DNA of 64,000 nt from Companilactobacillus allii (GCF_001971585.1 NZ_CP019323.1:186001-250000), one strand, 5' to 3'; counted from the first letter of the stretch, positions 1-64,000 are shown. The notes: a model not told the origin generated them from the sequence alone. Made by a program: numbers and translations.

Positions 1-1480
1 TTTCGCCTGACTTACCACCATGGTTATTGCTACTACCACTGCCACCACGATGATCATCATGTCTTCTTGAATGATGGTTTCCACCACCGTTACGATTGCG
101 ATCATGACCATAATTACCACGTCTACCATGACCTGAACGATTACGACTTACCTTACGTGAAGGAAGTGGTCTCTCAGGTGCAATCTTAACAGGAACACTT
201 TCAGCATCCTTGATAGTTGTTGTTAAGTAAACTTTAACCAAGTCTTCAGCTGAATATTCACCAAGTAATTCTTTAACTGCATCGTCGAAACGATCCAAGT
301 TAGAATCAGTAGCGATTGTATTCTTAACTTCTTCCTTAACTGATTCAAGTTGTCCTTTAAGAACTTCTGTATCAGTTGGAGGTGAAAGTGGCTTCATACG
401 TTTTTTAGTTAGGTTTTCAATTGTACGTAAGTAACTCATTTCATTAGGTGTAACAAAAGTTACAGAAATACCTGAATGTCCTGCACGTCCTGTACGTCCA
501 ATACGGTGAACATAGCTGTCTGGATCTTGAGGAATATCATAGTTATAAACATGTGATACACCAGAAATATCCAATCCACGAGCTGCAACATCAGTTGCAA
601 CAAGGAACTCTAACTTACCAGCCTTAAATTTACGAAGAACACTAGTACGCTTATCTTGTGACAAGTCACCATGAAGTCCTTCAGCGTTGTAACCACGAGC
701 TTGCAAACCACGTGTCAATTCATCAACACGACGCTTTGTTCTACCGAAAATCAATGCTAGTTCTGGTCCTTGAACATCAAAAAGTCTAGTCATCAAATCA
801 AACTTTTCAAAGTCACGAGCTTTAACAAAGTATTGATCGATCTTGTCAGCTGTTAATTCCTTTGACTTGATCTTAACAATCTTAGGGTTAGTCATGAACT
901 TATCAGCAATACGCATGATAGGTTTTGGCATAGTAGCTGAGAACAATAGAGTTTGGTGTTGATTAGGAACATTTGAAAGGATGCTCTCGATGTCTTCAAC
1001 AAATCCCATGTCTAGCATTTCATCAGCTTCATCTAAGACAACTGTTTTAACATTACCTAATTTAAGAGTACGTCTGTTGATATGATCAAGCATACGGCCT
1101 GGAGTACCAACAATAATATTAGGGTGGTTCTTCAAAGCACGAATTTGTCTTCTGATATCAGAACCACCATAGACAGATTGTACTTTAACTTTCTTATCGC
1201 GGCCTAATCTATATAACTCTTCTTGAGTTTGGATGGCCAATTCTCTTGTAGGTGAGATAATAAGAGCTTGAATATCATTTGATGTCATATCAATGGCATC
1301 TAGAATTGGAAGGCCAAAAGCTGCTGTCTTACCTGTACCAGTTTGGGCTTGTCCAATTACATCATCACCGGCTAATACCAGTGGAATAGTTTCTGCTTGG
1401 ATGGGTGTAGTTTCTTCAAAACCTGCATCATCAACAGCTTTTAATAACCTTGAATCTAAATCTAATTCGCTAAATTTCAC
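1..1480 (-). CDS. cshA: DEAD-box ATP-dependent RNA helicase CshA (C-terminus cut by window edge)
   Basis: RNA helicase of the CshA type, which unwinds RNA in cold adaptation, ribosome assembly and mRNA turnover. The reverse strand reads a GTG start at 1480 with an AGGAGG-like site (1487-1491) ahead of it. Then come a Q motif (TPIQ), Walker A AQTGTGKT, the DEAD box, SAT (LFSATMPKP) and the C-terminal helicase motif [10 protein letters not shown]. The tail is basic and rich in Arg, Gly, Asn and His, as in CshA RNA-binding tails; it runs off the window after about 493 codons. It lies 71 bp downstream of murF on the same strand, the order seen in many lactobacilli. Family assignment is firm; the C-terminal end is not visible. 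Confidence 0.93.
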
Positions 1481-1551
1481 AAAAATCCTCCAGTTGTAAC
1501 GCAATTACTGTAAACAACATTGCGCTCATCAATCATTCTCAAACAACACTT

Positions 1552-2916
1552 TTAAACTAAATTATTTAAAACGTTTTCCAGATGAATGCCATGACTAGCT
1601 TTTAATAAGATAGTGTCACTTGAGTTTAATTCTTTCTTTATATTATTTGTTAGTTCCGTTAATTGATCTTTACTATACCAAATCAAATCTTCAGAAGAAT
1701 ACTTCTGACTTAACTTGGCTTTCAAAGCCTTCATTTCATCCCCTACAAGATAAACTTTCGCAAAGTCCCTTGTATTGATGTGATCCGCAAGTGATTCGTG
1801 CAATTGCTTGGATGCACTACCGAGTTCTAACATATCTCCTAGAACGACGATCTTGCGTCCAGGGGTAGAAATATTCTTGAGATTCTCTAGAACTTCTATT
1901 GCAGCAGTCGGGTTTGAGTTATATACATCACTTAAAATGTCTGCACCATTTTTTGCTTTTAACCATTCTGTTCTATTTTCAGTAACATATAGGTTAGCCA
2001 AAGCTTTTGCCATTGTCTCTGGCTTAACATGAAGGGCTTGACCAACTAAAATTGCAGCCAAGGCATTCTTAACATTATATTCGCCCATCATCGGAATATC
2101 AAACTCTAAGTCCTGCCAAAGGTTGGTTTTGAACTTTGTCGTTGTCTTTCCAGCCTTTATTGACGTAGCGTAAAGCGTATTCATATCTTTTTTTCCAAAA
2201 GTTAGTTTTTCTTGCTCAACTTTTGAAGCACGTTCTTCCAATAATGGTTCATCTCCATCATAAATGAACCTACCATCTTCTTGCAAATGATCGACTATTT
2301 CCATTTTTGCATCGGCAATTTTACTGCGTGTTCCAAAGAATTCAATATGTGCCTCACCGATCATCGTGATAACTGAAATATCAGGATTAGCCAAACTACT
2401 CAAGTGTTCAATCTGACCAGGTCGATCCATCCCCATTTCCACAACTAAAACTTCAGTATTAATAGGCATATTTAAAATAGTGAATGGAACACCAATTTCA
2501 TTATTAAAATTTAGTGGCGTTTTGGCGACATTATTATTGGTAGCTAAAATTGCTGCGATCATATCTTTAGTAGTGGTTTTACCATTACTACCAGTGACAG
2601 CGATGACCTTAGGATTAACTTTGGCCAGATAATATTTTGCCAATGTATCAAAGGCCTTAGCAACATTTTTAACAACAATATACGGAATATCACCGTTAGG
2701 AATTTCATGATCACTCTGCCAAACAGATGCACTTGCACCATTTGAAATCGCACTGCCTATAAACTCGTGTCCATCACGATCCCCTTGCAAAGGAAAAAAT
2801 AAATCTCCGGCCTTGGCCTTTCGACTATCGAAACAAACCCCTGTAATATCGATATCAGGAGCGTTTTCCACGTTGATTTTTAAAGCAGAGTAAACTTCTT
2901 TTAACTTCATTTTCAT
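1552..2916 (-). CDS. murF: UDP-N-acetylmuramoyl-tripeptide--D-alanyl-D-alanine ligase MurF
   Basis: Cytoplasmic Mur ligase that adds D-Ala-D-Ala to the UDP-MurNAc tripeptide, the last soluble step of peptidoglycan precursor synthesis. The 454-aa length fits the family. The ATP-binding loop TGSNGKTTTK is at about residues 108-117, the central domain carries the N-N-E-I-G motif (FNNEIGVP), and the C-terminal domain has NSNPTA and LGDMLELG, typical of MurF. The first ATG is favoured over the one two codons later because a GGGG stretch lies 10 nt upstream of it. It is followed on the same strand by cshA and is divergent from the MFS gene at 3006. Confidence 0.95.
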   Translation of the reverse strand: MKMKLKEVYSALKINVENAPDIDITGVCFDSRKAKAGDLFFPLQGDRDGHEFIGSAISNGASASVWQSDHEIPNGDIPYIVVKNVAKAFDTLAKYYLAKVNPKVIAVTGSNGKTTTKDMIAAILATNNNVAKTPLNFNNEIGVPFTILNMPINTEVLVVEMGMDRPGQIEHLSSLANPDISVITMIGEAHIEFFGTRSKIADAKMEIVDHLQEDGRFIYDGDEPLLEERASKVEQEKLTFGKKDMNTLYATSIKAGKTTTKFKTNLWQDLEFDIPMMGEYNVKNALAAILVGQALHVKPETMAKALANLYVTENRTEWLKAKNGADILSDVYNSNPTAAIEVLENLKNISTPGRKIVVLGDMLELGSASKQLHESLADHINTRDFAKVYLVGDEMKALKAKLSQKYSSEDLIWYSKDQLTELTNNIKKELNSSDTILLKASHGIHLENVLNNLV

Positions 2917-3005
2917 GAATGTTTTTCCCCAATTCTGAAAAATTATTTTTATCCATACTAAATAAAAAGAGTATAGTATATTACTTAGAAAGGAACTGAT
3001 GCACT

Positions 3006-4244
3006 ATGACATCTAAATCACAAAAGGTACCGACTGGGAATAATTACTGGAAACGTAACTTAACTGTTCTCTGGTTCAGTACTTTCATGACAGGTATTGG
3101 CTTTAGTATGATAACACCCTTTTTGCCATTATACATTAATCAACTGGGTAATTTCACAAAAAACCAACTTGTCATCTGGAATGGTATTGCATTCTCTTCA
3201 ACATTCTTAGTCATGGCGATTGTTTCTCCCATTTGGGGTAAAATTGCTGATCGTAGGGGTAGAAAGCTCATGCTTATCCGTGCGGCATTAGGTATGGCAA
3301 TTGTTATCTCACTACAAGCTTTTGCTACAGCCGCCTGGCAACTTGTCGTTCTTCGACTATTGCAAGGTGTTTTCTCAGGATTTGTAAGTAACGCAAATAC
3401 TTTAATAGCATCAACCGCACCCCGTTCAGAAAGTGGTAAAGCACTTGGTACTTTGAACACTGGTGTTATCTCTGGTACCTTATTGGGTCCATTAGTTGGT
3501 GGTGTAATTGCACAATATCTAGGATATAGAATTCCATTTATGATTACTGGATCATTATTATTTATAGCATTTATTCTTGTAACTATCTTTATTAAAGAAG
3601 ATTTCAAACCTATTCCAAAGGGACAAGAAGAATCTACTAAACAAATCTTCCACAAATTAAAAAATCCAAATCTAATTTTAGCTATGTTCGTTACCACTAT
3701 GATAATCCAAACCTCAAACAACTCAATCAACCCGATCATCAGTTTGTATGTAAAACAATTGTTACCCGGGTCTGACAAAGTAACTTTGATAGCTGGAGTC
3801 GTTGCAGCCGTACCAGGTATTGCAAACATCATTGCAGCGCCACGTTTCGGTGCGCTCGGTGACAGGATCGGTACTAGTAAGATTTTGATCGGTGGATTGA
3901 TATTTGCCATTTTAGTTTATATTCCACAGGCATTTGTTACAAATGTTTGGCAATTAGCTACGTTGAGATTCTTTGTTGGTATCTCAGACGCTTGCTTAGT
4001 TCCACAAGTTCAAACACTGCTGGCAAAATATACCGATGCACAATATACCGGAAGAATCTTTGGTTATAATCAATCATTCCAATCCGTTGGTAATGTATGT
4101 GGGCCATTGTTAGGCTCATTCATCTCAAGTACCCTAAGTTATTCAGCGGTCTTCATAAGTACCAGTGCTTTGGCTGGAATCAACTTAGTTTGGGTTTCAA
4201 CTCACATAAGATCAAAAAAGGGTAAAAAAATAAAAGCCTCCTAA
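3006..4244 (+). CDS. MFS transporter, DHA1-type drug efflux permease
   Basis: Proton-driven membrane exporter with 12 predicted transmembrane segments over 412 aa. The loop 2-3 motif GKIADRRGRKLML is the MFS motif A, and the motif C-like segment GTLLGPLVGG in TM5 marks an antiporter of the multidrug (DHA1) group. The start has AAGGAA 8-10 nt upstream. It stands alone, divergent from murF and convergent with rpmE2, sharing a bidirectional terminator with the latter. The substrate cannot be inferred. Confidence 0.85.
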   Translation: MTSKSQKVPTGNNYWKRNLTVLWFSTFMTGIGFSMITPFLPLYINQLGNFTKNQLVIWNGIAFSSTFLVMAIVSPIWGKIADRRGRKLMLIRAALGMAIVISLQAFATAAWQLVVLRLLQGVFSGFVSNANTLIASTAPRSESGKALGTLNTGVISGTLLGPLVGGVIAQYLGYRIPFMITGSLLFIAFILVTIFIKEDFKPIPKGQEESTKQIFHKLKNPNLILAMFVTTMIIQTSNNSINPIISLYVKQLLPGSDKVTLIAGVVAAVPGIANIIAAPRFGALGDRIGTSKILIGGLIFAILVYIPQAFVTNVWQLATLRFFVGISDACLVPQVQTLLAKYTDAQYTGRIFGYNQSFQSVGNVCGPLLGSFISSTLSYSAVFISTSALAGINLVWVSTHIRSKKGKKIKAS

Positions 4245-4265
4245 TATAGGATGGCTTTTTATTTT
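4232..4265. terminator. Bidirectional terminator between MFS gene and rpmE2
   Basis: AAAAGCCTCC / GGATGGCTTTT forms an imperfect hairpin (one bulge) with A-runs on one side and T-runs on the other. It overlaps the stop codons of both convergent genes. Confidence 0.7.
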
Positions 4266-4507
4266 TGTGATAAACCATATTTCTTGTTGAAACGGTCGAT
4301 ACGTCCATCTGCTTGAGCAAACTTTTGTTTACCAGTGTAGAAAGGATGTGAATCTGATGAGATTTCAACACGAATTAATGGGTATTCTGTACCTTCAAAA
4401 TCAGTTGTTTCTTTTGATTCAACAGTTGAACCAGCTAAGAACTTCTTACCTGTTGATGAGTCCATGAATACAACTTGATGATAGTCTGGATGAATTCCTT
4501 GTTTCAT
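4259..4507 (-). CDS. rpmE2: 50S ribosomal protein L31 type B
   Basis: Large-subunit ribosomal protein, 82 aa, starting [14 protein letters not shown] and containing [14 protein letters not shown], which is characteristic of L31. The CxxC zinc ligands of the zinc-binding paralogue are absent, so this is the type B form usually made when zinc is short. AAAGGAG lies 7 nt before the ATG. It is a single gene with its own region upstream (4508-4606). Confidence 0.96.
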
Positions 4508-4606
4508 TCTATGTCGCTCCTTTGCCCTAAGTCTTTTGCAGAGATAGAGATTAATTTACTAACGGTATTAAATATTAACATGAACTACGACTTTATTCAA
4601 TACAAT

Positions 4607-6100
4607 TTATTTTTGTAAAATTATTTTTTGGTCAGAAACTTCATCTATTAAATCTTGATCATGATCTATTAACAACATCGTTGGATGTTGTTTTTTTATT
4701 GCATCAATAATCTGTTGCCTTGTAATAACATCTAAAAAGTTCAGTGGCTCATCCCACAAATAAATATTTGCTTCTTCAGAAAGACTGATTGCAAGTGCAA
4801 CTTTTCTCTTTTGCCCTTGACTCATGTTTTCAATTGACTGATCAAATAAACTACGTTCAAAGCCTAATTTCCGTAAATTAGAAAAGATATTTTCGGCATC
4901 AATCTGTTTTTTGAAAGCAAGTTGTCTAATATTGCCAGCCAATTCGTCCTCTTGTGCCAAATAAGAGATTTTTGCATTCGCCGCAACATGTAATTCACCT
5001 ATCTGTTCAAACGGCTGCTTGATGCCTAATATTTGCTTAAACACAGTCGTCTTACCAATTCCATTCTCACCTATTAATGATACTACAGTATCCACAGGTA
5101 ATTTAAAACTAACTTTAGGAGTCAGTACTTCATCGTGTCTTAGTTGCAAATTATCCACAGTAATCAGATTCTTGGGGTGATCAACTTTTACGTAATTTAA
5201 TTCAATGGGATCTTCGATCTCGATATTTTTTAAAAGATTTTTCTTCTCATCGATCTCGCTATCAACACGCTTAACGATTACCTTTGCTTTTTTCATCATT
5301 TTGGCAGATTTATGTCCGATAAATCCCTTATCAAGATTCACTTGTTGTAATCCTGTCTTGTTCTTACCCTTTTCTGTCTGACGTGACCAATTCTCTCGTT
5401 TCACAGCTGTTTCATGTAGCCTGTTGATATCTTTTTTAAGCTGATTCTTTTCTCCCAGTTCTAACTGATCTTGACGAGTCTTTTCTTGTTCCCATGTATC
5501 ATAATTGCCCTTATAAACATCTACATCTGTCCTGTTTATCGATATAACATGATCGATCACTTGATTCAAGAATGCTTTGTCGTGGCTAATAACTATGAAT
5601 CCTTTCTTACTTTTCAAATAATCAGAAACTACCTTACGACCAGCAATATCCAAGTGGTTAGTCGGTTCATCGATCAATTGAAAGCCATAATCATCTATGA
5701 ATAAAATTGCCAATAAGACTTTTGTCTGTTCTCCAGGACTAAGTGTGGAAAACTTCTGATTTAAAATAGCTGTTTTAACTTGCAATTTATCAAGTTCGAC
5801 CTCTATTTTCCACATGTCATATTCCTCTAAGTTCGTTAGCTCTTTGACTAATTCAATTGTTTGACGATTCTTATCTACAATTGGTTGTGGATAATAATAA
5901 AAGTTCAAGTTAGAGATTATTTGACCTGAATACTGTAACTTGCCCAACAACATCTGCATCAATGTAGACTTACCACGGCCATTTCTGCCTATTAAGCCAA
6001 GTTTCCAGCTTTCATCAATTTTTAAGTTTAAAGAATCAAACAGATTATTTACCATTTGATCATATTTGAAACTAACATTTTCTATTTGTATTGTTCCCAT
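4607..6100 (-). CDS. Lsa-type ABC-F ATPase (ribosome-protection family)
   Basis: Soluble duplicated ATPase (two ABC domains, no membrane domain) of the antibiotic-resistance ABC-F group. Known Lsa/Vga relatives bind the ribosomal E site and dislodge lincosamides, streptogramin A and pleuromutilins. The 497-aa length and the N-terminal segment SWKLGLIGRNGRGKST match the Lsa family closely. The first signature is LSPGEQTKV with Walker B LIDEPTNHLD; the second is MSQGQKRKV with WDEPLNFLD. The linker between them is basic and helical. I chose the ATG at 6100 (GAGGTG 7-9 nt upstream) over the longer frame opening at 6139, which would run through a leader hairpin. The leader (6101-6311) is a likely antibiotic-responsive attenuator. 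The drug spectrum cannot be read from sequence. Confidence 0.88.
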   Translation of the reverse strand: MGTIQIENVSFKYDQMVNNLFDSLNLKIDESWKLGLIGRNGRGKSTLMQMLLGKLQYSGQIISNLNFYYYPQPIVDKNRQTIELVKELTNLEEYDMWKIEVELDKLQVKTAILNQKFSTLSPGEQTKVLLAILFIDDYGFQLIDEPTNHLDIAGRKVVSDYLKSKKGFIVISHDKAFLNQVIDHVISINRTDVDVYKGNYDTWEQEKTRQDQLELGEKNQLKKDINRLHETAVKRENWSRQTEKGKNKTGLQQVNLDKGFIGHKSAKMMKKAKVIVKRVDSEIDEKKNLLKNIEIEDPIELNYVKVDHPKNLITVDNLQLRHDEVLTPKVSFKLPVDTVVSLIGENGIGKTTVFKQILGIKQPFEQIGELHVAANAKISYLAQEDELAGNIRQLAFKKQIDAENIFSNLRKLGFERSLFDQSIENMSQGQKRKVALAISLSEEANIYLWDEPLNFLDVITRQQIIDAIKKQHPTMLLIDHDQDLIDEVSDQKIILQK

Positions 6101-6316
6101 AAATAAAACACCTCGTTTACGGTGTTTTGACCCCAACAAAAAAAGACGCTATATAATAGCGTCCCTGTACACGAAAAGAATAGATCTTTTCATTTTTAAG
6201 GAAGCGCCATCAAGAATATTAAGTCGAAGTCAAATTACACACTTATTTTGTATAATTTAAAATTTCAACTTAATTTCTCAACGGCTGCACTCCCCTTCTT
6301 GTTATAAACTAGTTAA
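6101..6316 (-). promoter_or_regulatory. Attenuator leader of the ABC-F gene with possible leader peptides
   Basis: On the minus strand the roughly 210-nt leader contains, in order: a strong Shine-Dalgarno AAGGGGAG (6290-6297) serving a 3-codon frame TTG-AGA-AAT-TAA (6279-6270); a TTAAGT...ACTTAA inverted pair; a 14-codon frame MKRSILFVYRDAII (6193-6149) whose end lies inside the next hairpin; an intrinsic terminator (GACGCTA/TAGCGTC plus 7 U, 6163-6138); and a second hairpin, AAAACACC/GGTGTTTT (6128-6105), that buries the ABC-F ribosome-binding site. This matches the known logic of ABC-F and erm leaders, where a stalled ribosome on a short ORF releases the downstream gene. Which short ORF is used is inference. 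Confidence 0.7.
6138..6163 (-). terminator. Intrinsic terminator inside the ABC-F leader
   Basis: Seven-base-pair stem GACGCTA/TAGCGTC with a 5-nt loop, followed by seven T on the minus strand, 38 nt before the ABC-F start codon. It is probably conditional. Confidence 0.8.
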
Positions 6317-6317
6317 T

Positions 6318-6346
6318 AATCTACCAACAAAATAATCATCTGTCAA
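6318..6346 (-). promoter_or_regulatory. Promoter of the ABC-F leader transcript
   Basis: Minus-strand -35 TTGACA (6346-6341), 17-bp spacer, -10 TAGATT (6323-6318), placed immediately after the murA2 stop. A start near 6311 gives a leader of about 210 nt. Confidence 0.75.
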
Positions 6347-6350
6347 TATT

Positions 6351-7628
6351 TTATTCAATTAAATCATCTTCACCGACTAATTTAACATCAGCACCCAGAC
6401 AATGTAGCTTCCAAACGACTTGATCATAACCTCTAAGGATATTCTCAGCATTATTAATAGTTGTCTGTCCATCTGCCAACAATCCGGCAATCATTAAACA
6501 AGCTCCAGCACGGATCTCTTCAGCCGAAACAGTGGCACCTTTTAATTCAGCACCACCACGCACGAATATCAAGTCATTTTCACTTGTGATATTTGCTCCC
6601 ATCTTATTGAGTTCGGCAATATGTTTAATCCGTTTTGGATAGATCGTATCAATGACCATAGCTTCCCCATCAGCCTTCATAAGTAGCGGTGTGATAGGTT
6701 GTTGCAGATCAGTTGCAAACCCAGGATATGGCATAGTTTTAATATTAACTGATTTTAATTTTGGAGAATTTTTAACATAAATACTATCTTCGCCAATTTC
6801 TAGGTTAACACCCATTTCATCTAGTTTTGCCAAAAAGGCATCCAGATGTTCGCTGATAATATTTTTAACTAAAATCCCACCACCATTAGCAGCAGCTAAA
6901 CTAAGATATGTTCCAGCTTCAATTCGATCAGGAATAATAGTATGCGCATTATTTGAACGTAAACTATCTACCCCTTCAATACGAATTGTTTCCGTACCAA
7001 CTCCACGGATCACGGCTCCCATGTTATTAAGGAAAGTTGCCAAATCAATGATTTCTGGTTCTTTGGCAGCATTTTCAATGATGGTAGTACCCTTGGCTTT
7101 AACCGCGGCCAAGATAACATTAATAGTTGCCCCAACAGAAACCATGTCTAAAAAGATCTTAGCACCTTTCAGGCCTTCTTTTGGAGTTGTAATAATTATT
7201 TGACCGTGTTTATTTTCAACATGCGCACCTAGTGCTTCGAATCCCTTGATATGTTGATCAATTGGACGTGGTCCAATGTCATCGCCACCTGGGAAACCAA
7301 CAATAGCTTTGCCAAATCGGCCCAACATGGCTCCCATAAAGTAATATGAAGCACGTAAACTGCTTACCTTACCACTAGGTAGTTCGGCAAAATGAATCTT
7401 TGTCGGATTAATCTTTAATACATCATCCTTCATTTCTGAAGAAACGTTCATATCTTTCAAAATAGAACGTAAATTTTTTACATCTCTAATTTGTGGAACT
7501 GAATCTAACACTACAGGTGTATCAGATAATATGGCAGCCGGAATGAGCGCCACAGTGCTATTCTTTGCACCACCAATTGTTACTTCACCTGATAACTTTT
7601 TTCCACCATTGATTACAAGTTTTTGCAT
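6351..7628 (-). CDS. murA2: UDP-N-acetylglucosamine 1-carboxyvinyltransferase MurA2 (Asp at the catalytic Cys position)
   Basis: Adds enolpyruvate from PEP to UDP-GlcNAc, the first committed step of peptidoglycan synthesis, in the cytoplasm. The 425-aa length is normal. The substrate-binding Lys22 (GGAKNS) is present. The catalytic loop reads [10 protein letters not shown], so the residue equivalent to E. coli Cys115 is Asp116. In other bacteria Asp here keeps the enzyme active but insensitive to fosfomycin (Mycobacterium, Chlamydia, Borrelia). The position downstream of pyrG and rpoE matches the second (MurZ/MurAB) paralogue of Firmicutes. AGGGAA precedes the ATG. Confidence 0.93.
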
Positions 7629-7665
7629 AAGCTTTTCCCTAACTATTTTTAACTACTTCAGGAAA

Positions 7666-9279
7666 TTACATATTCTCTTCATCTAACCCTGAAGCTGCAC
7701 CAATAAATGATTTGAATAGACCTTCTGGTTTTGTAGGTCTTGATAAGAATTCTGGATGATATTGTGCGGCAATATGGAACTTATTACTTGGAAGTTCAAT
7801 AATCTCAACCAAATGATTGTCTGGTGAAACACCTGAAAATACAAGTCCTAAATCTTCAAATTGCTTGCGATATGCATTGTTGAATTCATATCTGTGTCTG
7901 TGTCTTTCTTGGATCACTGATTGATCGTCATAAGCTGCAGCAGTCTTTGAACCTGGTTTTAATTTACATGGATATGCACCCAAACGTAATGTTCCACCAC
8001 GATCTTCAACGTCTTTTTTATCTGCCATAATATCAATAACTTTATTTGCTCCGTCTGAATCAACTTCACCCGTTGTAGCATCTTTAATACCGGCAACATT
8101 TCTAGCAAATTCGATACTTGCCATTTGCATACCTAAACAAATACCAAAGTATGGAACATCATTTTCACGAGCATACTTAATAGTTGTGATCATACCCTCA
8201 AGTCCACGGCTTCCAAATCCACCAGGGACCAAGATACCATCAGCATCTCCAAGCATCTCTTCAACATTATCCTCTGTGATAAGATCTGCAGAAATCTTCT
8301 TCAATTCAATATCTGTATTATAAACATAACCAGCAGAACGAAGTGCCTCTGTAACAGAAATATAAGCATCTTGTAACTTAGTATACTTACCAACAAGTGT
8401 GATCTTTGTTTTATGTTTCAAATTATGAACACGATCAACTAACTTGTTCCAATCTGTCATATCAGCTTCTGGAGTATCTAGGTGCAAGTAACGACATACG
8501 ATATCATCGAAGCTTTGAGCTTGTAAATTCAATGGAATATCATATAACGAACTTGCATCACGTGATTCAATAACAGCCTCTGAATCAACATCACAAAATG
8601 AAGCAATTTTATCTTTCATATTTTGTGGCATAGGTTTTTCTGTACGAACAACCAAAATGTTTGGTTGAATACCAATTCCACGCAATTCTTTAACACTGTG
8701 TTGTGTAGGTTTTGTCTTCATTTCGCCAGCAGCCTTCAAGTAAGGCACTAGTGAAGTATGAATATAAACAACGTTTTCAGAACCAACTTCTGACTTCATT
8801 TGACGAAGTGCTTCTAGATATGGAAGTGACTCAATATCACCAACCGTACCACCTACTTCTGTAATGATAACATCAGAATCAGTTGTTGTAGCAGCGCGCA
8901 TTATTTTTTGCTTAATCATATCTGTAATATGTGGAATAACTTGTACTGTAGCTCCATTGTAATCTCCACGACGTTCGCGACGAATTACTTCAGAGTAAAT
9001 CTTACCTGTTGTAACGTTTGAATACTTGTTCAAATCGTTATCAATAAATCTTTCATAGTGTCCCAAGTCAAGGTCAGTTTCTGTACCATCGTTAGTAACA
9101 TACACCTCACCGTGTTGATATGGACTCATAGTTCCTGGATCCACATTAATATAAGGGTCAAATTTTTGCATTGTTACCTTTAGCCCACGGTTCTTTAGTA
9201 ATCTACCAAGGGATGCCGCAACAATACCCTTACCAAGAGATGAAACAACTCCACCTGTAATAAAAATATACTTAGTCAT
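7666..9279 (-). CDS. pyrG: CTP synthase PyrG
   Basis: Makes CTP from UTP, ATP and glutamine. The 537-aa product has the N-terminal synthetase domain ([17 protein letters not shown]) and a C-terminal class I glutamine amidotransferase domain with the nucleophile elbow FGICLGMQ and the catalytic HPEF near the end. The frame is open five codons further upstream, but ATG 9279 has GGAGG 7-8 nt ahead, so that is the start. Upstream lie its own promoter and a CTP-type attenuator. It is followed after 37 nt by murA2. Confidence 0.97.
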
Positions 9280-9328
9280 AGCTTTCCTCCACATATTCTT
9301 TCTAGGGAATTCCTACTCAACCAAAAAT

Positions 9329-9364
9329 AAAAAAAGTCCCCTATTCTACTGAACAGGGAACTTG
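9329..9364 (-). terminator. rpoE terminator / pyrG leader attenuator hairpin
   Basis: AAGTTCCCTGTTC...AATAGGGGACTT followed by seven T on the minus strand. Because the pyrG promoter lies upstream of it, this hairpin is inside the pyrG leader. Its 5' arm is pyrimidine-rich (TTCCCT), as required for pairing with slippage-added G residues. Confidence 0.8.
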
Positions 9365-9382
9365 TAATTAGACAATCTAATA

Positions 9383-9424
9383 GAGCCCAAACAATATAAT
9401 ACTGTTATCTATCCAAATCGTCAA
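9383..9424 (-). promoter_or_regulatory. pyrG promoter with GGGCTC initially transcribed sequence
   Basis: Minus-strand -35 TTGACG (9424-9419), 17-bp spacer, -10 TATTAT (9401-9396), then 7 nt to GGGCTC (9388-9383). In Bacillus subtilis pyrG the transcript begins GGGC; at low CTP the polymerase adds extra G residues, which then pair with the terminator arm. All parts of that mechanism are present here. Confidence 0.75.
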
Positions 9425-9441
9425 ACAATAAATTCACAAAT

Positions 9442-10086
9442 TTAAATATCGTCGTCTTCGTCTGAGTCGTCATCATCATCTTCATCACTAAGGTCGATGT
9501 CACTATCTTCATCGTCATCATCTGCATCAAACTCTGATAGTTGTCCCTCAATACCGTCATCTAAGCCGGTATCTTGTTCATCATCACTATCATCATCTAC
9601 TGAAAGATCAGAGTTTGTGAACTTAGAAAGATCTGGACCATTGCTTGATGATTCATCACTTTCATCATCGTCATCATCCATATCTGTAACGTTCAAATCA
9701 GCATCATCATAATCGACAACATCATCGTCTTCAGCATCGTCACTCATAAAGGCATTAACCTTTTGAGCAGCTTTATGGGTATTTTCAGTTCCGTTATCTT
9801 CTGGGTGATTAACTTCCTCATCAACAGAATCAAATGGATACCATTTACGCAATCCCCAAACGTTTTCACCTAGTGAAAGAAAACTACCGTCGTTATTTAA
9901 GTCTGTATAAAATTGAGGCAGTGAATCCTTAACATCAGCATCAGATCTACCTAAGTAGTCTTGAATCTTATTGACAATATTAGAAAAGTTCATTGCCTCT
10001 TTATTACTTGTATCAAGAATTTCATAAGCAACCTCGATTAGAGATAGCTCATCTTTGTTTTGGTTCTTGAGTTTTTCAAATTCCAA
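9442..10086 (-). CDS. rpoE: RNA polymerase delta subunit RpoE
   Basis: Gram-positive RNA polymerase accessory subunit that raises transcription specificity and core recycling. Residues 1-90 form the folded HARE-HTH-like domain (LSLIEVAYEIL, FYTDLNNDGSFLSLGENVWGLRKW). The remaining 110 residues or so are an unstructured tail almost entirely of Asp, Glu and Ser, the hallmark of delta. The start is TTG (10086) with AAAGGA upstream; no ATG lies nearer than residue 32. It lies downstream of the DUF1934 gene; the argS that separates the two in Bacillus is not here. Confidence 0.95.
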   Translation of the reverse strand: MEFEKLKNQNKDELSLIEVAYEILDTSNKEAMNFSNIVNKIQDYLGRSDADVKDSLPQFYTDLNNDGSFLSLGENVWGLRKWYPFDSVDEEVNHPEDNGTENTHKAAQKVNAFMSDDAEDDDVVDYDDADLNVTDMDDDDDESDESSSNGPDLSKFTNSDLSVDDDSDDEQDTGLDDGIEGQLSEFDADDDDEDSDIDLSDEDDDDDSDEDDDI

Positions 10087-10132
10087 ACGGGTACACGTCC
10101 TTTCGCAGCGTCTTAGTTATAATGATAGATTG

Positions 10133-10573
10133 TCAAGCACTAAAAATCAATCGAAACTTGTAATTACCTACTATATTATTATCATAAATCAAGTCATAAT
10201 CAATGTTTATTTTCCCAGACAAGGGCTTATTTATGACTTCTACTACAGAATCATTGGTAAAGGTCCCCAAAGGTAAAACACCATATTCTGTCTGTAAATG
10301 CCCACTATTATGTTTTTTATGGGTAAAATATAATAGTGATGCAAGATTAGTTGATTTTGCGACACGTTTTAAGTGGATCTCACCATCGTCGCCCACTTTG
10401 ACAAGAATAGACGCCTTATCATTATTATCTAGACTCTCATCAAATCTCAAATACATTGATTTGCCGATCTTGGTAAACTTACCAGGTTCAACAATCTTTG
10501 TATGAGTTATCTCTCCTGCTTGGAGAGTTTCCATATTTAGTTCTACATTTACATTCACACTGTTATTTTCCAA
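10133..10573 (-). CDS. DUF1934 (YwiB-like) protein
   Basis: A 146-aa cytoplasmic protein of the DUF1934 family, a small calycin-like beta-barrel of unknown function usually encoded beside rpoE or argS in Firmicutes. The C-terminal pattern TEYGVLPLGTFT with a final YDLIYDNNIVGNYKFRL is typical. The start is TTG at 10573 with GAGGTG 9 nt upstream. It is divergent from lipL and probably cotranscribed with rpoE. Confidence 0.8.
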   Translation of the reverse strand: MENNSVNVNVELNMETLQAGEITHTKIVEPGKFTKIGKSMYLRFDESLDNNDKASILVKVGDDGEIHLKRVAKSTNLASLLYFTHKKHNSGHLQTEYGVLPLGTFTNDSVVEVINKPLSGKINIDYDLIYDNNIVGNYKFRLIFSA

Positions 10574-10638
10574 TATGCAACACCTCTACATGATAAAATT
10601 AAAATAACAATTATATTTCAAAGAAGTGACTAAATTAA

Positions 10639-11457
10639 ATGAACAATACAATACTATTATACAATCAAGAAATCACTAAAGATGAAGATATGCTCAAACC
10701 CTTCGCAGATACTGGGGCAATTCTCAAATTCACCTCAGAAAATTCTATCCCAGTGGCACATTTCTGGACAACGCCACCGACAGTTATCCTTGGTCTACAA
10801 GACCAAAGACTTAAAAACATCGCTGGTGGAATGAAACGACTAGAGGAAAAAAGATACCTCTACTACGTTAGAAATTCCGGTGGACTCGGTGTTGTCACTG
10901 ATGAAGGAATTTTGAACTTCACTTTATTTTTACCAAATAAAAATAATATCACAATTGACCAAGCGTATGAACAGATGCATCAAATTATGCAAAAAACTTT
11001 TTCAGATAAAATAAAAACTGGTGAAATAGTTCATTCATATTGTCCTGGCACATATGACTTAAGTATCGATGGTAAAAAGATTGCTGGTATATCGCAAAGG
11101 CGCTCAGGTAATGCTGTTGCTATTATGGCCTATATCAGTGTAACAGGCAATCAAAAAAAACGCTCGCAATTAATGAAAGATTTTTACGAAATAAGTAATT
11201 ATCCGCTACATAAGAAAATAACTTACCCTAATATTGATATTCACTGTATGACAAATCTAGATGAAATCTTAAATCATCCACTTACGATCAACCAGGCCAA
11301 AGAACAAATCATAGAAACGTTGAAACTTTCTGGTTATCAGCTAAATCAAAATGAATTCAATATTATTAGAGAATCGCTGCCCTATAAAGATGCCTATAAA
11401 CAAACTATGGATGATTTAATCTATAAAAATCAAAAGCTATTGTCGGAGGAGAAATAA
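10639..11457 (+). CDS. lipL: Octanoyl-[GcvH]:protein N-octanoyltransferase (LipL-like)
   Basis: Member of the biotin/lipoate ligase superfamily that moves an octanoyl or lipoyl group between carrier proteins. The motif SYCPGTYDLSI puts a candidate acyl-accepting Cys at residue 135, followed by GKKIAGISQRR with the conserved Lys. This Cys-containing form matches LipL and not ATP-dependent LplA. It is 272 aa. Its stop overlaps the start of the HD gene by one base, so the two are translationally coupled. Confidence 0.75.
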   Translation: MNNTILLYNQEITKDEDMLKPFADTGAILKFTSENSIPVAHFWTTPPTVILGLQDQRLKNIAGGMKRLEEKRYLYYVRNSGGLGVVTDEGILNFTLFLPNKNNITIDQAYEQMHQIMQKTFSDKIKTGEIVHSYCPGTYDLSIDGKKIAGISQRRSGNAVAIMAYISVTGNQKKRSQLMKDFYEISNYPLHKKITYPNIDIHCMTNLDEILNHPLTINQAKEQIIETLKLSGYQLNQNEFNIIRESLPYKDAYKQTMDDLIYKNQKLLSEEK

Positions 11458-12797
11458 TGACTTACAAATTAGAGATGTTACCAAGAGAAAAAGTTTTCCG
11501 AGATCCAATCCACAATTACATACATGTTCAACATCGTGTTATTTTGGATTTGATCAATACCAAAGAATTCCAAAGATTGCGCCGTATTAAACAACTAGGT
11601 ACTGCTTCATTCACTTTCCAAGGAGCAGAACAATCAAGATTCACACACTGCATGGGTGTCTATGAAATAACTCGCCAAATTTGTGATAACTTCAAACGTA
11701 ACTATCCGACTAAAAATCCTGGTGATGGTTTGTGGAATGATGATGAAAGGATCGTAGCTTTATGTGCTGCCCTACTTCATGACGTTGGTCATGGACCTTA
11801 TTCACACACCTTTGAACATATCTTCAATACTGATCACGAGCAATGGACTCAAAGAATTATTACTTCTAAAGAAACTGAGATCAATCAAGTTTTACGTCAA
11901 GTTTCTGATGACTTCCCAGAAAAAGTCGCCAGTGTTATCGCTCATACTTATGATAATCCTCAGGTAGTTCAGATGATTTCTAGCCAAATCGACGCTGATC
12001 GGATGGATTATCTACTACGTGATGCATATTTCACCGGCACAAAATATGGAATGTTTGATTTAACAAGGATTCTTCGTGTTATGCGTCCTTATAAAAATGG
12101 GATTGCCTTTGATTATGATGGGATGCATGCCGTTGAAGATTACGTACTAAGCCGTTTCCAAATGTACCAGCAAGTTTATTTTCACCCAGTATCACGTGGT
12201 ATGGAAGTAGTCTTAACCAAGCTATTGCAACGTGCAAAGGACTTGTATGAGCACAATCATATGAATGACTTTGAAATGCCAAGTTTGTTGATCCCATTCT
12301 TCGAAAATAACGTCGGCATTGACGATTATCTATCCCTAGATGATGGTATATTGAATACCTACTTCACCTTATGGCAAAATTACCCAGACGAGATTTTGAA
12401 AGATCTCTCTTATAGATTCTTGAGTCGCAAACCTTTGAAGTCAGCTGAATACGATCAAGAAACCGAGAAGATACTTCCAAAATTGGCTGATATAGTTGAA
12501 AGTGCTGGATTTGCTAAAGAGTACTACACTTCCACAAACACAAGCTATGACCTACCCTATGATGTTTATAGCCCAAATAGTAACAAAAATCGCACCCAAA
12601 TCGAGATCATGCGTGATGATGGATCATTGATAGAATTATCGACCATCAGTGGTTTGGTAAATGCCCTAACCGGTAAGATCTCTGGCGATGAAAGATTCTA
12701 CTTCCCAAAGTCAATGCTAGTTGAGCATCCAGATGATATTTTTAGTAACACTTATGAGCAATTCCAAGAGCACATCTTTAACGATGAAATAATCTAA
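11457..12797 (+). CDS. HD-domain phosphohydrolase (YwfO/EF1143-like dNTPase family)
   Basis: A 446-aa HD-superfamily metal hydrolase. The metal ligands are visible: H64 (RFTHCMGVYE), H108-D109 (LLHDVGHGPYSH) and a later D (SQIDADRMDYLLRDA). The arrangement fits the deoxynucleoside triphosphate triphosphohydrolase branch that includes the enterococcal enzyme EF1143. GGAGGAG precedes the ATG and the gene overlaps lipL by one base. The exact substrate is inferred from family only. Confidence 0.82.
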   Translation: MTYKLEMLPREKVFRDPIHNYIHVQHRVILDLINTKEFQRLRRIKQLGTASFTFQGAEQSRFTHCMGVYEITRQICDNFKRNYPTKNPGDGLWNDDERIVALCAALLHDVGHGPYSHTFEHIFNTDHEQWTQRIITSKETEINQVLRQVSDDFPEKVASVIAHTYDNPQVVQMISSQIDADRMDYLLRDAYFTGTKYGMFDLTRILRVMRPYKNGIAFDYDGMHAVEDYVLSRFQMYQQVYFHPVSRGMEVVLTKLLQRAKDLYEHNHMNDFEMPSLLIPFFENNVGIDDYLSLDDGILNTYFTLWQNYPDEILKDLSYRFLSRKPLKSAEYDQETEKILPKLADIVESAGFAKEYYTSTNTSYDLPYDVYSPNSNKNRTQIEIMRDDGSLIELSTISGLVNALTGKISGDERFYFPKSMLVEHPDDIFSNTYEQFQEHIFNDEII

Positions 12798-12820
12798 AGA
12801 TCAATATCAAGTGATCCAAG

Positions 12821-12834
12821 TTAAAACGCTTTCA
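12821..12834 (+). promoter_or_regulatory. cre-like catabolite repression site upstream of glpD
   Basis: TTAAAACGCTTTCA matches the CcpA box TGWAANCGNTNWCA at all but the second base and lies 80 bp before the glpD start. This fits sugar repression of glycerol phosphate use. Confidence 0.6.
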
Positions 12835-12914
12835 GTTTTTACCGATATTTAATAGAATGTATTTATATGAATAATAATTTTCTTAAATCTCTAAAATACT
12901 AGGAGGAACACTTG

Positions 12915-14615
12915 ATGAAAGAATTCTCAGAACAAACTCGACTGGATAACTTACGATCCATGCAAAATGAAGAATTAGACCTGTTGGTTATCGGTGGTGG
13001 CATCACAGGATCTGGTATTACACTTGATGCACAAACTCGTGGCATCAAAACAGGACTAGTTGAAATGCGAGACTTTGCATCTGGAACATCAAGTCGATCA
13101 ACCAAATTGGTCCACGGTGGACTACGTTATTTAAAACAAGCAGCTATTAATGAGGTCCATGAGGTTGGTAGTGAACGTGCCATCGTCTATAACAATGCAC
13201 CTCAAATCACGACGCCCTTAAAAATGATGCTACCATTTTATAACGGTGGAACTTTTGGTCCTTTTTCTACAGCCATTGGTTTGGATGTCTACGATAGATT
13301 AGCTCAGGTTAAATCTTCAGAGCGCAAATATATGCTCGATCCACAACACACTACTGATCGTGAACCTTTTATAAAAAGTGAGAATCTCAAAGGATCTGGA
13401 GTTTATGTGGAGTATCGTACTGATGATGCCAGATTGACACTTGAAGTAGTCAAAAAAGCCAGTGAATTAGGCGCTTTGATTGCCAATTATACAAAAGTTA
13501 CTGACCTATTGTATGATGAAAATCAAAAAGTTTGTGGAGTTATTTTTGAAGACCAAATAAGTGGTACAACTGGAGAAATCCATGCAAAGAAAGTAGTGAA
13601 TTCCTGTGGACCTTGGGTAGATGAAATAAGAGATATGGACGGATCTAACACAGGTAAGCATCTTCACTTAACAAAGGGTGTTCACCTAGTCATCGATCAC
13701 GAAAACTTCCCTATTTCCAATTCAATTTACTTTGACACTCCATTTCATGACGGTAGGATGATGTTTGCAATTCCTCGTGAAAACAAGACCTATATTGGAA
13801 CAACTGACACGACTTGGAATAGTGATCCAAAAGAACCAAATATCACAGTAGAAGATGTAACCTATATTTTGGCAGCCGCTAATCAAATGTTTGATCTACC
13901 AGAACAATTGACTCCAGATGACGTTGAATCCGGTTGGTCAGGAGTTCGTCCATTAATCCAAGAAGAAGGTAAATCACCTTCTGAAATTTCAAGAAAAGAT
14001 GAAATTTTCCATTCAAAATCCGGGCTACTTTCAATTGCCGGTGGTAAATTAACTGGTTATCGTAAAATGGCCGAAAAAATCGTCAATGAGGTTGCTTTTG
14101 AATTATCCACTGAAACCGACTACGAATATCAATCACAACAAACAAAGAACCTGACTCTTTCTGGTGGTGAAGTTGGTGGTGATGAAGGTTGGGATTTATA
14201 TCTTGAGGAAATGACCGAACTTGGAATCGTAACGTATAAACTTGAACGTGACGATGCTCAAAAACTTGTTCAACGCTTCGGATCAAATGTCACTGACGTT
14301 TACGAATTGATTCCTGACGATGATTTCAAAGATAATCTTCCAAGAGTAGATTGGGCAATGTTACAATATGGACTAAAAGCCGAGATGGTTGAACACCCAA
14401 TTGACTATCTACTTCGCCGTAGTAGTCAAATGTTGTTTGATATCAATCATATGAAAGATGTTGAAGATCCTGTAATTGATTATATGAGTGATTATTATGG
14501 CTGGGATGAAGCTACTAAAAAGTCAATGACTGATGAGGTCAACGAGAAACTTAAATTGACCGACTTAAGTGAAATAAAGAAAGCCTATCACGAACATATC
14601 GCCAAAGAAGTTTAG
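12915..14615 (+). CDS. glpD: Glycerol-3-phosphate dehydrogenase/oxidase, FAD-dependent
   Basis: Oxidises glycerol 3-phosphate to dihydroxyacetone phosphate, feeding glycerol into glycolysis. The FAD-binding Rossmann motif LLVIGGGITGSG is at about residues 23-34, followed by the family motif TSSRSTKLVHGGLRYL and the C-terminal DAO domain. AGGAGG (12901-12906) sets the start at ATG 12915; the frame also opens at TTG 12912. The 566-aa length is nearer to GlpD than to the longer streptococcal GlpO oxidase, but O2 versus quinone as acceptor cannot be decided. No glpK or glpF adjoins it. Confidence 0.92.
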   Translation: MKEFSEQTRLDNLRSMQNEELDLLVIGGGITGSGITLDAQTRGIKTGLVEMRDFASGTSSRSTKLVHGGLRYLKQAAINEVHEVGSERAIVYNNAPQITTPLKMMLPFYNGGTFGPFSTAIGLDVYDRLAQVKSSERKYMLDPQHTTDREPFIKSENLKGSGVYVEYRTDDARLTLEVVKKASELGALIANYTKVTDLLYDENQKVCGVIFEDQISGTTGEIHAKKVVNSCGPWVDEIRDMDGSNTGKHLHLTKGVHLVIDHENFPISNSIYFDTPFHDGRMMFAIPRENKTYIGTTDTTWNSDPKEPNITVEDVTYILAAANQMFDLPEQLTPDDVESGWSGVRPLIQEEGKSPSEISRKDEIFHSKSGLLSIAGGKLTGYRKMAEKIVNEVAFELSTETDYEYQSQQTKNLTLSGGEVGGDEGWDLYLEEMTELGIVTYKLERDDAQKLVQRFGSNVTDVYELIPDDDFKDNLPRVDWAMLQYGLKAEMVEHPIDYLLRRSSQMLFDINHMKDVEDPVIDYMSDYYGWDEATKKSMTDEVNEKLKLTDLSEIKKAYHEHIAKEV

Positions 14616-14621
14616 TTACTA

Positions 14622-14654
14622 AAAAAAGTCTGTCTTTTAGACAGGCTTTTTATT
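14622..14654 (+). terminator. glpD terminator
   Basis: AAAGTCTGTC / GACAGGCTTTTT hairpin followed by a T-run, directly after the glpD stop codon. Confidence 0.85.
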
Positions 14655-14670
14655 TTAGAGGGGAAATATA

Positions 14671-15351
14671 TTGAATACAACGATCACAGATAATTTATTA
14701 AAGAACAAGAAACTCAATTCAAAAAAAGCTATTATTTTTGGTTTTAAAAAAATGAACGATAATCTATTGATCTATCAAACTGATATTTTGAATCAACAGT
14801 TTCAACTGATAATAACGCTAAATGCCAATAGTGAATTGACTACAAAATTGATTGAAATAAGTGACGGTAATGAATATCGTTTGCATCTTGACCCTTCTGC
14901 CACTGGAAGCTTTGTCAATTCAGTTAGAAATGAATTTTTAGGAGTTATCAATGAAATCGTCGATAATTGCTTTGATACAGATATTTTCAAAAATTCACAG
15001 ACAAAACAAGTCATCGAATACGTCAATGACACCTATGATACAGAACTAGAATTCTTGTGGGAAAAGTTCCCAAATTACGCAGCTTTGAGGAGACTTGATA
15101 ACAAAAAGTGGTATGGATTATTGATGATCGTTAACGCTAAGAAAATTGGTCTTGATATTGATGGCGACGTTGAAGTATTAGATTTGAGGATAGACACTGA
15201 CAAAATGGAACAAACTATTGATAATAAAACATTTTTCCCCGGATACCATATGAATAAGAAACACTGGTATGCTATTTATTTAAATGACGGTATTTCAAAC
15301 GAAGAGTTATTCCAAAGAATAAATAATAGTTACATTCTTGCAGATAAATAA
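14671..15351 (+). CDS. MmcQ/YjbR-like protein with extra N-terminal domain
   Basis: The 226-aa product has a C-terminal half (about residues 105-226) resembling the MmcQ/YjbR family, a CyaY-like fold often called a DNA-binding protein: LWEKFPNYAALRRLDNKKWYG, the central beta-strands, and the closing FFPGYHMNKKHWYAIYL. The first 100 residues are not part of that family and I do not recognise them. The start is TTG with GAGGGG 8 nt upstream. It sits between terminators as a single gene. Function unknown. Confidence 0.75.
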   Translation: MNTTITDNLLKNKKLNSKKAIIFGFKKMNDNLLIYQTDILNQQFQLIITLNANSELTTKLIEISDGNEYRLHLDPSATGSFVNSVRNEFLGVINEIVDNCFDTDIFKNSQTKQVIEYVNDTYDTELEFLWEKFPNYAALRRLDNKKWYGLLMIVNAKKIGLDIDGDVEVLDLRIDTDKMEQTIDNKTFFPGYHMNKKHWYAIYLNDGISNEELFQRINNSYILADK

Positions 15352-15428
15352 CGGTCAGACACTTACAAATTCATAAAAATATAGTAAAGTAGTCAGTATA
15401 TTCAAAACTGTAAAGGAGAACTGCATTA

Positions 15429-15848
15429 ATGTTTAAAGAATTTCAAGAGTTTATCTCTCGTGGTAGTGTTGTCGACTTAGCCGTTGGTGTTATCGTTGGT
15501 GCTGCCTTTAATAGTTTGGTATCAGCGTTAACTACTTATATTATTAACCCATTACTTGGTGTTTTTATTGGACAAATCAACTTGTCAGAAATGAAGTTTG
15601 AATTTTTCGGAGCTAGTTTCTTGATTGGTGATTTCATAAATGCCTTAATCAATTTTCTAATCGTAATGTTTGTAGTCTTTACAATCGTTAAACTAATGAA
15701 CAATATGAGACGTGATGGATCAAAAAGTAAATTTGACGAAAGCGTTGAAGAACTTGACCCACAATTGGAGTACTTACAACAAATTCGTGATTTACTAAGA
15801 TATCAACAATTACGTGATCAAGAACAAGATAAAAAAAGAAGAAAATAA
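15429..15848 (+). CDS. mscL: Large-conductance mechanosensitive channel MscL
   Basis: Homopentameric membrane channel that opens on hypo-osmotic shock. It begins MFKEFQEFISRGSVVDLAVGV, the MscL N-terminal helix and first TM segment. A second TM (INALINFLIVMFVVFTIV) and a charged C-terminal helix follow. The 139-aa length is normal. AAAGGAG lies 8 nt before the ATG. It is single-gene and is followed by a long palindromic element. Confidence 0.96.
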   Translation: MFKEFQEFISRGSVVDLAVGVIVGAAFNSLVSALTTYIINPLLGVFIGQINLSEMKFEFFGASFLIGDFINALINFLIVMFVVFTIVKLMNNMRRDGSKSKFDESVEELDPQLEYLQQIRDLLRYQQLRDQEQDKKRRK

Positions 15849-15859
15849 AGTATGACAGA

Positions 15860-15970
15860 GTGTGCCAAAACACGCTCAGTTTTCGTTTATAAACCCAAAA
15901 GGGCCGGTATTTACGCAAGTAAATATCGGTCCTTTTAGGTTTATATTGAGAAAATTGTGTTTTGGCACAC
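15860..15970. repeat. Long palindromic intergenic element, family 1, copy A
   Basis: A 111-bp near-palindrome between convergent mscL and the minus-strand oxidoreductase gene. The ends are GTGTGCCAAAACAC / GTGTTTTGGCACAC; the middle is CCGGTATTTAC/GTAAATATCGG. Related copies lie at 18972, 45132 and 57807. It is likely to act as a terminator in both directions. Confidence 0.8.
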
Positions 15971-15977
15971 GTTTTCA

Positions 15978-17009
15978 CTATTTAAGAGGTGTAACAACTT
16001 TCAAATCCAAAGCTTGTAGGAATCCACTATCGCCATCAACGACCATTGGAATCACATTAACACTAGGTGCGGCACTAGTTACATAGCTTTCATCCAGTGG
16101 CATCATACCATCAATACTGATATCAAGTGTCTTAGGGATTCCTTCAATATGAATCTTATTATCAATCTCTGGTACTTTGGCGACGTCATCACAAATCTTA
16201 TGAACATAAATCAGACTTGCCTTTTCTTCACCATTGACCATACCTGTCATAGTAAATCTGTGTCCGCTAATTGTACCTTTTTTGACAGTTCCAAAAATCG
16301 GATGTAAATCCACTGGAGCTTTGAAGCATTCATGTTCGATCTTCATATCATCAAACTTAAACCCTAATCTCTCACCTAATTCATAAACTCCAGATACATA
16401 ATACGAAGCAATACCCATCTTTAATTTATCTTGTGGGAATTTATCAGGATCCATTCCATAGCCGAATACCTTTACCCAGCTAGAGAAGTTGTGTTGATCA
16501 TCTTCACCAGATTGAACAACTATTTTATCCACTCTTCCCATTAATCCAGCCAATACAGTTGGAATATATGATGCATAAGCCCCTGGCAAAAGTCCAGTTG
16601 GTAGATACGAGACATTATTTTCTTTTGCGGCATCATTGATCATTTTATAAAGATCTGGTGTAGTGACTTGTGAATAATAAATCGGCAAAGTAGTTACAAC
16701 GTTCTTCTTTGCTCTTAATATCTTACAAATTGCCTCTGCACTAGGTGTAAATCCACCCTTTTCATCACGAACAAGTGGTGTGTAATCAAGAACAATATCA
16801 GCATCAAGTTTCAAAGCATCGTCGATATTATTAATTACAACAATACCAGTCTTAGGAAATCCAAATATCTCACCGGAATCTTTGCCGATTTTCTTTGGGT
16901 CTACATCAACGGCACCAACCAACTCCAATGATTCTTTATCTTGAATCATTCTAATTGCTGCACGTCCAACATTTCCAAGGCCCCAAACTATTACCTTATA
17001 CTTCTTCAT
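15978..17009 (-). CDS. NAD(P)-dependent oxidoreductase, dihydrodipicolinate reductase / 2,4-diaminopentanoate dehydrogenase-like
   Basis: A 343-aa protein with an N-terminal Rossmann motif VIVWGLGNVGRAA and a DapB-like C-terminal catalytic fold. The size and the GLGNVGR motif place it nearer to amine dehydrogenases of the diaminopentanoate dehydrogenase group than to true DapB, which is about 260 aa. GGGGTG precedes the ATG. It lies 83 bp downstream of an SLC13-type anion transporter on the same strand, so it may act on an imported carboxylate or amino acid. The substrate is unknown. Confidence 0.6.
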   Translation of the reverse strand: MKKYKVIVWGLGNVGRAAIRMIQDKESLELVGAVDVDPKKIGKDSGEIFGFPKTGIVVINNIDDALKLDADIVLDYTPLVRDEKGGFTPSAEAICKILRAKKNVVTTLPIYYSQVTTPDLYKMINDAAKENNVSYLPTGLLPGAYASYIPTVLAGLMGRVDKIVVQSGEDDQHNFSSWVKVFGYGMDPDKFPQDKLKMGIASYYVSGVYELGERLGFKFDDMKIEHECFKAPVDLHPIFGTVKKGTISGHRFTMTGMVNGEEKASLIYVHKICDDVAKVPEIDNKIHIEGIPKTLDISIDGMMPLDESYVTSAAPSVNVIPMVVDGDSGFLQALDLKVVTPLK

Positions 17010-17092
17010 CTAAATCACCCCATTACTTGTATTTTTCATGCTCATCATATCACAAGGCTTACAGGGTTCATATACCATTTAGACTAAAACTA

Positions 17093-18508
17093 TCAAAACA
17101 TTCCTAATATCTTCCACCAACCTAGACCAATTATCATAAATATCAAGAATTCTGTCATTGAAACAATGAATCCAACACGCCACCACTCTTTTTGCGATAC
17201 ATAACCAGTTGCAAAATAAATCGAGGCTGTACCAGTTCCATAGTGTGTCGTACTTGGGGAAATACAAGTTAACATGGCAAACATCATGATTACCATCGTT
17301 GCATTAGCTCCTAAACTTACTAATACAGTCGCAAACGGAATATATAATGCCTGCATATGTACCAAAACACTGGTAAAGAAATAATGAATATAGAGATAAA
17401 CCAGTGCCAAAACAATGAATGCAGACATCAAACTCAATCCACTAACGCTGTCTGACATAATATTCTTGAACCATTTTATTACACCAGTCTGTGCCAAGTA
17501 TGGCGTGATTGCCATCAATGGTGGTAACCAAATGAAAATGTTCCAGACTTTCTTCTCAGACAAGATATCATCTAATCCAATAACTCCAGCAACGACTAAA
17601 ATGGCTAATCCTAATAAAGCGATACTTGTATTATCCAAATTAGTAAATTGTGTAGTTGACCAAAGAACGATCATTAATACAAATACAAGAATCATAATGA
17701 CTTCCTTAGTTGAAACTTTTCCCATTTCGTTCAATTTCTCTTTAGCAAAGTTCTGTGCATTAGGAATTTTTTTCAACTCAGGCTTATGAATAAAGTAAAT
17801 AACTAATGGAACTATCAATAGCGCTAGAAGGCTAGGAACGGATGTATATTTTAACCAATCAAACCAAGATATTGATACATGGAAAACACTCTTTCCCATA
17901 CTTAATGCCAACGGATTGGTCGCCATCGCGGTTAGAAATAATGATCCAGCAATTAAATTCTGATGAAAACTAGTCAACAGTAAAAACGAACCTATTTTGT
18001 TTTGTGTGCCATCATCTGGTTCAGATCCTAAAGACTTGGATAAAGAAATCGTAATTGGATATAAAACACCAGCACCTCTGGCGTTTGTATTCGGTACAAA
18101 TGGAGCCATAATAACATCACAAATTGTCAGAACATAAGATAATGCAAGTGAACTATGTCCGAATCTATAAATCAGATAATAAGCAATCCTAAATCCTAAC
18201 TTGGTGGTTCTAAATCCAATAGCCACAAAAAACGCAAACATAATAAGCCATACAGCACTATTTCCAAATCCTGCATAGATCATTTCTGCTGGCATAGCCT
18301 GTGAGATGGTTAAGAAGGCCATCATGATTATTGACAATACCGCCAATGGTGCCAAATTCAATAAACAACCCAGAATAAATCCGATAAAAATAGCAAACGT
18401 ATGCCACCCAGCTGCCTTCACACCGACAGGAATTGGTAAAAACCAAATAATTAACACAACAAGAATAACTGCAATCGAATAAAATATCTTTTTATTACGA
18501 TTTTTCAT
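17093..18508 (-). CDS. SLC13/DASS family anion:sodium symporter
   Basis: A 471-aa integral membrane carrier with about 12 hydrophobic segments, of the divalent anion:Na+ symporter group that takes up dicarboxylates, citrate or sulfate. Visible family features include the two clam-shell helical hairpins with PNTNARGAG (first repeat) and SPSTTHYGTGTA (second repeat), corresponding to the paired SNT-like substrate and sodium motifs. A strong GGGGGG site precedes the ATG. It is probably in an operon with the downstream dehydrogenase. Substrate not determined. Confidence 0.85.
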   Translation of the reverse strand: MKNRNKKIFYSIAVILVVLIIWFLPIPVGVKAAGWHTFAIFIGFILGCLLNLAPLAVLSIIMMAFLTISQAMPAEMIYAGFGNSAVWLIMFAFFVAIGFRTTKLGFRIAYYLIYRFGHSSLALSYVLTICDVIMAPFVPNTNARGAGVLYPITISLSKSLGSEPDDGTQNKIGSFLLLTSFHQNLIAGSLFLTAMATNPLALSMGKSVFHVSISWFDWLKYTSVPSLLALLIVPLVIYFIHKPELKKIPNAQNFAKEKLNEMGKVSTKEVIMILVFVLMIVLWSTTQFTNLDNTSIALLGLAILVVAGVIGLDDILSEKKVWNIFIWLPPLMAITPYLAQTGVIKWFKNIMSDSVSGLSLMSAFIVLALVYLYIHYFFTSVLVHMQALYIPFATVLVSLGANATMVIMMFAMLTCISPSTTHYGTGTASIYFATGYVSQKEWWRVGFIVSMTEFLIFMIIGLGWWKILGMF

Positions 18509-18611
18509 ATTTCCCCCCTTGGAACAATTTATTCAATTGTAACAAAGGCAGAATAATATTTTTAAACTATTTTAATATATTTTATTATCAATTAAATATT
18601 AACAAAATATA

Positions 18612-18788
18612 TCATCTACCACTGATCATAATGAAGCTAATCAAAATGATTGCGGTAATTCCTAGTGCAATTCCAATTGACATTAAATCTGACTTATATC
18701 GTTTAACATTTCGAATGTAACGTTCATTTCTTAAACAAAATATCAAAATAACCACAATGAATATAAACGACCAAAATAAAGGCAACAT
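18612..18788 (-). CDS. Small membrane protein, 58 aa, unknown function
   Basis: A short frame with good translation signals: promoter at 18849-18821, GAGGTG 5 nt before the ATG at 18788. It reads an N-terminal hydrophobic helix (MLPLFWSFIFIVVILIF), a basic loop (RNERYIRNVKRYKSD) and a second hydrophobic helix (SIGIALGITAIILISFIMI) before a TGA. Two transmembrane segments with a cytoplasmic positive loop are predicted. I recognise no family. Confidence 0.6.
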   Translation of the reverse strand: MLPLFWSFIFIVVILIFCLRNERYIRNVKRYKSDLMSIGIALGITAIILISFIMISGR

Positions 18789-18820
18789 AGTAACACCTCA
18801 AAATAGTATTTTGTTTACAC

Positions 18821-18849
18821 AAATTACTATCTTGCGACACTTTAGTCAA
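18821..18849 (-). promoter_or_regulatory. Promoter of the 58-aa membrane protein gene
   Basis: Minus-strand -35 TTGACT (18849-18844), 17-bp spacer, -10 TAATTT (18826-18821), about 30 bp before the start codon. Confidence 0.6.
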
Positions 18850-18881
18850 TTAATCTACTTGAAATATACACTTTGTAAAAC

Positions 18882-18915
18882 GTGTGCCAAAACGCAATTT
18901 TCTCCTGTATAAATC
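18882..18915. repeat. 5' half-copy of palindromic element family 1
   Basis: Repeats the first ~30 bases of copy B (GTGTGCCAAAACGC, AATTTTCTCC, GTATAA) exactly 90 bp upstream of it and then diverges. No matching right arm follows before copy B starts. Confidence 0.75.
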
Positions 18916-18971
18916 TAAGAAATAAGGAATTGGTGATATACTTTTTTTCTACTCAGTTTTGTAGCTCAAAC

Positions 18972-19082
18972 GTGTGCCAAAACGCAATTTTCTCCGTATA
19001 AGCAAAAAGAAGCCAATATTTACATGCGTAAATATCGACTTCTTTTTGCTTATACACGAAAACTGAACGCGTTTTGGCACAC
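18972..19082. repeat. Long palindromic intergenic element, family 1, copy B
   Basis: A 111-bp palindrome ending two bases before the prs stop codon. The ends are GTGTGCCAAAACGC / GCGTTTTGGCACAC, the inner arm is GCAAAAAGAAG / CTTCTTTTTGC, and the centre is TTTACATGCGTAAA. Compared with copy A the outer arm carries a paired A-to-G / T-to-C change that keeps complementarity. Confidence 0.85.
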
Positions 19083-19083
19083 T

Positions 19084-20064
19084 CTATTTTTTATTTGCTT
19101 TAAATCTATTATCAAACAATGGACTTACTGGTTCATTGTCGTGAATACGACGAATTGCATCACCGATAAGTGGTCCAACAGAAACTTGAACCATACGATC
19201 GATAATTTTTTCTTTAGGAAGATTGATAGAATCTGTAACAATCAACTTTTTAATTGGTGAGGCTTCAATTCTTTCAATAGCTGGACCTGAAAGGATTGGA
19301 TGTGTACAACAAGCATAGACCTCGGTAGCACCTGCATCAATTAATGCTTGTGATGCTAATGAAATTGTACCTGCAGTATCAATCATATCATCAATAATAA
19401 TTGCACGTTTGCCTTTTACATTACCAATAATATTCATAACTTCAGCGACATTGGCACGAGGTCTACGCTTATCGATAATAGCGATTGGTGTCTTCAAAAA
19501 TTCAGCTAACTTTCTAGCACGAGTAACACCACCGTGATCAGGTGAAACAACAACGGCATCTTCTTCTAGATGATTTGTTAAGAAATAATCTGCCAAAAGT
19601 GGAGCACCCATTAGATGGTCAACTGGAATATCAAAGAATCCTTGAATCTGTGCAGCATGCAAATCAAGTGCTAGAACACGGTTAACACCGGCACGTTCTA
19701 ACATATTTGCAACTAGTTTAGCAGTGATAGGTTCACGAGAACGTGACTTTCTATCTTGTCTTGCATATCCATAATAAGGAATAACAACATTGATCAAGTG
19801 AGCTGAAGCACGTTTAAGTGCGTCAACCATGATCAAAAGTTCCATTAAGTTATCATTAACTGGAGCTGAGGTTGATTGAATCAAGAATACTTCTGCACCA
19901 CGAATACTTTCCTCAATATTAATTTGAATCTCACCATCGCTAAAACGTGTAACTGATGATTTTCCTAGCGGAATTCCAACTTCTTTGGCAATTTTTTCTG
20001 CCAAAGGCTTATTAGAATTCAACGCAAAAATTTTCATTGGTCGTTCGTTACTTTGATATGACAT
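19084..20064 (-). CDS. prs: Ribose-phosphate pyrophosphokinase (PRPP synthase)
   Basis: Forms PRPP from ribose 5-phosphate and ATP for purine, pyrimidine, NAD, His and Trp synthesis. Family motifs are present: [15 protein letters not shown] (ATP and flexible loop), VVSPDHGG, and the PRPP-binding loop [11 protein letters not shown]. The 326-aa length includes ten N-terminal residues more than some homologues, but the chosen ATG has AAGGTGG 7 nt ahead. It lies 12 bp downstream of glmU, a common Firmicutes pairing. Confidence 0.96.
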
Positions 20065-20076
20065 TAATATCCACCT

Positions 20077-21465
20077 TTATTCCCAATCTTCACTTTTTGA
20101 TAATGGTAATCTATCCCAAAAATCTTCTTTATTTGTTTGTCTTTGTCTAGCAATTGCCATGGCATGCTTTGGTATATCGTTGGTTATTGTTGAACCAGCG
20201 GCAATAAACGAATGATCAGACATCTCAACTGGAGCGACAATATTAGAATTGCTTCCAATAAATGAATGATCTCCGATATTACTATGCCATTTCTTGACAC
20301 CATCGTAATTAACAAACACAACACCACAACCAACATTGATGTCCGTACCAAGAGTAGCATCACCAACATATGTTAAATGACCAACTTTTGTACGATCACC
20401 AATCTTGGCATTTTTAATCTCACAGAAGTTACCAACATGGACTTCTTTGCCAATTTCAGCTTTAGGACGCAAATGTGAATTTGGACCAATATCACTACCC
20501 TCATGCATAATCGCACTTTCGATAGTTGAACTGATAATCTTTACGTTATCTTCAATAACGGCTTTTTCTAGTCTTGAACCAGAACCGATCAAGCAATTAG
20601 AGCCAATTACTGTTTTACCAAAAATTTTAACATTGGGTTCAATAACAGTGTCACTGCCAATTTTAACATCAGCATCGATATAGGTATTATTTGGGTCGAT
20701 TATAGTTACACCTTCACGCATATGAAATTCATTGATACGAGTTTGCATCAATTTTTCAGCATGTGATAAGGCGACACGATCATTAACACCCATTGATTCA
20801 CTCAAGTCAGCCATTTGATAGGCTGATACTTTTTTATTTTGTTTCTTAAACATACCAATTAGATCTGGTAAGTAGTATTCACCTTGAGCGTTATCGTTTT
20901 TTACATTGTGTAAATTATCAAACAATAACTTATTGTCAAAACAAAGAACACCAGTATTGATTTCTTGAATCTTCAGTTCCTCGTCAGTGGCATCTTTTTG
21001 TTCAACAATCTTAGAAACACTGCCATCGACTCCACGAACCATGCGACCATATCCAAACGGATTATCAGCATGAGCGGTTAAAATCGTAACAGCAGCTTGT
21101 TGCTTTTCATGGTAATTAAACAATTTCTCAAAAGTTTCAGCGGTAAATAGCGGTGTATCACCATTAACAATCAATGTTGTACCCTCTTTATCAGCCAAAA
21201 CATCTTCAGTTTGTAAAACAGCATGAGCAGTACCCAGTTGTTCTTCTTGCAAAGCGTACTTAGTACGGTCTCCTAATAGATCACGGACCTTTTCAGCACC
21301 ACTACCAATAACTGTTTCGACAATTGCAGGCTTCATTTTTTCAACCTGTGTCAAAACATGATCGACCATAGCTTTACCAGCTACTGGGTGCAATACTTTG
21401 TACAATTTAGATTTCATTCTTGTTCCCTTACCGGCAGCAAGGATTATTACATAACGATTCGACAT
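20077..21465 (-). CDS. glmU: Bifunctional GlcNAc-1-P uridyltransferase / GlcN-1-P acetyltransferase GlmU
   Basis: Makes UDP-GlcNAc, the precursor of peptidoglycan and teichoic acids. The N-terminal pyrophosphorylase domain starts [14 protein letters not shown]; the C-terminal left-handed beta-helix shows hexapeptide repeats ([13 protein letters not shown], and [16 protein letters not shown] with the acetyl-CoA site). It is 462 aa from the ATG at 21465, which has a GGGAG site; the open frame extends seven codons further without one. It is followed by prs and preceded by purR on the same strand. Confidence 0.96.
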
Positions 21466-21539
21466 TGGAAACTCCCTTTCAGTCACTCAAATATCCTTAT
21501 ATATAATAGCATTATTAGTGCCATCTACTCAATTATGTT

Positions 21540-22382
21540 TTATTCAAAATAACTAAAATCAGTTTTTGCTAGATAATCTCCTGGTTCCATCTTTAAAATA
21601 CGGTTAACTGTATCAATTTGGTTAACTTTGAATAGTGATGTTACTTTGGTATCTCTAAACTCAGATCTAACATTGATATTCTCAGCGAAGACAGTTGCCC
21701 CAGCAAAGATAGCATTGAATTCTGAAATAAGGCTACGCATACCATTAATAGTACCGCCACCTTTCATAAAGTCATCAACCACTAGAACACGAGATCCTTC
21801 TGGAAGACTACGCTTTGATAATTCCATCTTTTCAATTCGATCAGATGATCCGGACGCATAGTTGACACTTATTGTTGAACCTTCAGTTATTTTTGAATCT
21901 CTTCTGACCATTACAAAAGGAATATTCAAAAAATTGGCAACACTTTGGGCAATGGGGATTCCCTTAGTGGCCACTGTCATAACAACATCAATAGAACTTT
22001 GAGAATATTGTGTAGCAATCATTCTTCCTATTGTTCTTAGTACTTCTGGATCCGCAAGTAAATCAGTCAAATATAAATATCCACCTGGCAAAATACGGTC
22101 AGGTTCTTCTAGACGTTTAGTTGTAGTTGTAATAAAGTCTGTAGCTTCTTCCTTTGAGATTCCTGGTGTAAAAATAACTCCACCACCGGCACCTGGCAAA
22201 GTTTCCAAGGCACCAATGCCACGAATCATAAAAGTTCTTCTAAGAATTCCCAAGTCTTCTGAGATCGATGACTTGGCAGATTCATATCTTTTAGCAAAAA
22301 ATGCCAAAGAAATTAGTGTATGTGGTCTTTCTAATAAGTAACGAGTTTCATCAATTAAACGTTCGCTTCTTCGTGTTTTCAT
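21540..22382 (-). CDS. purR: Purine operon repressor PurR (Bacillus type)
   Basis: PRPP-sensing transcription repressor of purine genes, unrelated to the LacI-type E. coli PurR. It has an N-terminal winged helix (residues 1-75: RRSERLIDETRYLLERPH, AKSSISEDLGILR) and a C-terminal phosphoribosyltransferase-like domain with the PRPP loop VLVVDDFMKGGGT. The 280-aa length is typical. AGGAGAG precedes the ATG. Its neighbourhood with glmU and prs links it to nucleotide and PRPP supply. Confidence 0.96.
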   Translation of the reverse strand: MKTRRSERLIDETRYLLERPHTLISLAFFAKRYESAKSSISEDLGILRRTFMIRGIGALETLPGAGGGVIFTPGISKEEATDFITTTTKRLEEPDRILPGGYLYLTDLLADPEVLRTIGRMIATQYSQSSIDVVMTVATKGIPIAQSVANFLNIPFVMVRRDSKITEGSTISVNYASGSSDRIEKMELSKRSLPEGSRVLVVDDFMKGGGTINGMRSLISEFNAIFAGATVFAENINVRSEFRDTKVTSLFKVNQIDTVNRILKMEPGDYLAKTDFSYFE

Positions 22383-22501
22383 ATATATCTCTCCTAAAAA
22401 ACGTATATCACTTCAGATTATAAAGCAAATAGCACAACAATCAATTCATTTTCCGCTAATAAGTTAAGATTTTCAAGTCTTTTCGACATTTTTTGATAAA
22501 T

Positions 22502-22536
22502 AAAAAGAGGATTGCTTCTCTCGCAATCCTCTTTTT
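22502..22536 (-). terminator. veg terminator
   Basis: A 14-bp stem AAAAAGAGGATTGC / GCAATCCTCTTTTT between the veg and purR genes. On the minus strand it directly follows the veg stop codon. Confidence 0.88.
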
Positions 22537-22543
22537 GTATATA

Positions 22544-22831
22544 TTATTCAGCGTCGGCTACTTCTGTATCGGCACTTGAATCTTCATTTGCTGCTTCACT
22601 ATCGAAAGTGATATCAATAGATTTTGTTAATAAATCAGCATAACTGTATGAAACTCTTTCAAAGGAGTTTTCATCTTGATCTAAATCAACAACAAAAACT
22701 GAATGGAATGTTTCTGCTAAGGTTCCACGACGGCGGATAACCTTTTTACGACCTGCTTGTGCTACAACCGTTAGGTTTTCACCTAAATGAGAGTCTAAAC
22801 GACTCTTAATTGATTTCAATGACGTTGGCAT
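22544..22831 (-). CDS. veg: Veg family protein
   Basis: Small conserved Firmicutes protein (95 aa). In Bacillus subtilis Veg affects biofilm gene expression, but its molecular activity is unresolved. It begins MPTSLKSIKSRLDSHLGENL, typical of Veg, with RRRGTLAETFHSVFVV in the middle; the C-terminal 20 residues are acidic. It has its own strong promoter and terminator and lies downstream of rsmA, the usual order. Confidence 0.9.
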   Translation of the reverse strand: MPTSLKSIKSRLDSHLGENLTVVAQAGRKKVIRRRGTLAETFHSVFVVDLDQDENSFERVSYSYADLLTKSIDITFDSEAANEDSSADTEVADAE

Positions 22832-22858
22832 TTTATTAAATCACTCCTTAGGAGTGCA

Positions 22859-22887
22859 ATACTACCATGATTTCCTGAAAATTGCAA
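22859..22887 (-). promoter_or_regulatory. veg promoter
   Basis: Minus-strand -35 TTGCAA (22887-22882), 17-bp spacer, -10 TAGTAT (22864-22859). Initiation near 22854 would start the mRNA with ACTCC, which can pair with the GGAGT of its own ribosome-binding site a few nt later. Confidence 0.65.
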
Positions 22888-22911
22888 GAATATTATCATT
22901 TTTTAAACTAA

Positions 22912-23802
22912 TTATTTTTTAATTCTTTGTTGTAAATCAGTCGCTAATTTCTTGTATTGTTCAATAGAAACCTGTTCGCCACGGGCATTTTCAGCTATTT
23001 CGCAATCTTTGAAAACTTCTTTGATAATTTCACGATTTTCATCGGTTCTTCCTAGCCAATTCAAGAAATTATTCATTAAACTCTTTCTTTTTTGGGCAAA
23101 GGAGGAACGAATTAACTTATTAAAGAATTCAGGATCTTCAATATCTATCTTTTCTTTAGGAAGTCTCTCCAAAACAGCAACTGCTGAATCTACCTTCGGT
23201 CTTGGTATGAATGATTCTTTACCAACTATACAAGCTATTTTAGCGTCCATTTGTGTCTGAACTGCAATTGTTAGTGAGCCATATTCACGATGCCCCGGAT
23301 TAGCAGTGATTCTTTCGGCTACTTCTTTTTGCATCATTAATACCAATGCTTGGAATGGATAATCACTATTTATCAAACTCAACATGATAGGCGTAGTGAT
23401 GTAATACGGAAGATTGGCAACGACCTTGATAGTCTTACCTTCTAAATGATGTTCCTTAACAAAATCATCAAGATTAACTTTTAGAATATCCTCGTTGAAT
23501 ACCTCGATATTATCGTAATAACTTAAAGTATCTTCCAAAACTGGAATAAGAGATTGATCGATCTCAAATGCATAAACCTTCTCGGCAACTTCAGCAAGCT
23601 TCTCTGTCAGTGCACCAATACCGGGTCCAATCTCGATTGCAATCTCATCAGATTTCAACTTACTAGCATCTACGATCTCATTCAAAACTTTTTCACTAGT
23701 TAAGAAGTTTTGTCCCAAACTTTTTTTGGCACGCAATTTATATTTACGAAGAATATCATTAGTACGAATCGGATCAGAAATGCTTAATCTATTTAGTGTC
23801 AT
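22912..23802 (-). CDS. rsmA: 16S rRNA dimethyladenosine transferase RsmA (KsgA)
   Basis: Dimethylates the two adjacent adenines of the 3'-terminal helix of 16S rRNA late in 30S assembly. The SAM-binding region shows KKSLGQNFLT, IEIGPGIGALTEKL and the catalytic NLPYYI. The start is ATG 23802 with AAAGGAA 6 nt upstream; the 12-codon longer frame has no such site. The 5' end overlaps rnmV by 14 bp. Confidence 0.95.
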   Translation of the reverse strand: MTLNRLSISDPIRTNDILRKYKLRAKKSLGQNFLTSEKVLNEIVDASKLKSDEIAIEIGPGIGALTEKLAEVAEKVYAFEIDQSLIPVLEDTLSYYDNIEVFNEDILKVNLDDFVKEHHLEGKTIKVVANLPYYITTPIMLSLINSDYPFQALVLMMQKEVAERITANPGHREYGSLTIAVQTQMDAKIACIVGKESFIPRPKVDSAVAVLERLPKEKIDIEDPEFFNKLIRSSFAQKRKSLMNNFLNWLGRTDENREIIKEVFKDCEIAENARGEQVSIEQYKKLATDLQQRIKK

Positions 23803-24358
23803 GGGTACTTCCTTTATCAAATTTTTCAACTGCAGCAAGTAACTTTTGTGGTGACACTTGTTGCATATTTAAACGATTCAAAAACTGCTTGGCGTTAGTA
23901 TAACCAAGTTTCAAATCATCACCAACAAATTCTCGACGTTTTTGGGAACTAACATCCCCAATCAACCCAAGATCAATCATATCGTTAGTACTATAATCAT
24001 CAGTCAAATCAGACATAGTATAAATTGAAGCTAGAGCTTTTTTTATATCTTCATCTTTGGCATGCTCAATTCCCAAACTACCATCACTTTTTTTAGGAAC
24101 GGCTTTATTTCTAGGTAAAAATGCTTGTTTAGCATCTGGTACTACTTTAGAAATTATCGTTCGTAATCTATTACCGTTGAAATCAGGATCGGTGAAGATA
24201 ATTACTCCACGCTTTTGTTGTGCGGCCTTAATTCGTTCAATAGTTTCGTCACTCAACGCTGAACCACGAGTCTCTATTGTATCAACCTCACCCAAACAAT
24301 CCTTCAATCGATTGGTATCAGATTTTCCTTCTACTACAATTATTTCTTTTATTTTCAT
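23789..24358 (-). CDS. rnmV: Ribonuclease M5
   Basis: TOPRIM-domain endonuclease that matures 5S rRNA. The TOPRIM motifs are visible: the Glu in IIVVEGKSD at the N-terminus and FTDPDFNGNRLR with the DxD equivalent. It has 189 aa and a C-terminal region typical of M5. Start and stop overlap tatD and rsmA, so the three are translationally coupled. Confidence 0.95.
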   Translation of the reverse strand: MKIKEIIVVEGKSDTNRLKDCLGEVDTIETRGSALSDETIERIKAAQQKRGVIIFTDPDFNGNRLRTIISKVVPDAKQAFLPRNKAVPKKSDGSLGIEHAKDEDIKKALASIYTMSDLTDDYSTNDMIDLGLIGDVSSQKRREFVGDDLKLGYTNAKQFLNRLNMQQVSPQKLLAAVEKFDKGSTHDTK

Positions 24359-25121
24359 TATTTAATATTATAAACACGATATGAATTCTCAAACGTATGT
24401 TGAGCAACTATATCTGGGTCTATATCCTTATATTTTGCAATTGCATCAAGTACGAAGCGAGTATAACCAGGTTCATTTTGGTGACCACGATATGGTTCTG
24501 GAGCTAAATACGGTGCATCTGTTTCTACTAGCAATCTATCTAATGGCGTATTCTTGGCGGATTCATGGACCTCTTTAGCATTCTTAAAAGTAACAACTCC
24601 ACTGTATGAAATCATCAATCCTAAATCCAAAAACTTATTCAGCCATTCCAAATTACCGTTAAAACTATGCATGATAATCCCAGATTTGGACATATCATGA
24701 TTCTTCAAGATCTCGTACATATCTTCAAATGCGTCTCTACAATGAATTGAAACCGGCATATTGTACTGTTGTGCCACGTCTAGTTGCTTAATCAAAGTAG
24801 CCTTTTGAATACTTGATTCAGGGTTTTCGCTCCAATGATAATCCAATCCGATTTCACCGATCGCGACAACCTCAGGAAGCTTGATCTGATTAACCAATTG
24901 TTCCTCGTTATATTCACTGGCAAACTCTGGATGCCAGCCAATCACAGCATGTAGCGGTTTATAATTTTGAGCCAAGCGAATGGCCTCAATATTGTAATCC
25001 TCATTTTGACCAATAATAGCCATTTCATCAACATCAAACTCGGCAGCACGATCAATATATTCTTGAGTCTTACCAGCAAATGCTGGATCATTTAAATGCG
25101 TATGAGTATCAAAAATTTTCA

Positions 25122-25122
<1 letters not shown>
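24358..25122 (-). CDS. tatD: TatD family metal-dependent DNase
   Basis: TIM-barrel metal-dependent hydrolase of the TatD/YcfH family. Metal ligands are seen in DTHTHLND, GEIGLDYHW, SIHCRDAF and LVETDAPYL. It has 254 aa and overlaps metG and rnmV by one base each in TAATG-type junctions. The usual Firmicutes order metG-tatD-rnmV-rsmA supports the call. Confidence 0.94.
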
Positions 25123-27140
<2,018 letters not shown>

Positions 27141-27185
27141 TTATATATTTAAGCCTCCGTGAATAATTGTTTTAAGTATATCATT

Positions 27186-27899
27186 TTATAATTGAGAAAA
27201 AACATTAACAGCGTCATCGGAAATAGCAAGTCCTGAAGAATCAATATCAATATCTTCCTTATTGATAACTACCAACTTGGCATCAGACGATGCATAGTTC
27301 AATAGTCCTGCAAAAGGATAGACCTTAAAGCTTGTTCCCACTACAACAAGAAGATCGGCTTTTTTTACATATTCAACCGCTTTTTCCACATTCTTAGGAT
27401 TGATATTCTCCCCATATAAGACAGTAGTACCGGGACGAATGATTCCGTTGTCTTCATGATGAATATAATCTTTCATGTAGTATTTGTAATCAAATTGTTT
27501 GCCACAAGTTAAGCAATGAATGTCATCATACAAATTGCCATGAAATTCCACAACGTTCTTAGCACCAGCCTTAGTATGCAATTTATCGACATTTTGTGTA
27601 ACAATAGCTCCTTTATCATTACTTATCTCAGCCATTTTCTTATGAATAATATTGGGCAAAGCATCTGGAAAATACATATTGTGAACTGTAAAGTCATGGA
27701 AAATCTCTGGATTCTTCAATAGATTCTCATGACTCAACATATATTCTGGTGGAAAATCATATTTTTCACGTTTGTATAAACCATTCTTAGAACGATAATC
27801 AGGAATACCTGATGGTGTAGATACTCCAGCACCGGTCAAAAATGTAACAAACTTAGCCGCTTTAAGCAGATCCTTAAACTCTGAAATTTCGTCTGACAT
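27186..27899 (-). CDS. Sir2-family NAD-dependent protein deacylase, degenerate zinc site
   Basis: A 237-aa sirtuin: GAGVSTPSGIPDYRS (NAD loop), TQNVDKLH, catalytic His in VEFHGN, and VVVGTSFKVYP. The usual four zinc cysteines are reduced to one pair (CLTCG); the second CxxC is replaced by HHEDNG ahead of IIRPGT. The active site looks intact otherwise. It probably removes acyl groups from lysines, but activity with half the zinc site is uncertain. It is adjacent to the HELYH-protein gene upstream and metG downstream. Confidence 0.85.
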   Translation of the reverse strand: MSDEISEFKDLLKAAKFVTFLTGAGVSTPSGIPDYRSKNGLYKREKYDFPPEYMLSHENLLKNPEIFHDFTVHNMYFPDALPNIIHKKMAEISNDKGAIVTQNVDKLHTKAGAKNVVEFHGNLYDDIHCLTCGKQFDYKYYMKDYIHHEDNGIIRPGTTVLYGENINPKNVEKAVEYVKKADLLVVVGTSFKVYPFAGLLNYASSDAKLVVINKEDIDIDSSGLAISDDAVNVFSQL

Positions 27900-27908
27900 A
27901 ATTCTCTC

Positions 27909-28865
27909 CTATCTCAATTGATATTTGATTCCATTTTTAGCAAACGTTTCCTTTAGTGTTCTCTGGTAATATGCTTTATAAAATTCTGGATTGACCTTAG
28001 TTGAATCAAAATTCAATGTTGCAACACTTTGACCATCATTAATAGCAATCAAAGCAAACGCATCATCTCCAGTTGATCGATTCTTAAATGCCGAATGCTT
28101 AATATTATAAGTTTGATTCAAATTCAAACGTAATTGACGCTCAGAAACAATCGGTGTCACATTTAAGAATTCATGATAATGCATACTTTCGTATCCTCTG
28201 GAAATGATCAAGTCATTGTATTCTTCTAAGACGTTGATAAGAGCACGTCTGAATTGGAATGGCTTAGTTAAATCATTATCCTCAACTTGCTTAACAAGCT
28301 TAGAAGCGACTTTAAAGGAAACAGGAAAGTTCAATTTCCAATCACTATCTTCACTATGTTGTCCAAATATTATCGCGTCGAAAATGATCAATGAACGATA
28401 GAATCGCATGTTGTCTGGGTCCAATTGAACGTTTGGATTCAGAGCATGATCGATACCCTTCAAATATTCTTTTTTGATCTCATCTGTATAGCTGCCATCA
28501 TCAATTTGCTTTTGAACAACTAAGGAATGCTCCAAACTTTCAAATAATGAATTAGCCGTTGAAATGATTCTACCGTCAACATCCCTATCACCACTAGTTA
28601 CGGCACAAGATATCAATGGTTCACCTGAATTCTCCAATTCAACATGATACAATTCGTGCAATAGAACAAACTCTGAGTATTTTTCATTAGTAATAGTTAC
28701 TGTAATTTTATTATGTTTAGTTTCATGGCTTGCTTGATCAAGTGTCAAAAACTGGTGATCACTAAAATCACTATATATTTCAACCTTATTATCAGTAAGT
28801 TGTTCAATCTTTGATATCTGATTTACAATATTATCAGATAGGTTATTTATATCTATTCTTTCCAC
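27909..28865 (-). CDS. HExxH-motif protein, putative metallopeptidase (unknown function)
   Basis: A 318-aa soluble protein with VLLHELYHVELE at residues 68-79, a match to the zincin HExxH signature in the context used by IrrE/ImmA-like peptidases. A possible third ligand is not assigned. No signal peptide and no DNA-binding domain are evident. Similar lactobacillus proteins may be the ones databases label IpaB/EvcA family, which I recall only vaguely. It lies 9 bp upstream of the sirtuin gene, so they are probably cotranscribed. Confidence 0.55.
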   Translation of the reverse strand: MERIDINNLSDNIVNQISKIEQLTDNKVEIYSDFSDHQFLTLDQASHETKHNKITVTITNEKYSEFVLLHELYHVELENSGEPLISCAVTSGDRDVDGRIISTANSLFESLEHSLVVQKQIDDGSYTDEIKKEYLKGIDHALNPNVQLDPDNMRFYRSLIIFDAIIFGQHSEDSDWKLNFPVSFKVASKLVKQVEDNDLTKPFQFRRALINVLEEYNDLIISRGYESMHYHEFLNVTPIVSERQLRLNLNQTYNIKHSAFKNRSTGDDAFALIAINDGQSVATLNFDSTKVNPEFYKAYYQRTLKETFAKNGIKYQLR

Positions 28866-28906
28866 TTTTATTACCTCACTACAAATATTTTTAGGAGATG
28901 GGTTAT

Positions 28907-29413
28907 ATGAAAATAACTGTACCTTTAATAAATGGACTTCTGCCCGATAAATATGGGAAATTTGCTCCTGCAGATGATATTAAAAATGGGGAACCAGTCG
29001 TTAGTTTCCCATTTAAGTTATCAGACATTCCAGAAAGTACCAAATCCCTTGCTCTAACATTTACCGATCCAGATTCCATCCCTGTCTGTGGATTTGAATG
29101 GATTCATTGGACAATGGCGAATATTTCACCAGACCAATTGAACATCCCAGAAAACTTCAGCCAAACCACACATTCTGCTATTCAAGGTAAAAATAGTTCT
29201 GCCAGTCCATTATTGGGTAAACCAAAAAGCCCCTTCACTACTGGGTATAATGGACCGAAACCACCAGATACCACACATAATTACGTACTAAAAGTATACG
29301 CTCTTGACACGGTTCTTGATATTGCAGACGACTTTTGGATGAATGAATTGCTCCACAAAATGGAGAATCATATTGTTGATTCAACAAACCTAACATTACC
29401 AAGCCGTGCTTAA
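28907..29413 (+). CDS. YbhB/YbcL-type phosphatidylethanolamine-binding (PEBP/RKIP-like) protein
   Basis: A 168-aa cytoplasmic PEBP-fold protein. The family signatures SLALTFTDPDSI (ligand-pocket DPD) and EWIHWTMANIS, plus a GYNGPKPPDTTHNYVLKVYALD region matching the G-x-x-P-P...H-Y segment, are all present. The ligand is unknown in bacteria. AGGAG directly abuts an earlier ATG (28898) but is 8 nt from ATG 28907, which I take as the start. The 3' end overlaps the convergent ppx gene by 4 bp. Confidence 0.87.
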   Translation: MKITVPLINGLLPDKYGKFAPADDIKNGEPVVSFPFKLSDIPESTKSLALTFTDPDSIPVCGFEWIHWTMANISPDQLNIPENFSQTTHSAIQGKNSSASPLLGKPKSPFTTGYNGPKPPDTTHNYVLKVYALDTVLDIADDFWMNELLHKMENHIVDSTNLTLPSRA

Positions 29414-30330
29414 TCTTTTGCTTGATTCATTTTATGGAAGTAATTAAATACATAACCTTCTCTAACACCGAAATTCGAAAAGCGGATTTCGTTAGAGGGG
29501 GTTTTTTTAATTATCTCTGAAATAATCAAAATTCCACCAAGTATGACTTCAAATCTTCCATCACTTAATTCCTTGATCTTACTACGCTCTTCATTAGACG
29601 AGTGGAGTAAGCGATTAAACAACGTATCGATTTGTTCACTAGTAACGATTGAGTTATGTAAGGTTTTCTTCTTCTTACCTTCTCGATTTAAAATACTAGT
29701 AACTGCACGAAGAGTTCCACCTAAGCCAACAAATGTTGCTTCAGAACTCATCCAATTCAGATTATCTAATCGTGCGTTAATAGCCTTTTTTGCATTAGCC
29801 AACTCGCTAGACTTTATCGGATCACTCTTCAAATAAAGGTCCGAAATTGAAATTGCTCCAATTGGAATACTCAGACCATGTTTCAAGCGTCCTTTTTTAG
29901 CTAAGCTTATCTCACTGCTACCTCCACCGACATCAACAATTAAGGCATCCTTAATCCTCATTGTATTGTGAACAGCGACATAATCATAATATGCCTCTTC
30001 TTGCTCATCAATAATGTGCAGTTGTAATCCAGTCTCTTTAAGTACCGCAAATATCAATTGTTCCTGATTTTTTGCAAGACGAACTGCCGCTGTGGCGATC
30101 AAACTTATACTATCTACTTCGTATCTTTGAATTCTATCTTGAAATTTCTTCAAAACATCAATTGTCTCTTCAATTTGTTCATTCGTTAATAATCGACTTT
30201 GTGCAATCGATTTGCCTAACCGAACTGGTTCACGCCATCGATCCAAGGTTTTAAAACGATTCCGCTTTGAAGATCTATACACTGATGTTCTGATGGAGTT
30301 AGATCCTATTTCTATCACTGCTAACTTCAC
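29410..30330 (-). CDS. ppx: Ppx/GppA-family exopolyphosphatase
   Basis: ASKHA-fold phosphatase that shortens polyphosphate or hydrolyses pppGpp. Phosphate loops are seen in AVIEIGSNSIRT (N-terminus), LIVDVGGGSSEIS and VGLGGTLRAV. At 306 aa it corresponds to the short single-domain Ppx form without the C-terminal HD domain of E. coli GppA. Polyphosphate versus guanosine pentaphosphate specificity cannot be told. No ppk adjoins it. Confidence 0.88.
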   Translation of the reverse strand: MKLAVIEIGSNSIRTSVYRSSKRNRFKTLDRWREPVRLGKSIAQSRLLTNEQIEETIDVLKKFQDRIQRYEVDSISLIATAAVRLAKNQEQLIFAVLKETGLQLHIIDEQEEAYYDYVAVHNTMRIKDALIVDVGGGSSEISLAKKGRLKHGLSIPIGAISISDLYLKSDPIKSSELANAKKAINARLDNLNWMSSEATFVGLGGTLRAVTSILNREGKKKKTLHNSIVTSEQIDTLFNRLLHSSNEERSKIKELSDGRFEVILGGILIISEIIKKTPSNEIRFSNFGVREGYVFNYFHKMNQAKD

Positions 30331-30361
30331 ATTGCATCACTTCCCATTGTTTTAATTATAT

Positions 30362-30387
30362 AAAAAAAAAGACCTACATAGTAGGTC
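30362..30387 (-). terminator. Terminator of the fetAB-like operon
   Basis: Stem GACCTAC/GTAGGTC with a 3-nt loop and nine T on the minus strand, just after the permease stop codon. Confidence 0.8.
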
Positions 30388-30400
30388 TATCTTCACAAAG

Positions 30401-31174
30401 TTATGAAATTAAGTCAGATTTTAATTGTTTTTGTTCATTATAGAACTGTTTATAGGCTAAATAACACGAAATAAAGGATCCAATACTAGTTGATGCCAGT
30501 AACATAAAAGTTACCATGATTTGATACTTGATTGCTTTAACCGGGTCAACTCCAGCAATTATTAATCCAGACATCATCCCTGGCAATGCAACTAGGCCTA
30601 GTGTCTTAATGGAATCAATCGTTGGCTGCATGCCACTTTTGATACTCTCTCGAATAATATCTTCAGAAGCCAATTTAATATCTGCACCAAGTGCCAATTT
30701 CTCTAGGATCTGTTGATGACGATCAGTGAAACTTTGTTTCATATTTCGATAACATAAACCGATCGCCACCATAATATTACTAGCAATCATACCCGTAAAT
30801 GGAACGATCTGTTCAGGTATGAATTTGATCGATCCTGTTAAAACTAAAGTTCCTAGGGTAATTACTGTTCCAATCGATATAGCCAATAACGAAAATGAGA
30901 ATGCCTTAGGGATTCCCTTACCTCTCTTACCAGCATTCCACGAAGCATTTATAACGATAATGACAAAGAATGCACTAGTCAGCCAAAAATCATTGGCCTT
31001 AATGACAAACTTCAATACATATCCAACAATCGTCAGTTGAACAATTGCTCGGACGACACCGATAATAATATCCTTATCGATCTGTAGTTTCTGCCAGTAA
31101 CCAATGACAAGTGCAATTATTACCAGAACAAATCCCAGTATCAATGTTGAATTAGAAACCGTTAAATTAGACAT
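30401..31174 (-). CDS. fetB: UPF0014/FetB-like ABC transporter permease
   Basis: A 257-aa membrane protein with about seven hydrophobic helices. The segment VVRAIVQLTIVGYVLK near the N-terminus and GLVALPGMMSGLI, with the conserved LPGMM, are diagnostic of the UPF0014/YbbM family. E. coli FetAB exports iron and protects against peroxide. The start overlaps the ATPase stop in a TAATG junction, so the two form a two-gene operon. Iron as substrate here is inference. Confidence 0.82.
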   Translation of the reverse strand: MSNLTVSNSTLILGFVLVIIALVIGYWQKLQIDKDIIIGVVRAIVQLTIVGYVLKFVIKANDFWLTSAFFVIIVINASWNAGKRGKGIPKAFSFSLLAISIGTVITLGTLVLTGSIKFIPEQIVPFTGMIASNIMVAIGLCYRNMKQSFTDRHQQILEKLALGADIKLASEDIIRESIKSGMQPTIDSIKTLGLVALPGMMSGLIIAGVDPVKAIKYQIMVTFMLLASTSIGSFISCYLAYKQFYNEQKQLKSDLIS

Positions 31175-31815
31175 TAAATCACCTCACCATTTTTGATAGT
31201 AATCTTATCGGTTGATTGTTCAATCTCAGAATCATCATGTGTGACACGAAGAATCGTCAGTCCATCATCTTGATTGAATTTGTTCAAAATACTATGAATG
31301 ATTTCTTTATTATCTGAATCAAGGCCAGTTGTAACCTCATCTGTAATCAACACTTCTGGTTTGAAGATCAAATTCCTCAGCAAAGCGATTCTTTGCTTTT
31401 CACCACCGGAGACATCATTGACACTTTTATCAATATAACTTTCATCCAAATTGACATACTTCAAGAGCTTTACTACTTGTGCTTCATCAAACTCTTCACC
31501 ACGAACTTCATATGGGAACTCCAAGTTTTCTCTGATTGTTTTGCCAAAAAGTGTAGGTTGCTGAAAGGCATATGACACCCTTTGACGGTACTTGGTTGGT
31601 TCATACGAACTAATATGCTTACCATTGAATAAAGCCTCTCCGGAACTAGCACTAATCATTGAAGCCAAAATTCTCATCAATGTGCTTTTACCTGATCCAG
31701 ATGGACCAACAAACGTTACATACTTACCTCTTTTGATATTCAAACTTATATTCTTTAGAATCCTTTTTTCTCCTACCTGATAAGAAAGATCCTTTACTTC
31801 AAAGATATTGTCCAC
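31174..31815 (-). CDS. fetA: ABC transporter ATP-binding protein (FetA/YbbL-like)
   Basis: A 213-aa ATPase with Walker A VGPSGSGKST, Q-loop YAFQQP, signature VSGGEKQRIALLRNL, Walker B EVLITDEVTTGLD and the H-loop His in RVTHDD. The start is GTG (31815) with GGGGTGA upstream. Partner of the UPF0014 permease. Confidence 0.82.
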   Translation of the reverse strand: MDNIFEVKDLSYQVGEKRILKNISLNIKRGKYVTFVGPSGSGKSTLMRILASMISASSGEALFNGKHISSYEPTKYRQRVSYAFQQPTLFGKTIRENLEFPYEVRGEEFDEAQVVKLLKYVNLDESYIDKSVNDVSGGEKQRIALLRNLIFKPEVLITDEVTTGLDSDNKEIIHSILNKFNQDDGLTILRVTHDDSEIEQSTDKITIKNGEVI

Positions 31816-32019
31816 TTATTTCACCCCGTATTTAATTATTAGTAAACCAAAATTTTCAATCAAATCCATTTTTCACAGAGTATACCAAGTATTACCATTT
31901 TAGGACAGTCCTTGAAATGTGTATTTCAAAAATTTTAAAAAAATTTGAATTTAGCCCTTGCTACAAAGTATGGTTTACGGTTTAAGGTAAGTACACGAAT
32001 TAAGAAAGAAGATATATAA
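31816..32019. other. AT-rich divergent spacer upstream of the flavoenzyme gene
   Basis: Contains the divergent start regions of fetA and the OYE-type gene. A possible -35 TTGCTA followed 17-19 bp later by TTTAAG/TAAGGT lies 60-30 bp before the flavoenzyme start; the long spacer would fit a MerR-type promoter but I see no clear operator. Confidence 0.3.
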
Positions 32020-33159
32020 ATGACAAACAATAAATATGAAAAAACTCTCGCACCTTTTACTTTTAAAAATGGACTTACACTTAAAAATCACATGGTAATG
32101 TCACCTATGACCACTTGGTCTGGAAATGACGATGGTACAGTTTCTGATCAAGAAGTTGAATATTATCGTCGTCGTGTTAACGGATTAGGTATGGTAATCA
32201 CAGGATCGACACCTGTTGCCGCTAATGCAATTGGCTTCAGTGACGAGTTTGCTGGATATGATGACAAGTTTATTCCGAGTCTTACACGTCTTGCAGATGT
32301 TGCCAAAAGTGGTGGTGCCAAAGCAATTCTACAAATTCTACATGCTGGTAACAAAGCTAACACTGATCTAGTAGACCCAAAAGATATCGTGAGTTCCAGT
32401 ACTGTTACAACAAAAGAAAGTACCTTCGTCAAAGCCTTGAGTCCAAGGGCTTTAACTGAAGAAGAAATCTTGGATATCATCAAAGATTTTGGTGAAACAA
32501 CTAGAAGAGCAATTGCCGCTGGATTTGATGGCGTTGAATTACATGGTGCATTTGGTTTCTTATTCCAGAATTTTCTATCACCATACTATAATAAACGACT
32601 TGATAAATGGGGTGGTTCACTTGAAAATCGCATGCGCTTTCCGTTAGCTGTAGTTGACGAAATCAACTCAGTCATCAAACGCTTTGCAAAACGTCCCTTT
32701 ATCGTAGGCTATCGTATTTCACTTGAAGAACATCTTGATGGTGGTTTGCGATTACATGATTCTTTGGCCTTGATCGATGAGTTAATCAATAGAGGTATTG
32801 ATTATGTTCACGTGGCATTAAACAATGTGTTAACTTCTAAGCCAATCGGTAGTTCAACTAATGATCCTACTTATCTTGAAACATTAGTTAAGTATGTTGA
32901 TCACCGTGTTACATTGATTTCTGCTGGATCATTAAACACTCCAGATCAAGCAGAAGAGGCTTTAAATGAAGGATTAGATCTTGCCGCAATTGCGCATGGA
33001 CTAGTTGTCAATCCTGATTGGGCTGAAAAGGTTAAGACAGGAGACACTGAAGATATCGAACAACAGTTACATATTTCTCAATTAGACAATATGAAATTGC
33101 CAGATAAGTTATGGCAAGTATTGCAAAATTCAGGTGACTGGTTTGATATTGTCAAATAA
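32020..33159 (+). CDS. NADH-dependent flavin oxidoreductase, Old Yellow Enzyme family
   Basis: A 379-aa FMN-binding TIM-barrel enzyme reducing activated alkenes or similar electrophiles. It starts with the OYE beta-strand ...LTLKNHMVMSPMTTWSG, then ILQILHAG, DGVELHGAFGFLFQNFLSP with the active-site His (HGA in place of the usual HxAHGYL), and YNKRLDKWGGSLENRMRF, a very conserved OYE motif. It is close to the YqiG/NamA-like group. AAGAAAGAAG precedes the ATG; a strong terminator follows. A single-gene unit. Confidence 0.88.
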   Translation: MTNNKYEKTLAPFTFKNGLTLKNHMVMSPMTTWSGNDDGTVSDQEVEYYRRRVNGLGMVITGSTPVAANAIGFSDEFAGYDDKFIPSLTRLADVAKSGGAKAILQILHAGNKANTDLVDPKDIVSSSTVTTKESTFVKALSPRALTEEEILDIIKDFGETTRRAIAAGFDGVELHGAFGFLFQNFLSPYYNKRLDKWGGSLENRMRFPLAVVDEINSVIKRFAKRPFIVGYRISLEEHLDGGLRLHDSLALIDELINRGIDYVHVALNNVLTSKPIGSSTNDPTYLETLVKYVDHRVTLISAGSLNTPDQAEEALNEGLDLAAIAHGLVVNPDWAEKVKTGDTEDIEQQLHISQLDNMKLPDKLWQVLQNSGDWFDIVK

Positions 33160-33163
33160 AAAA

Positions 33164-33218
33164 ATTAATCAAAAAGAGGTCAGGATTGTTTTTCAATTCT
33201 GACCTCTTTTTGATTAAT
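33164..33218. terminator. Strong bidirectional-looking terminator after the flavoenzyme gene
   Basis: A 25-bp near-perfect stem ATTAATCAAAAAGAGGTCAG...CTGACCTCTTTTTGATTAAT with a T5 loop. Confidence 0.88.
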
Positions 33219-33330
33219 TAATACCAAATTTATTTACCAATATTGAACAATAACATATCGTGAAATTTCGTATACTTATATTGAATATAATTATTACTGT
33301 TTACCATTTATTTAAGGGGAAATAAATATA

Positions 33331-35682
33331 ATGAGAATACATATAAAATTTAGAGTTTTTTATTTAATATTCTTCTTTTTCATTAGTTTGATTTTTTGTG
33401 CGACCAAAACTGTGAATGCGGCTGACATTGACGACGGCATCACAAACTGGAAAGTTTCATCATACAATGAAGTTCAATCACTCCCAATCGGTGGCAATCT
33501 CTCGTTAGGCTATGCCTTTGGTCTAGCTGCTGATAAGAACTACCAAGTAGCTGATCATCTGGATTCAACTATGACAACAGACTCTGTTGCCATAAGTACC
33601 GACAATGCTTATTATTCAAAAATAAACACCTTTTTAAATAATAATGGTAAGTACATTTCTGCAATATTCCAATCTGGTATTACTGGAACTGGGGGCTTAC
33701 CACAACAATCAGTCTCGCTTTCTTCTCCTGACTTTATGATCGTTCCAAATAATAATTCAAGTACTGCTACCGGGAAAGATTATTCTTTATTAACAAATGC
33801 ACTAAAGAACAAACAGTACTATATAGGAACAGACGATAACGGTAATAAAGCCTTCAAAATAGTTGGTGACTTCCAAAGAAATGATTCTTTTGGAAATTTC
33901 AATTTGAAAGCTGAGATACTTCTTAGAGCATCTCAAAGTAATTCTGCAGTTGTCTATAGAGAACTATACTTACAAAACAATACTACCTCCACTCAATCCT
34001 TCGGTGTTTTATATGGTGAGGATACCTACCTAAACGACTCTGATATTGTTGCTATTCAAGATCTTGGCGATCAAAGTGGCTTCTTTATCCAAAATGGTAA
34101 TTACAAGCTAATGGTAAGTAAAAATGTTCCTGACGGCCCTTCAAACTACATCGGTCAAGAAAACAATACCGGTTTGAATTGGTTAGCTGGATTCATCCCT
34201 GCGAACTTCTCAGGTACTGGTGCTGAGGCTAAGTCATTTAATTATGGTGACAATATCATGAATAAAAGAGGAGATTCTACATATACACTGAAGTGGCCAT
34301 ATACAACACTTGCCCCCTCTCAAACTGCACACTATGCATCTACCATCGGTGTCACAGAGGCACCTTACTCACTGCCAGTCGCGGGGAAAACTTATACCAA
34401 TGAAACTAGTAGCGACAAGTTGAACCGCGTTGGTGACAAGTTAAAATTCAACTTAAAAATTGGTAACTATGGATTCAACAGTAAATGGTCATACGATGAT
34501 CTGGTAGATAAAATACCCGACGGACTTCAAATTGATACAAGTACAATCAAAATGACTACGGCAAGTGGCACACAGAACATTTCCTCTGACGTCTATGATT
34601 CATCAAGTAAAACTTTGACCTTTTATCCAAGTGTTCTATTAACGGATGGACAAAGTGCAACGATTTCCTTTGAGGCAACAATCACCGAAAGCGCAAGTAA
34701 TCAAACACTAAGCAATACTGCTAATTTCACCGGACACGACGCTATTAACACTTCAGATGGTAGTAAAACCTACAATGCCTCAGTAGATATTCCGGTCGAA
34801 AAATCATCATTTGAATATACCTTTACTAACTTAGTAAAAAACGAAACTAAAGGTGACAGTGATTTTTCCGAAAAAACCGATGCAGTTGCTGGTGATATAG
34901 TCGACTATCAAATAAAATTCGGTACAAACTCGGATAGTAAAGATTATTTCACTGGTGGACAATTAAAAACTTCTATCCCTGATGGTATGACCTTTGTAAG
35001 TGGACAAATTATAGGTTCTGATGGCTGGACTGGTTCCGCATCACCTGATAGTAATGGTAACTTTTCATTAGGTATTGGTAATGTTGGTAATGGAACATTT
35101 GCGACGTTGAACTTTAAAGCCAAAGTATCACAGGCTTCAGCCGGTGTCATTACTAGTACAGCAAATATGTCCGGTACCACAAGTACTGGAATTTCCACAG
35201 GTGACATGGTATCTAATGTCGCTCAAGTAGATATAAGTGATGTAGTCGGTTTTACCGAAACACCACGCTTAATAGACTTTGGTACAACCAACTTTGCTGG
35301 TAAAGAAAAGTCACTTACTAACGTTGCCACAACTGGACAATTAATAGTTAACCATCCTACTGAAGACAATTATTACGTTCAAGTTGGCTTTACAAATGCC
35401 AATACTGAACAGATGGTTAATAGCAATGGCGATGCTCTTTCACCTTCGGCTGATGGATTAATGTTTTTGAAGCAGCGTGTAGATTCTGATACAGACACCG
35501 GTACTTGGACACCGATTCCGTCGAATCCTTCGAGCATTCCAATTAAGTCTGGGACCTTTAATGGTAGTCAGAATCTAACTAATTACATTGGTGTTGGTGC
35601 TTGGAAGCTTTATCTTGGATCTAATACTAAATCTGGTAATTATTCTGGGACACTTACTTGGTCCTTGACTGATGCACCTTAG
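33331..35682 (+). CDS. Secreted cell-surface protein with DUF11-like repeats and C-terminal WxL domain
   Basis: A 783-aa exported protein with a signal peptide ending at about residue 31 (VNA before ADIDDG). Residues 350-640 hold two repeats resembling DUF11/isopeptide-forming beta-sandwiches (DKLKFNLKIGN, VDYQIKFGT). The last 140 residues look like a WxL domain: TPRLIDFGTTNF at its start and LTWSLTDAP at the very end, the typical distal W-x-L motif. WxL domains bind peptidoglycan non-covalently. No LPxTG or TM tail is present, consistent with that. GGGG precedes the ATG. It stands alone, without the DUF916 and LPxTG partners of classical csc clusters. Confidence 0.82.
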   Translation: MRIHIKFRVFYLIFFFFISLIFCATKTVNAADIDDGITNWKVSSYNEVQSLPIGGNLSLGYAFGLAADKNYQVADHLDSTMTTDSVAISTDNAYYSKINTFLNNNGKYISAIFQSGITGTGGLPQQSVSLSSPDFMIVPNNNSSTATGKDYSLLTNALKNKQYYIGTDDNGNKAFKIVGDFQRNDSFGNFNLKAEILLRASQSNSAVVYRELYLQNNTTSTQSFGVLYGEDTYLNDSDIVAIQDLGDQSGFFIQNGNYKLMVSKNVPDGPSNYIGQENNTGLNWLAGFIPANFSGTGAEAKSFNYGDNIMNKRGDSTYTLKWPYTTLAPSQTAHYASTIGVTEAPYSLPVAGKTYTNETSSDKLNRVGDKLKFNLKIGNYGFNSKWSYDDLVDKIPDGLQIDTSTIKMTTASGTQNISSDVYDSSSKTLTFYPSVLLTDGQSATISFEATITESASNQTLSNTANFTGHDAINTSDGSKTYNASVDIPVEKSSFEYTFTNLVKNETKGDSDFSEKTDAVAGDIVDYQIKFGTNSDSKDYFTGGQLKTSIPDGMTFVSGQIIGSDGWTGSASPDSNGNFSLGIGNVGNGTFATLNFKAKVSQASAGVITSTANMSGTTSTGISTGDMVSNVAQVDISDVVGFTETPRLIDFGTTNFAGKEKSLTNVATTGQLIVNHPTEDNYYVQVGFTNANTEQMVNSNGDALSPSADGLMFLKQRVDSDTDTGTWTPIPSNPSSIPIKSGTFNGSQNLTNYIGVGAWKLYLGSNTKSGNYSGTLTWSLTDAP

Positions 35683-35770
35683 GATTTTTTTACTTATTGG
35701 TTTGGGTTCAAGTTATTTAGGTTCAAGACAGTTAAGTTCAAATTCGGTTATCTCTTATATTATTTTCCCC

Positions 35771-35843
35771 TTGTTTGCTTCGCAAACGCGTAACAATACA
35801 CAATTTCTTCCGCTTAACGCTAAAAATGGCGGTCAACACTTTC
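35771..35843. repeat. 5' half-copy of palindromic element family 2
   Basis: A 73-bp stretch identical to 35891-35963 (period 120 bp), beginning TTGTTTGCTTCGCAAACGCG and ending before the apex of the hairpin. No right arm follows. Confidence 0.9.
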
Positions 35844-35890
35844 TTTTGGTTCTAAACTACTTAGTTTATGTGTTATATATTGTATTTTTA

Positions 35891-36020
35891 TTGTTTGCTT
35901 CGCAAACGCGTAACAATACACAATTTCTTCCGCTTAACGCTAAAAATGGCGGTCAACACTTTCGTGTTGGCCGTCATTTTTTGTGTTAATGCTCGGAAAT
36001 TACCGTGTATTGTTACGCTC
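35891..36020. repeat. Long palindromic intergenic element, family 2, copy 1 (complete)
   Basis: A 130-bp element: short hairpin GTTTGC-TTC-GCAAAC, then a long palindrome with outer arms GCGTAACAATACAC / GTGTATTGTTACGC and apex TGGCGGTCAACACTTTCGTG TTGGCCGTCA. It lies between the convergent WxL gene and the small secreted-protein gene and includes the latter's stop codon. Confidence 0.85.
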
Positions 36021-36216
36021 TTGATATTTCATGTATAGCATTGTTAGCAACGTTAACATCAGTATCAACTTGTGTACCGACTTTTTCTGGTTCTGGAATA
36101 CTAGTATCTGTATCGATACTTGGAACTGTTGCGGCTGAAACTGTTGTTACTAGGCCTACTGACAGGACTGCTAGTAATGCTCCGCAATATAAGAATAACT
36201 TGGTATTATTTTTCAT
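36013..36216 (-). CDS. Small secreted protein, 67 aa, unknown function
   Basis: The minus strand reads MKNNTKLFLYCGALLAVLSV..., a classical signal peptide with predicted cleavage after VSA at about residue 28, leaving a ~39-residue acidic peptide (DTDTSIPEPEKVGTQVDTDV). The start ATG 36216 has GGAGATAAT upstream; the open frame extends 20 codons further without one. The last two codons and TAA come from the palindromic element. No Cys, so no disulfide or lanthionine rings. A peptide signal or surface peptide is possible. Confidence 0.55.
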   Translation of the reverse strand: MKNNTKLFLYCGALLAVLSVGLVTTVSAATVPSIDTDTSIPEPEKVGTQVDTDVNVANNAIHEISRA

Positions 36217-36311
36217 AATAATTATCTCCTTAATTCTCTCCATTGATCGACAAATACTTCCCATTCCCATTTCCAACCCCAGTTATACATCCTCAGAAAA
36301 TTTTAGTCGAC

Positions 36312-36336
36312 AAAAAAAGCCGGATTTCTCCGACTT
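36312..36336 (-). terminator. Terminator of the marR-MFS-DUF4811 operon
   Basis: Minus strand AAGTCGGA-GAAA-TCCGGCTT followed by seven T (one mismatch), shortly after the DUF4811 stop codon. Confidence 0.75.
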
Positions 36337-36350
36337 GTCTACTTAACTAA

Positions 36351-37073
36351 TTATTTTGTAAGTTCTTTTACTACTTTTGCCATAGCTTGTGCTTTGAACT
36401 CTTTTTGTGCTTGTTTCATAACTTGCTTTTGTTGTGAAGCACTCATTGTTGGATTCTGTGTCATTGCTGTTGTAAGTGCAGCTTTAACATAGGCTTCTCC
36501 TTGAGTCTTCATTTGGGCTTGAACTTTTTTACTCTTCATTTCTTTGCTCAACTTAGCAGCTTGGGTTGTACTCAATACTAACCAATCATCCCCGATATGG
36601 AATGTGTTAGTTTGTTTGACAAACTCTTTGTCATTACCTGAAATACCGAATAAGAATGAATAGAATCCGTTCTTATATTCCCAACGAGTCGTCTTTTGAG
36701 CCAAGGTATTTGAAGATGCACCTTTTTTGACTTTGTTAGTTACATTAAGTTTTGCCTTAGTGTGATCAGGATTCTTGGCTTTGGCAGTTTCTGGTCGACG
36801 ATAAATATATACATCTTCCTTACCACTAGTTCCCAATTCTTTATAAAGCAATATGTTATTGCCCTTTTGAACTGTTTGAATCTGTTCTGTCTTCTCAGAA
36901 GTTACCTTATGCATACCGAAGTGATTGTATTCATTAGAGATCAGCATAACTAATCCACATAGGAAAACTACTATACTTACGGCCATTAATGAATAGCCGA
37001 CTTTTTTGTTTTGAATAAATACAGCAAAGTAAAATGCTAGAACTACAGACAATAATATTAAAACAATAATCAT
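36351..37073 (-). CDS. DUF4811 membrane-anchored protein
   Basis: A 240-aa protein with two N-terminal transmembrane helices (residues 1-20 and 25-47), an extracytoplasmic region, and a Lys/Gln-rich helical tail. I recognise the DUF4811 family, typically encoded beside DHA2-type MFS pumps in lactobacilli, as here: the gene starts in a TAATG overlap with the pump's stop. A role as accessory to the exporter is inference. Confidence 0.75.
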   Translation of the reverse strand: MIIVLILLSVVLAFYFAVFIQNKKVGYSLMAVSIVVFLCGLVMLISNEYNHFGMHKVTSEKTEQIQTVQKGNNILLYKELGTSGKEDVYIYRRPETAKAKNPDHTKAKLNVTNKVKKGASSNTLAQKTTRWEYKNGFYSFLFGISGNDKEFVKQTNTFHIGDDWLVLSTTQAAKLSKEMKSKKVQAQMKTQGEAYVKAALTTAMTQNPTMSASQQKQVMKQAQKEFKAQAMAKVVKELTK

Positions 37074-38566
37074 TATTTATCACCAGCCATTTCTACTTTA
37101 TTGAGATCAACGTCTTTAGACTTGTGACTATCTCTAATCATAAAACTAATTACTAAAGCAACCACACAGAATAGAATTGCTATACCAAAGGCAGCGTGAT
37201 ATCCACTTAAAGTGGCGTTGAAAAAGTCATTTTCATATTTCAAAGGTGTCTTTGTCAAAATTGACTTACCAGGCTTCAAGTTATTAGTTACGTTAGTCAA
37301 GACACTGACCAAGATAGCTGTACCCATTGAACTGAATACCTGACGAACTGTATTGTTAACTGCGGTACCATGACTCATCAAGTGAAGTGGTAATGAATTC
37401 ATACCATCTGTTGTAACAGGCATTAGAACCATTGAAATACCAAACATACGAATCATATACAAGATAATAATGTCTAATACTGGTGTAGTCTTAGTCAAGA
37501 ATAAGAATGGAATTGTACCAGCTGTTAGAAGAAACATTCCCATTCTAGCAAGATCCTTAGCACCGAATCTATCAAATGCACGACCAGTGATCGGACTCAT
37601 GATACCAATTAAGATAGCACCTGGTAAAAGTGTTAATCCAGAATGGAAAGCACTCATACCCTTAACAATTTGGAGATACAATGGCAAGATCATTTCAACA
37701 CCGACCATGGCCATGTTAGTTACTGATGATAATGCTGCCGCAACAGCGAATCTCTTTTGTTTGAAAACACGTAATTCTAGGAATGGTGTATCCATCTTCA
37801 ATTGACGATAACCAAATAAGATGACGATAATAATTCCACCGATAATAGTACCTAGAACAATTGGTGAACCCCATCCTTTATCACCAACAGATGAGAATCC
37901 ATAAAGAACTGAACCAAATCCAAAGGTTGATAATAGTAATGATAAAACATCAAGCTTAGTTCTCTTTGTTTCAATAACTGGTCTCATGAAGGCAAATGCC
38001 AGAATAATTACGATTATAACAATAGGAATAATCATTCCGAACAAATCACGCCATGTGAAGTTATCAATGATCCAACCAGACAATGTAGGTCCAATAGCTG
38101 GAGCAAGTCCGATAACAATACCACTTAGACCCATGGCAGTACCTCTTTTAGCGGGTGGGAATATTGATAACATAATAACTTGTAATAATGGCATTGTAAT
38201 ACCAACACCAACAGCTTGAACTAAACGTCCAGCCAAGATAGTTTGGAAGTTAGGTGCTGTAAAACACATAATTGTTCCAACTAAGAATGTAGACATCGCA
38301 ACAATATACAAGATTTTGTTACTAAAGTTGTTACTTAACCAAGCAGTAACAGGAATCATAATACCGTTAACCATCAAAAATCCAGTAGTTAACCATTGAA
38401 CAGCAGATGTTGTAACATTAAATTCTTTCATTAAAGTGGGGAATGCGGTAGTCAAAATAGTACCATTCAAAACAGTACAAAATGTTCCGACAAGCAAAAC
38501 CAAAACTAACAAGTTACGGTTGTAAGCTTTACCATTCACATCCACTTGTGCACTACTATTTGCCAT
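37073..38566 (-). CDS. MFS transporter, DHA2 (14-TM) multidrug efflux family
   Basis: A 497-aa permease with about 14 hydrophobic segments. Family features are TTAFPTLMKEF near TM1, LAGRLVQAVGVGI (motif B region), GLAPAIGPTLSGWI (motif C of drug antiporters) and SPITGRAFDRFGAKDLA. The product probably exports drugs or toxic metabolites. Middle gene of marR-MFS-DUF4811; AAGGAA precedes the ATG. Likely controlled by the adjacent MarR repressor. Confidence 0.9.
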   Translation of the reverse strand: MANSSAQVDVNGKAYNRNLLVLVLLVGTFCTVLNGTILTTAFPTLMKEFNVTTSAVQWLTTGFLMVNGIMIPVTAWLSNNFSNKILYIVAMSTFLVGTIMCFTAPNFQTILAGRLVQAVGVGITMPLLQVIMLSIFPPAKRGTAMGLSGIVIGLAPAIGPTLSGWIIDNFTWRDLFGMIIPIVIIVIILAFAFMRPVIETKRTKLDVLSLLLSTFGFGSVLYGFSSVGDKGWGSPIVLGTIIGGIIIVILFGYRQLKMDTPFLELRVFKQKRFAVAAALSSVTNMAMVGVEMILPLYLQIVKGMSAFHSGLTLLPGAILIGIMSPITGRAFDRFGAKDLARMGMFLLTAGTIPFLFLTKTTPVLDIIILYMIRMFGISMVLMPVTTDGMNSLPLHLMSHGTAVNNTVRQVFSSMGTAILVSVLTNVTNNLKPGKSILTKTPLKYENDFFNATLSGYHAAFGIAILFCVVALVISFMIRDSHKSKDVDLNKVEMAGDK

Positions 38567-38597
38567 AATAGTAAGTTCCTTCTTTCATCTTATATAT

Positions 38598-39041
38598 CTA
38601 TTTATTACTATCGGGAATTTTAACTTTATCGAGATTGGTATAAACTTTTGCTAAAATAACGTCCAATTGCTCTAATTCATCCTCCGTGATGCCTGAGTAA
38701 ATTGTCTCGTTTGAATCTTTAAAAGCTGCCATGAGTTTATTTCCAAACTCTTTTCCCGTTTCAGTAATTTGGACAATTTTCCTACGTCGGTTACTCTTAT
38801 CAACTTTTCGAGTGACCAGATCTTGGTTTTCTAGTTTCTTTAATGATCGAGCAATAATTGCCCCATCGAATAAAGTAACCTCACCAATTTTTTCTTGGTT
38901 ATATTCAGGATGCTTAATACTAAGCATTAATATTATGCAATCAGCCAAATTCAAGTTTCTTCCTTTAAGAAAGACAGATAAAATCCGCTTGCGTTGCATC
39001 ATAAATCTCACTGCAAAGCCTATCAAATCGTAGTCGTCCAT
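38598..39041 (-). CDS. MarR-family transcriptional regulator
   Basis: About 147 aa, winged-helix: the recognition region TLFDGAIIARSLKKLENQDLV is followed by the wing DKSNRRRKIVQITETG. It probably represses the downstream pump pair. The frame opens at 39053, but AGGAG lies inside that extension, just ahead of ATG 39041, so I place the start there. A long palindrome containing a likely promoter and operator lies upstream. Confidence 0.88.
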   Translation of the reverse strand: MDDYDLIGFAVRFMMQRKRILSVFLKGRNLNLADCIILMLSIKHPEYNQEKIGEVTLFDGAIIARSLKKLENQDLVTRKVDKSNRRRKIVQITETGKEFGNKLMAAFKDSNETIYSGITEDELEQLDVILAKVYTNLDKVKIPDSNK

Positions 39042-39087
39042 TGTTCTCCTCATAAAATCAAAAATAAATTTCTAAATAGCAACAAAA

Positions 39088-39139
39088 AATATGTTATACC
39101 CAACTGTTGATAAAATCAACAGTTAGATACAACATATTT
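39088..39139 (-). promoter_or_regulatory. Palindrome between trpS and marR: trpS terminator and/or MarR operator-promoter
   Basis: A 52-bp inverted repeat with a perfect core AACTGTTGAT-AAA-ATCAACAGTT (39102-39124). On the minus strand a -35 TTGATT (39119-39114) and -10 TAACAT (39096-39091), 17 bp apart, lie inside it, and the right arm ends in a T-run. It can serve both as the trpS terminator and as the autoregulated marR promoter. Confidence 0.6.
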
Positions 39140-39154
39140 AAAAGTAAGCGTATC

Positions 39155-40180
39155 CTATTTTAAATTATCGAAATAATTGACACCAATGGCGCTTCTAACC
39201 TCTGATAGAGTCTGGTTTGCGACTTCATTTGCACGATCACTACCATCCTTTAATATCTGGTAGACACTTGGTATATCTTTCTCATATTCAGCACGACGTT
39301 CACGCATTGGTTTAAGTACTTCTTGTAAAACATCATTTAAGTAACGTTTTACTTTGACATCCCCTAAGCCTCCTGCTTGATATTGTTCCTTCAATTGTTC
39401 TACCATTTTCTTATCTTCAGCGAAAGCATCAAGATAAGTGAAGACAGTGTTACCTTCAATTTTACCTGGATCTTCAACATGTATATGATCAGGATCTGTG
39501 TACATTGACATAACCTTTTTAGTAACAACATCCTCTGGATCAGATAGATAGATACAATTACCTAAAGACTTACTCATCTTGGCATTGCCATCAATTCCGG
39601 GAAGTCTACCTTGTCCCTTAGGTGGGAATATACCCTTTGGTTCAACTAATGTATTAGTATTATATGTATTATTAAATGTACGAACGATTTCACGTGTTTG
39701 TTCAAGCATTGGTTCTTGATCATCACCAACTGGGACAGTATCTGCTTTGAATGCTGTTATATCTGCAGCCTGACTAACTGGATATGTTAAAAATCCAGCG
39801 GGTATACTTTGGCCGAATCCTTTTTGTTTTATTTCTGATTTAACTGTTGGGTTTCTTTCTAGTCTGGAAACATTGACCAAATCAAGATAATACATTGTTA
39901 ATTCATTCAAGGCTGGGATCTGTGATTGAATCAAAATGTTTGATTTGGCTGGATCAATTCCAACTGATAAGTAATCCAATGCTACTTGAATCAAACTGTT
40001 GCGGATCTTTTCAGGATTCCTAGCGTTATCTGTTAATGCCTGCATATCTGCAATCATGATAAATAACTTATACTTACCTTCGTTTTGTAACTTTACACGA
40101 TTATGTAATGAACCTAGGTAATGTCCAATATGAAGTTTCCCAGTTGGACGATCACCTGATAAAATTGTATTTGTTGTCAT
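39155..40180 (-). CDS. trpS: Tryptophanyl-tRNA synthetase
   Basis: Class Ic synthetase, 341 aa. The HIGH-type motif is in RPTGKLHIGHYLGSL and the KMSKS motif in GNAKMSKSLGN; VGDDQEPMLE is also typical. A T-box leader with TGG triplets and a Trp-compatible discriminator-pairing base lies upstream, supporting the specificity. The next genes on the strand are marR-MFS-DUF4811. Confidence 0.96.
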   Translation of the reverse strand: MTTNTILSGDRPTGKLHIGHYLGSLHNRVKLQNEGKYKLFIMIADMQALTDNARNPEKIRNSLIQVALDYLSVGIDPAKSNILIQSQIPALNELTMYYLDLVNVSRLERNPTVKSEIKQKGFGQSIPAGFLTYPVSQAADITAFKADTVPVGDDQEPMLEQTREIVRTFNNTYNTNTLVEPKGIFPPKGQGRLPGIDGNAKMSKSLGNCIYLSDPEDVVTKKVMSMYTDPDHIHVEDPGKIEGNTVFTYLDAFAEDKKMVEQLKEQYQAGGLGDVKVKRYLNDVLQEVLKPMRERRAEYEKDIPSVYQILKDGSDRANEVANQTLSEVRSAIGVNYFDNLK

Positions 40181-40213
40181 AATATTTCCTCCATTTTTTT
40201 ATTATTAAAACAT

Positions 40214-40441
40214 AAAAAAAGCGCCTAAAGATATAAATATATCAATAGGACGCTTTCACGTGGTGCCACCTGTTTTGTAGAATTTTCTACCACTCATTAG
40301 TTATAAGGTAACAATCCATGTCCATTTTCCAATTCAAGGTCGATGACTTTTTCAGCTTAAGAGTCATTCTCTGATACAACTTACTTGAATTAGTACTCAA
40401 AAATGCTTATGATTTAATGTACTTTAATTGTTATAAGCATA
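40214..40441 (-). promoter_or_regulatory. T-box riboswitch (tryptophan) of trpS
   Basis: Minus-strand leader containing the T-box AGGTGGCACCACG (40271-40259) and a terminator AAAGCGTCC...GGCGCTTT plus T7 (40256-40214). The bulge base after UGG is C, which pairs with a G73 discriminator as in tRNA-Trp. TGG triplets occur in the descending side of the upstream stem. The promoter is -35 TTGACA (40464-40459), 17 bp, -10 TATGCT (40441-40436). Confidence 0.88.
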
Positions 40442-40464
40442 ATTAAAAACAACCAAATTGTCAA
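40436..40464 (-). promoter_or_regulatory. trpS promoter
   Basis: TTGACA, 17-bp spacer, TATGCT on the minus strand, directly before the T-box leader. Confidence 0.75.
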
Positions 40465-40477
40465 CGAGAGGTAATTT

Positions 40478-42742
40478 ATGACCATTAACGAAACTAAAGA
40501 AGAAGAGCAAACAAGAGTTAGTAAAATTGCACAAAAGATCGATAACAAAATTGCACAAACTACTGAGAATCTTGAAAAGGCTCACACTGAAACACATAAT
40601 ATCTACCGTAATTACGGTGAAAATATCAAGGTCAATACTTTTGAAGTAGATGACAAAATGGAAACTAACGCTTCTGTTCAGCAACAAAAGCAATTGGTTA
40701 CTTTGGCGGTCGAAAACGAAAATATCCTTGAATCTAATAAACAACAACTGGAAAACCTCCAAGGTTCTCCATATTTTGGACGTATCGATGTTGTTGAAGA
40801 TAATGAAGAGGATACACTTTATATAGGAACTTCTACTTTGCAAGATGATGATGGGGAGTTTCTAATATACGACTGGCGTGCTCCAATTTCCGGTATTTAC
40901 TATAATGGTATCCTTGGTAAAGTCAGCTACTCTACTCCAAATGGCAAAGCCGAAGTTGACTTGAAGAAAAAGCGTCAATTCCAAATTATTAATAACAAAA
41001 TAAGAACTATGTTTGATACCAACGAAACCGTCGGTGACGAAATCCTTCAATCTGTCTTGAGTGAATACAGTGATGAATATATGAAGAACATTGTCGCTAC
41101 CATTCAACATGAACAAAATACTATTATTCGTGACACACACTCAGACGTCTTATTAGTTCAAGGTGTCGCTGGAAGTGGTAAAACATCTGCAATCTTGCAA
41201 CGTGTTGCCTACTTGCTTTATCACAGCCGTTCGACTTTGGATGCGGACAAGATCGTCCTTTTCTCCCCCAATAGACTCTTTAGTAACTACATATCAGAGG
41301 TACTACCAAGTCTTGGTGAAAGAAATATGCGTCAAGTAACACTTAATGAGTTCATATCATTTCGATTGACAGGTATCCAAGTTGAAACTTTGTTTGATCG
41401 CTATGAAAAAGATGAACGTAACCTTCCACAAACAACGATAGACATTCGCCTGTTTAAGGAAAGTGCTGACTTCTTAACGACACTGGAACAAACTGAAAAG
41501 GAAAATAAGGAACATACATTATATTTTGAGGATATTATCTTTGAAGGTAAGCCATTCTTTACTAAAGAAGAAATCTCAGAGATCTATAACAGACAAAATA
41601 CAGCTTTCAGTATTCCTGATAGATTCCTCAAAACTAAGAATATTCTGATCAAGCAACTAAAGCGTCGTATTCACAACGATCGTGACGAAGATTGGGTCCA
41701 AGCTGAAATTGACAATCTTAATGATGAGGACTTCCAACAAATCATTACTGACAATAATATTGAGGAATCGACCAACCAACGTTCTATCATTGCCGAAGAA
41801 TTCTTAAAGGAACGCTATGCTCCTATTTACAACGCTTTGATCAATAATTACTTCTTCGATCCTTATAAGGAATACGTCTTCTTACTTACTAATATGAACC
41901 AAGACATTGTTTCTAACAAAGTTTGGCAAACAATGATCGAATCAATTGATCAAAATGTCGAAGCTCACAAACTCGGACTCAGCGATGCTATTGCGATCCT
42001 TTATCTACGTGACTTCATCACTGACAGCGGCACAAATCACAATATTCAGCATATCTTTATTGATGAAATCCAAGATTATACTATGGCTCAATTAAAATAT
42101 ATTTCACACTCTTTCCCAAATGCTAAAATGACACTACTCGGCGACCGTGCACAGGATGTTTTGACTAGTTCATATCGCAATAAGGACGTTATCGACGCTA
42201 TTTGTGAATTGTATCAAGGCAAAAAAGTAACGACTATTAATCTGAACCAGAGTTATCGCTCAACTGCCGAAATAACTGACTTTGCCAAGTCACTTCTACC
42301 AAACGCTAAAGAAGTTAAGTCGTTCTCTAGAAAAGGTGAGATTCCTTCTATTAAAGTTTTTGATGATGAAACTGATTATTATATGGGATTGAAACAAACA
42401 GCACGTGAATTAACTGATAAATATGAAACCGTTGCTATATTGACTAGAAATCAAGCTCAAGCTGAACAAGTCTACACACATTTTGGTGACGAATCTTTAG
42501 TTACCCTAGTAGATGCAGACTTCCGTTCAGTTCCTAAGGGAATATTAGTTATGCCGATCTATTTAGCAAAGGGACTAGAGTTTGACGCTGTTATTGGTCA
42601 CGATATTTCAGCCGCAAATTACCCAGATTCCAGAAGTCGTGACACACTTTACACAATCTGTACTCGTGCCATGCACAATCTGACTTTGTGTGTTGAAAAA
42701 GTTCCTTCTCCTCTTTTAGAACATACAAAAATAACTAATTAA
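40478..42742 (+). CDS. helD: HelD-like RNA polymerase-recycling ATPase (UvrD/Rep helicase fold)
   Basis: A 754-aa SF1-type motor. The N-terminal 100 residues are a long charged coiled coil (KIAQKIDNKIAQTTENLEKA), typical of HelD, followed by DWRAPISGIYY. Walker A VQGVAGSGKTSA is at about 228-238, IFIDEIQDYT is motif II, and NLNQSYRST and the final TRAMHNLTL complete the helicase motifs. In Bacillus HelD inserts into RNA polymerase and clears stalled complexes. GAGAGG precedes the ATG. Convergent overlap of 4 bp with the next gene. Confidence 0.85.
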   Translation: MTINETKEEEQTRVSKIAQKIDNKIAQTTENLEKAHTETHNIYRNYGENIKVNTFEVDDKMETNASVQQQKQLVTLAVENENILESNKQQLENLQGSPYFGRIDVVEDNEEDTLYIGTSTLQDDDGEFLIYDWRAPISGIYYNGILGKVSYSTPNGKAEVDLKKKRQFQIINNKIRTMFDTNETVGDEILQSVLSEYSDEYMKNIVATIQHEQNTIIRDTHSDVLLVQGVAGSGKTSAILQRVAYLLYHSRSTLDADKIVLFSPNRLFSNYISEVLPSLGERNMRQVTLNEFISFRLTGIQVETLFDRYEKDERNLPQTTIDIRLFKESADFLTTLEQTEKENKEHTLYFEDIIFEGKPFFTKEEISEIYNRQNTAFSIPDRFLKTKNILIKQLKRRIHNDRDEDWVQAEIDNLNDEDFQQIITDNNIEESTNQRSIIAEEFLKERYAPIYNALINNYFFDPYKEYVFLLTNMNQDIVSNKVWQTMIESIDQNVEAHKLGLSDAIAILYLRDFITDSGTNHNIQHIFIDEIQDYTMAQLKYISHSFPNAKMTLLGDRAQDVLTSSYRNKDVIDAICELYQGKKVTTINLNQSYRSTAEITDFAKSLLPNAKEVKSFSRKGEIPSIKVFDDETDYYMGLKQTARELTDKYETVAILTRNQAQAEQVYTHFGDESLVTLVDADFRSVPKGILVMPIYLAKGLEFDAVIGHDISAANYPDSRSRDTLYTICTRAMHNLTLCVEKVPSPLLEHTKITN

Positions 42743-43041
42743 GAAACCTCTTGGGCAATCAAATACCCTTCATACAACAGTAAAGTCGCTAATGACACAC
42801 AAGTTATCAATCCGAATATCATCTGCAGGTGACTTCGGTATTTGTATCCTAGAAAAATCAAAATTGCTCCTATAATAAAAGTTAATGTCAATGGCATCAC
42901 TATATTTTTGACAAATAGTGCATCTAACATGACTAGAAACAAAAAAACTAGCATGGACCGATTCCTTGCTAACTTTACAATCAAAACTATTTCGAATATT
43001 TGGAAGATGAATATAGCTATTGAAGCATTTGATAATCCCAT
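42739..43041 (-). CDS. Small integral membrane protein, 100 aa, unknown function
   Basis: Three to four hydrophobic helices separated by short charged loops (KLARNRS, KYRSHLQ); no catalytic motif or known family recognised. AAGGCGG lies ahead of the ATG. The 3' end overlaps convergent helD by 4 bp. A terminator-like palindrome lies upstream, so it has its own promoter, not identified. Confidence 0.6.
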   Translation of the reverse strand: MGLSNASIAIFIFQIFEIVLIVKLARNRSMLVFLFLVMLDALFVKNIVMPLTLTFIIGAILIFLGYKYRSHLQMIFGLITCVSLATLLLYEGYLIAQEVS

Positions 43042-43167
43042 AATTATTGCCGCCTTTTACAGAAATATTAATCCGTCTATGTAAATTTTTGATTAATTTA
43101 ATGTAAAAAAGTAGTAAATAATAATAGAATTATTATTATTTTCTCAGTGTAGCTATTACCGTATAAA

Positions 43168-43248
43168 AAATACAAATAATATAAAAGGTGGGTATCATTC
43201 ACTAACGTGAATGGCACCCACCTTTTATATTTCTGTATTTGTATTGAT
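43168..43248. terminator. Long terminator-like palindrome
   Basis: Nested arms AATACAAATA...TATTTGTATT around AAAAGGTGGGT/ACCCACCTTTT and CATTCAC/GTGAATG, immediately after the stop codon of the minus-strand gene at 43253. Confidence 0.8.
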
Positions 43249-43252
43249 CTAT

Positions 43253-43918
43253 TTAAATCAATATTGTACCAACAATGGCACTTATCAAACCTACCAACAT
43301 GGCCATCTTTTCATCTTGAGTATAAAGATAAGTTAGTGCATAACACCAACCCAAAGCCATCATCATGAAGAACTGTAATAATGAACCTGGCAAACTAATT
43401 AATCCACCAATAACACCACTTAGGACAATTCCAATGACTGCATTTCCAGCTGTACTTTTTCTAAAGAAGTAATTGAAGAAGAATCCTGTTTGAACTAGCT
43501 GTTGTTGTATAGCAATAATGAATATATTAGCAATCATATTAAAGATGAATACTTTCTGATCTGAACTAGCTACATCGTCATTTTGAAATGATGGTAACTT
43601 CCCAGTTACCTGTAAATAACTGACCATAAGTCTCAAAGCACAAACCAAAATAATCATCAGTGTAACCAGGCCAATATTAGAAATCAAAGAACTCATAAAA
43701 CCCGTTGGGTTATCTGAAAAAGAACGCCTTTCACGTAAATAACGTCTAGTCATCAAGAATGTAAACACAATTCCAACTGCAAAGAAAATAATCATCAAAA
43801 TTATATTTAAACCTTTATCTGTTGCAGTAATATTTTTTAAACTTAGTGTGATCACGGAAAAAATGATCCAAATTAAGTATCTGACCAAGTCTATTCTAGG
43901 AGATTCTCCTACTCGCAT
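43253..43918 (-). CDS. CPBP/Abi-like membrane protein with degenerate active-site motif
   Basis: A 221-aa protein with about six TM helices. The segment IIAIQQQLVQTGFFFN (residues 134-149), followed by GIVLSGVIGGLISLP and ALGWCYALTYLYT, follows the layout of CPBP intramembrane proteases (EExxxR, then F-x-H). The glutamates are Gln139-Gln140, the Arg is Thr144 and the later His is missing. It is therefore probably catalytically inactive, or a distant relative. Role unknown; bacteriocin immunity is a common role in the family. Confidence 0.45.
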   Translation of the reverse strand: MRVGESPRIDLVRYLIWIIFSVITLSLKNITATDKGLNIILMIIFFAVGIVFTFLMTRRYLRERRSFSDNPTGFMSSLISNIGLVTLMIILVCALRLMVSYLQVTGKLPSFQNDDVASSDQKVFIFNMIANIFIIAIQQQLVQTGFFFNYFFRKSTAGNAVIGIVLSGVIGGLISLPGSLLQFFMMMALGWCYALTYLYTQDEKMAMLVGLISAIVGTILI

Positions 43919-44027
43919 ATTTAATATCTTCCAATCAATAATTTTACTTTGTTATTATATCATATACGAATACTTCATTTTTTCTTCCATTTAACTTATT
44001 ATTAAATAAGTATTCGGAGGGAATTTT

Positions 44028-45095
44028 ATGAAAAAAAATAATCGCATCTTTTTTCTAGACTTTATTCGTGTTATTGCAATATTTCTAGTTATCTTCATCC
44101 ATGTATCAGCTATTGACACTACTTTAAATATTGGATCTGGTCAATGGCAAATCACCAAAATACTGAATTACTTTGCACACATCAGTGTTCCTATGTTCTT
44201 CATGATATCTGGGGCATTGCTATTAAACAGTAAAAAGACCAAATCAATTAGTTACACTTGGAAACAAAGAATTCCACGTGTTGTGATTCCATTTATACTT
44301 TGGTCAATAATATCACCCATTGTCGTTGGAATCTATGCTCATTCATTGTCCGCAACAAATGTCTTATCTTCAATTAAGTTAATGCTCTATCAACCAACAT
44401 CCCCAACACTCTGGTTCATGTATCCACTTATTGGAGTTTATATTCTATCACCAATTATTAGAGAATTCGTTGAAAATGCCAGCAAGAAGATGCTTTTATA
44501 TACAATGTTGATCTGGTTAATAACCAATTCATTGCTGCCATCAATCGCTGTTATGTTCCCTAAGTCAAATGCTTTTACCATTTATCCAGTTGCCAATTTC
44601 TTTTTAGTTGGTGGATTTGTTGGATACTTCATCCTCGGTTACTTAATGACCCAGATCAATGTTAATAAATACAGTAATATCAGCCTTATAATCGCGATGT
44701 TAATCTTTGGATTATCAGGTAATTTTATTTCTGAACTAGTGCCAAAGATATTTGATGCCTTTAATGGTTATTATGTAACATCAATATTCATCCCGCTTAT
44801 GTCAATTCCAGCGTATATCCTATTGCAAAAGTGGGGACAAAATATCAAGTCTGAAAAAGTTATCAGCGTCTTTGAATTTCTAGCCCCATTAGTCTTTGGG
44901 ATTTATTTGATTCATAATCTGTTGATTTTATACTTAGAACCTTGGTTCATGTCAATTCTGCCATTTGGAGGGATTCTTTCAACATTTATTCGCTACATTG
45001 CTGTAGCATCACTCTCCACACTGATAATTTGGATTATCAGCTTGATCCCAGGATTGAATTATTTATTAACCGGAACACACAAAAAAAGATTGTGA
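44028..45095 (+). CDS. Acyltransferase 3 family membrane protein (OatA/WecH-like)
   Basis: A 355-aa integral membrane acyltransferase with ~10 TM helices. It begins RIFFLDFIRVIAIFLVIFIH (family RxxxLDxxR...H motif, H in TM1) and has FAHISVPMFFMISGALLL, all typical of acyltransferase 3. It transfers acetyl groups to extracytoplasmic sugars or polymers; the acceptor is unknown. GGAGGG lies 6 nt before the ATG. Single gene ending in a palindromic element. Confidence 0.85.
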   Translation: MKKNNRIFFLDFIRVIAIFLVIFIHVSAIDTTLNIGSGQWQITKILNYFAHISVPMFFMISGALLLNSKKTKSISYTWKQRIPRVVIPFILWSIISPIVVGIYAHSLSATNVLSSIKLMLYQPTSPTLWFMYPLIGVYILSPIIREFVENASKKMLLYTMLIWLITNSLLPSIAVMFPKSNAFTIYPVANFFLVGGFVGYFILGYLMTQINVNKYSNISLIIAMLIFGLSGNFISELVPKIFDAFNGYYVTSIFIPLMSIPAYILLQKWGQNIKSEKVISVFEFLAPLVFGIYLIHNLLILYLEPWFMSILPFGGILSTFIRYIAVASLSTLIIWIISLIPGLNYLLTGTHKKRL

Positions 45096-45131
45096 CATAA
45101 CTCTTTTTCTACTCAAGCTTGCAGTGAAAAC

Positions 45132-45241
45132 GTGTGCCAAAACACAATTTTCTCCGTCTAATAAAAAGAAGCCGACATTTACTTACGTAAATATCGGTTT
45201 TTTTTGCATTATACTCGAAAAATGAACGTGTTCCGTCACAC
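45132..45241. repeat. Long palindromic intergenic element, family 1, copy C
   Basis: Left end GTGTGCCAAAACAC, right end decayed to GTGTTCCGTCACAC; centre GCCGACATTTAC/GTAAATATCGG. Between the convergent acyltransferase and sortase-substrate genes; it supplies the last codons and stop of the latter. The left flank (TTTTTCTACTCA...) is also shared with copy B. Confidence 0.8.
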
Positions 45242-47347
45242 TCTACGTTTCTTCTTATATCCGAATAGACCTAAAAATGACATCAAGGCTAATCCTAGAA
45301 TGCTTAATAATCCACCATTTGACTCGTTTGTCTGTGGAAATGTTTCTTTTCCATCCACACTACTTGCAGAATCATTTGTTGTATTAATTGTTGTGGAGTC
45401 ATTATTTACTTTTTCATCAGCTTTGTTCTCTTCTGATACATCAAGCAAATCATCGCTAGAATCTTCTTTTGATGTGTCATCAATCTGTTCGTCATCTGTA
45501 TTATCAGATTCATCTGGTAATTCACCGGGTATTGTCACAGGTTTTTCAGGGTCTACATCGTTGTCTTCTTCCGTATTGTCTGATCCATCTGGCAATTCAC
45601 CCGGTATTGTTACTGGCTTTTCAGGGTCTACATTGTTGTCCTCTTCACCTGAATCACCAGGTTCATCTGTATCTCCGGGTTCGTCGGTGTCACCAGGTTC
45701 ATCCGTGTCACCAGGTTCGTCTGTGTCGCCTGGTTCATCCGTGTCACCAGGCTCATCTGTATCTCCGGGTTCATCTGTGTCGCCAGGATCTGGAATCTCT
45801 TCTTCCCAATCATCCTCATCCCCGGGATCTTCTTCGTCAGTTGACCCTGGAATTTCAGCTGGTGCGGGAAGTGGTTGAATTCCATCAAAGGCAGTCTCTT
45901 CTTCAGTGTTATCTTGTAGATCCCATCTGTGAGTTTCACCCTTTATATTTACTTTGTCGGCAACAATATTACCGTCCAAGTTATGATTGACAGTTATCTC
46001 AGCCTTGGGAGCAAGAACGCTACCTTGGAAAGTATTGTTAAAGTTTATGTTTCCTGTGTATAAATTATCGGATGCATCACTATTATAGAAGTTCCACAAC
46101 AGATGATTGTCACCAAAATATTCAGTTTCTTTATTATTTCTCTCTGAGCCATCGCTATATATAATCTTTAGTTGAGAACCAACTTCGTATGGATCGACAC
46201 CGTGCGTATCGACGTTAATTATGACAGTATCACCTGTTTCAACATCAGAAAGTCCTCTGATTGTCAATGGTGTACCTTGTTGTAACACTTCTGGTGATAA
46301 GTAAATTACAATTTGATTATTATCATTGGCTACCATATTTTCCAAATCTATGACACGATTATTCCGATCAGGAAATTGGTCATTAGTAATCAATGCTACA
46401 TTATCGGAATCAACTATTTTACTTGGATCTAGTGTAGTAAGATTTGTGGATTTTTGGTATAAGTCATTGAATATTGAAGCAAAGTCGATATACTTTTCAG
46501 CTTTGTCTTGATACGTTTCATCAGCAGTTAAATGATCAATGTATACTTCTTTTCCATCTGGCAAAGAAAGTAGCGGTCTATTTGGATTGGATACATCAAC
46601 TTCCATACCATTACCAAAAACGACTTTATTAGTACGAGTACTACCACCTGACACAAATGAACTACCGGCAATATTCTCAATAGCCTGAATATATGAAACA
46701 TCGTAGTCGACTAATTCTTCCTTAATATTGGTTCCAAAATTTACCTGACCATCCAGTAATCCAGTGGCCACATTACCATTGGTATGTGTATTTAAATGAG
46801 CTTCATTCGCAAAAATATGAAAATATGCGGCATATCCTAACTCATTTAATTCTGGGTGCAAATTGAATCCAGTATTATTACTTTCACTATACTTCTTAAT
46901 ATCATTCGCAAAAGTACCACCATCTTTTACAACTGATTCAGCTTGTTGACTGGCAGTCGTATTAGCTACTGGCTGGTTTGCAACAGTTGAATTCTTTGTT
47001 ACTGGAGTTTGTGATACTTGTTGTTGATTTGTACTTTGGTTTTGATTATCTTGTTGTTCCTGATCTAAAACTTGATTAGAATCCTGATTGGAAGCTTGAC
47101 TTTGATTTTCATCAACAACACTTTGATCAGTTGATTGATCTGAATCAGAGTTGGAATCTGAATTAGAATTTGTATCTGAACTTGTATCTGTAGTCACACC
47201 ACTTTGTTCAACTTGACTATCTGGCGTAGATGGGTCTGTTAGTGTATCACTAGCAAAGGCATTATTTGAAATAATCATGAATGAAAGAACGGCAGCACTC
47301 GTCGCTACACACGACAAAGCCCATTTTTTTCCTTTTAAATTATTCAT
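45236..47347 (-). CDS. Cell-wall anchored surface protein with choice-of-anchor A domain
   Basis: A 703-aa secreted protein. The signal peptide (residues 1-32) ends near NAFA. A Ser/Thr/Asn/Gln-rich linker runs to ~145. A folded region (~145-480) resembles the choice-of-anchor A domain found in adhesins (YFHIFANEAHLNTHTNGNVATG ... FQGSVLAPKAEITVNHNLDGN). Then come acidic Pro-rich repeats, seven GDTDEP units and two PEKPVTIPGELPD units. The tail is FPQTNESNGG, a hydrophobic helix and KKKRRV. FPQTNE departs from LPxTG but fits the lactobacillus LPQTxE form with Phe for Leu. Likely sortase-anchored adhesin. Confidence 0.8.
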   Translation of the reverse strand: MNNLKGKKWALSCVATSAAVLSFMIISNNAFASDTLTDPSTPDSQVEQSGVTTDTSSDTNSNSDSNSDSDQSTDQSVVDENQSQASNQDSNQVLDQEQQDNQNQSTNQQQVSQTPVTKNSTVANQPVANTTASQQAESVVKDGGTFANDIKKYSESNNTGFNLHPELNELGYAAYFHIFANEAHLNTHTNGNVATGLLDGQVNFGTNIKEELVDYDVSYIQAIENIAGSSFVSGGSTRTNKVVFGNGMEVDVSNPNRPLLSLPDGKEVYIDHLTADETYQDKAEKYIDFASIFNDLYQKSTNLTTLDPSKIVDSDNVALITNDQFPDRNNRVIDLENMVANDNNQIVIYLSPEVLQQGTPLTIRGLSDVETGDTVIINVDTHGVDPYEVGSQLKIIYSDGSERNNKETEYFGDNHLLWNFYNSDASDNLYTGNINFNNTFQGSVLAPKAEITVNHNLDGNIVADKVNIKGETHRWDLQDNTEEETAFDGIQPLPAPAEIPGSTDEEDPGDEDDWEEEIPDPGDTDEPGDTDEPGDTDEPGDTDEPGDTDEPGDTDEPGDTDEPGDSGEEDNNVDPEKPVTIPGELPDGSDNTEEDNDVDPEKPVTIPGELPDESDNTDDEQIDDTSKEDSSDDLLDVSEENKADEKVNNDSTTINTTNDSASSVDGKETFPQTNESNGGLLSILGLALMSFLGLFGYKKKRRV
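45655..45790 (-). repeat. In-frame 18-bp tandem repeats (GDTDEP units)
   Basis: Seven units with nearly constant protein sequence but varied third codon positions, in the wall-spanning stalk of the surface protein. Copy number may vary between strains. Confidence 0.85.
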
Positions 47348-47443
47348 GTAAATTCCCCTCGAATCTATACATTTGCATACTTTTATAAATATATTGCTTA
47401 TAAAATTATTATCACGCTCATATTTTTATATGTCAATTTCATA

Positions 47444-49396
47444 TCAATTAATTTTTTCAAGTTGTGCTTGTGTATAGACGTATGGAAAATGTGCCATATT
47501 GGGAACATCTTCCCATTTCACAGGGTATCCTGCACCGTGAGCACAAAATACTGATCCCGGGGTATTATCCAAATCTGATACTGGATCATAATCAAACTTT
47601 TCAACGACCTCATCTGTATTGTGACAAGGATTATAACCATCAACCATATATTCGATCTCACCTTGTCCATGAGTATAAGCCTGTACTTCTTGAGCATAAT
47701 CTTGCATCTCAGATACTGGAGCGATTCCAGTTAGCACAGTATTTCCAGCAATATTACCAGATTTAGGCGTGTCAAAACTACCACTCATCTTTTGAATATC
47801 ATTCATGGCACGACCAACTTGAGTCGCATTAACTTCCAAACGGAATCGATACCAAGGTTCAAGTAATTGACATGAACCACTTCTCTTTAACTCCATCAAT
47901 CCTTGCCTTACCGCTCTCCAAGTTGCTTCACGAAAGTCTCCACCTACTGAATGAACGTTGCTAAACCTTCCGCCAACTAATGTGATATCCATATTGGTTA
48001 ATGGTGAGCCAGTTAAGACGCCCAGTTGTTCTTTGGCATTCAAATTAGTGAGCACTTGATGTTGCCAATTCTTACTCAAAACTTCCAAGTCACAATCACT
48101 ATTAAAGATTAAGCCTTTGCCGTCATTTGGTTTCAGCAACAAATGAACCTCAGCGTAGTGTCTTAATGGTTCAAAATGTCCCACACCTTCAACAGCTTTA
48201 GTAACAGTTTCCTTATACAAGATACTGCTTGCGCCAAATCTAATATCCAAATTGAATCTATCTAACATTTCCTGTTGCAAAATCTCCAATTGAACTTTAC
48301 CCATAATCTGGACATGGATTTCTTGTAAGTGGCTTGACCAAGTAACATGAAGCTGTTGATTTTCATCTTCTAATTGACGAAGTGATTTCAAACATTCGTG
48401 CACATCATTACCATTTACATCCAATGAATAATTCAGTACCGGCTGGATCTCAGGTGCTCCACTATCTTTTTCGACCCCAATACCTTGACCCGGAAAAGTA
48501 TCAACCAATCCCGGTATTGTGCAGATTCCCCCAGAGACAATTTCTTGACTAGTTGTAAATTTACTACCATTATAAATTCTCAATTGATTGGCTTTTTGTT
48601 CATCCACAATAATCGACTTATTAATTAATACCCCACCAGTCACTCTTAACCAAGTGAGTCTCTCACCTTTATCATCATGTGAAACTTTAAAGACTTTTGC
48701 ACCAAAGTCTTGTTGATAACTGGATTCAATCGTCCACTTATCTATTCCCTGTAAAAAGTTATCCACACCATCTTGTTTTAAGGCTGCTCCAAAATAACAT
48801 GGGAAAATTTTCCTCTGCTTAATCATTTCACGAATGACATCTTCAGAGACTTCCCCAGAATCCAAGAAATCCTCTAGAACATCATCATCTTGCATGGCTA
48901 TTTCTTCGTATGATTCTTCAGACAAATCCTCATCAAAATCAATACAACCATGGAACGTTTCTTGCAAACTTTTCAACACCTCAGATTTATTAACACCATT
49001 GGCATCCATTTTGTTAACAAAAATAAACACAGGAATATTTCTGTGTTTCAATAAACGCCAAAGAGTTCTCGTGTACCCTTGAATTCCATCCGTGGCAGAA
49101 ATAACTAGAATTGCATAATCTAACACGTCTAATACCTGTTCAGTCTGTGCCGCGAAATCCACATGTCCCGGCGTATCTAGGAGTGTTAATTGTGTATCAC
49201 CAAATTTCAAACTGGCTTGATGTGAGAATATAGTAATACCACGTTTCTTCTCCAATTTATCAGAATCAAGAAAAGTGTCACCATTATCAACTCGTCCGAT
49301 TTTTCGTAATTGTCCTGACTTGAATAATAATGATTCTGAAAGAGTTGTTTTACCGGCATCAACGTGGGCAACGATTCCTGTTACTATGTGTTTCAT
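47444..49396 (-). CDS. Tet(M)/EF-G-like ribosome-associated GTPase
   Basis: A 650-aa translational GTPase with G1 AHVDAGKTT, RGITI (G2 region), G3 DTPGHVDF and G4 NKMD, followed by EF-G domains II-V. Length and domain layout match tetracycline ribosomal-protection proteins (about 640 aa). The C-terminal ~65 residues (PCHNTDEVVEKF ... AHGAGYPVKWEDV) do not look like the Tet(M) tail. It is chromosomal with no mobility genes and no Tet(M)-type leader seen, so tetracycline resistance is uncertain; it may be a housekeeping paralogue. GAGGAG precedes the ATG. Confidence 0.7.
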   Translation of the reverse strand: MKHIVTGIVAHVDAGKTTLSESLLFKSGQLRKIGRVDNGDTFLDSDKLEKKRGITIFSHQASLKFGDTQLTLLDTPGHVDFAAQTEQVLDVLDYAILVISATDGIQGYTRTLWRLLKHRNIPVFIFVNKMDANGVNKSEVLKSLQETFHGCIDFDEDLSEESYEEIAMQDDDVLEDFLDSGEVSEDVIREMIKQRKIFPCYFGAALKQDGVDNFLQGIDKWTIESSYQQDFGAKVFKVSHDDKGERLTWLRVTGGVLINKSIIVDEQKANQLRIYNGSKFTTSQEIVSGGICTIPGLVDTFPGQGIGVEKDSGAPEIQPVLNYSLDVNGNDVHECLKSLRQLEDENQQLHVTWSSHLQEIHVQIMGKVQLEILQQEMLDRFNLDIRFGASSILYKETVTKAVEGVGHFEPLRHYAEVHLLLKPNDGKGLIFNSDCDLEVLSKNWQHQVLTNLNAKEQLGVLTGSPLTNMDITLVGGRFSNVHSVGGDFREATWRAVRQGLMELKRSGSCQLLEPWYRFRLEVNATQVGRAMNDIQKMSGSFDTPKSGNIAGNTVLTGIAPVSEMQDYAQEVQAYTHGQGEIEYMVDGYNPCHNTDEVVEKFDYDPVSDLDNTPGSVFCAHGAGYPVKWEDVPNMAHFPYVYTQAQLEKIN

Positions 49397-49675
49397 ATTT
49401 TTCTCCTCTTTGAATTCAGTGAACTTCTATTAATTATTATATATTTTGGTTGAGCACATGTTAATCTATAAATAAAGATAGTATGACCGATATAGGACAT
49501 AGATTAATGAATAAATATGAAAATTAGTGATAAAAATGTCCAAATACTGATGACAATAAAAGCTGATATCATGAAAGGCGGATTTAATTAAAGTGGACCT
49601 GGATATTCCCAAACGCATAGTTTTAAAAACAAGAAAATAAATTCTTGTTTATTTAAAAAAGTGGAGAAAATTACT
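49397..49675. other. AT-rich spacer before the PemK/MazF-like gene; no gene recognised
   Basis: Only short open frames without good start signals (longest about 24 codons at 49517-49591). A small hairpin AACAAGAA...TTCTTGTT lies at about 49629-49652, just before the PemK-like start. No antitoxin gene is visible. Confidence 0.4.
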
Positions 49676-50598
49676 ATGTCTAATCACGATAAATCTCTTA
49701 TAGAAAAAATAATATAAGACTGGATTGTTCAAATGATAGATTTAAAGAAGTATCTAATTCTGGTAATAAAAAATTTGAAAAATTACCAAATTGGCTAGAC
49801 AACGTATCATATAGATATAAGGAAGAATGCGATAATCATTTTCCTAATGGATATTATCATTATAAACGAGGAACTATAATTAGAGCCGACTTCGGTGTTA
49901 ATATGGGAAGTGAATTCTCTTTCTTACATTTTGCAATTGTTTTAGATAAAAAGGATAATTCTAAAAAGCGTACATTAACGGTAATACCTCTCACTTCTAA
50001 ACAAAAAAGTGGAAGATTCCCATTGGGAAAGGAAATATTCAATCAAACTATAACAATTATTAATAGCAGAATAGAAGAAAATGAAGATAAGCATAGAAGG
50101 ATACAGCAAAATATTAACAAAATAACTAATGAAATAGCAGATCTTGTTAATGATTTCTTAGATGCAATAATTGAAAATAATTGTGATTATAAAGAAGAAT
50201 TGAAACAGTTTAAAATATCAGACGATGAAGAAGACAGATTTGAAACAAATAATTTACTAAAAGAATTAACTAAATATGTGGAAAAAAATAATCACCTTGA
50301 ATACTCAGATGAATTGCTTCCAAAATTTAATGAACAATTAGAATTAATGGCTAATGAATCCAAAAATTTATCAAAAGACGCCTCACAACTGAATAAAGAA
50401 ACATTGGATCTTCAAAAAGTAATTGATATTTATCAAGGTTATAATAAGAATTCATACGTTAGACTAACTGATGTAACAACCATTAGTAAGTTTAGAATTA
50501 AAAGATTAAATCGATTTGATTCCTCGGGAAAAATCCAACTAAGTAGTGAACAAATGAAAGTAATCAGTGATGAATTGATGAAATTATATATTTCTTAA
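49676..50598 (+). CDS. PemK/MazF-like protein with coiled-coil insertion; reading frame shifted near the start
   Basis: Translation from ATG 49676 (GTGGAG 9 nt upstream) reads MSNHDKSLIEK and then meets TAA at 49715. Moving -1 at the six-A run (49704-49709) gives one long frame to 50598. The product then has a PemK/MazF N-terminal half (YKRGTIIRADFGVNMGSEFS, TLTVIPLTSKQ), about 135 residues of predicted coiled coil, and the matching C-terminal half (SYVRLTDVTTISKFRI, IQLSSEQMKVISDELM). The catalytic Arg of MazF is His here. No antitoxin adjoins. It could be a pseudogene, slippage-controlled, or a sequencing error. Base composition is more AT-rich than the neighbours, suggesting acquisition. 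Confidence 0.6.
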
Positions 50599-50691
50599 TG
50601 AAATCATTGACGAAAAGTAATGATGATGTAATAATATAGTCACTGGGAGCTTGGCTCCACTTATTATATTTTTACGCGGACATATGTCCCT

Positions 50692-50729
50692 AAAAATCGC
50701 CTTTCTCTTTATAGATTGGCGATTTTTTT
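50692..50729 (+). terminator. Terminator downstream of the PemK/MazF-like gene
   Basis: AAAAATCGCC ... GGCGATTTTTTT hairpin, 94 bp after the stop codon. Confidence 0.8.
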
Positions 50730-50758
50730 ATGTAAAATATTAAGTAATTTTTAGTTTT

Positions 50759-50803
50759 AAAAAAGGCCTATAAACGCTGATAATTAAACGTTTATAGGCC
50801 CTT
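50759..50803 (-). terminator. tRNA-Thr terminator
   Basis: Perfect 12-bp stem GGCCTATAAACG/CGTTTATAGGCC followed on the minus strand by a T-run, 37 nt downstream of the tRNA 3' end. Confidence 0.85.
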
Positions 50804-50839
50804 TACTTTTCTTAATGAAACTCTATGAAACACTTCGAA

Positions 50840-50913
50840 AGCCGTCTATCGGAATTGAACCGACGACCCCCACCTTACCATGGTGATGCTCTACCTATCT
50901 GAGCTAAGACGGC
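50840..50913 (-). tRNA. tRNA-Thr (anticodon GGT)
   Basis: A complete cloverleaf on the minus strand: acceptor GCCGTCT/AGACGGC, D-arm TAGCTCAGATAGGTAGAGCA, anticodon stem TCACC/GGTGG with loop ATGGTAA (anticodon GGT), and T-arm GTCGGTTCAATTCCGAT. The discriminator base is T and CCA is not encoded. Confidence 0.96.
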
Positions 50914-50964
50914 ACTTTCATCTACTATCTTACCAAATAGACTATGTAGATGAAATAACTTATA

Positions 50965-51486
50965 TCAAAATGCTTCAATTATTTCCACAATTCCAGTTGT
51001 GATGAAAAAGAAGGCCAAAAAGAAAATAATGACTCCTCCAGCTAGAATTGGATTGAACAATAATATGAGTGCAAAAATCAAATTTAAAATTGCTAAAATA
51101 ACAATTGCGATATAGTACTTCTTACCAAAGAAATGGTACAACCTTGATGTTGTTAATTGGAAAATTGCATCGATCAAGAACCATATGGCAAACATATAAA
51201 TAAATACCATAACTCCAAAATTCAAATGTGCGATAAATAACACACCAATAAGAATATCAACAATTGAAGAAAAAACTGTCCAACCACTTCTGACACCTAA
51301 AAATCTAGTCATCTGTGATCCAAACCACAATTGATATATTCCACGTAAAATAACATAAACACCAAAAATTGCAGCAATAGTCGAGAGACTTCCTAGTGGG
51401 TACCACAAAACTAAGTAACCAGCATATAGTGAAATCAGACCAATAATAAACCCAAACCAATCGAAACGTCGCTTGGTATAATTCAT
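50965..51486 (-). CDS. HdeD/DUF308 family membrane protein
   Basis: A 173-aa protein with six TM helices arranged as three repeated hairpins, as in HdeD/DUF308 proteins (acid-stress related in E. coli). The pattern GVYVILRGIYQLW, MFAIWFLIDAIFQL and FFITTGIVEIIEAF gives the repeated W/I-x-x-D/E-G-I-x-x-I signature. ATG 51486 is chosen because AAGGGG is 9 nt away; the longer frame (51549) lacks a site. It is divergent from the DtxR-type regulator gene. Confidence 0.78.
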   Translation of the reverse strand: MNYTKRRFDWFGFIIGLISLYAGYLVLWYPLGSLSTIAAIFGVYVILRGIYQLWFGSQMTRFLGVRSGWTVFSSIVDILIGVLFIAHLNFGVMVFIYMFAIWFLIDAIFQLTTSRLYHFFGKKYYIAIVILAILNLIFALILLFNPILAGGVIIFFLAFFFITTGIVEIIEAF

Positions 51487-51624
51487 AAGCATATCCCCTT
51501 TTTCTGAAAATTCAATATAATATTTACATTTATATTTTAGCATTATCACTCCACAAATTTTAATTAAAAGCGTTATAATGTATATAACTAATTAAATTTT
51601 TAGTCTAAACGAAAGGTCATAAAA

Positions 51625-52293
51625 TTGTCACCTAACAAAGAAAATTATCTTAAGACTATATACGAGCTGAATTACGATTTTACTAAGATCACTAACAAGC
51701 GTATTGCCGAGATCATGGACGTCAGTGCACCTTCAGTAACTGAAATGCTCAATTCATTATCCGCTGATGGTTATTTAACACATTCGCCCTACAATAAAAT
51801 AACCCTAACTCCAAAGGGGAATAAAATATCAGAAAAGTTAGTTAAGACTCACCGTTTATGGGAAGTATTTTTGAATAGATGTCTTGATTACCCCGTAGAT
51901 AACGTCCATCATCACGCCGATGACTTGGAACATTCGTCTGATAAAGACTTGATGGATCATCTGAATGAATTCTTAGATTTTCCTCAACGTTGTCCACATG
52001 GTGGTATCATCCCTGGTAATGGCAAAGGCGAAACTGATGCTGATGACAAGTTACTAAGTATGATTCCTGATGGACAAACGGTTCAAATCGTCCGTGTTTC
52101 TGATAACTACGACTTTCTACAGTACTTCTCAAGTTTAAATATGCGAATTGACGATACTATCAAGATTATTAAAAAAGAAAAATTCGATAATTCATTAGTT
52201 CTAAAAAAAGAAGATGGATCTTCTGTAACTATTGGTGCAAAAGCCATTGATTATATTTTTGTTGAAGATCGTCCTGATATGGAAACAAAATAA
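51625..52293 (+). CDS. DtxR/MntR-family metal-dependent transcriptional regulator
   Basis: A 222-aa manganese or iron-dependent repressor. The N-terminal winged helix (ITNKRIAEIMDVSAPSVTEM) is followed by the metal-binding dimerisation domain with clustered ligands (HHHADDLEHSSD, CPHG) and a C-terminal FeoA/SH3-like domain from about 150. The SloR/ScaR-type layout suggests Mn2+ control of transporters elsewhere. The start is TTG at 51625 with AAAGG 8 nt upstream. No transporter genes adjoin. Confidence 0.88.
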   Translation: MSPNKENYLKTIYELNYDFTKITNKRIAEIMDVSAPSVTEMLNSLSADGYLTHSPYNKITLTPKGNKISEKLVKTHRLWEVFLNRCLDYPVDNVHHHADDLEHSSDKDLMDHLNEFLDFPQRCPHGGIIPGNGKGETDADDKLLSMIPDGQTVQIVRVSDNYDFLQYFSSLNMRIDDTIKIIKKEKFDNSLVLKKEDGSSVTIGAKAIDYIFVEDRPDMETK

Positions 52294-52302
52294 TATAGCG
52301 TG

Positions 52303-52326
52303 ACAAAACACAATTTTTTATCAGGA
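52303..52326. repeat. Short family 1-like remnant upstream of a family 2 copy
   Basis: GCGTGACAAAACACAATTTT resembles the left end of family 1 copy D, then diverges; a complete family 2 element follows 34 bp later. Confidence 0.5.
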
Positions 52327-52359
52327 AGTTCAATTTCAGGTGCTTTTACTTCTTATTCC

Positions 52360-52489
52360 TTGTTTGCTTCGCAAACGCGTAAAAACACACAATTTCTTCC
52401 GCTTAGCGCTAAAAATAGGGTCTTCACTTTCGTGAAGGCCCCTATTTTTTGTGCTAATGCTCGGAAATTCCCGTGTGTTTTTACGCTCT
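52360..52489. repeat. Long palindromic intergenic element, family 2, copy 2
   Basis: Same layout as 35891-36020. The outer arms are GCGTAAAAACACAC / GTGTGTTTTTACGC and the apex is TAGGGTCTTCACTTTCGTGA AGGCCCCTA. Both arms differ from copy 1 at several positions with matching changes on the other side. Between convergent dtxR-type and GT-C genes. Confidence 0.85.
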
Positions 52490-54071
52490 ATTTTTCAGAT
52501 TCATCCAATTTCACCTCATACCAACCAAGGAGTCGTTTAACATTTTCAACAGCACGTTCAAACGAAAATGTTCCCAACAATAATAGACATGGCAGGTACT
52601 GAATTAGATAACGACTACGACCACCTTCAAATAGCAGTAAGAATAAGAATCCACCTACCATTGATAGTCGTAGGATTTGAATAATATTTTGACGTGGTCC
52701 AAACCCTAACGCAATGATCATCAATAATGCGATCCACCACAACTGTGCAGCAAATCTGAAGTCAGCAATATGTTTTCCGTACAAATAAACATAATTCTTA
52801 ATTTTGTTACTGATTCCTTTATTATTCGTTTTTTGATTATCACGGAAGAAATGTCCCTCTTTTAACCAGCCAAAAGTCCCGTCCGCAGTATTATTACGTT
52901 GCTTCATAGCTAAGAACTTCAAATAACCTAGTGGGCCTAATTTTTTCAAACGCCTAGTCAACATCTCAATTGAATAATCCGTTTTCTCTTTTTTGGTTCG
53001 TAAAACAGACATCTCAACAGCCTGTTTAGTGTTATATCCACCTTCGCCGTAAACACCCATGGCCATAAAGTGGATCGGTGGGATCGAAAGTGACTTATCT
53101 ATCTTGATATAAGTTTGATTTTGAATCACATTGCTAGCAGTTTTATAGGTCAAACCCGCACTCCCGCCAACTAGAATCAAAACGGAAAAGGTCAGAATTG
53201 TCCCTTTCAAAGTGAAGTGCTTTTTTTGAACCAGCCATGTTAATAATTCAATAATAACAATTGCGATAGCCGGAACGATGGCTGATGGCTTAACAAAATA
53301 TGTTAATACCAAACTAACACCACAACCGATGGACGATAACACAAATATCAATTGAGCTAAAGAATTTTTAAAACTTAATGAATTGCGCATAAGGAAATAG
53401 CAGAGCAAGAATAGTGAGATAAATGGTAATACCCATGCATCTGTATAAGGCATGATGATACTTGGGAATACAGCTAACCAAGCACAATGAATGTACATGG
53501 CAACTCCCAATAAACGCTTACGAACAACTACAACACTCAATAGATTGAAAATCGCAGATAGATCTACCAAGGCCAAAGTAACATAATCAAAAAACTGCCA
53601 CGAAGTCTGTCCGCTGACTTCTGTTAACCAATGCATCCCCAACATACTCAAGATATTATTGGGATATAGGCTGTAATACGCAATAGTATTGACCTCTTTG
53701 GCATGTTCAGCACTAATAGCCGCATAATGTAGCGCTCCTGCATCGAATCCAGCAACTGGATGTACATATGATACAAAAACAACCTGACCTATCAACACGG
53801 CCAATAACATCAGCCCTGAAGTTATCAATTGATGTTTCACAAATACATTGGAAAACCAAGCATGTATCTTGGGATAGGCATAATTGAGTACTGCAATGGC
53901 AATGATCAAAATAACCAACCCTGAAGTCACCATAGTGGTACTAGTCCCAAACGTGTCATTATCACCAATAATAATATTGGATGATGTTAAAGCAAAAAAG
54001 AGGGTTAAAAAGAATAGAACCCTCCAAAAAATATTAATTATTGTATGACTGAAATTATAAAATCTACGCAT
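52488..54071 (-). CDS. XrtG-associated polytopic membrane protein, GT-C-like
   Basis: A 527-aa protein with about 11-13 TM helices. The first outer loop carries HPVAGFDAGALHYAA, with the acidic residue expected for GT-C (Dol-P-Man/ArnT-like) glycosyltransferases; later GGRSRYLIQYLP resembles the final GT-C segment. It matches the integral membrane protein that accompanies exosortase G clusters. Last gene of the operon; overlaps the PTPS-like gene by 8 bp. The donor and acceptor are unknown; glycosylation outside the membrane is the likeliest role. Confidence 0.7.
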   Translation of the reverse strand: MRRFYNFSHTIINIFWRVLFFLTLFFALTSSNIIIGDNDTFGTSTTMVTSGLVILIIAIAVLNYAYPKIHAWFSNVFVKHQLITSGLMLLAVLIGQVVFVSYVHPVAGFDAGALHYAAISAEHAKEVNTIAYYSLYPNNILSMLGMHWLTEVSGQTSWQFFDYVTLALVDLSAIFNLLSVVVVRKRLLGVAMYIHCAWLAVFPSIIMPYTDAWVLPFISLFLLCYFLMRNSLSFKNSLAQLIFVLSSIGCGVSLVLTYFVKPSAIVPAIAIVIIELLTWLVQKKHFTLKGTILTFSVLILVGGSAGLTYKTASNVIQNQTYIKIDKSLSIPPIHFMAMGVYGEGGYNTKQAVEMSVLRTKKEKTDYSIEMLTRRLKKLGPLGYLKFLAMKQRNNTADGTFGWLKEGHFFRDNQKTNNKGISNKIKNYVYLYGKHIADFRFAAQLWWIALLMIIALGFGPRQNIIQILRLSMVGGFLFLLLFEGGRSRYLIQYLPCLLLLGTFSFERAVENVKRLLGWYEVKLDESEK

Positions 54072-54492
54072 CTGATTCGTCCTGTTTTTTTTGTTCTGAC
54101 TTAATTTCTGATTCAGTTGGTATGTTTCGTCCTGTTACATCAATACAAAATGATCGAGTTGGTGAATCACTGACTTCGATCCTTAATAACATGGCACCGT
54201 TATCTTTCAAGATGCCATCAACTTTATCAAAGAGATATTCAGTCACATTTTCGACGGTTGGATTAATGACTTTAAACTCTGGTAAATCATTTAAGTACTT
54301 GCCAGACAATTCATCAATCGCTGCACTCAAAGACTTCTCAATATCAAAAAAAGAAACCATACCTTCGAAGGCATGCAACTCACAGACTATCTCCCAAGTA
54401 TGGTTATGCTTCTTACCAGTACCTGACTTCCAACGAACTGCATGACTAGCATTTACGTATGATTTGATTTTGTATGACCGTTGTTTAATCAT
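54064..54492 (-). CDS. 6-pyruvoyl-tetrahydropterin synthase (QueD)-related protein of the exosortase G system
   Basis: A 142-aa T-fold protein. The zinc-ligand histidines are visible: His17 (NASHAVRW) and His29/His31 (KKHNHTWE). The catalytic Cys normally between them is missing (WKSGTGKKHN), and the closing Glu motif is weak (IEVSDSPTRSF). It is therefore PTPS-like but unlikely to carry out the standard reaction. The tail (last 20 residues) is charged. Its place between GT2 and GT-C genes is the conserved XrtG arrangement. GGAAGG precedes the ATG. Confidence 0.78.
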   Translation of the reverse strand: MIKQRSYKIKSYVNASHAVRWKSGTGKKHNHTWEIVCELHAFEGMVSFFDIEKSLSAAIDELSGKYLNDLPEFKVINPTVENVTEYLFDKVDGILKDNGAMLLRIEVSDSPTRSFCIDVTGRNIPTESEIKSEQKKQDESDA

Positions 54493-54495
54493 GAA

Positions 54496-55851
54496 TCATT
54501 TTCCTTCCCTATCTTTACTACGCTGTTCTTTAACCGTTTTAACATCATCTTTGAAAACACTTTGCAACTGAGTTATCTCTGTATTGATATTCTTCATTTG
54601 CCAAGAAGATCTAGTCGTCATCCCGTTGATGATCCCAATCAAACGTATCCACGAACAGATGAACATATATACAGGTAGCGTCATAACGACCCACCACAAC
54701 TTCAGATAATAATGTTGCTCATCATGATATTCACGCAATAGAATACCGACACTGATAAAGTTGATCAATCCGACAAATACATATAGTGCATAGATCAATA
54801 TGTATGATAACAACAAGATTATCGGCGAATATCCAAAAGCTATCAAAACAAAACTCGCAAAGGTCCAGATCATTCTAGGAAAACTGAAGGTATGATCAAT
54901 AATCATCCGACGAACCAAAAAGTTGTTAAAGAACTCCTTTAAACCGGCTGTTTTGGCCATATAGTTATGGGCAACTTCCATCTCACCACGTTGCCATCGC
55001 TGCCTTTGAGTATACAATTCATTCAATCCAGAAATCGGCTCACAATAAAAAATGGCATTGGAACAAATAACGACCTTTTTACCAAGTCGTGTCCGAATCT
55101 GAAAAGTCATATCAGTATCCTCACCAATAGTATCAATATCATACAAGAATGTTTCCATTAATACTTCTCGTCTAAAAGCTGAGAATGCACCTGACATTGT
55201 AAACAACTGATCACGTGAGGATTCAATCGTTCGACCAGATAGGAAAGCTTGAGCATATTCGTAATATTCATTTTTGGCCAAAATACGATGCCAAAACCCT
55301 TTAACATTTTGAACCATTGAAGAATTGGGCAATATAGCCCCCGTCATGGCCGCAATACTTGGGTCATTCTCAAATCGTAGCACCATATTCTTAACTGCAT
55401 TAGGTTCTAGTACACCATCACTATCAATATTGATTACATAATTACCAATACTCTCATAAATGGCAGTATTCAACGCCTTAGCCTTACCATTATCAGTATT
55501 AACATAGCGCAAAATCAATTCTGGAAAGGTGTTTTGTGCCTTCGCATAGACGCCGAAGCTATCATCTGTACTCTGATTGTTCGCTAGTACGATCTGCATA
55601 GCTTTCTTGGTATACGTCTGATTATTTATCGATTCAATACATGCAAATAAAGTATCCTCTGAATTATAGACTGGCACAATAATGGAAACCCATGGCCACT
55701 TGCCAGGAGCTTCTAGTTTTGGCTCATGCAAATGCATATACATCAGCTTAATGGTCGATACGATTGCTGGGATTATTTCAACAACAATCGGGATCAATGC
55801 CCAAGTGATCCAAAATCCCATCCGGCTCAAAGCTAAATTGATCCAGTACAT
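54496..55851 (-). CDS. GT2 family membrane glycosyltransferase, exosortase G-associated
   Basis: A 451-aa processive-type glycosyltransferase. One N-terminal TM pair is followed by the catalytic domain: VSIIVPVYNSED, a NIDSDG metal site near residue 143, a GEDTD motif near 245 and TQRQRW (QxxRW) near 286. Several C-terminal TM helices follow, as in polysaccharide synthases. The product could be an extruded glycan or a lipid-linked sugar. ATG 55851 overlaps the xrtG stop (TGATG); the frame opens one codon earlier at GTG 55854 and I cannot decide between them. Confidence 0.88.
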   Translation of the reverse strand: MYWINLALSRMGFWITWALIPIVVEIIPAIVSTIKLMYMHLHEPKLEAPGKWPWVSIIVPVYNSEDTLFACIESINNQTYTKKAMQIVLANNQSTDDSFGVYAKAQNTFPELILRYVNTDNGKAKALNTAIYESIGNYVINIDSDGVLEPNAVKNMVLRFENDPSIAAMTGAILPNSSMVQNVKGFWHRILAKNEYYEYAQAFLSGRTIESSRDQLFTMSGAFSAFRREVLMETFLYDIDTIGEDTDMTFQIRTRLGKKVVICSNAIFYCEPISGLNELYTQRQRWQRGEMEVAHNYMAKTAGLKEFFNNFLVRRMIIDHTFSFPRMIWTFASFVLIAFGYSPIILLLSYILIYALYVFVGLINFISVGILLREYHDEQHYYLKLWWVVMTLPVYMFICSWIRLIGIINGMTTRSSWQMKNINTEITQLQSVFKDDVKTVKEQRSKDREGK

Positions 55852-56450
55852 CACTGTTTATGATGCCCCCAATCTAAGAATTCTCGATAAATTCCACGTG
55901 TCAACTGAGAATAAGTGAATACATTGTAATACAATGCAATAACCAGCACATAGAAAACTAATCGTCCAATAACCGAGTGAGCTAGAAAGAAAGCACTACC
56001 ACCACCAAAATGAACAATCGTTATAACGATAATCAAGCGCAAAACATTACTCAAATAAATAAAAACCAAACCGAAAATAGCATAGAATACCTTCTCCTTA
56101 CGCTTATACATTGGAAAAAATACCGTCAAAGCAATAAACGCACAAGTTTCTATAATTCCGGAACATTCGTAATCAATCGACATTACTACAGGATTGTGCC
56201 CATTTGTGATGTAAACAAGTCCTGTTTTTAACATCACATTACTCCAATTAGTTATTCTGCTGAATAAATCCACCCCGTGTATGACGGCATGGGTAAAAAA
56301 CCAGACCCAATATGGCCGACTAATTGCTGTGAGAATAAAGAAAAGTCCAGCACTACCAACGATGAAGAAGAAAGCAGATAGCTGGGCTCGCTTTAGCACT
56401 GACAACACATACAGCCATACCACGATGCCTAGCAGGATATATACGTTCAT
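55851..56450 (-). CDS. xrtG: Exosortase family protein XrtG
   Basis: A 199-aa membrane protein with about six TM helices and the exosortase/archaeosortase catalytic triad: Cys96 in SIDYECSGI, Arg138 in LSNVLRLI and His158 in FFLAHSVIG. Exosortases cleave and re-anchor C-terminal sorting tails, in parallel to sortase. The upstream gene encodes a protein with such a tail and the next three genes are the known Gram-positive companions. AGGA lies 10 nt before the ATG; the stop overlaps the GT2 start. Confidence 0.9.
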   Translation of the reverse strand: MNVYILLGIVVWLYVLSVLKRAQLSAFFFIVGSAGLFFILTAISRPYWVWFFTHAVIHGVDLFSRITNWSNVMLKTGLVYITNGHNPVVMSIDYECSGIIETCAFIALTVFFPMYKRKEKVFYAIFGLVFIYLSNVLRLIIVITIVHFGGGSAFFLAHSVIGRLVFYVLVIALYYNVFTYSQLTRGIYREFLDWGHHKQ

Positions 56451-56488
56451 AAAATATCAGTCCTATTATTTAATTTGTAAAACATAAA

Positions 56489-57676
56489 CTACTTACCAGA
56501 AATACGTAAGTCCTTCTTATCTAAGTAGCCTTTTCTCTTAAGCTGAACATAACCGAGAATAGCCACAACAGCACCAATTCCAGAAAGTAGGATTGGGCCA
56601 GTTGAACCACCGGCAACAGTAACTTTTTGAGCACCAATATTAGGATTACTCATTGTTATAGTTTGTCCAGTCATTGATGAAACACCAAGTTTACTCATAT
56701 CGATCTTAAACTCAGCCACACTCTTATTATCTACATTAGAAACATAACCAGTACCGACAGTCCCGTATTGATGGCCCTCATTAATATCGCCACCAGTAAG
56801 GCTGATCTTCTTACTTTCGCCAGAGCTTAGATTATTGCTGATATTGTCTGACCAAATATAGAATTTCTTGCCACCAATATCGAAGTTATAATCACCATAA
56901 CCCGGTACGGTACCATTCTTCATTTTGACATAGACGTATATATTATCACCGTCACTAGACATAGCAGTATAACCGTTATATCCTTCTGTCAAAGTCATGT
57001 TCTTCCAATCTTGATACTTACCATCAATATTAGTATTCAAATTATCATTATCATTACTTGCATTAACATCTGTAGGTGTATCACCTTTTTCATTTGTGTC
57101 ACCCTTATCGGTAACTACTCCAGTAGATGTTGTTGGACTTGTAATATTTGTTGACGTAGTAGCTGGGGTATTCCCAATACTATAGGCTCTTACTGAAACC
57201 TTTTGACTAGCTGATGAACTAGAATCATCAAACTTGCTTAGATCAATTCTGAATTCACCTACACCAGAACCATTATCTTGACTTACATAACCAGTACCGA
57301 CAGTTCCGTATTGGTCACCGCCATCCCATTTTCCACCAGTGAAACTAACTTGCTTAGAATCACCACTTGAACCATCAGAAGACTTAGATGACATATAATA
57401 ATCCTTGCCATTGATTGACAATACATACCCTGAACTCGGTACGTCACCGTATTGCATATGAACATAGATATCTGCATATTGTCCATCGCCAACTATGGCG
57501 ATACCACCATTATATCCAGTAGTTAGTTTGGTACTTTGCCAATCAGAATATTGACCATCGATTGCGATATTTGAACTAGTATCATCCGCATTAACTGTTG
57601 CAGAATTCGTAAACACTGTTAACCCTGACAAACCAAGTGCAAGTGCACCTACCATTATCATTTTGTGTAATTTCAT
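56489..57676 (-). CDS. Exported protein with exosortase-type (Firmicu-CTERM-like) C-terminal tail and duplicated CBM9/DOMON-like domain
   Basis: The 395-aa product starts at ATG 57676 (GAGGGGG upstream; a 12-codon longer frame lacks a site). The signal peptide ends at about residue 30 (VNA). Two homologous ~120-residue domains follow, each beginning IDGxYxDW, continuing with GYNG and ending QYGTVGTGYVS; the pattern resembles carbohydrate-binding CBM9/DOMON sheets. A Thr/Asn/Asp linker joins them. The C-terminal tail is AGGSTGPILLSGIGAVVAIL followed by KRKGYLDKKD: a short G-S-T-G-P motif, one hydrophobic helix and basic residues, with no LPxTG. It is the likely substrate of XrtG, encoded 39 bp downstream. 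Confidence 0.82.
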   Translation of the reverse strand: MKLHKMIMVGALALGLSGLTVFTNSATVNADDTSSNIAIDGQYSDWQSTKLTTGYNGGIAIVGDGQYADIYVHMQYGDVPSSGYVLSINGKDYYMSSKSSDGSSGDSKQVSFTGGKWDGGDQYGTVGTGYVSQDNGSGVGEFRIDLSKFDDSSSSASQKVSVRAYSIGNTPATTSTNITSPTTSTGVVTDKGDTNEKGDTPTDVNASNDNDNLNTNIDGKYQDWKNMTLTEGYNGYTAMSSDGDNIYVYVKMKNGTVPGYGDYNFDIGGKKFYIWSDNISNNLSSGESKKISLTGGDINEGHQYGTVGTGYVSNVDNKSVAEFKIDMSKLGVSSMTGQTITMSNPNIGAQKVTVAGGSTGPILLSGIGAVVAILGYVQLKRKGYLDKKDLRISGK

Positions 57677-57806
57677 AATATCAGTTTCCCCCTCTGAATA
57701 ATTATGAATCATATTTTATATTACTTTATATAATTATATCTATATTTATTTTAACGCTTTTTGTGCTCATACTAAAGGAACTTCGACCCTAAGTTGCAGT
57801 GAAAAC

Positions 57807-57893
57807 GCGTGCCAAAACACAATTTTTTCGTCCAGTCCAAAAAAGCCCTGCATTTACTTACGTAAATACCGGACTCAAAGGCTATCGCACCTT
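57807..57893. repeat. Long palindromic intergenic element, family 1, copy D (right arm decayed)
   Basis: Left end GCGTGCCAAAACAC and centre CATTTACTTACGTAAATACCGG match the family; the right arm is largely lost into the esterase 3' end. The left flank GCAGTGAAAAC is shared with copy C. Confidence 0.7.
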
Positions 57894-58772
57894 GTCAAAC
57901 TCTGCCTCAAAAAACTTCTGTTCATCATCATTACACTCACGAGCCAAGTCGTCACGCATATTGACATGGAATACATGACCACGAGGGTGGTCTTCATCAC
58001 CATAAATTTTGAATTCATGTTTAATATTAGAGTCACACAAGAATTGATCCATTCTGACTGCTTCATCATGTAAGAAGTCTTGATTGGCGGACATAACATA
58101 CAATGGTGGAACTGTTGCATCGATGTAATTTTGTGGTGTCATTTGTTCATGCATTTCTTTTTGTACCTTAGCAGTGAAATAAGATTCCACCGCACCTGAG
58201 ATTGCTCCCGGACGATTTAGGAAATATACGCCACAATTCATTGCAGCACCAAGAATGTTCACTTTATCAAGCTCTTTAAATCCAAACCAATCACGATAAT
58301 TGGTATTAGAATAGGCTGTCATAAATTGCAATACCATATTGCCACCGGCACTGTCACCTACAAGAAAGACACGGTTCAAATCAAGATTATATTCTTCAGC
58401 ATTTTCAGATACCCACTGCATAACCTTATCAGTATCTTGCAAAGCACCTGGGAACACTGTTTCTGGTGCTAGTCGATAATTGAAATTAACAAATGCAAAG
58501 CCACGCTTGGCCCAATCTAACCCATAGAATTGATAAGTCTCTTTGGTTCCATAGAAATACCCACCACCATGACAATTTACTATTACTGGTAACTTTCCGG
58601 GAGTGTTATTTGGTTCATACACGTCCAATAAATTTGAGACTCCAACAGGTCCATAACTAATATCGTTATAACGCTTAACACCCTTGGGATTAGTTGGTAA
58701 TCCTAGATCTCTGTGGTCGTCACTTTTCTTCCACTCTAAGCGCATTTTTCTAGCTTCTTCAAAATTATCCAT
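57882..58772 (-). CDS. Alpha/beta-hydrolase, HSL-family esterase
   Basis: A 296-aa carboxylesterase with the oxyanion-hole motif NCHGGGYFYG, the nucleophile elbow VGDSAGGN and a C-terminal DEDHPRGHVFH supplying Asp/His. It cleaves short acyl esters; the natural substrate is unknown. The ATG overlaps the stop of the AhpD-like gene by one base, so the two are coupled. It ends inside the palindromic element. Confidence 0.88.
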   Translation of the reverse strand: MDNFEEARKMRLEWKKSDDHRDLGLPTNPKGVKRYNDISYGPVGVSNLLDVYEPNNTPGKLPVIVNCHGGGYFYGTKETYQFYGLDWAKRGFAFVNFNYRLAPETVFPGALQDTDKVMQWVSENAEEYNLDLNRVFLVGDSAGGNMVLQFMTAYSNTNYRDWFGFKELDKVNILGAAMNCGVYFLNRPGAISGAVESYFTAKVQKEMHEQMTPQNYIDATVPPLYVMSANQDFLHDEAVRMDQFLCDSNIKHEFKIYGDEDHPRGHVFHVNMRDDLARECNDDEQKFFEAEFDKVR

Positions 58773-59125
58773 TATTTTTTGCCTTCACTACCTAATAATT
58801 CTTCCATTGCATCAAGTGCCGTACCACCGTATACATAGGCAGGTCCACCACTCATAACAATCGCTGTATTAACTGTCTCGACTATCTCTTCTCTAGTTGC
58901 TCCAGCCTTGATTGCATTACGTAAATGATCAAGGATACATCCCTCACAGCGAATCGAAATTGCTACACACAAACACATTAACTCCTTTGACTTATGAGGT
59001 AGTGCGCCGTCTTTTAATGCTGAAGCGTGTAAGCTCAAAAAGTCCTTACCCGGTTCACCTGACATCTCTGTTAACAAACCATAGTTTTGTGAAATCTTGT
59101 CTAACTTCTCTTTATAATATGCCAT
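58772..59125 (-). CDS. Carboxymuconolactone decarboxylase/AhpD-like protein
   Basis: A 117-aa all-helical protein with the AhpD redox motif CEGCILDHLRNAIKAGATREE: Cys60, Cys63 and the adjacent His67. Members act as peroxidase-linked or thiol-redox proteins or as decarboxylases. It pairs with the downstream esterase, a frequent combination in lactobacilli; the joint pathway is unknown. Confidence 0.85.
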   Translation of the reverse strand: MAYYKEKLDKISQNYGLLTEMSGEPGKDFLSLHASALKDGALPHKSKELMCLCVAISIRCEGCILDHLRNAIKAGATREEIVETVNTAIVMSGGPAYVYGGTALDAMEELLGSEGKK

Positions 59126-59198
59126 TAGTCAATTCTCCCATATTCGTTTAGTTCCATGATATCGCTTACAGAAAAATATGCAAAAAAAACAACGACAA

Positions 59199-60005
59199 TT
59201 AAGCCGCCGCTTTTGCTCTATTTGCTTTATCAACCTCACTGATTTTGGCATAAAATGCTGCCAAAGTAAGTTGCTCATAGGGATGCAACCAGATCGATAA
59301 AATTTCATGTGTCATTAAATTAACAATTTCCCATAATAAAAATTCAAAACAGATGAAGAACAATGTTGTCTTGTGTCCACGCATCAATCTTGAGCTCTTT
59401 GCTAAACTCAAGAAGGTTGCACGAATCGACCAAGTCTTATTCTTATCCACATCATCCTTCAAAATATAAAAGCTCTGACTAAAAATAAGAAAGAACCAAA
59501 TACCAGGAATAATGTACAGTGATAATCCAGCTTCAACGAATACACCAAGCATTGCTGTAATGAACAAAACTGGGAAGAAAAATCTACTACTGAAAACTTG
59601 TAGACTATCCTTCAAAGCATTGATCTCTAAATTTGGGTGACGCATTTTATCTAGCATTGTATATCCAACTCCTGTACAGACAAGTACGAAGAAAAATAAA
59701 AACGCAAAGATAATAACGCTACTACCCGGAGTCAAGCTAAGTGCATATTTAGTAGCTGCAGATGGATCATTAGCCATTTGTTGGGAAATCTCGCTTAAAC
59801 GTTCACTGGCTTCTTGTGGATTACTAAAACTAACGCCCAATTCGCCTAGCCATGAATTATAGATTCTAGTTCCAAAATACATAGCAACCAAACGCATCAG
59901 GATGGGAAAAATATTCAAAGCAACATTTCCCTTGATATCCTTGAGGAAGGTACGCATTGCCAATCTTCTAACTTCTAAGGAGTTTACCCTTTTATAATTA
60001 TTCAT
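59199..60005 (-). CDS. DUF975 family membrane protein
   Basis: A 268-aa integral membrane protein with about five TM segments, starting with the cytoplasmic VRRLAMRTFLKDIKGN region typical of DUF975 and ending with a large helical domain. Family of unknown function. It lies 61 bp downstream of the DUF4097 gene on the same strand and may belong to the padR operon. Confidence 0.75.
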   Translation of the reverse strand: MNNYKRVNSLEVRRLAMRTFLKDIKGNVALNIFPILMRLVAMYFGTRIYNSWLGELGVSFSNPQEASERLSEISQQMANDPSAATKYALSLTPGSSVIIFAFLFFFVLVCTGVGYTMLDKMRHPNLEINALKDSLQVFSSRFFFPVLFITAMLGVFVEAGLSLYIIPGIWFFLIFSQSFYILKDDVDKNKTWSIRATFLSLAKSSRLMRGHKTTLFFICFEFLLWEIVNLMTHEILSIWLHPYEQLTLAAFYAKISEVDKANRAKAAA

Positions 60006-60066
60006 TAATATCCCTCACAGTACCGAATATTATAACATATCGCTAGTGAGTTTCTACTTGATAGAC

Positions 60067-61002
60067 TTATTTACCGTTGACTTTGATCGAACCATTATCA
60101 GTTTGAACCTTTAGTAGATCATCTGAATCAGGATTATTTTGATAACTCTTACCTTTTGATTCACCATAATAAGTGACATTTCCATTAACAGTCAACAGAT
60201 CTATGCCTTGTACATCAACTGTATCAGCTGAAAAACTTCCATTTTTCATTTTGAAGTTATTCGCACCTTTTAGAGTTGAATCCTTAATATCAGCATGACC
60301 ATTATCAGTTTCAAAAGTTAGATTATCTAGAATTCCCTTATCAACATCCAAATCAACATTGTGTGTATTGATTATAGAATTCTTAATTGTTCCTTCAGAA
60401 AAAGTGATATTCGAATTATTTGATTCATTTAATTCAAAGTTCTCAACATCACTACGTACAAATTCCAAATAGCTCGACTCCAAATCAATATTCTTAGCGT
60501 TTTTAATCACTGAATCAGTGAACGTGATTGATCCATATGCACCACTAGAAACTTTAAGTTTATCAATATTTAATCCGTTAACATTCATATACAATTGATT
60601 CATATTCAGGTTCAATTCTTTAAGATTTGAACCACTTGGGACAGTTATCGTTATTTGAGGATTATTGTTGGATGATATACCGATAATATCCTTGTATTTA
60701 CCAAATTTGTTCCCAGTAATATACAAAGTACCATCAGAAACATAATAATCACTATTACGTAACTCATCACCATCTATTTGTATCTTATATTTATCACCAG
60801 TTTCAATATTTACAGAGTGAGCATCACTATCAACTTTTATTTTATTGAACTTGTGAAGTTTCTCAGTTTTATTTACTGACTTAGATATTTTGAAACCATG
60901 ATTCCACAAGACAGTGGTCTCAGCGTGCATAGCCACTCCACCGCCAAGTAAAATAGCACCAAGTATGATCAAATATAATCCCATCACAAAATACTTACGC
61001 AT
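60067..61002 (-). CDS. DUF4097-type beta-helix envelope protein
   Basis: A 311-aa protein with one N-terminal TM helix (VMGLYLIILGAILLGGGVAM) and an extracytoplasmic repetitive beta-rich part (repeated ...NIDLESSY, FELNESNNSNITF, LLTVNGNVTYY) typical of DUF4097 adhesin-like domains. ATG 61002 with GGAGG 9 nt upstream is the start. It overlaps the DUF1700 gene by 8 bp. Likely an envelope-stress response component, by analogy with PadR-DUF1700-DUF4097 operons. Confidence 0.78.
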   Translation of the reverse strand: MRKYFVMGLYLIILGAILLGGGVAMHAETTVLWNHGFKISKSVNKTEKLHKFNKIKVDSDAHSVNIETGDKYKIQIDGDELRNSDYYVSDGTLYITGNKFGKYKDIIGISSNNNPQITITVPSGSNLKELNLNMNQLYMNVNGLNIDKLKVSSGAYGSITFTDSVIKNAKNIDLESSYLEFVRSDVENFELNESNNSNITFSEGTIKNSIINTHNVDLDVDKGILDNLTFETDNGHADIKDSTLKGANNFKMKNGSFSADTVDVQGIDLLTVNGNVTYYGESKGKSYQNNPDSDDLLKVQTDNGSIKVNGK

Positions 61003-61657
61003 TATTTTTGTCCTCCTTGCTTGGTCTCTTTCTTCCATATAATAGTTTCTTACCGATCCAACGGAAGAAAATAACCACAACTTGGAAGAACCATTTGAAC
61101 ATCGCAATAACTATAGGAATTAAGAAGAAGTCAATTCCCAAAGCTATTAGACCTCCACCGACATAAAACAGTGTAGTGGCAAATGATTGAGTGATAACTG
61201 ATATTCCTACAAATATAGCTCCGATTCCCAAGATAGCTGAAAGTGCTACTAAGAATACAAACAACAAGACTCCAAAAATTGCCATACCGACTACAACTGC
61301 TAACATAATGAGCAATACAACAGCAAATGGAATAGCCACTGGTGTCGCAAATAATCCTAAGATAATCAGCCATATCATGCGGACATTTTTCTTAGCTTTT
61401 TGCTCTGTAGGAATATTACCATTATCAACATTTTGATAATCTTCTTCTGACATCTTAATAGAATAATCAGTTAGAACCTTTCTAGCCAAATGCTTAGGTG
61501 TTCCCAGTTCATTGATTATTTTATCTGATGTATCAAGTTTTGCATCGATAATAAATTCTCGATAAAATTCCAAGACATCTTTTCGCTCATCCTCATCTAG
61601 TTGTCCCAGATAAACTTCAAACTCATTGATGTATGATTCAACAACTTTAGTTTCCAT
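60995..61657 (-). CDS. DUF1700 family membrane protein
   Basis: 220 aa. The N-terminal ~75 residues form the DUF1700 cytoplasmic helical domain (YINEFEVYLGQLDEDERKDV, ELGTPKHLARKVL), followed by TM helices (residues 90-200) and a basic tail. ATG 61657 has GGAGGG 6 nt ahead. It overlaps padR by 11 bp and the DUF4097 gene by 8 bp, so the three are cotranslated. Confidence 0.8.
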   Translation of the reverse strand: METKVVESYINEFEVYLGQLDEDERKDVLEFYREFIIDAKLDTSDKIINELGTPKHLARKVLTDYSIKMSEEDYQNVDNGNIPTEQKAKKNVRMIWLIILGLFATPVAIPFAVVLLIMLAVVVGMAIFGVLLFVFLVALSAILGIGAIFVGISVITQSFATTLFYVGGGLIALGIDFFLIPIVIAMFKWFFQVVVIFFRWIGKKLLYGRKRPSKEDKNNA

Positions 61658-61964
61658 CGTTTCCCTCCAAAATAATATCTGTTGCCTCGCGTAATTCTTT
61701 CCAATTTGCACGAATTCTAGTTAATTCATCCAGACCAAGCTCAGTGATCTTGTAATATCTCCGGTTACGTCCTTCATAGGCTTGATCATATGTCTCTAAC
61801 CAACCCATCTTTTTTAACCGTCTGAGAATTGGATACATGGTCGATTCTGAAATAGGGAATACCTTTTGCACTTCCCTAGTAATCGCATATCCGTAGTAAT
61901 CTTCTCGAGTTAGTAAGGACAGGACTGAGCCCTCAAGAATCTCAGTTGATACTTGAATTGCCAT
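61647..61964 (-). CDS. PadR-family transcriptional regulator
   Basis: A 105-aa winged-helix protein starting QVSTEILEGSVLSLLTREDYYGYAI with ESTMYPILRRLKKMGWLE as the recognition part, typical of short PadR (LadR/YqjI-like) repressors. First gene of an envelope operon; probably autoregulated through the repeated sites just upstream. GAGGAG precedes the ATG. Confidence 0.9.
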   Translation of the reverse strand: MAIQVSTEILEGSVLSLLTREDYYGYAITREVQKVFPISESTMYPILRRLKKMGWLETYDQAYEGRNRRYYKITELGLDELTRIRANWKELREATDIILEGNDGN

Positions 61965-61982
61965 ATTATCTCCTCATTTCTT

Positions 61983-62011
61983 AATACTATACGAAGTTAC
62001 AATACTATACG
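61983..62011 (-). promoter_or_regulatory. Candidate PadR operator
   Basis: Two direct copies of CGTATAGTATT on the minus strand (62011-62001 and 61993-61983), 18 bp apart, 19-47 bp upstream of the padR start codon. The distal copy overlaps a TATACGACGTATA palindrome. Confidence 0.5.
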
Positions 62012-62083
62012 TCGTATAATATGGTTGCATACATAATATACCGCAGCATATATTGTAAGTCAATAACTCATTCAAATTAATTC

Positions 62084-62112
62084 TTGACAATATATAATTT
62101 TGGCTTTATCAT
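62084..62112 (+). promoter_or_regulatory. Promoter of the T-box/ABC transporter transcript
   Basis: -35 TTGACA (62084-62089), 17-bp spacer, -10 TATCAT (62107-62112). Confidence 0.75.
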
Positions 62113-62129
62113 TGTTTCAACATTTAAAC

Positions 62130-62386
62130 ACGTACAAAAACGACGACAGAAGAGTAATTTGTTAAGTTGGTTCAGAGAGTTGACGGTGGTGCAAGTCAAT
62201 CCATTTAGTGAATGAAACACATCTGTAAGTTGAATAACTGAAGTCATAGTAAGTTATTTCGGTAGTCCCGTTACCACTGAAGTTATTTAATAACTTTTTG
62301 AGTCTAATACCGTGAGATATTAGAAATCAGAGGTGGTACCGCGAAATTCGCCCTCTTAGTCTTTTTGGCTAAGAGGGCTTTTTTAT
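62130..62386 (+). promoter_or_regulatory. T-box riboswitch controlling the amino-acid ABC transporter
   Basis: Stem I: the lower helix CAGA/TCTG encloses a specifier loop with AGTA on the 5' side and GAAACACA on the 3' side. A 10-bp helix ATTTGTTAAG/TTTAGTGAAT and a distal arm GTTGAC/GTCAAT with GGTGGTGCAA follow. The T-box AGAGGTGGTACCGCG is at 62330-62344 and the terminator GCCCTCTTAG/CTAAGAGGGC plus T6 ends at 62385. Reading the specifier next to the final A gives CAC (His), but see the finding on the discriminator base. Confidence 0.85.
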
Positions 62387-62402
62387 ATCACAATTACAAT
62401 AA

Positions 62403-62495
62403 CTTCCTGAGGTTAATGTCGTAAGATATTAACGAATCAGAGGTGGAATCACGATACGTCGTCCTCTTAGTCTTTTGGCTAAGGGGATTTTTTTG
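62403..62495 (+). promoter_or_regulatory. Second, partial T-box (antiterminator/terminator half only)
   Basis: A diverged copy of 62296-62385: TTAATGTCGTAAGATATTAA stem, AGAGGTGGAATCACG box, and terminator CCTCTTAG/CTAAGGGG plus T7. No stem I precedes it. Confidence 0.8.
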
Positions 62496-62524
62496 TAGGT
62501 TTTAATTTAAGGGGAGGAATCAAC

Positions 62525-63178
62525 ATGAATTATATTTTTGAAATATTACCATCACTACTAAGTGGTACTGCAATGACACTTAAAATTTTCTTTTGGACTA
62601 TTATTTGTTCCCTTCCATTAGGAATCCTTGTTTCACTAGGAAGAAACTCAAAATTCAAACCACTAAGTTGGATCATTTCCTTTTATATCTGGGTGATGCG
62701 TGGAACTCCACTACTACTACAACTTATCTTCGTCTTTTATGGCCTACCAAACATGCCCTTCGCACATATTGTCTTCGAGCGATATGATGCAGCACTTTTT
62801 GCCTTTATCCTAAACTACACAGCCTACTTTGCTGAGATATTCCGTGGTGGTTTTGGTGCCATCAGTGAAGGCCAGTTTGAAGGTGCTAAGGTACTTGGAT
62901 TGAATTATTTCCAAACTATTAGGAAGATCATCGTTCCCCAAGTTGTCAAAATAGTCTTACCTTCAATTGGTAACGAAGTTATCAACTTGGTCAAAGATTC
63001 ATCATTAGTATACGTAATTGGATTAGGTGACCTACTTCGTGCCGGAAATATCGCCAGTTCCCGTGATGTCACTCTTGTACCGTTAGTATTAGTTGGTGTT
63101 ATCTATCTACTATTAACATTGGTATGTACTTGGATATTAAGATTGCTTGAAAAACGTTTCAGTTATTATAGAGATTAA
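62525..63178 (+). CDS. Polar amino-acid ABC transporter permease
   Basis: A 217-aa permease of the His/Glu/Gln/Arg family with about five TM helices. It starts with the GTAMTLKIFFWT segment and carries the EAA loop EGQFEGAKVLGLNYFQTIRK that contacts the ATPase. AAGGGGAGG lies 6 nt before the ATG. First gene of a three-gene uptake operon (permease, ATPase, binding protein), under T-box control, so the cargo is an amino acid. Confidence 0.92.
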   Translation: MNYIFEILPSLLSGTAMTLKIFFWTIICSLPLGILVSLGRNSKFKPLSWIISFYIWVMRGTPLLLQLIFVFYGLPNMPFAHIVFERYDAALFAFILNYTAYFAEIFRGGFGAISEGQFEGAKVLGLNYFQTIRKIIVPQVVKIVLPSIGNEVINLVKDSSLVYVIGLGDLLRAGNIASSRDVTLVPLVLVGVIYLLLTLVCTWILRLLEKRFSYYRD

Positions 63179-63193
63179 TGGGAGGAAAAACTT

Positions 63194-63835
63194 ATGCTTG
63201 AACTTAAAAATATTACAAAAAGTTTTGATGGCAAGACAATTTTAGATAACCTTAGCCTAGAGGTCAAAGACAACTCTATTTTGAGTATTGTTGGACCTTC
63301 AGGAGCTGGTAAAACAACGCTTCTTCGTTGTATTGCTGGTCTTGAAACTGTTGATTCCGGTTCATTTATCTTGAATGATAAGCCATTTGACCCTTCTGAT
63401 GAGACTTCCAAGGAACGTGTTGTTGGGGTGGTTTTTCAAGATTTCAACCTCTTCCCTCATCTATCTGTTATTGAGAACATCACACTAGCTCCAATGATGG
63501 TCCTAAAACAAGACAAAAATACAGCCAAACAAAAAGCTGAAGTAATCCTCAAACAATTGGAATTAGACGACTTAGCTAACCAATATCCATTCGAGTTATC
63601 TGGTGGTCAAAAACAACGTGTTGCTATTGCCCGTGCATTGGCTATGCAACCAAAGATTCTTTGTTACGACGAACCAACCTCAGCACTTGATCCTAGTTTG
63701 CGTGATGCTGTCGCTGAAGTTATTTTGAATTTGAAAAAGACAGGTATAACACAGATCGTCATCACCCATGATCCAGAATTCGCCAAAAAGATTGCCGATC
63801 AACTATTAGAAGTTAAACCAATTACTAACAAATAA
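63194..63835 (+). CDS. Amino-acid ABC transporter ATP-binding protein
   Basis: 213 aa with Walker A VGPSGAGKTT, Q-loop VFQDFNLFPH, signature LSGGQKQRVAIARAL, Walker B ILCYDEPTSALDP and H-loop VITHD. The family is the polar amino-acid importer ATPases (GlnQ/HisP type). GGGAGG precedes the ATG, 15 bp after the permease stop. Confidence 0.94.
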   Translation: MLELKNITKSFDGKTILDNLSLEVKDNSILSIVGPSGAGKTTLLRCIAGLETVDSGSFILNDKPFDPSDETSKERVVGVVFQDFNLFPHLSVIENITLAPMMVLKQDKNTAKQKAEVILKQLELDDLANQYPFELSGGQKQRVAIARALAMQPKILCYDEPTSALDPSLRDAVAEVILNLKKTGITQIVITHDPEFAKKIADQLLEVKPITNK

Positions 63836-63855
63836 TTAAGGGGGGTTAATATATT

Positions 63856-64000
63856 ATGAGAAAAAAACTAGTTTCACTCGTTGCCCTCTTAGCCAGCCTA
63901 ATCATGGTATTGAGTCTTAGTGGTTGTGGAAGTAAAAAGTCAATCGCGCAAGAAGCCAATACTGCAGACACTTGGAGTTCTATCAAGAAACGTGGACGAG
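63856..64000 (+). CDS. Amino-acid ABC transporter substrate-binding lipoprotein (N-terminal part)
   Basis: 48 codons before the window ends. The lipoprotein signal peptide MRKKLVSLVALLASLIMVLS ends with lipobox LSGC, then GSKKS and the start of a solute-binding domain (WSSIKKRGR, the usual opening of family 3 binding proteins). GGGGG precedes the ATG. It delivers the amino acid to the upstream permease. Confidence 0.88.
   Translation, partial: MRKKLVSLVALLASLIMVLSLSGCGSKKSIAQEANTADTWSSIKKRGR

Follow-up and report, generated by a model that had tools for sequence, protein, structure and literature searches.

The five-gene xrtG locus

The stretch of DNA analysed here (the window) comprises 64,000 nucleotides of the Companilactobacillus allii genome and carries, between positions 52488 and 57676, five tightly packed minus-strand genes, in which an original prediction made from the sequence alone, correct as to the coordinates and order of all five, had seen a complete locus of the exosortase XrtG. 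If family identity is judged by the curated cut-offs that NCBIfam sets for its dedicated XrtG-system models, each of the five proteins exceeds the cut-off of its own model (TIGR04145, TIGR03110, TIGR03111, TIGR03112 and TIGR03766), and the locus can therefore be regarded as real and correctly classed; judging by these scores, it is almost certainly a canonical, complete XrtG operon, and a new Companilactobacillus member of a known, biochemically uncharacterised system. The earlier remark that no biochemical function had been shown agrees with our text searches of the open-access literature, which gave no paper testing XrtG-system biochemistry and no cleavage, acceptor or glycan measurement for any XrtG, the sole relevant paper (PMC12854382) being concerned with transcript changes of an XrtG cluster only. 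The 2.53 Mb genome encodes one XrtG (its nearest named relative being that of Companilactobacillus nodensis, at 89% identity) and one Firmicu-CTERM protein. Within the operon, the PTPS gene overlaps the GT-C gene by 8 bases, and a bidirectional hairpin terminator (52418-52441, assigned to neither strand) lies 3' of the last gene; a promoter search at the operon returned no candidate scoring above chance.

The 395-aa Firmicu-CTERM surface protein (56489..57676, minus strand; TIGR04145, 234.1 bits with a cut-off of 50) consists of a signal peptide, two ectodomains (about residues 38-178 and 215-350) joined by a linker (179-214), and a C-terminal sorting signal. Its start at 57676 is preferable to that of the longest open reading frame (57712), as GAGGGGG is found just upstream of the former. 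TIGR04145 matches the protein in two stretches, which are two repeats within one protein, because the ectodomain is duplicated. AlphaFold2 predicts two confident beta-sandwich domains, a disordered S/T/D/N-rich linker and one C-terminal helix, and the features of the ectodomain conserved across relatives are a DG/DW motif, one Tyr and one Glu. A whole-protein fold search of the two-domain model against the PDB retrieved generic beta-sandwich/antibody matches with TM-scores of no more than 0.30, none of them reliable, and profile sequence searches of the PDB with the CTERM protein and XrtG gave nothing usable. CBM9 (PF06452) is the Pfam family with the most matches among members, yet it matches just 2 of 24 of them, weakly (best E 0.0072), and does not match the domain in the window; these hits being so few and weak, we infer carbohydrate binding by the beta-sandwich domains as a possibility.

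The tail is of the exosortase type, as had been proposed, with all three parts present: the GGSTGP sorting motif (residues 356-361; 56594..56611, minus strand), a transmembrane helix (seen in the hydropathy, and at residues 361-381 in the structure prediction) and a basic end, the latter two lying at 56489..56596 on the same strand. G356, T359 and P361 are invariant and G357, S358 and G360 conserved to at least 90% (alignment A3), and the aligned tails, from Lactobacillaceae to Lachnospiraceae and Coriobacteriaceae, follow the consensus G-[GAT]-[SP]-T-G-P with a hydrophobic helix and basic residues after it, in that order. A strict G-x-x-T-G-P is present in 67 of the 93 CTERM open reading frames, most commonly as GGSTGP (52/67), the remainder being variants (GGSTGG, GASSAP and GADTGS in a few proteins) or truncated frames; the tripartite tail as a whole is conserved in nearly all intact unfused CTERM proteins.

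Exosortase G itself (xrtG, 199 aa; 55851..56450, minus strand) scores 248.5 bits against TIGR03110 (cut-off 102.75) and 61.4 bits against the exosortase/archaeosortase signature TIGR04178 (cut-off 23), so that the profile check suggested together with the original prediction does identify this frame as an exosortase. The triad named there also holds among 49 aligned XrtGs, with the catalytic Cys96 (codon 56163..56165) present in all 49, and Arg138 (56037..56039) and His158 (55977..55979) in 98% each, all three codons being on the minus strand.

The synthase-like GT2 glycosyltransferase (54496..55851, minus strand; TIGR03111, 683.6 bits, cut-off 363.95) starts with an ATG at 55851 that overlaps the xrtG stop codon, a GTG at 55854 being the alternative, and its QxxRW motif, pointed out previously, reads QRQRW (283-287) and is invariant in 45 aligned GT2s. 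The next NCBIfam family it matches is PgaC/IcaA (122 bits), and its likeness is to PNAG, hyaluronan and cellulose synthases, the latter two being among its PDB matches; it is closest to processive polysaccharide synthases, not to the ArnC/DPMS type. This kinship, along with the invariant QxxRW, agrees with the synthesis of a surface polysaccharide no less well than with protein glycosylation. The 527-aa membrane protein at the other end of the operon (52488..54071, minus strand; TIGR03766, 707.5 bits, cut-off 500) had rightly been called GT-C-like: its structure model (pLDDT 87.5) finds OST/PglB, ArnT and PMT in a Foldseek search of the PDB (probability up to 1.00, E 0.016 or worse), and the modelled fold is that of lipid-linked-sugar transferases, protein glycosyltransferases among them. 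Glycosylation of the surface protein, which had been suggested from the presence of two glycosyltransferases, is thus possible in view of the GT-C fold, but is not favoured over polysaccharide synthesis given the synthase type of the GT2, and the main product seems somewhat more likely to be a surface polysaccharide than a protein glycan. Some loci (L147, L178) carry an extra ArnC/PgfS-like polyprenyl-phosphate sugar synthase and extra TIGR03766 paralogues, an association that fits a lipid-linked donor. Two candidate relationships of the GT-C protein were discarded: TIGR03766 is not the PgfM1/PgfM2 family, the membrane proteins beside true pgfS genes having no TIGR03766 match, and sequence homology with PF10131 membrane proteins is unsupported at this sensitivity (hhalign probability 0.9%), the two merely sharing a position.

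The PTPS/QueD-like protein (54064..54492, minus strand) scores 123.8 bits against TIGR03112 (cut-off 69.35) and 31.3 bits against the QueD model, below the cut-off of 89.25. The zinc histidines H17/H29/H31 are kept in 37/37 relatives, and position 109 is acidic in 36/37; the place of the catalytic Cys (position 25) is taken by Thr, as in the window, or by Glu, Ser or another residue, Cys not being among the residues listed for the family, just as its loss had been noticed from the single sequence. The Asp-His dyad of QueD, replaced by Ser63-Gly64 here, is likewise missing across the family. At one locus (L200), the PTPS domain forms the cytosolic end of a 365-aa, two-TM, sensor-like protein (TM, extracellular domain, TM, coiled coil), and clostridial loci encode fusions of it with GT-C-like membrane proteins of PF10131; both arrangements suggest a regulatory or docking role.

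Distribution and the clostridial fusions

Counting a family as present when above its curated cut-off, a survey of 251 Lactobacillaceae genomes found XrtG in 47 (19%), spread over 15 of 40 genera. Firmicu-CTERM proteins occur in 46/47 XrtG genomes versus 1/204 others (Fisher p 4e-48), and the PTPS-related protein in 42/47 versus 1/204 (Fisher p 6e-41), p-values that treat related genomes as though they were independent. XrtG, CTERM and PTPS proteins thus co-occur almost perfectly in this family, even where the PTPS gene is unlinked, as it is in L. plantarum (G243) and three further genomes (G151, G015 and G201). Three genomes whose locus is devoid of PTPS (G020, G175 and G182) had none when the rest of the genome was searched. 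The PTPS exception among the 204 XrtG-less genomes (G019) probably reflects an assembly gap, since its GT2-PTPS-GTC run ends at a contig end; the CTERM exception (G229) shares a remote GT-C/CTERM gene island with two XrtG genomes (G102 and G175). Nearly all Lactobacillaceae loci, those of Leuconostoc and Oenococcus included, have the CTERM, XrtG and GT2 genes side by side; Enterococcus has its CTERM gene downstream, and members of the system are also found in Lachnospiraceae and one Coriobacteriaceae MAG. The trait is dispensable, as several genomes (G057, G191 and G234) carry broken xrtG copies.

Searching outwards from the family cut-off revealed a second XrtG branch in clostridial-type genomes, mostly at 93-112 bits (cut-off 102.75), with class-level and order-level searches giving the same set. 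A related ectodomain occurs at these loci in three arrangements: as a stand-alone protein that has a C-terminal helix, as the C-terminal part of a PTPS-PF10131 protein, or as the N-terminal part of XrtG itself. Comparison of its profile with that of the Lactobacillales ectodomain gave a probability of 94.5%, the confident alignment being short (30 columns), against a maximum of 4.3% among 100 column-shuffled decoys; TIGR04145 matches it weakly (E 0.009), and the gene position is equivalent.

The XrtGs fused to this ectodomain have lost the catalytic Cys in 10/10 cases (ECSG being replaced by ENSG in nine and ESSG in one), and have kept the Arg in 10/10 and the His in all nine readable frames, the tenth being cut by a contig end. 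The Cys is kept in 12/12 unfused relatives of the same search set and in 43/43 other tree rows. All fused XrtGs fall within a single clade (support 99/95) in which N and S vary, so the fusion arose once, and its correlation with Cys loss, having a single evolutionary origin, counts as one event. The fusion genomes, which include one assembled as a single contig, yielded no second full-length, Cys-bearing XrtG, and an open-access text search, the scope of which does not extend to the key 2012 comparative paper, gave no report of a Cys-less fused XrtG. After its fusion to the ectodomain, XrtG can do without the Cys, as would be expected if the ectodomain is the XrtG substrate; retention of the Arg and the readable His, on the other hand, suggests that XrtG may, in all cases, have a role other than proteolysis. 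Most simply, these sequences would mean that the Cys serves to release the ectodomain protein from the helix in the membrane, a step lost after fusion, when the rest of XrtG was still needed.

A putative glycan-synthesis complex and its rivals

From the computed family identities, co-occurrence, motif, GT-C fold, PTPS active-site loss and fusions, we infer the cleavage, acceptor, glycan and phenotype as follows, the best explanation of the whole (to which we would give a probability of roughly 0.55) being a membrane-bound glycan-synthesis complex in which the CTERM protein undergoes processing by XrtG at GGSTGP. The GT2 would turn cytosolic sugar nucleotides, across the membrane, into either a polymer or a glycan linked to lipid, the GT-C protein would draw on a polyprenyl-phosphate donor to add sugars at the outer face, and the catalytically dead, zinc-site PTPS-like protein would serve as a cytosolic regulatory/assembly subunit of the glycosyltransferases, not as a pterin enzyme. 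The CTERM protein would be exported by Sec, its beta-sandwich domains facing outwards and its C-terminal helix holding it at the complex; Cys96 of XrtG would then attack G-x-x-T-G-P, remove the helix and transfer the protein onto an acceptor, for which a product of the same complex is the likeliest candidate, whereupon the CTERM protein would couple the glycan to the cell surface and favour aggregation or matrix formation. Taken by themselves, the processing at GxxTGP is quite probable, and that the operon itself supplies the product to which the protein is attached is a tentative proposal, at slightly less than even odds. As for the phenotype, L. plantarum that self-aggregates and induces interferon over-expresses an XrtG cluster (PMC12854382), and PEP-CTERM/exosortase systems have a supporting role in flocs and biofilm (PMC12188702, PMC9850573); a role in aggregation or matrix retention may be envisaged by this likeness and the transcript data, the latter being a correlation only.

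The same genes could arguably constitute a protein-glycosylation cassette, in which the GT2 would make a polyprenyl-phosphate sugar, the GT-C protein would O-glycosylate the CTERM protein on its S/T-rich linker, and XrtG would anchor the glycoprotein. The proximity of the GT-C model to PglB/OST, ArnT and PMT, the unstructured S/T/D/N-rich linker and the GT-C gene found near the CTERM gene even away from xrtG (G102, G175 and G229) all speak for it; the GT2, however, is of the processive-synthase type, an ArnC/PgfS-like GT2, where present, is an additional gene, and the membrane proteins neighbouring true pgfS genes are not TIGR03766 members, which makes this cassette somewhat unlikely. The retained zinc histidines and acidic residue 109 might, in turn, hint at the PTPS-like protein being an active pterin or deazapurine enzyme that supplies a glycan or protein modification, a notion rendered highly improbable by the family-wide loss of both the catalytic Cys and the Asp-His dyad and by the joining of the domain to membrane proteins elsewhere.

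The fusions bear on yet another alternative, namely that XrtG is mainly a structural/positioning subunit of the glycan-synthesis complex, with proteolysis secondary and the CTERM ectodomain acting at the synthase: a whole clade carries the ectodomain on a Cys-less XrtG that keeps its entire domain, its genomes yielded no second full-length, Cys-bearing copy, and the ectodomain is elsewhere fused to a PTPS-PF10131 protein. The Cys, though, is invariant in the 49 aligned XrtGs, as well as in every unfused relative, and a conserved tripartite tail is present in nearly all intact unfused CTERM proteins, so that a mainly structural XrtG appears distinctly unlikely. A combination with XrtG-mediated processing can also be put forward, with somewhat less than even confidence, whereby XrtG would be a permanent subunit of the glycan complex whose Cys only frees the CTERM ectodomain, the clostridial fusions would be natural substrate-fused pseudoenzymes, and the dead PTPS fold would play a regulatory part, in some cases from a position behind an extracellular sensor. 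The fused, Cys-less relatives amount to an experiment of nature, indicating which enzyme and substrate belong together as well as a second, non-catalytic role.

Other anchoring routes and known systems

In food-grade lactobacilli, XrtG makes up a dedicated exosortase system with one enzyme and one target; since genes are routinely deleted and proteins routinely analysed by mass spectrometry in these bacteria, the questions of exosortase chemistry and of the attachment target could be answered there. The cell had been credited with three anchoring routes, of which the exosortase and sortase ones are recognised by family models, the latter through an LPXTG-type protein at 45236-47347 (TIGR01167, 29.3 bits, cut-off 15.9), whereas the supposed WxL protein at 33331 had no NCBIfam or Pfam match at E <= 0.01. 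The C-terminal GTLTWSLTDAP of the 33331 protein fits WxL by eye only.

Sortase/LPXTG systems share with the XrtG system a tripartite signal and a Thr-Gly in the motif, but the enzyme families are unrelated. PEP-CTERM/EpsH (XrtA) of Gram-negatives is alike in its Cys/Arg/His membrane protein, tripartite C-terminal signal and nearby polysaccharide genes (PMC1569441), and differs in that the XrtG system has GxxTGP in place of PEP, serves a single dedicated target, works without an outer membrane and includes PTPS and GT-C subunits. Archaeosortase ArtA belongs to the same enzyme superfamily as XrtG, and C-terminal processing in the ArtA/PGF-CTERM system has been demonstrated experimentally according to a citation in PMC11980579; the ArtA products are lipid-modified. 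PgfS/PgfM1/PgfM2 of S. mutans (PMC5856776) likewise combines a GT2 with membrane proteins acting on a surface protein, but the large membrane proteins beside true pgfS do not match TIGR03766. The closest counterpart is the L. plantarum XrtG system (LP_RS09075-09090; PMC12854382), with all five families above their cut-offs, the same order and a dedicated single target; the PTPS gene lies elsewhere in the L. plantarum genome examined, and nothing essential differs from the window, whose locus is an ordinary complete member of a known system, the added value coming from the comparative evidence outside it.

Ectodomain and PTPS fusions

Among the XrtG-system and related loci from other genomes, XrtG relatives carrying an N-terminal CTERM-like ectodomain are encoded at L203:9014-10216(-) and L206:7714-8916(+), as well as in L202, L205, L232-L235, L240 and L242, all of them lacking the catalytic Cys, with ENSG or ESSG found in every such fusion. 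A single long protein, L201:8786-12676(-), unites PTPS and a PF10131 membrane domain with a CTERM-like ectodomain that has a C-terminal helix of its own, and it also contains an internal segment resembling a signal peptide, an architecture shared, helix included, by L207, L208 and L209 (for L209, the C-terminal part of the protein only, in one frame). The protein at L200:9613-10710(+) has two TM segments, an extracellular domain, a coiled-coil and, at its cytosolic end, a PTPS-related domain, placed as a sensor's output domain would be.

Additional glycosyltransferases and lone CTERM genes

XrtG loci L147:3253-7369(+) and L178:12990-17189(+) contain additional TIGR03766 paralogues and an ArnC/PgfS-like GT2 (241 bits against NF047588, below the cut-off of 500). 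XrtG-associated GT2 genes are duplicated in tandem in a Limosilactobacillus locus (L187:9591-12296(+)). Separate from any xrtG, Companilactobacillus islands (L281:3411-9834(+), L282 and L283) each pair a GT-C gene with a lone CTERM gene (213-aa product).

Other surface proteins in the window

The large secreted protein at 33331-35682(+), WxL-like by eye (C-terminus GTLTWSLTDAP), was recognized by no NCBIfam or Pfam model at E 0.01. The LPXTG-type protein (45236-47347(-)) has long PGDTDE repeats and a PF20597 domain of putative ice-binding-like adhesive type.
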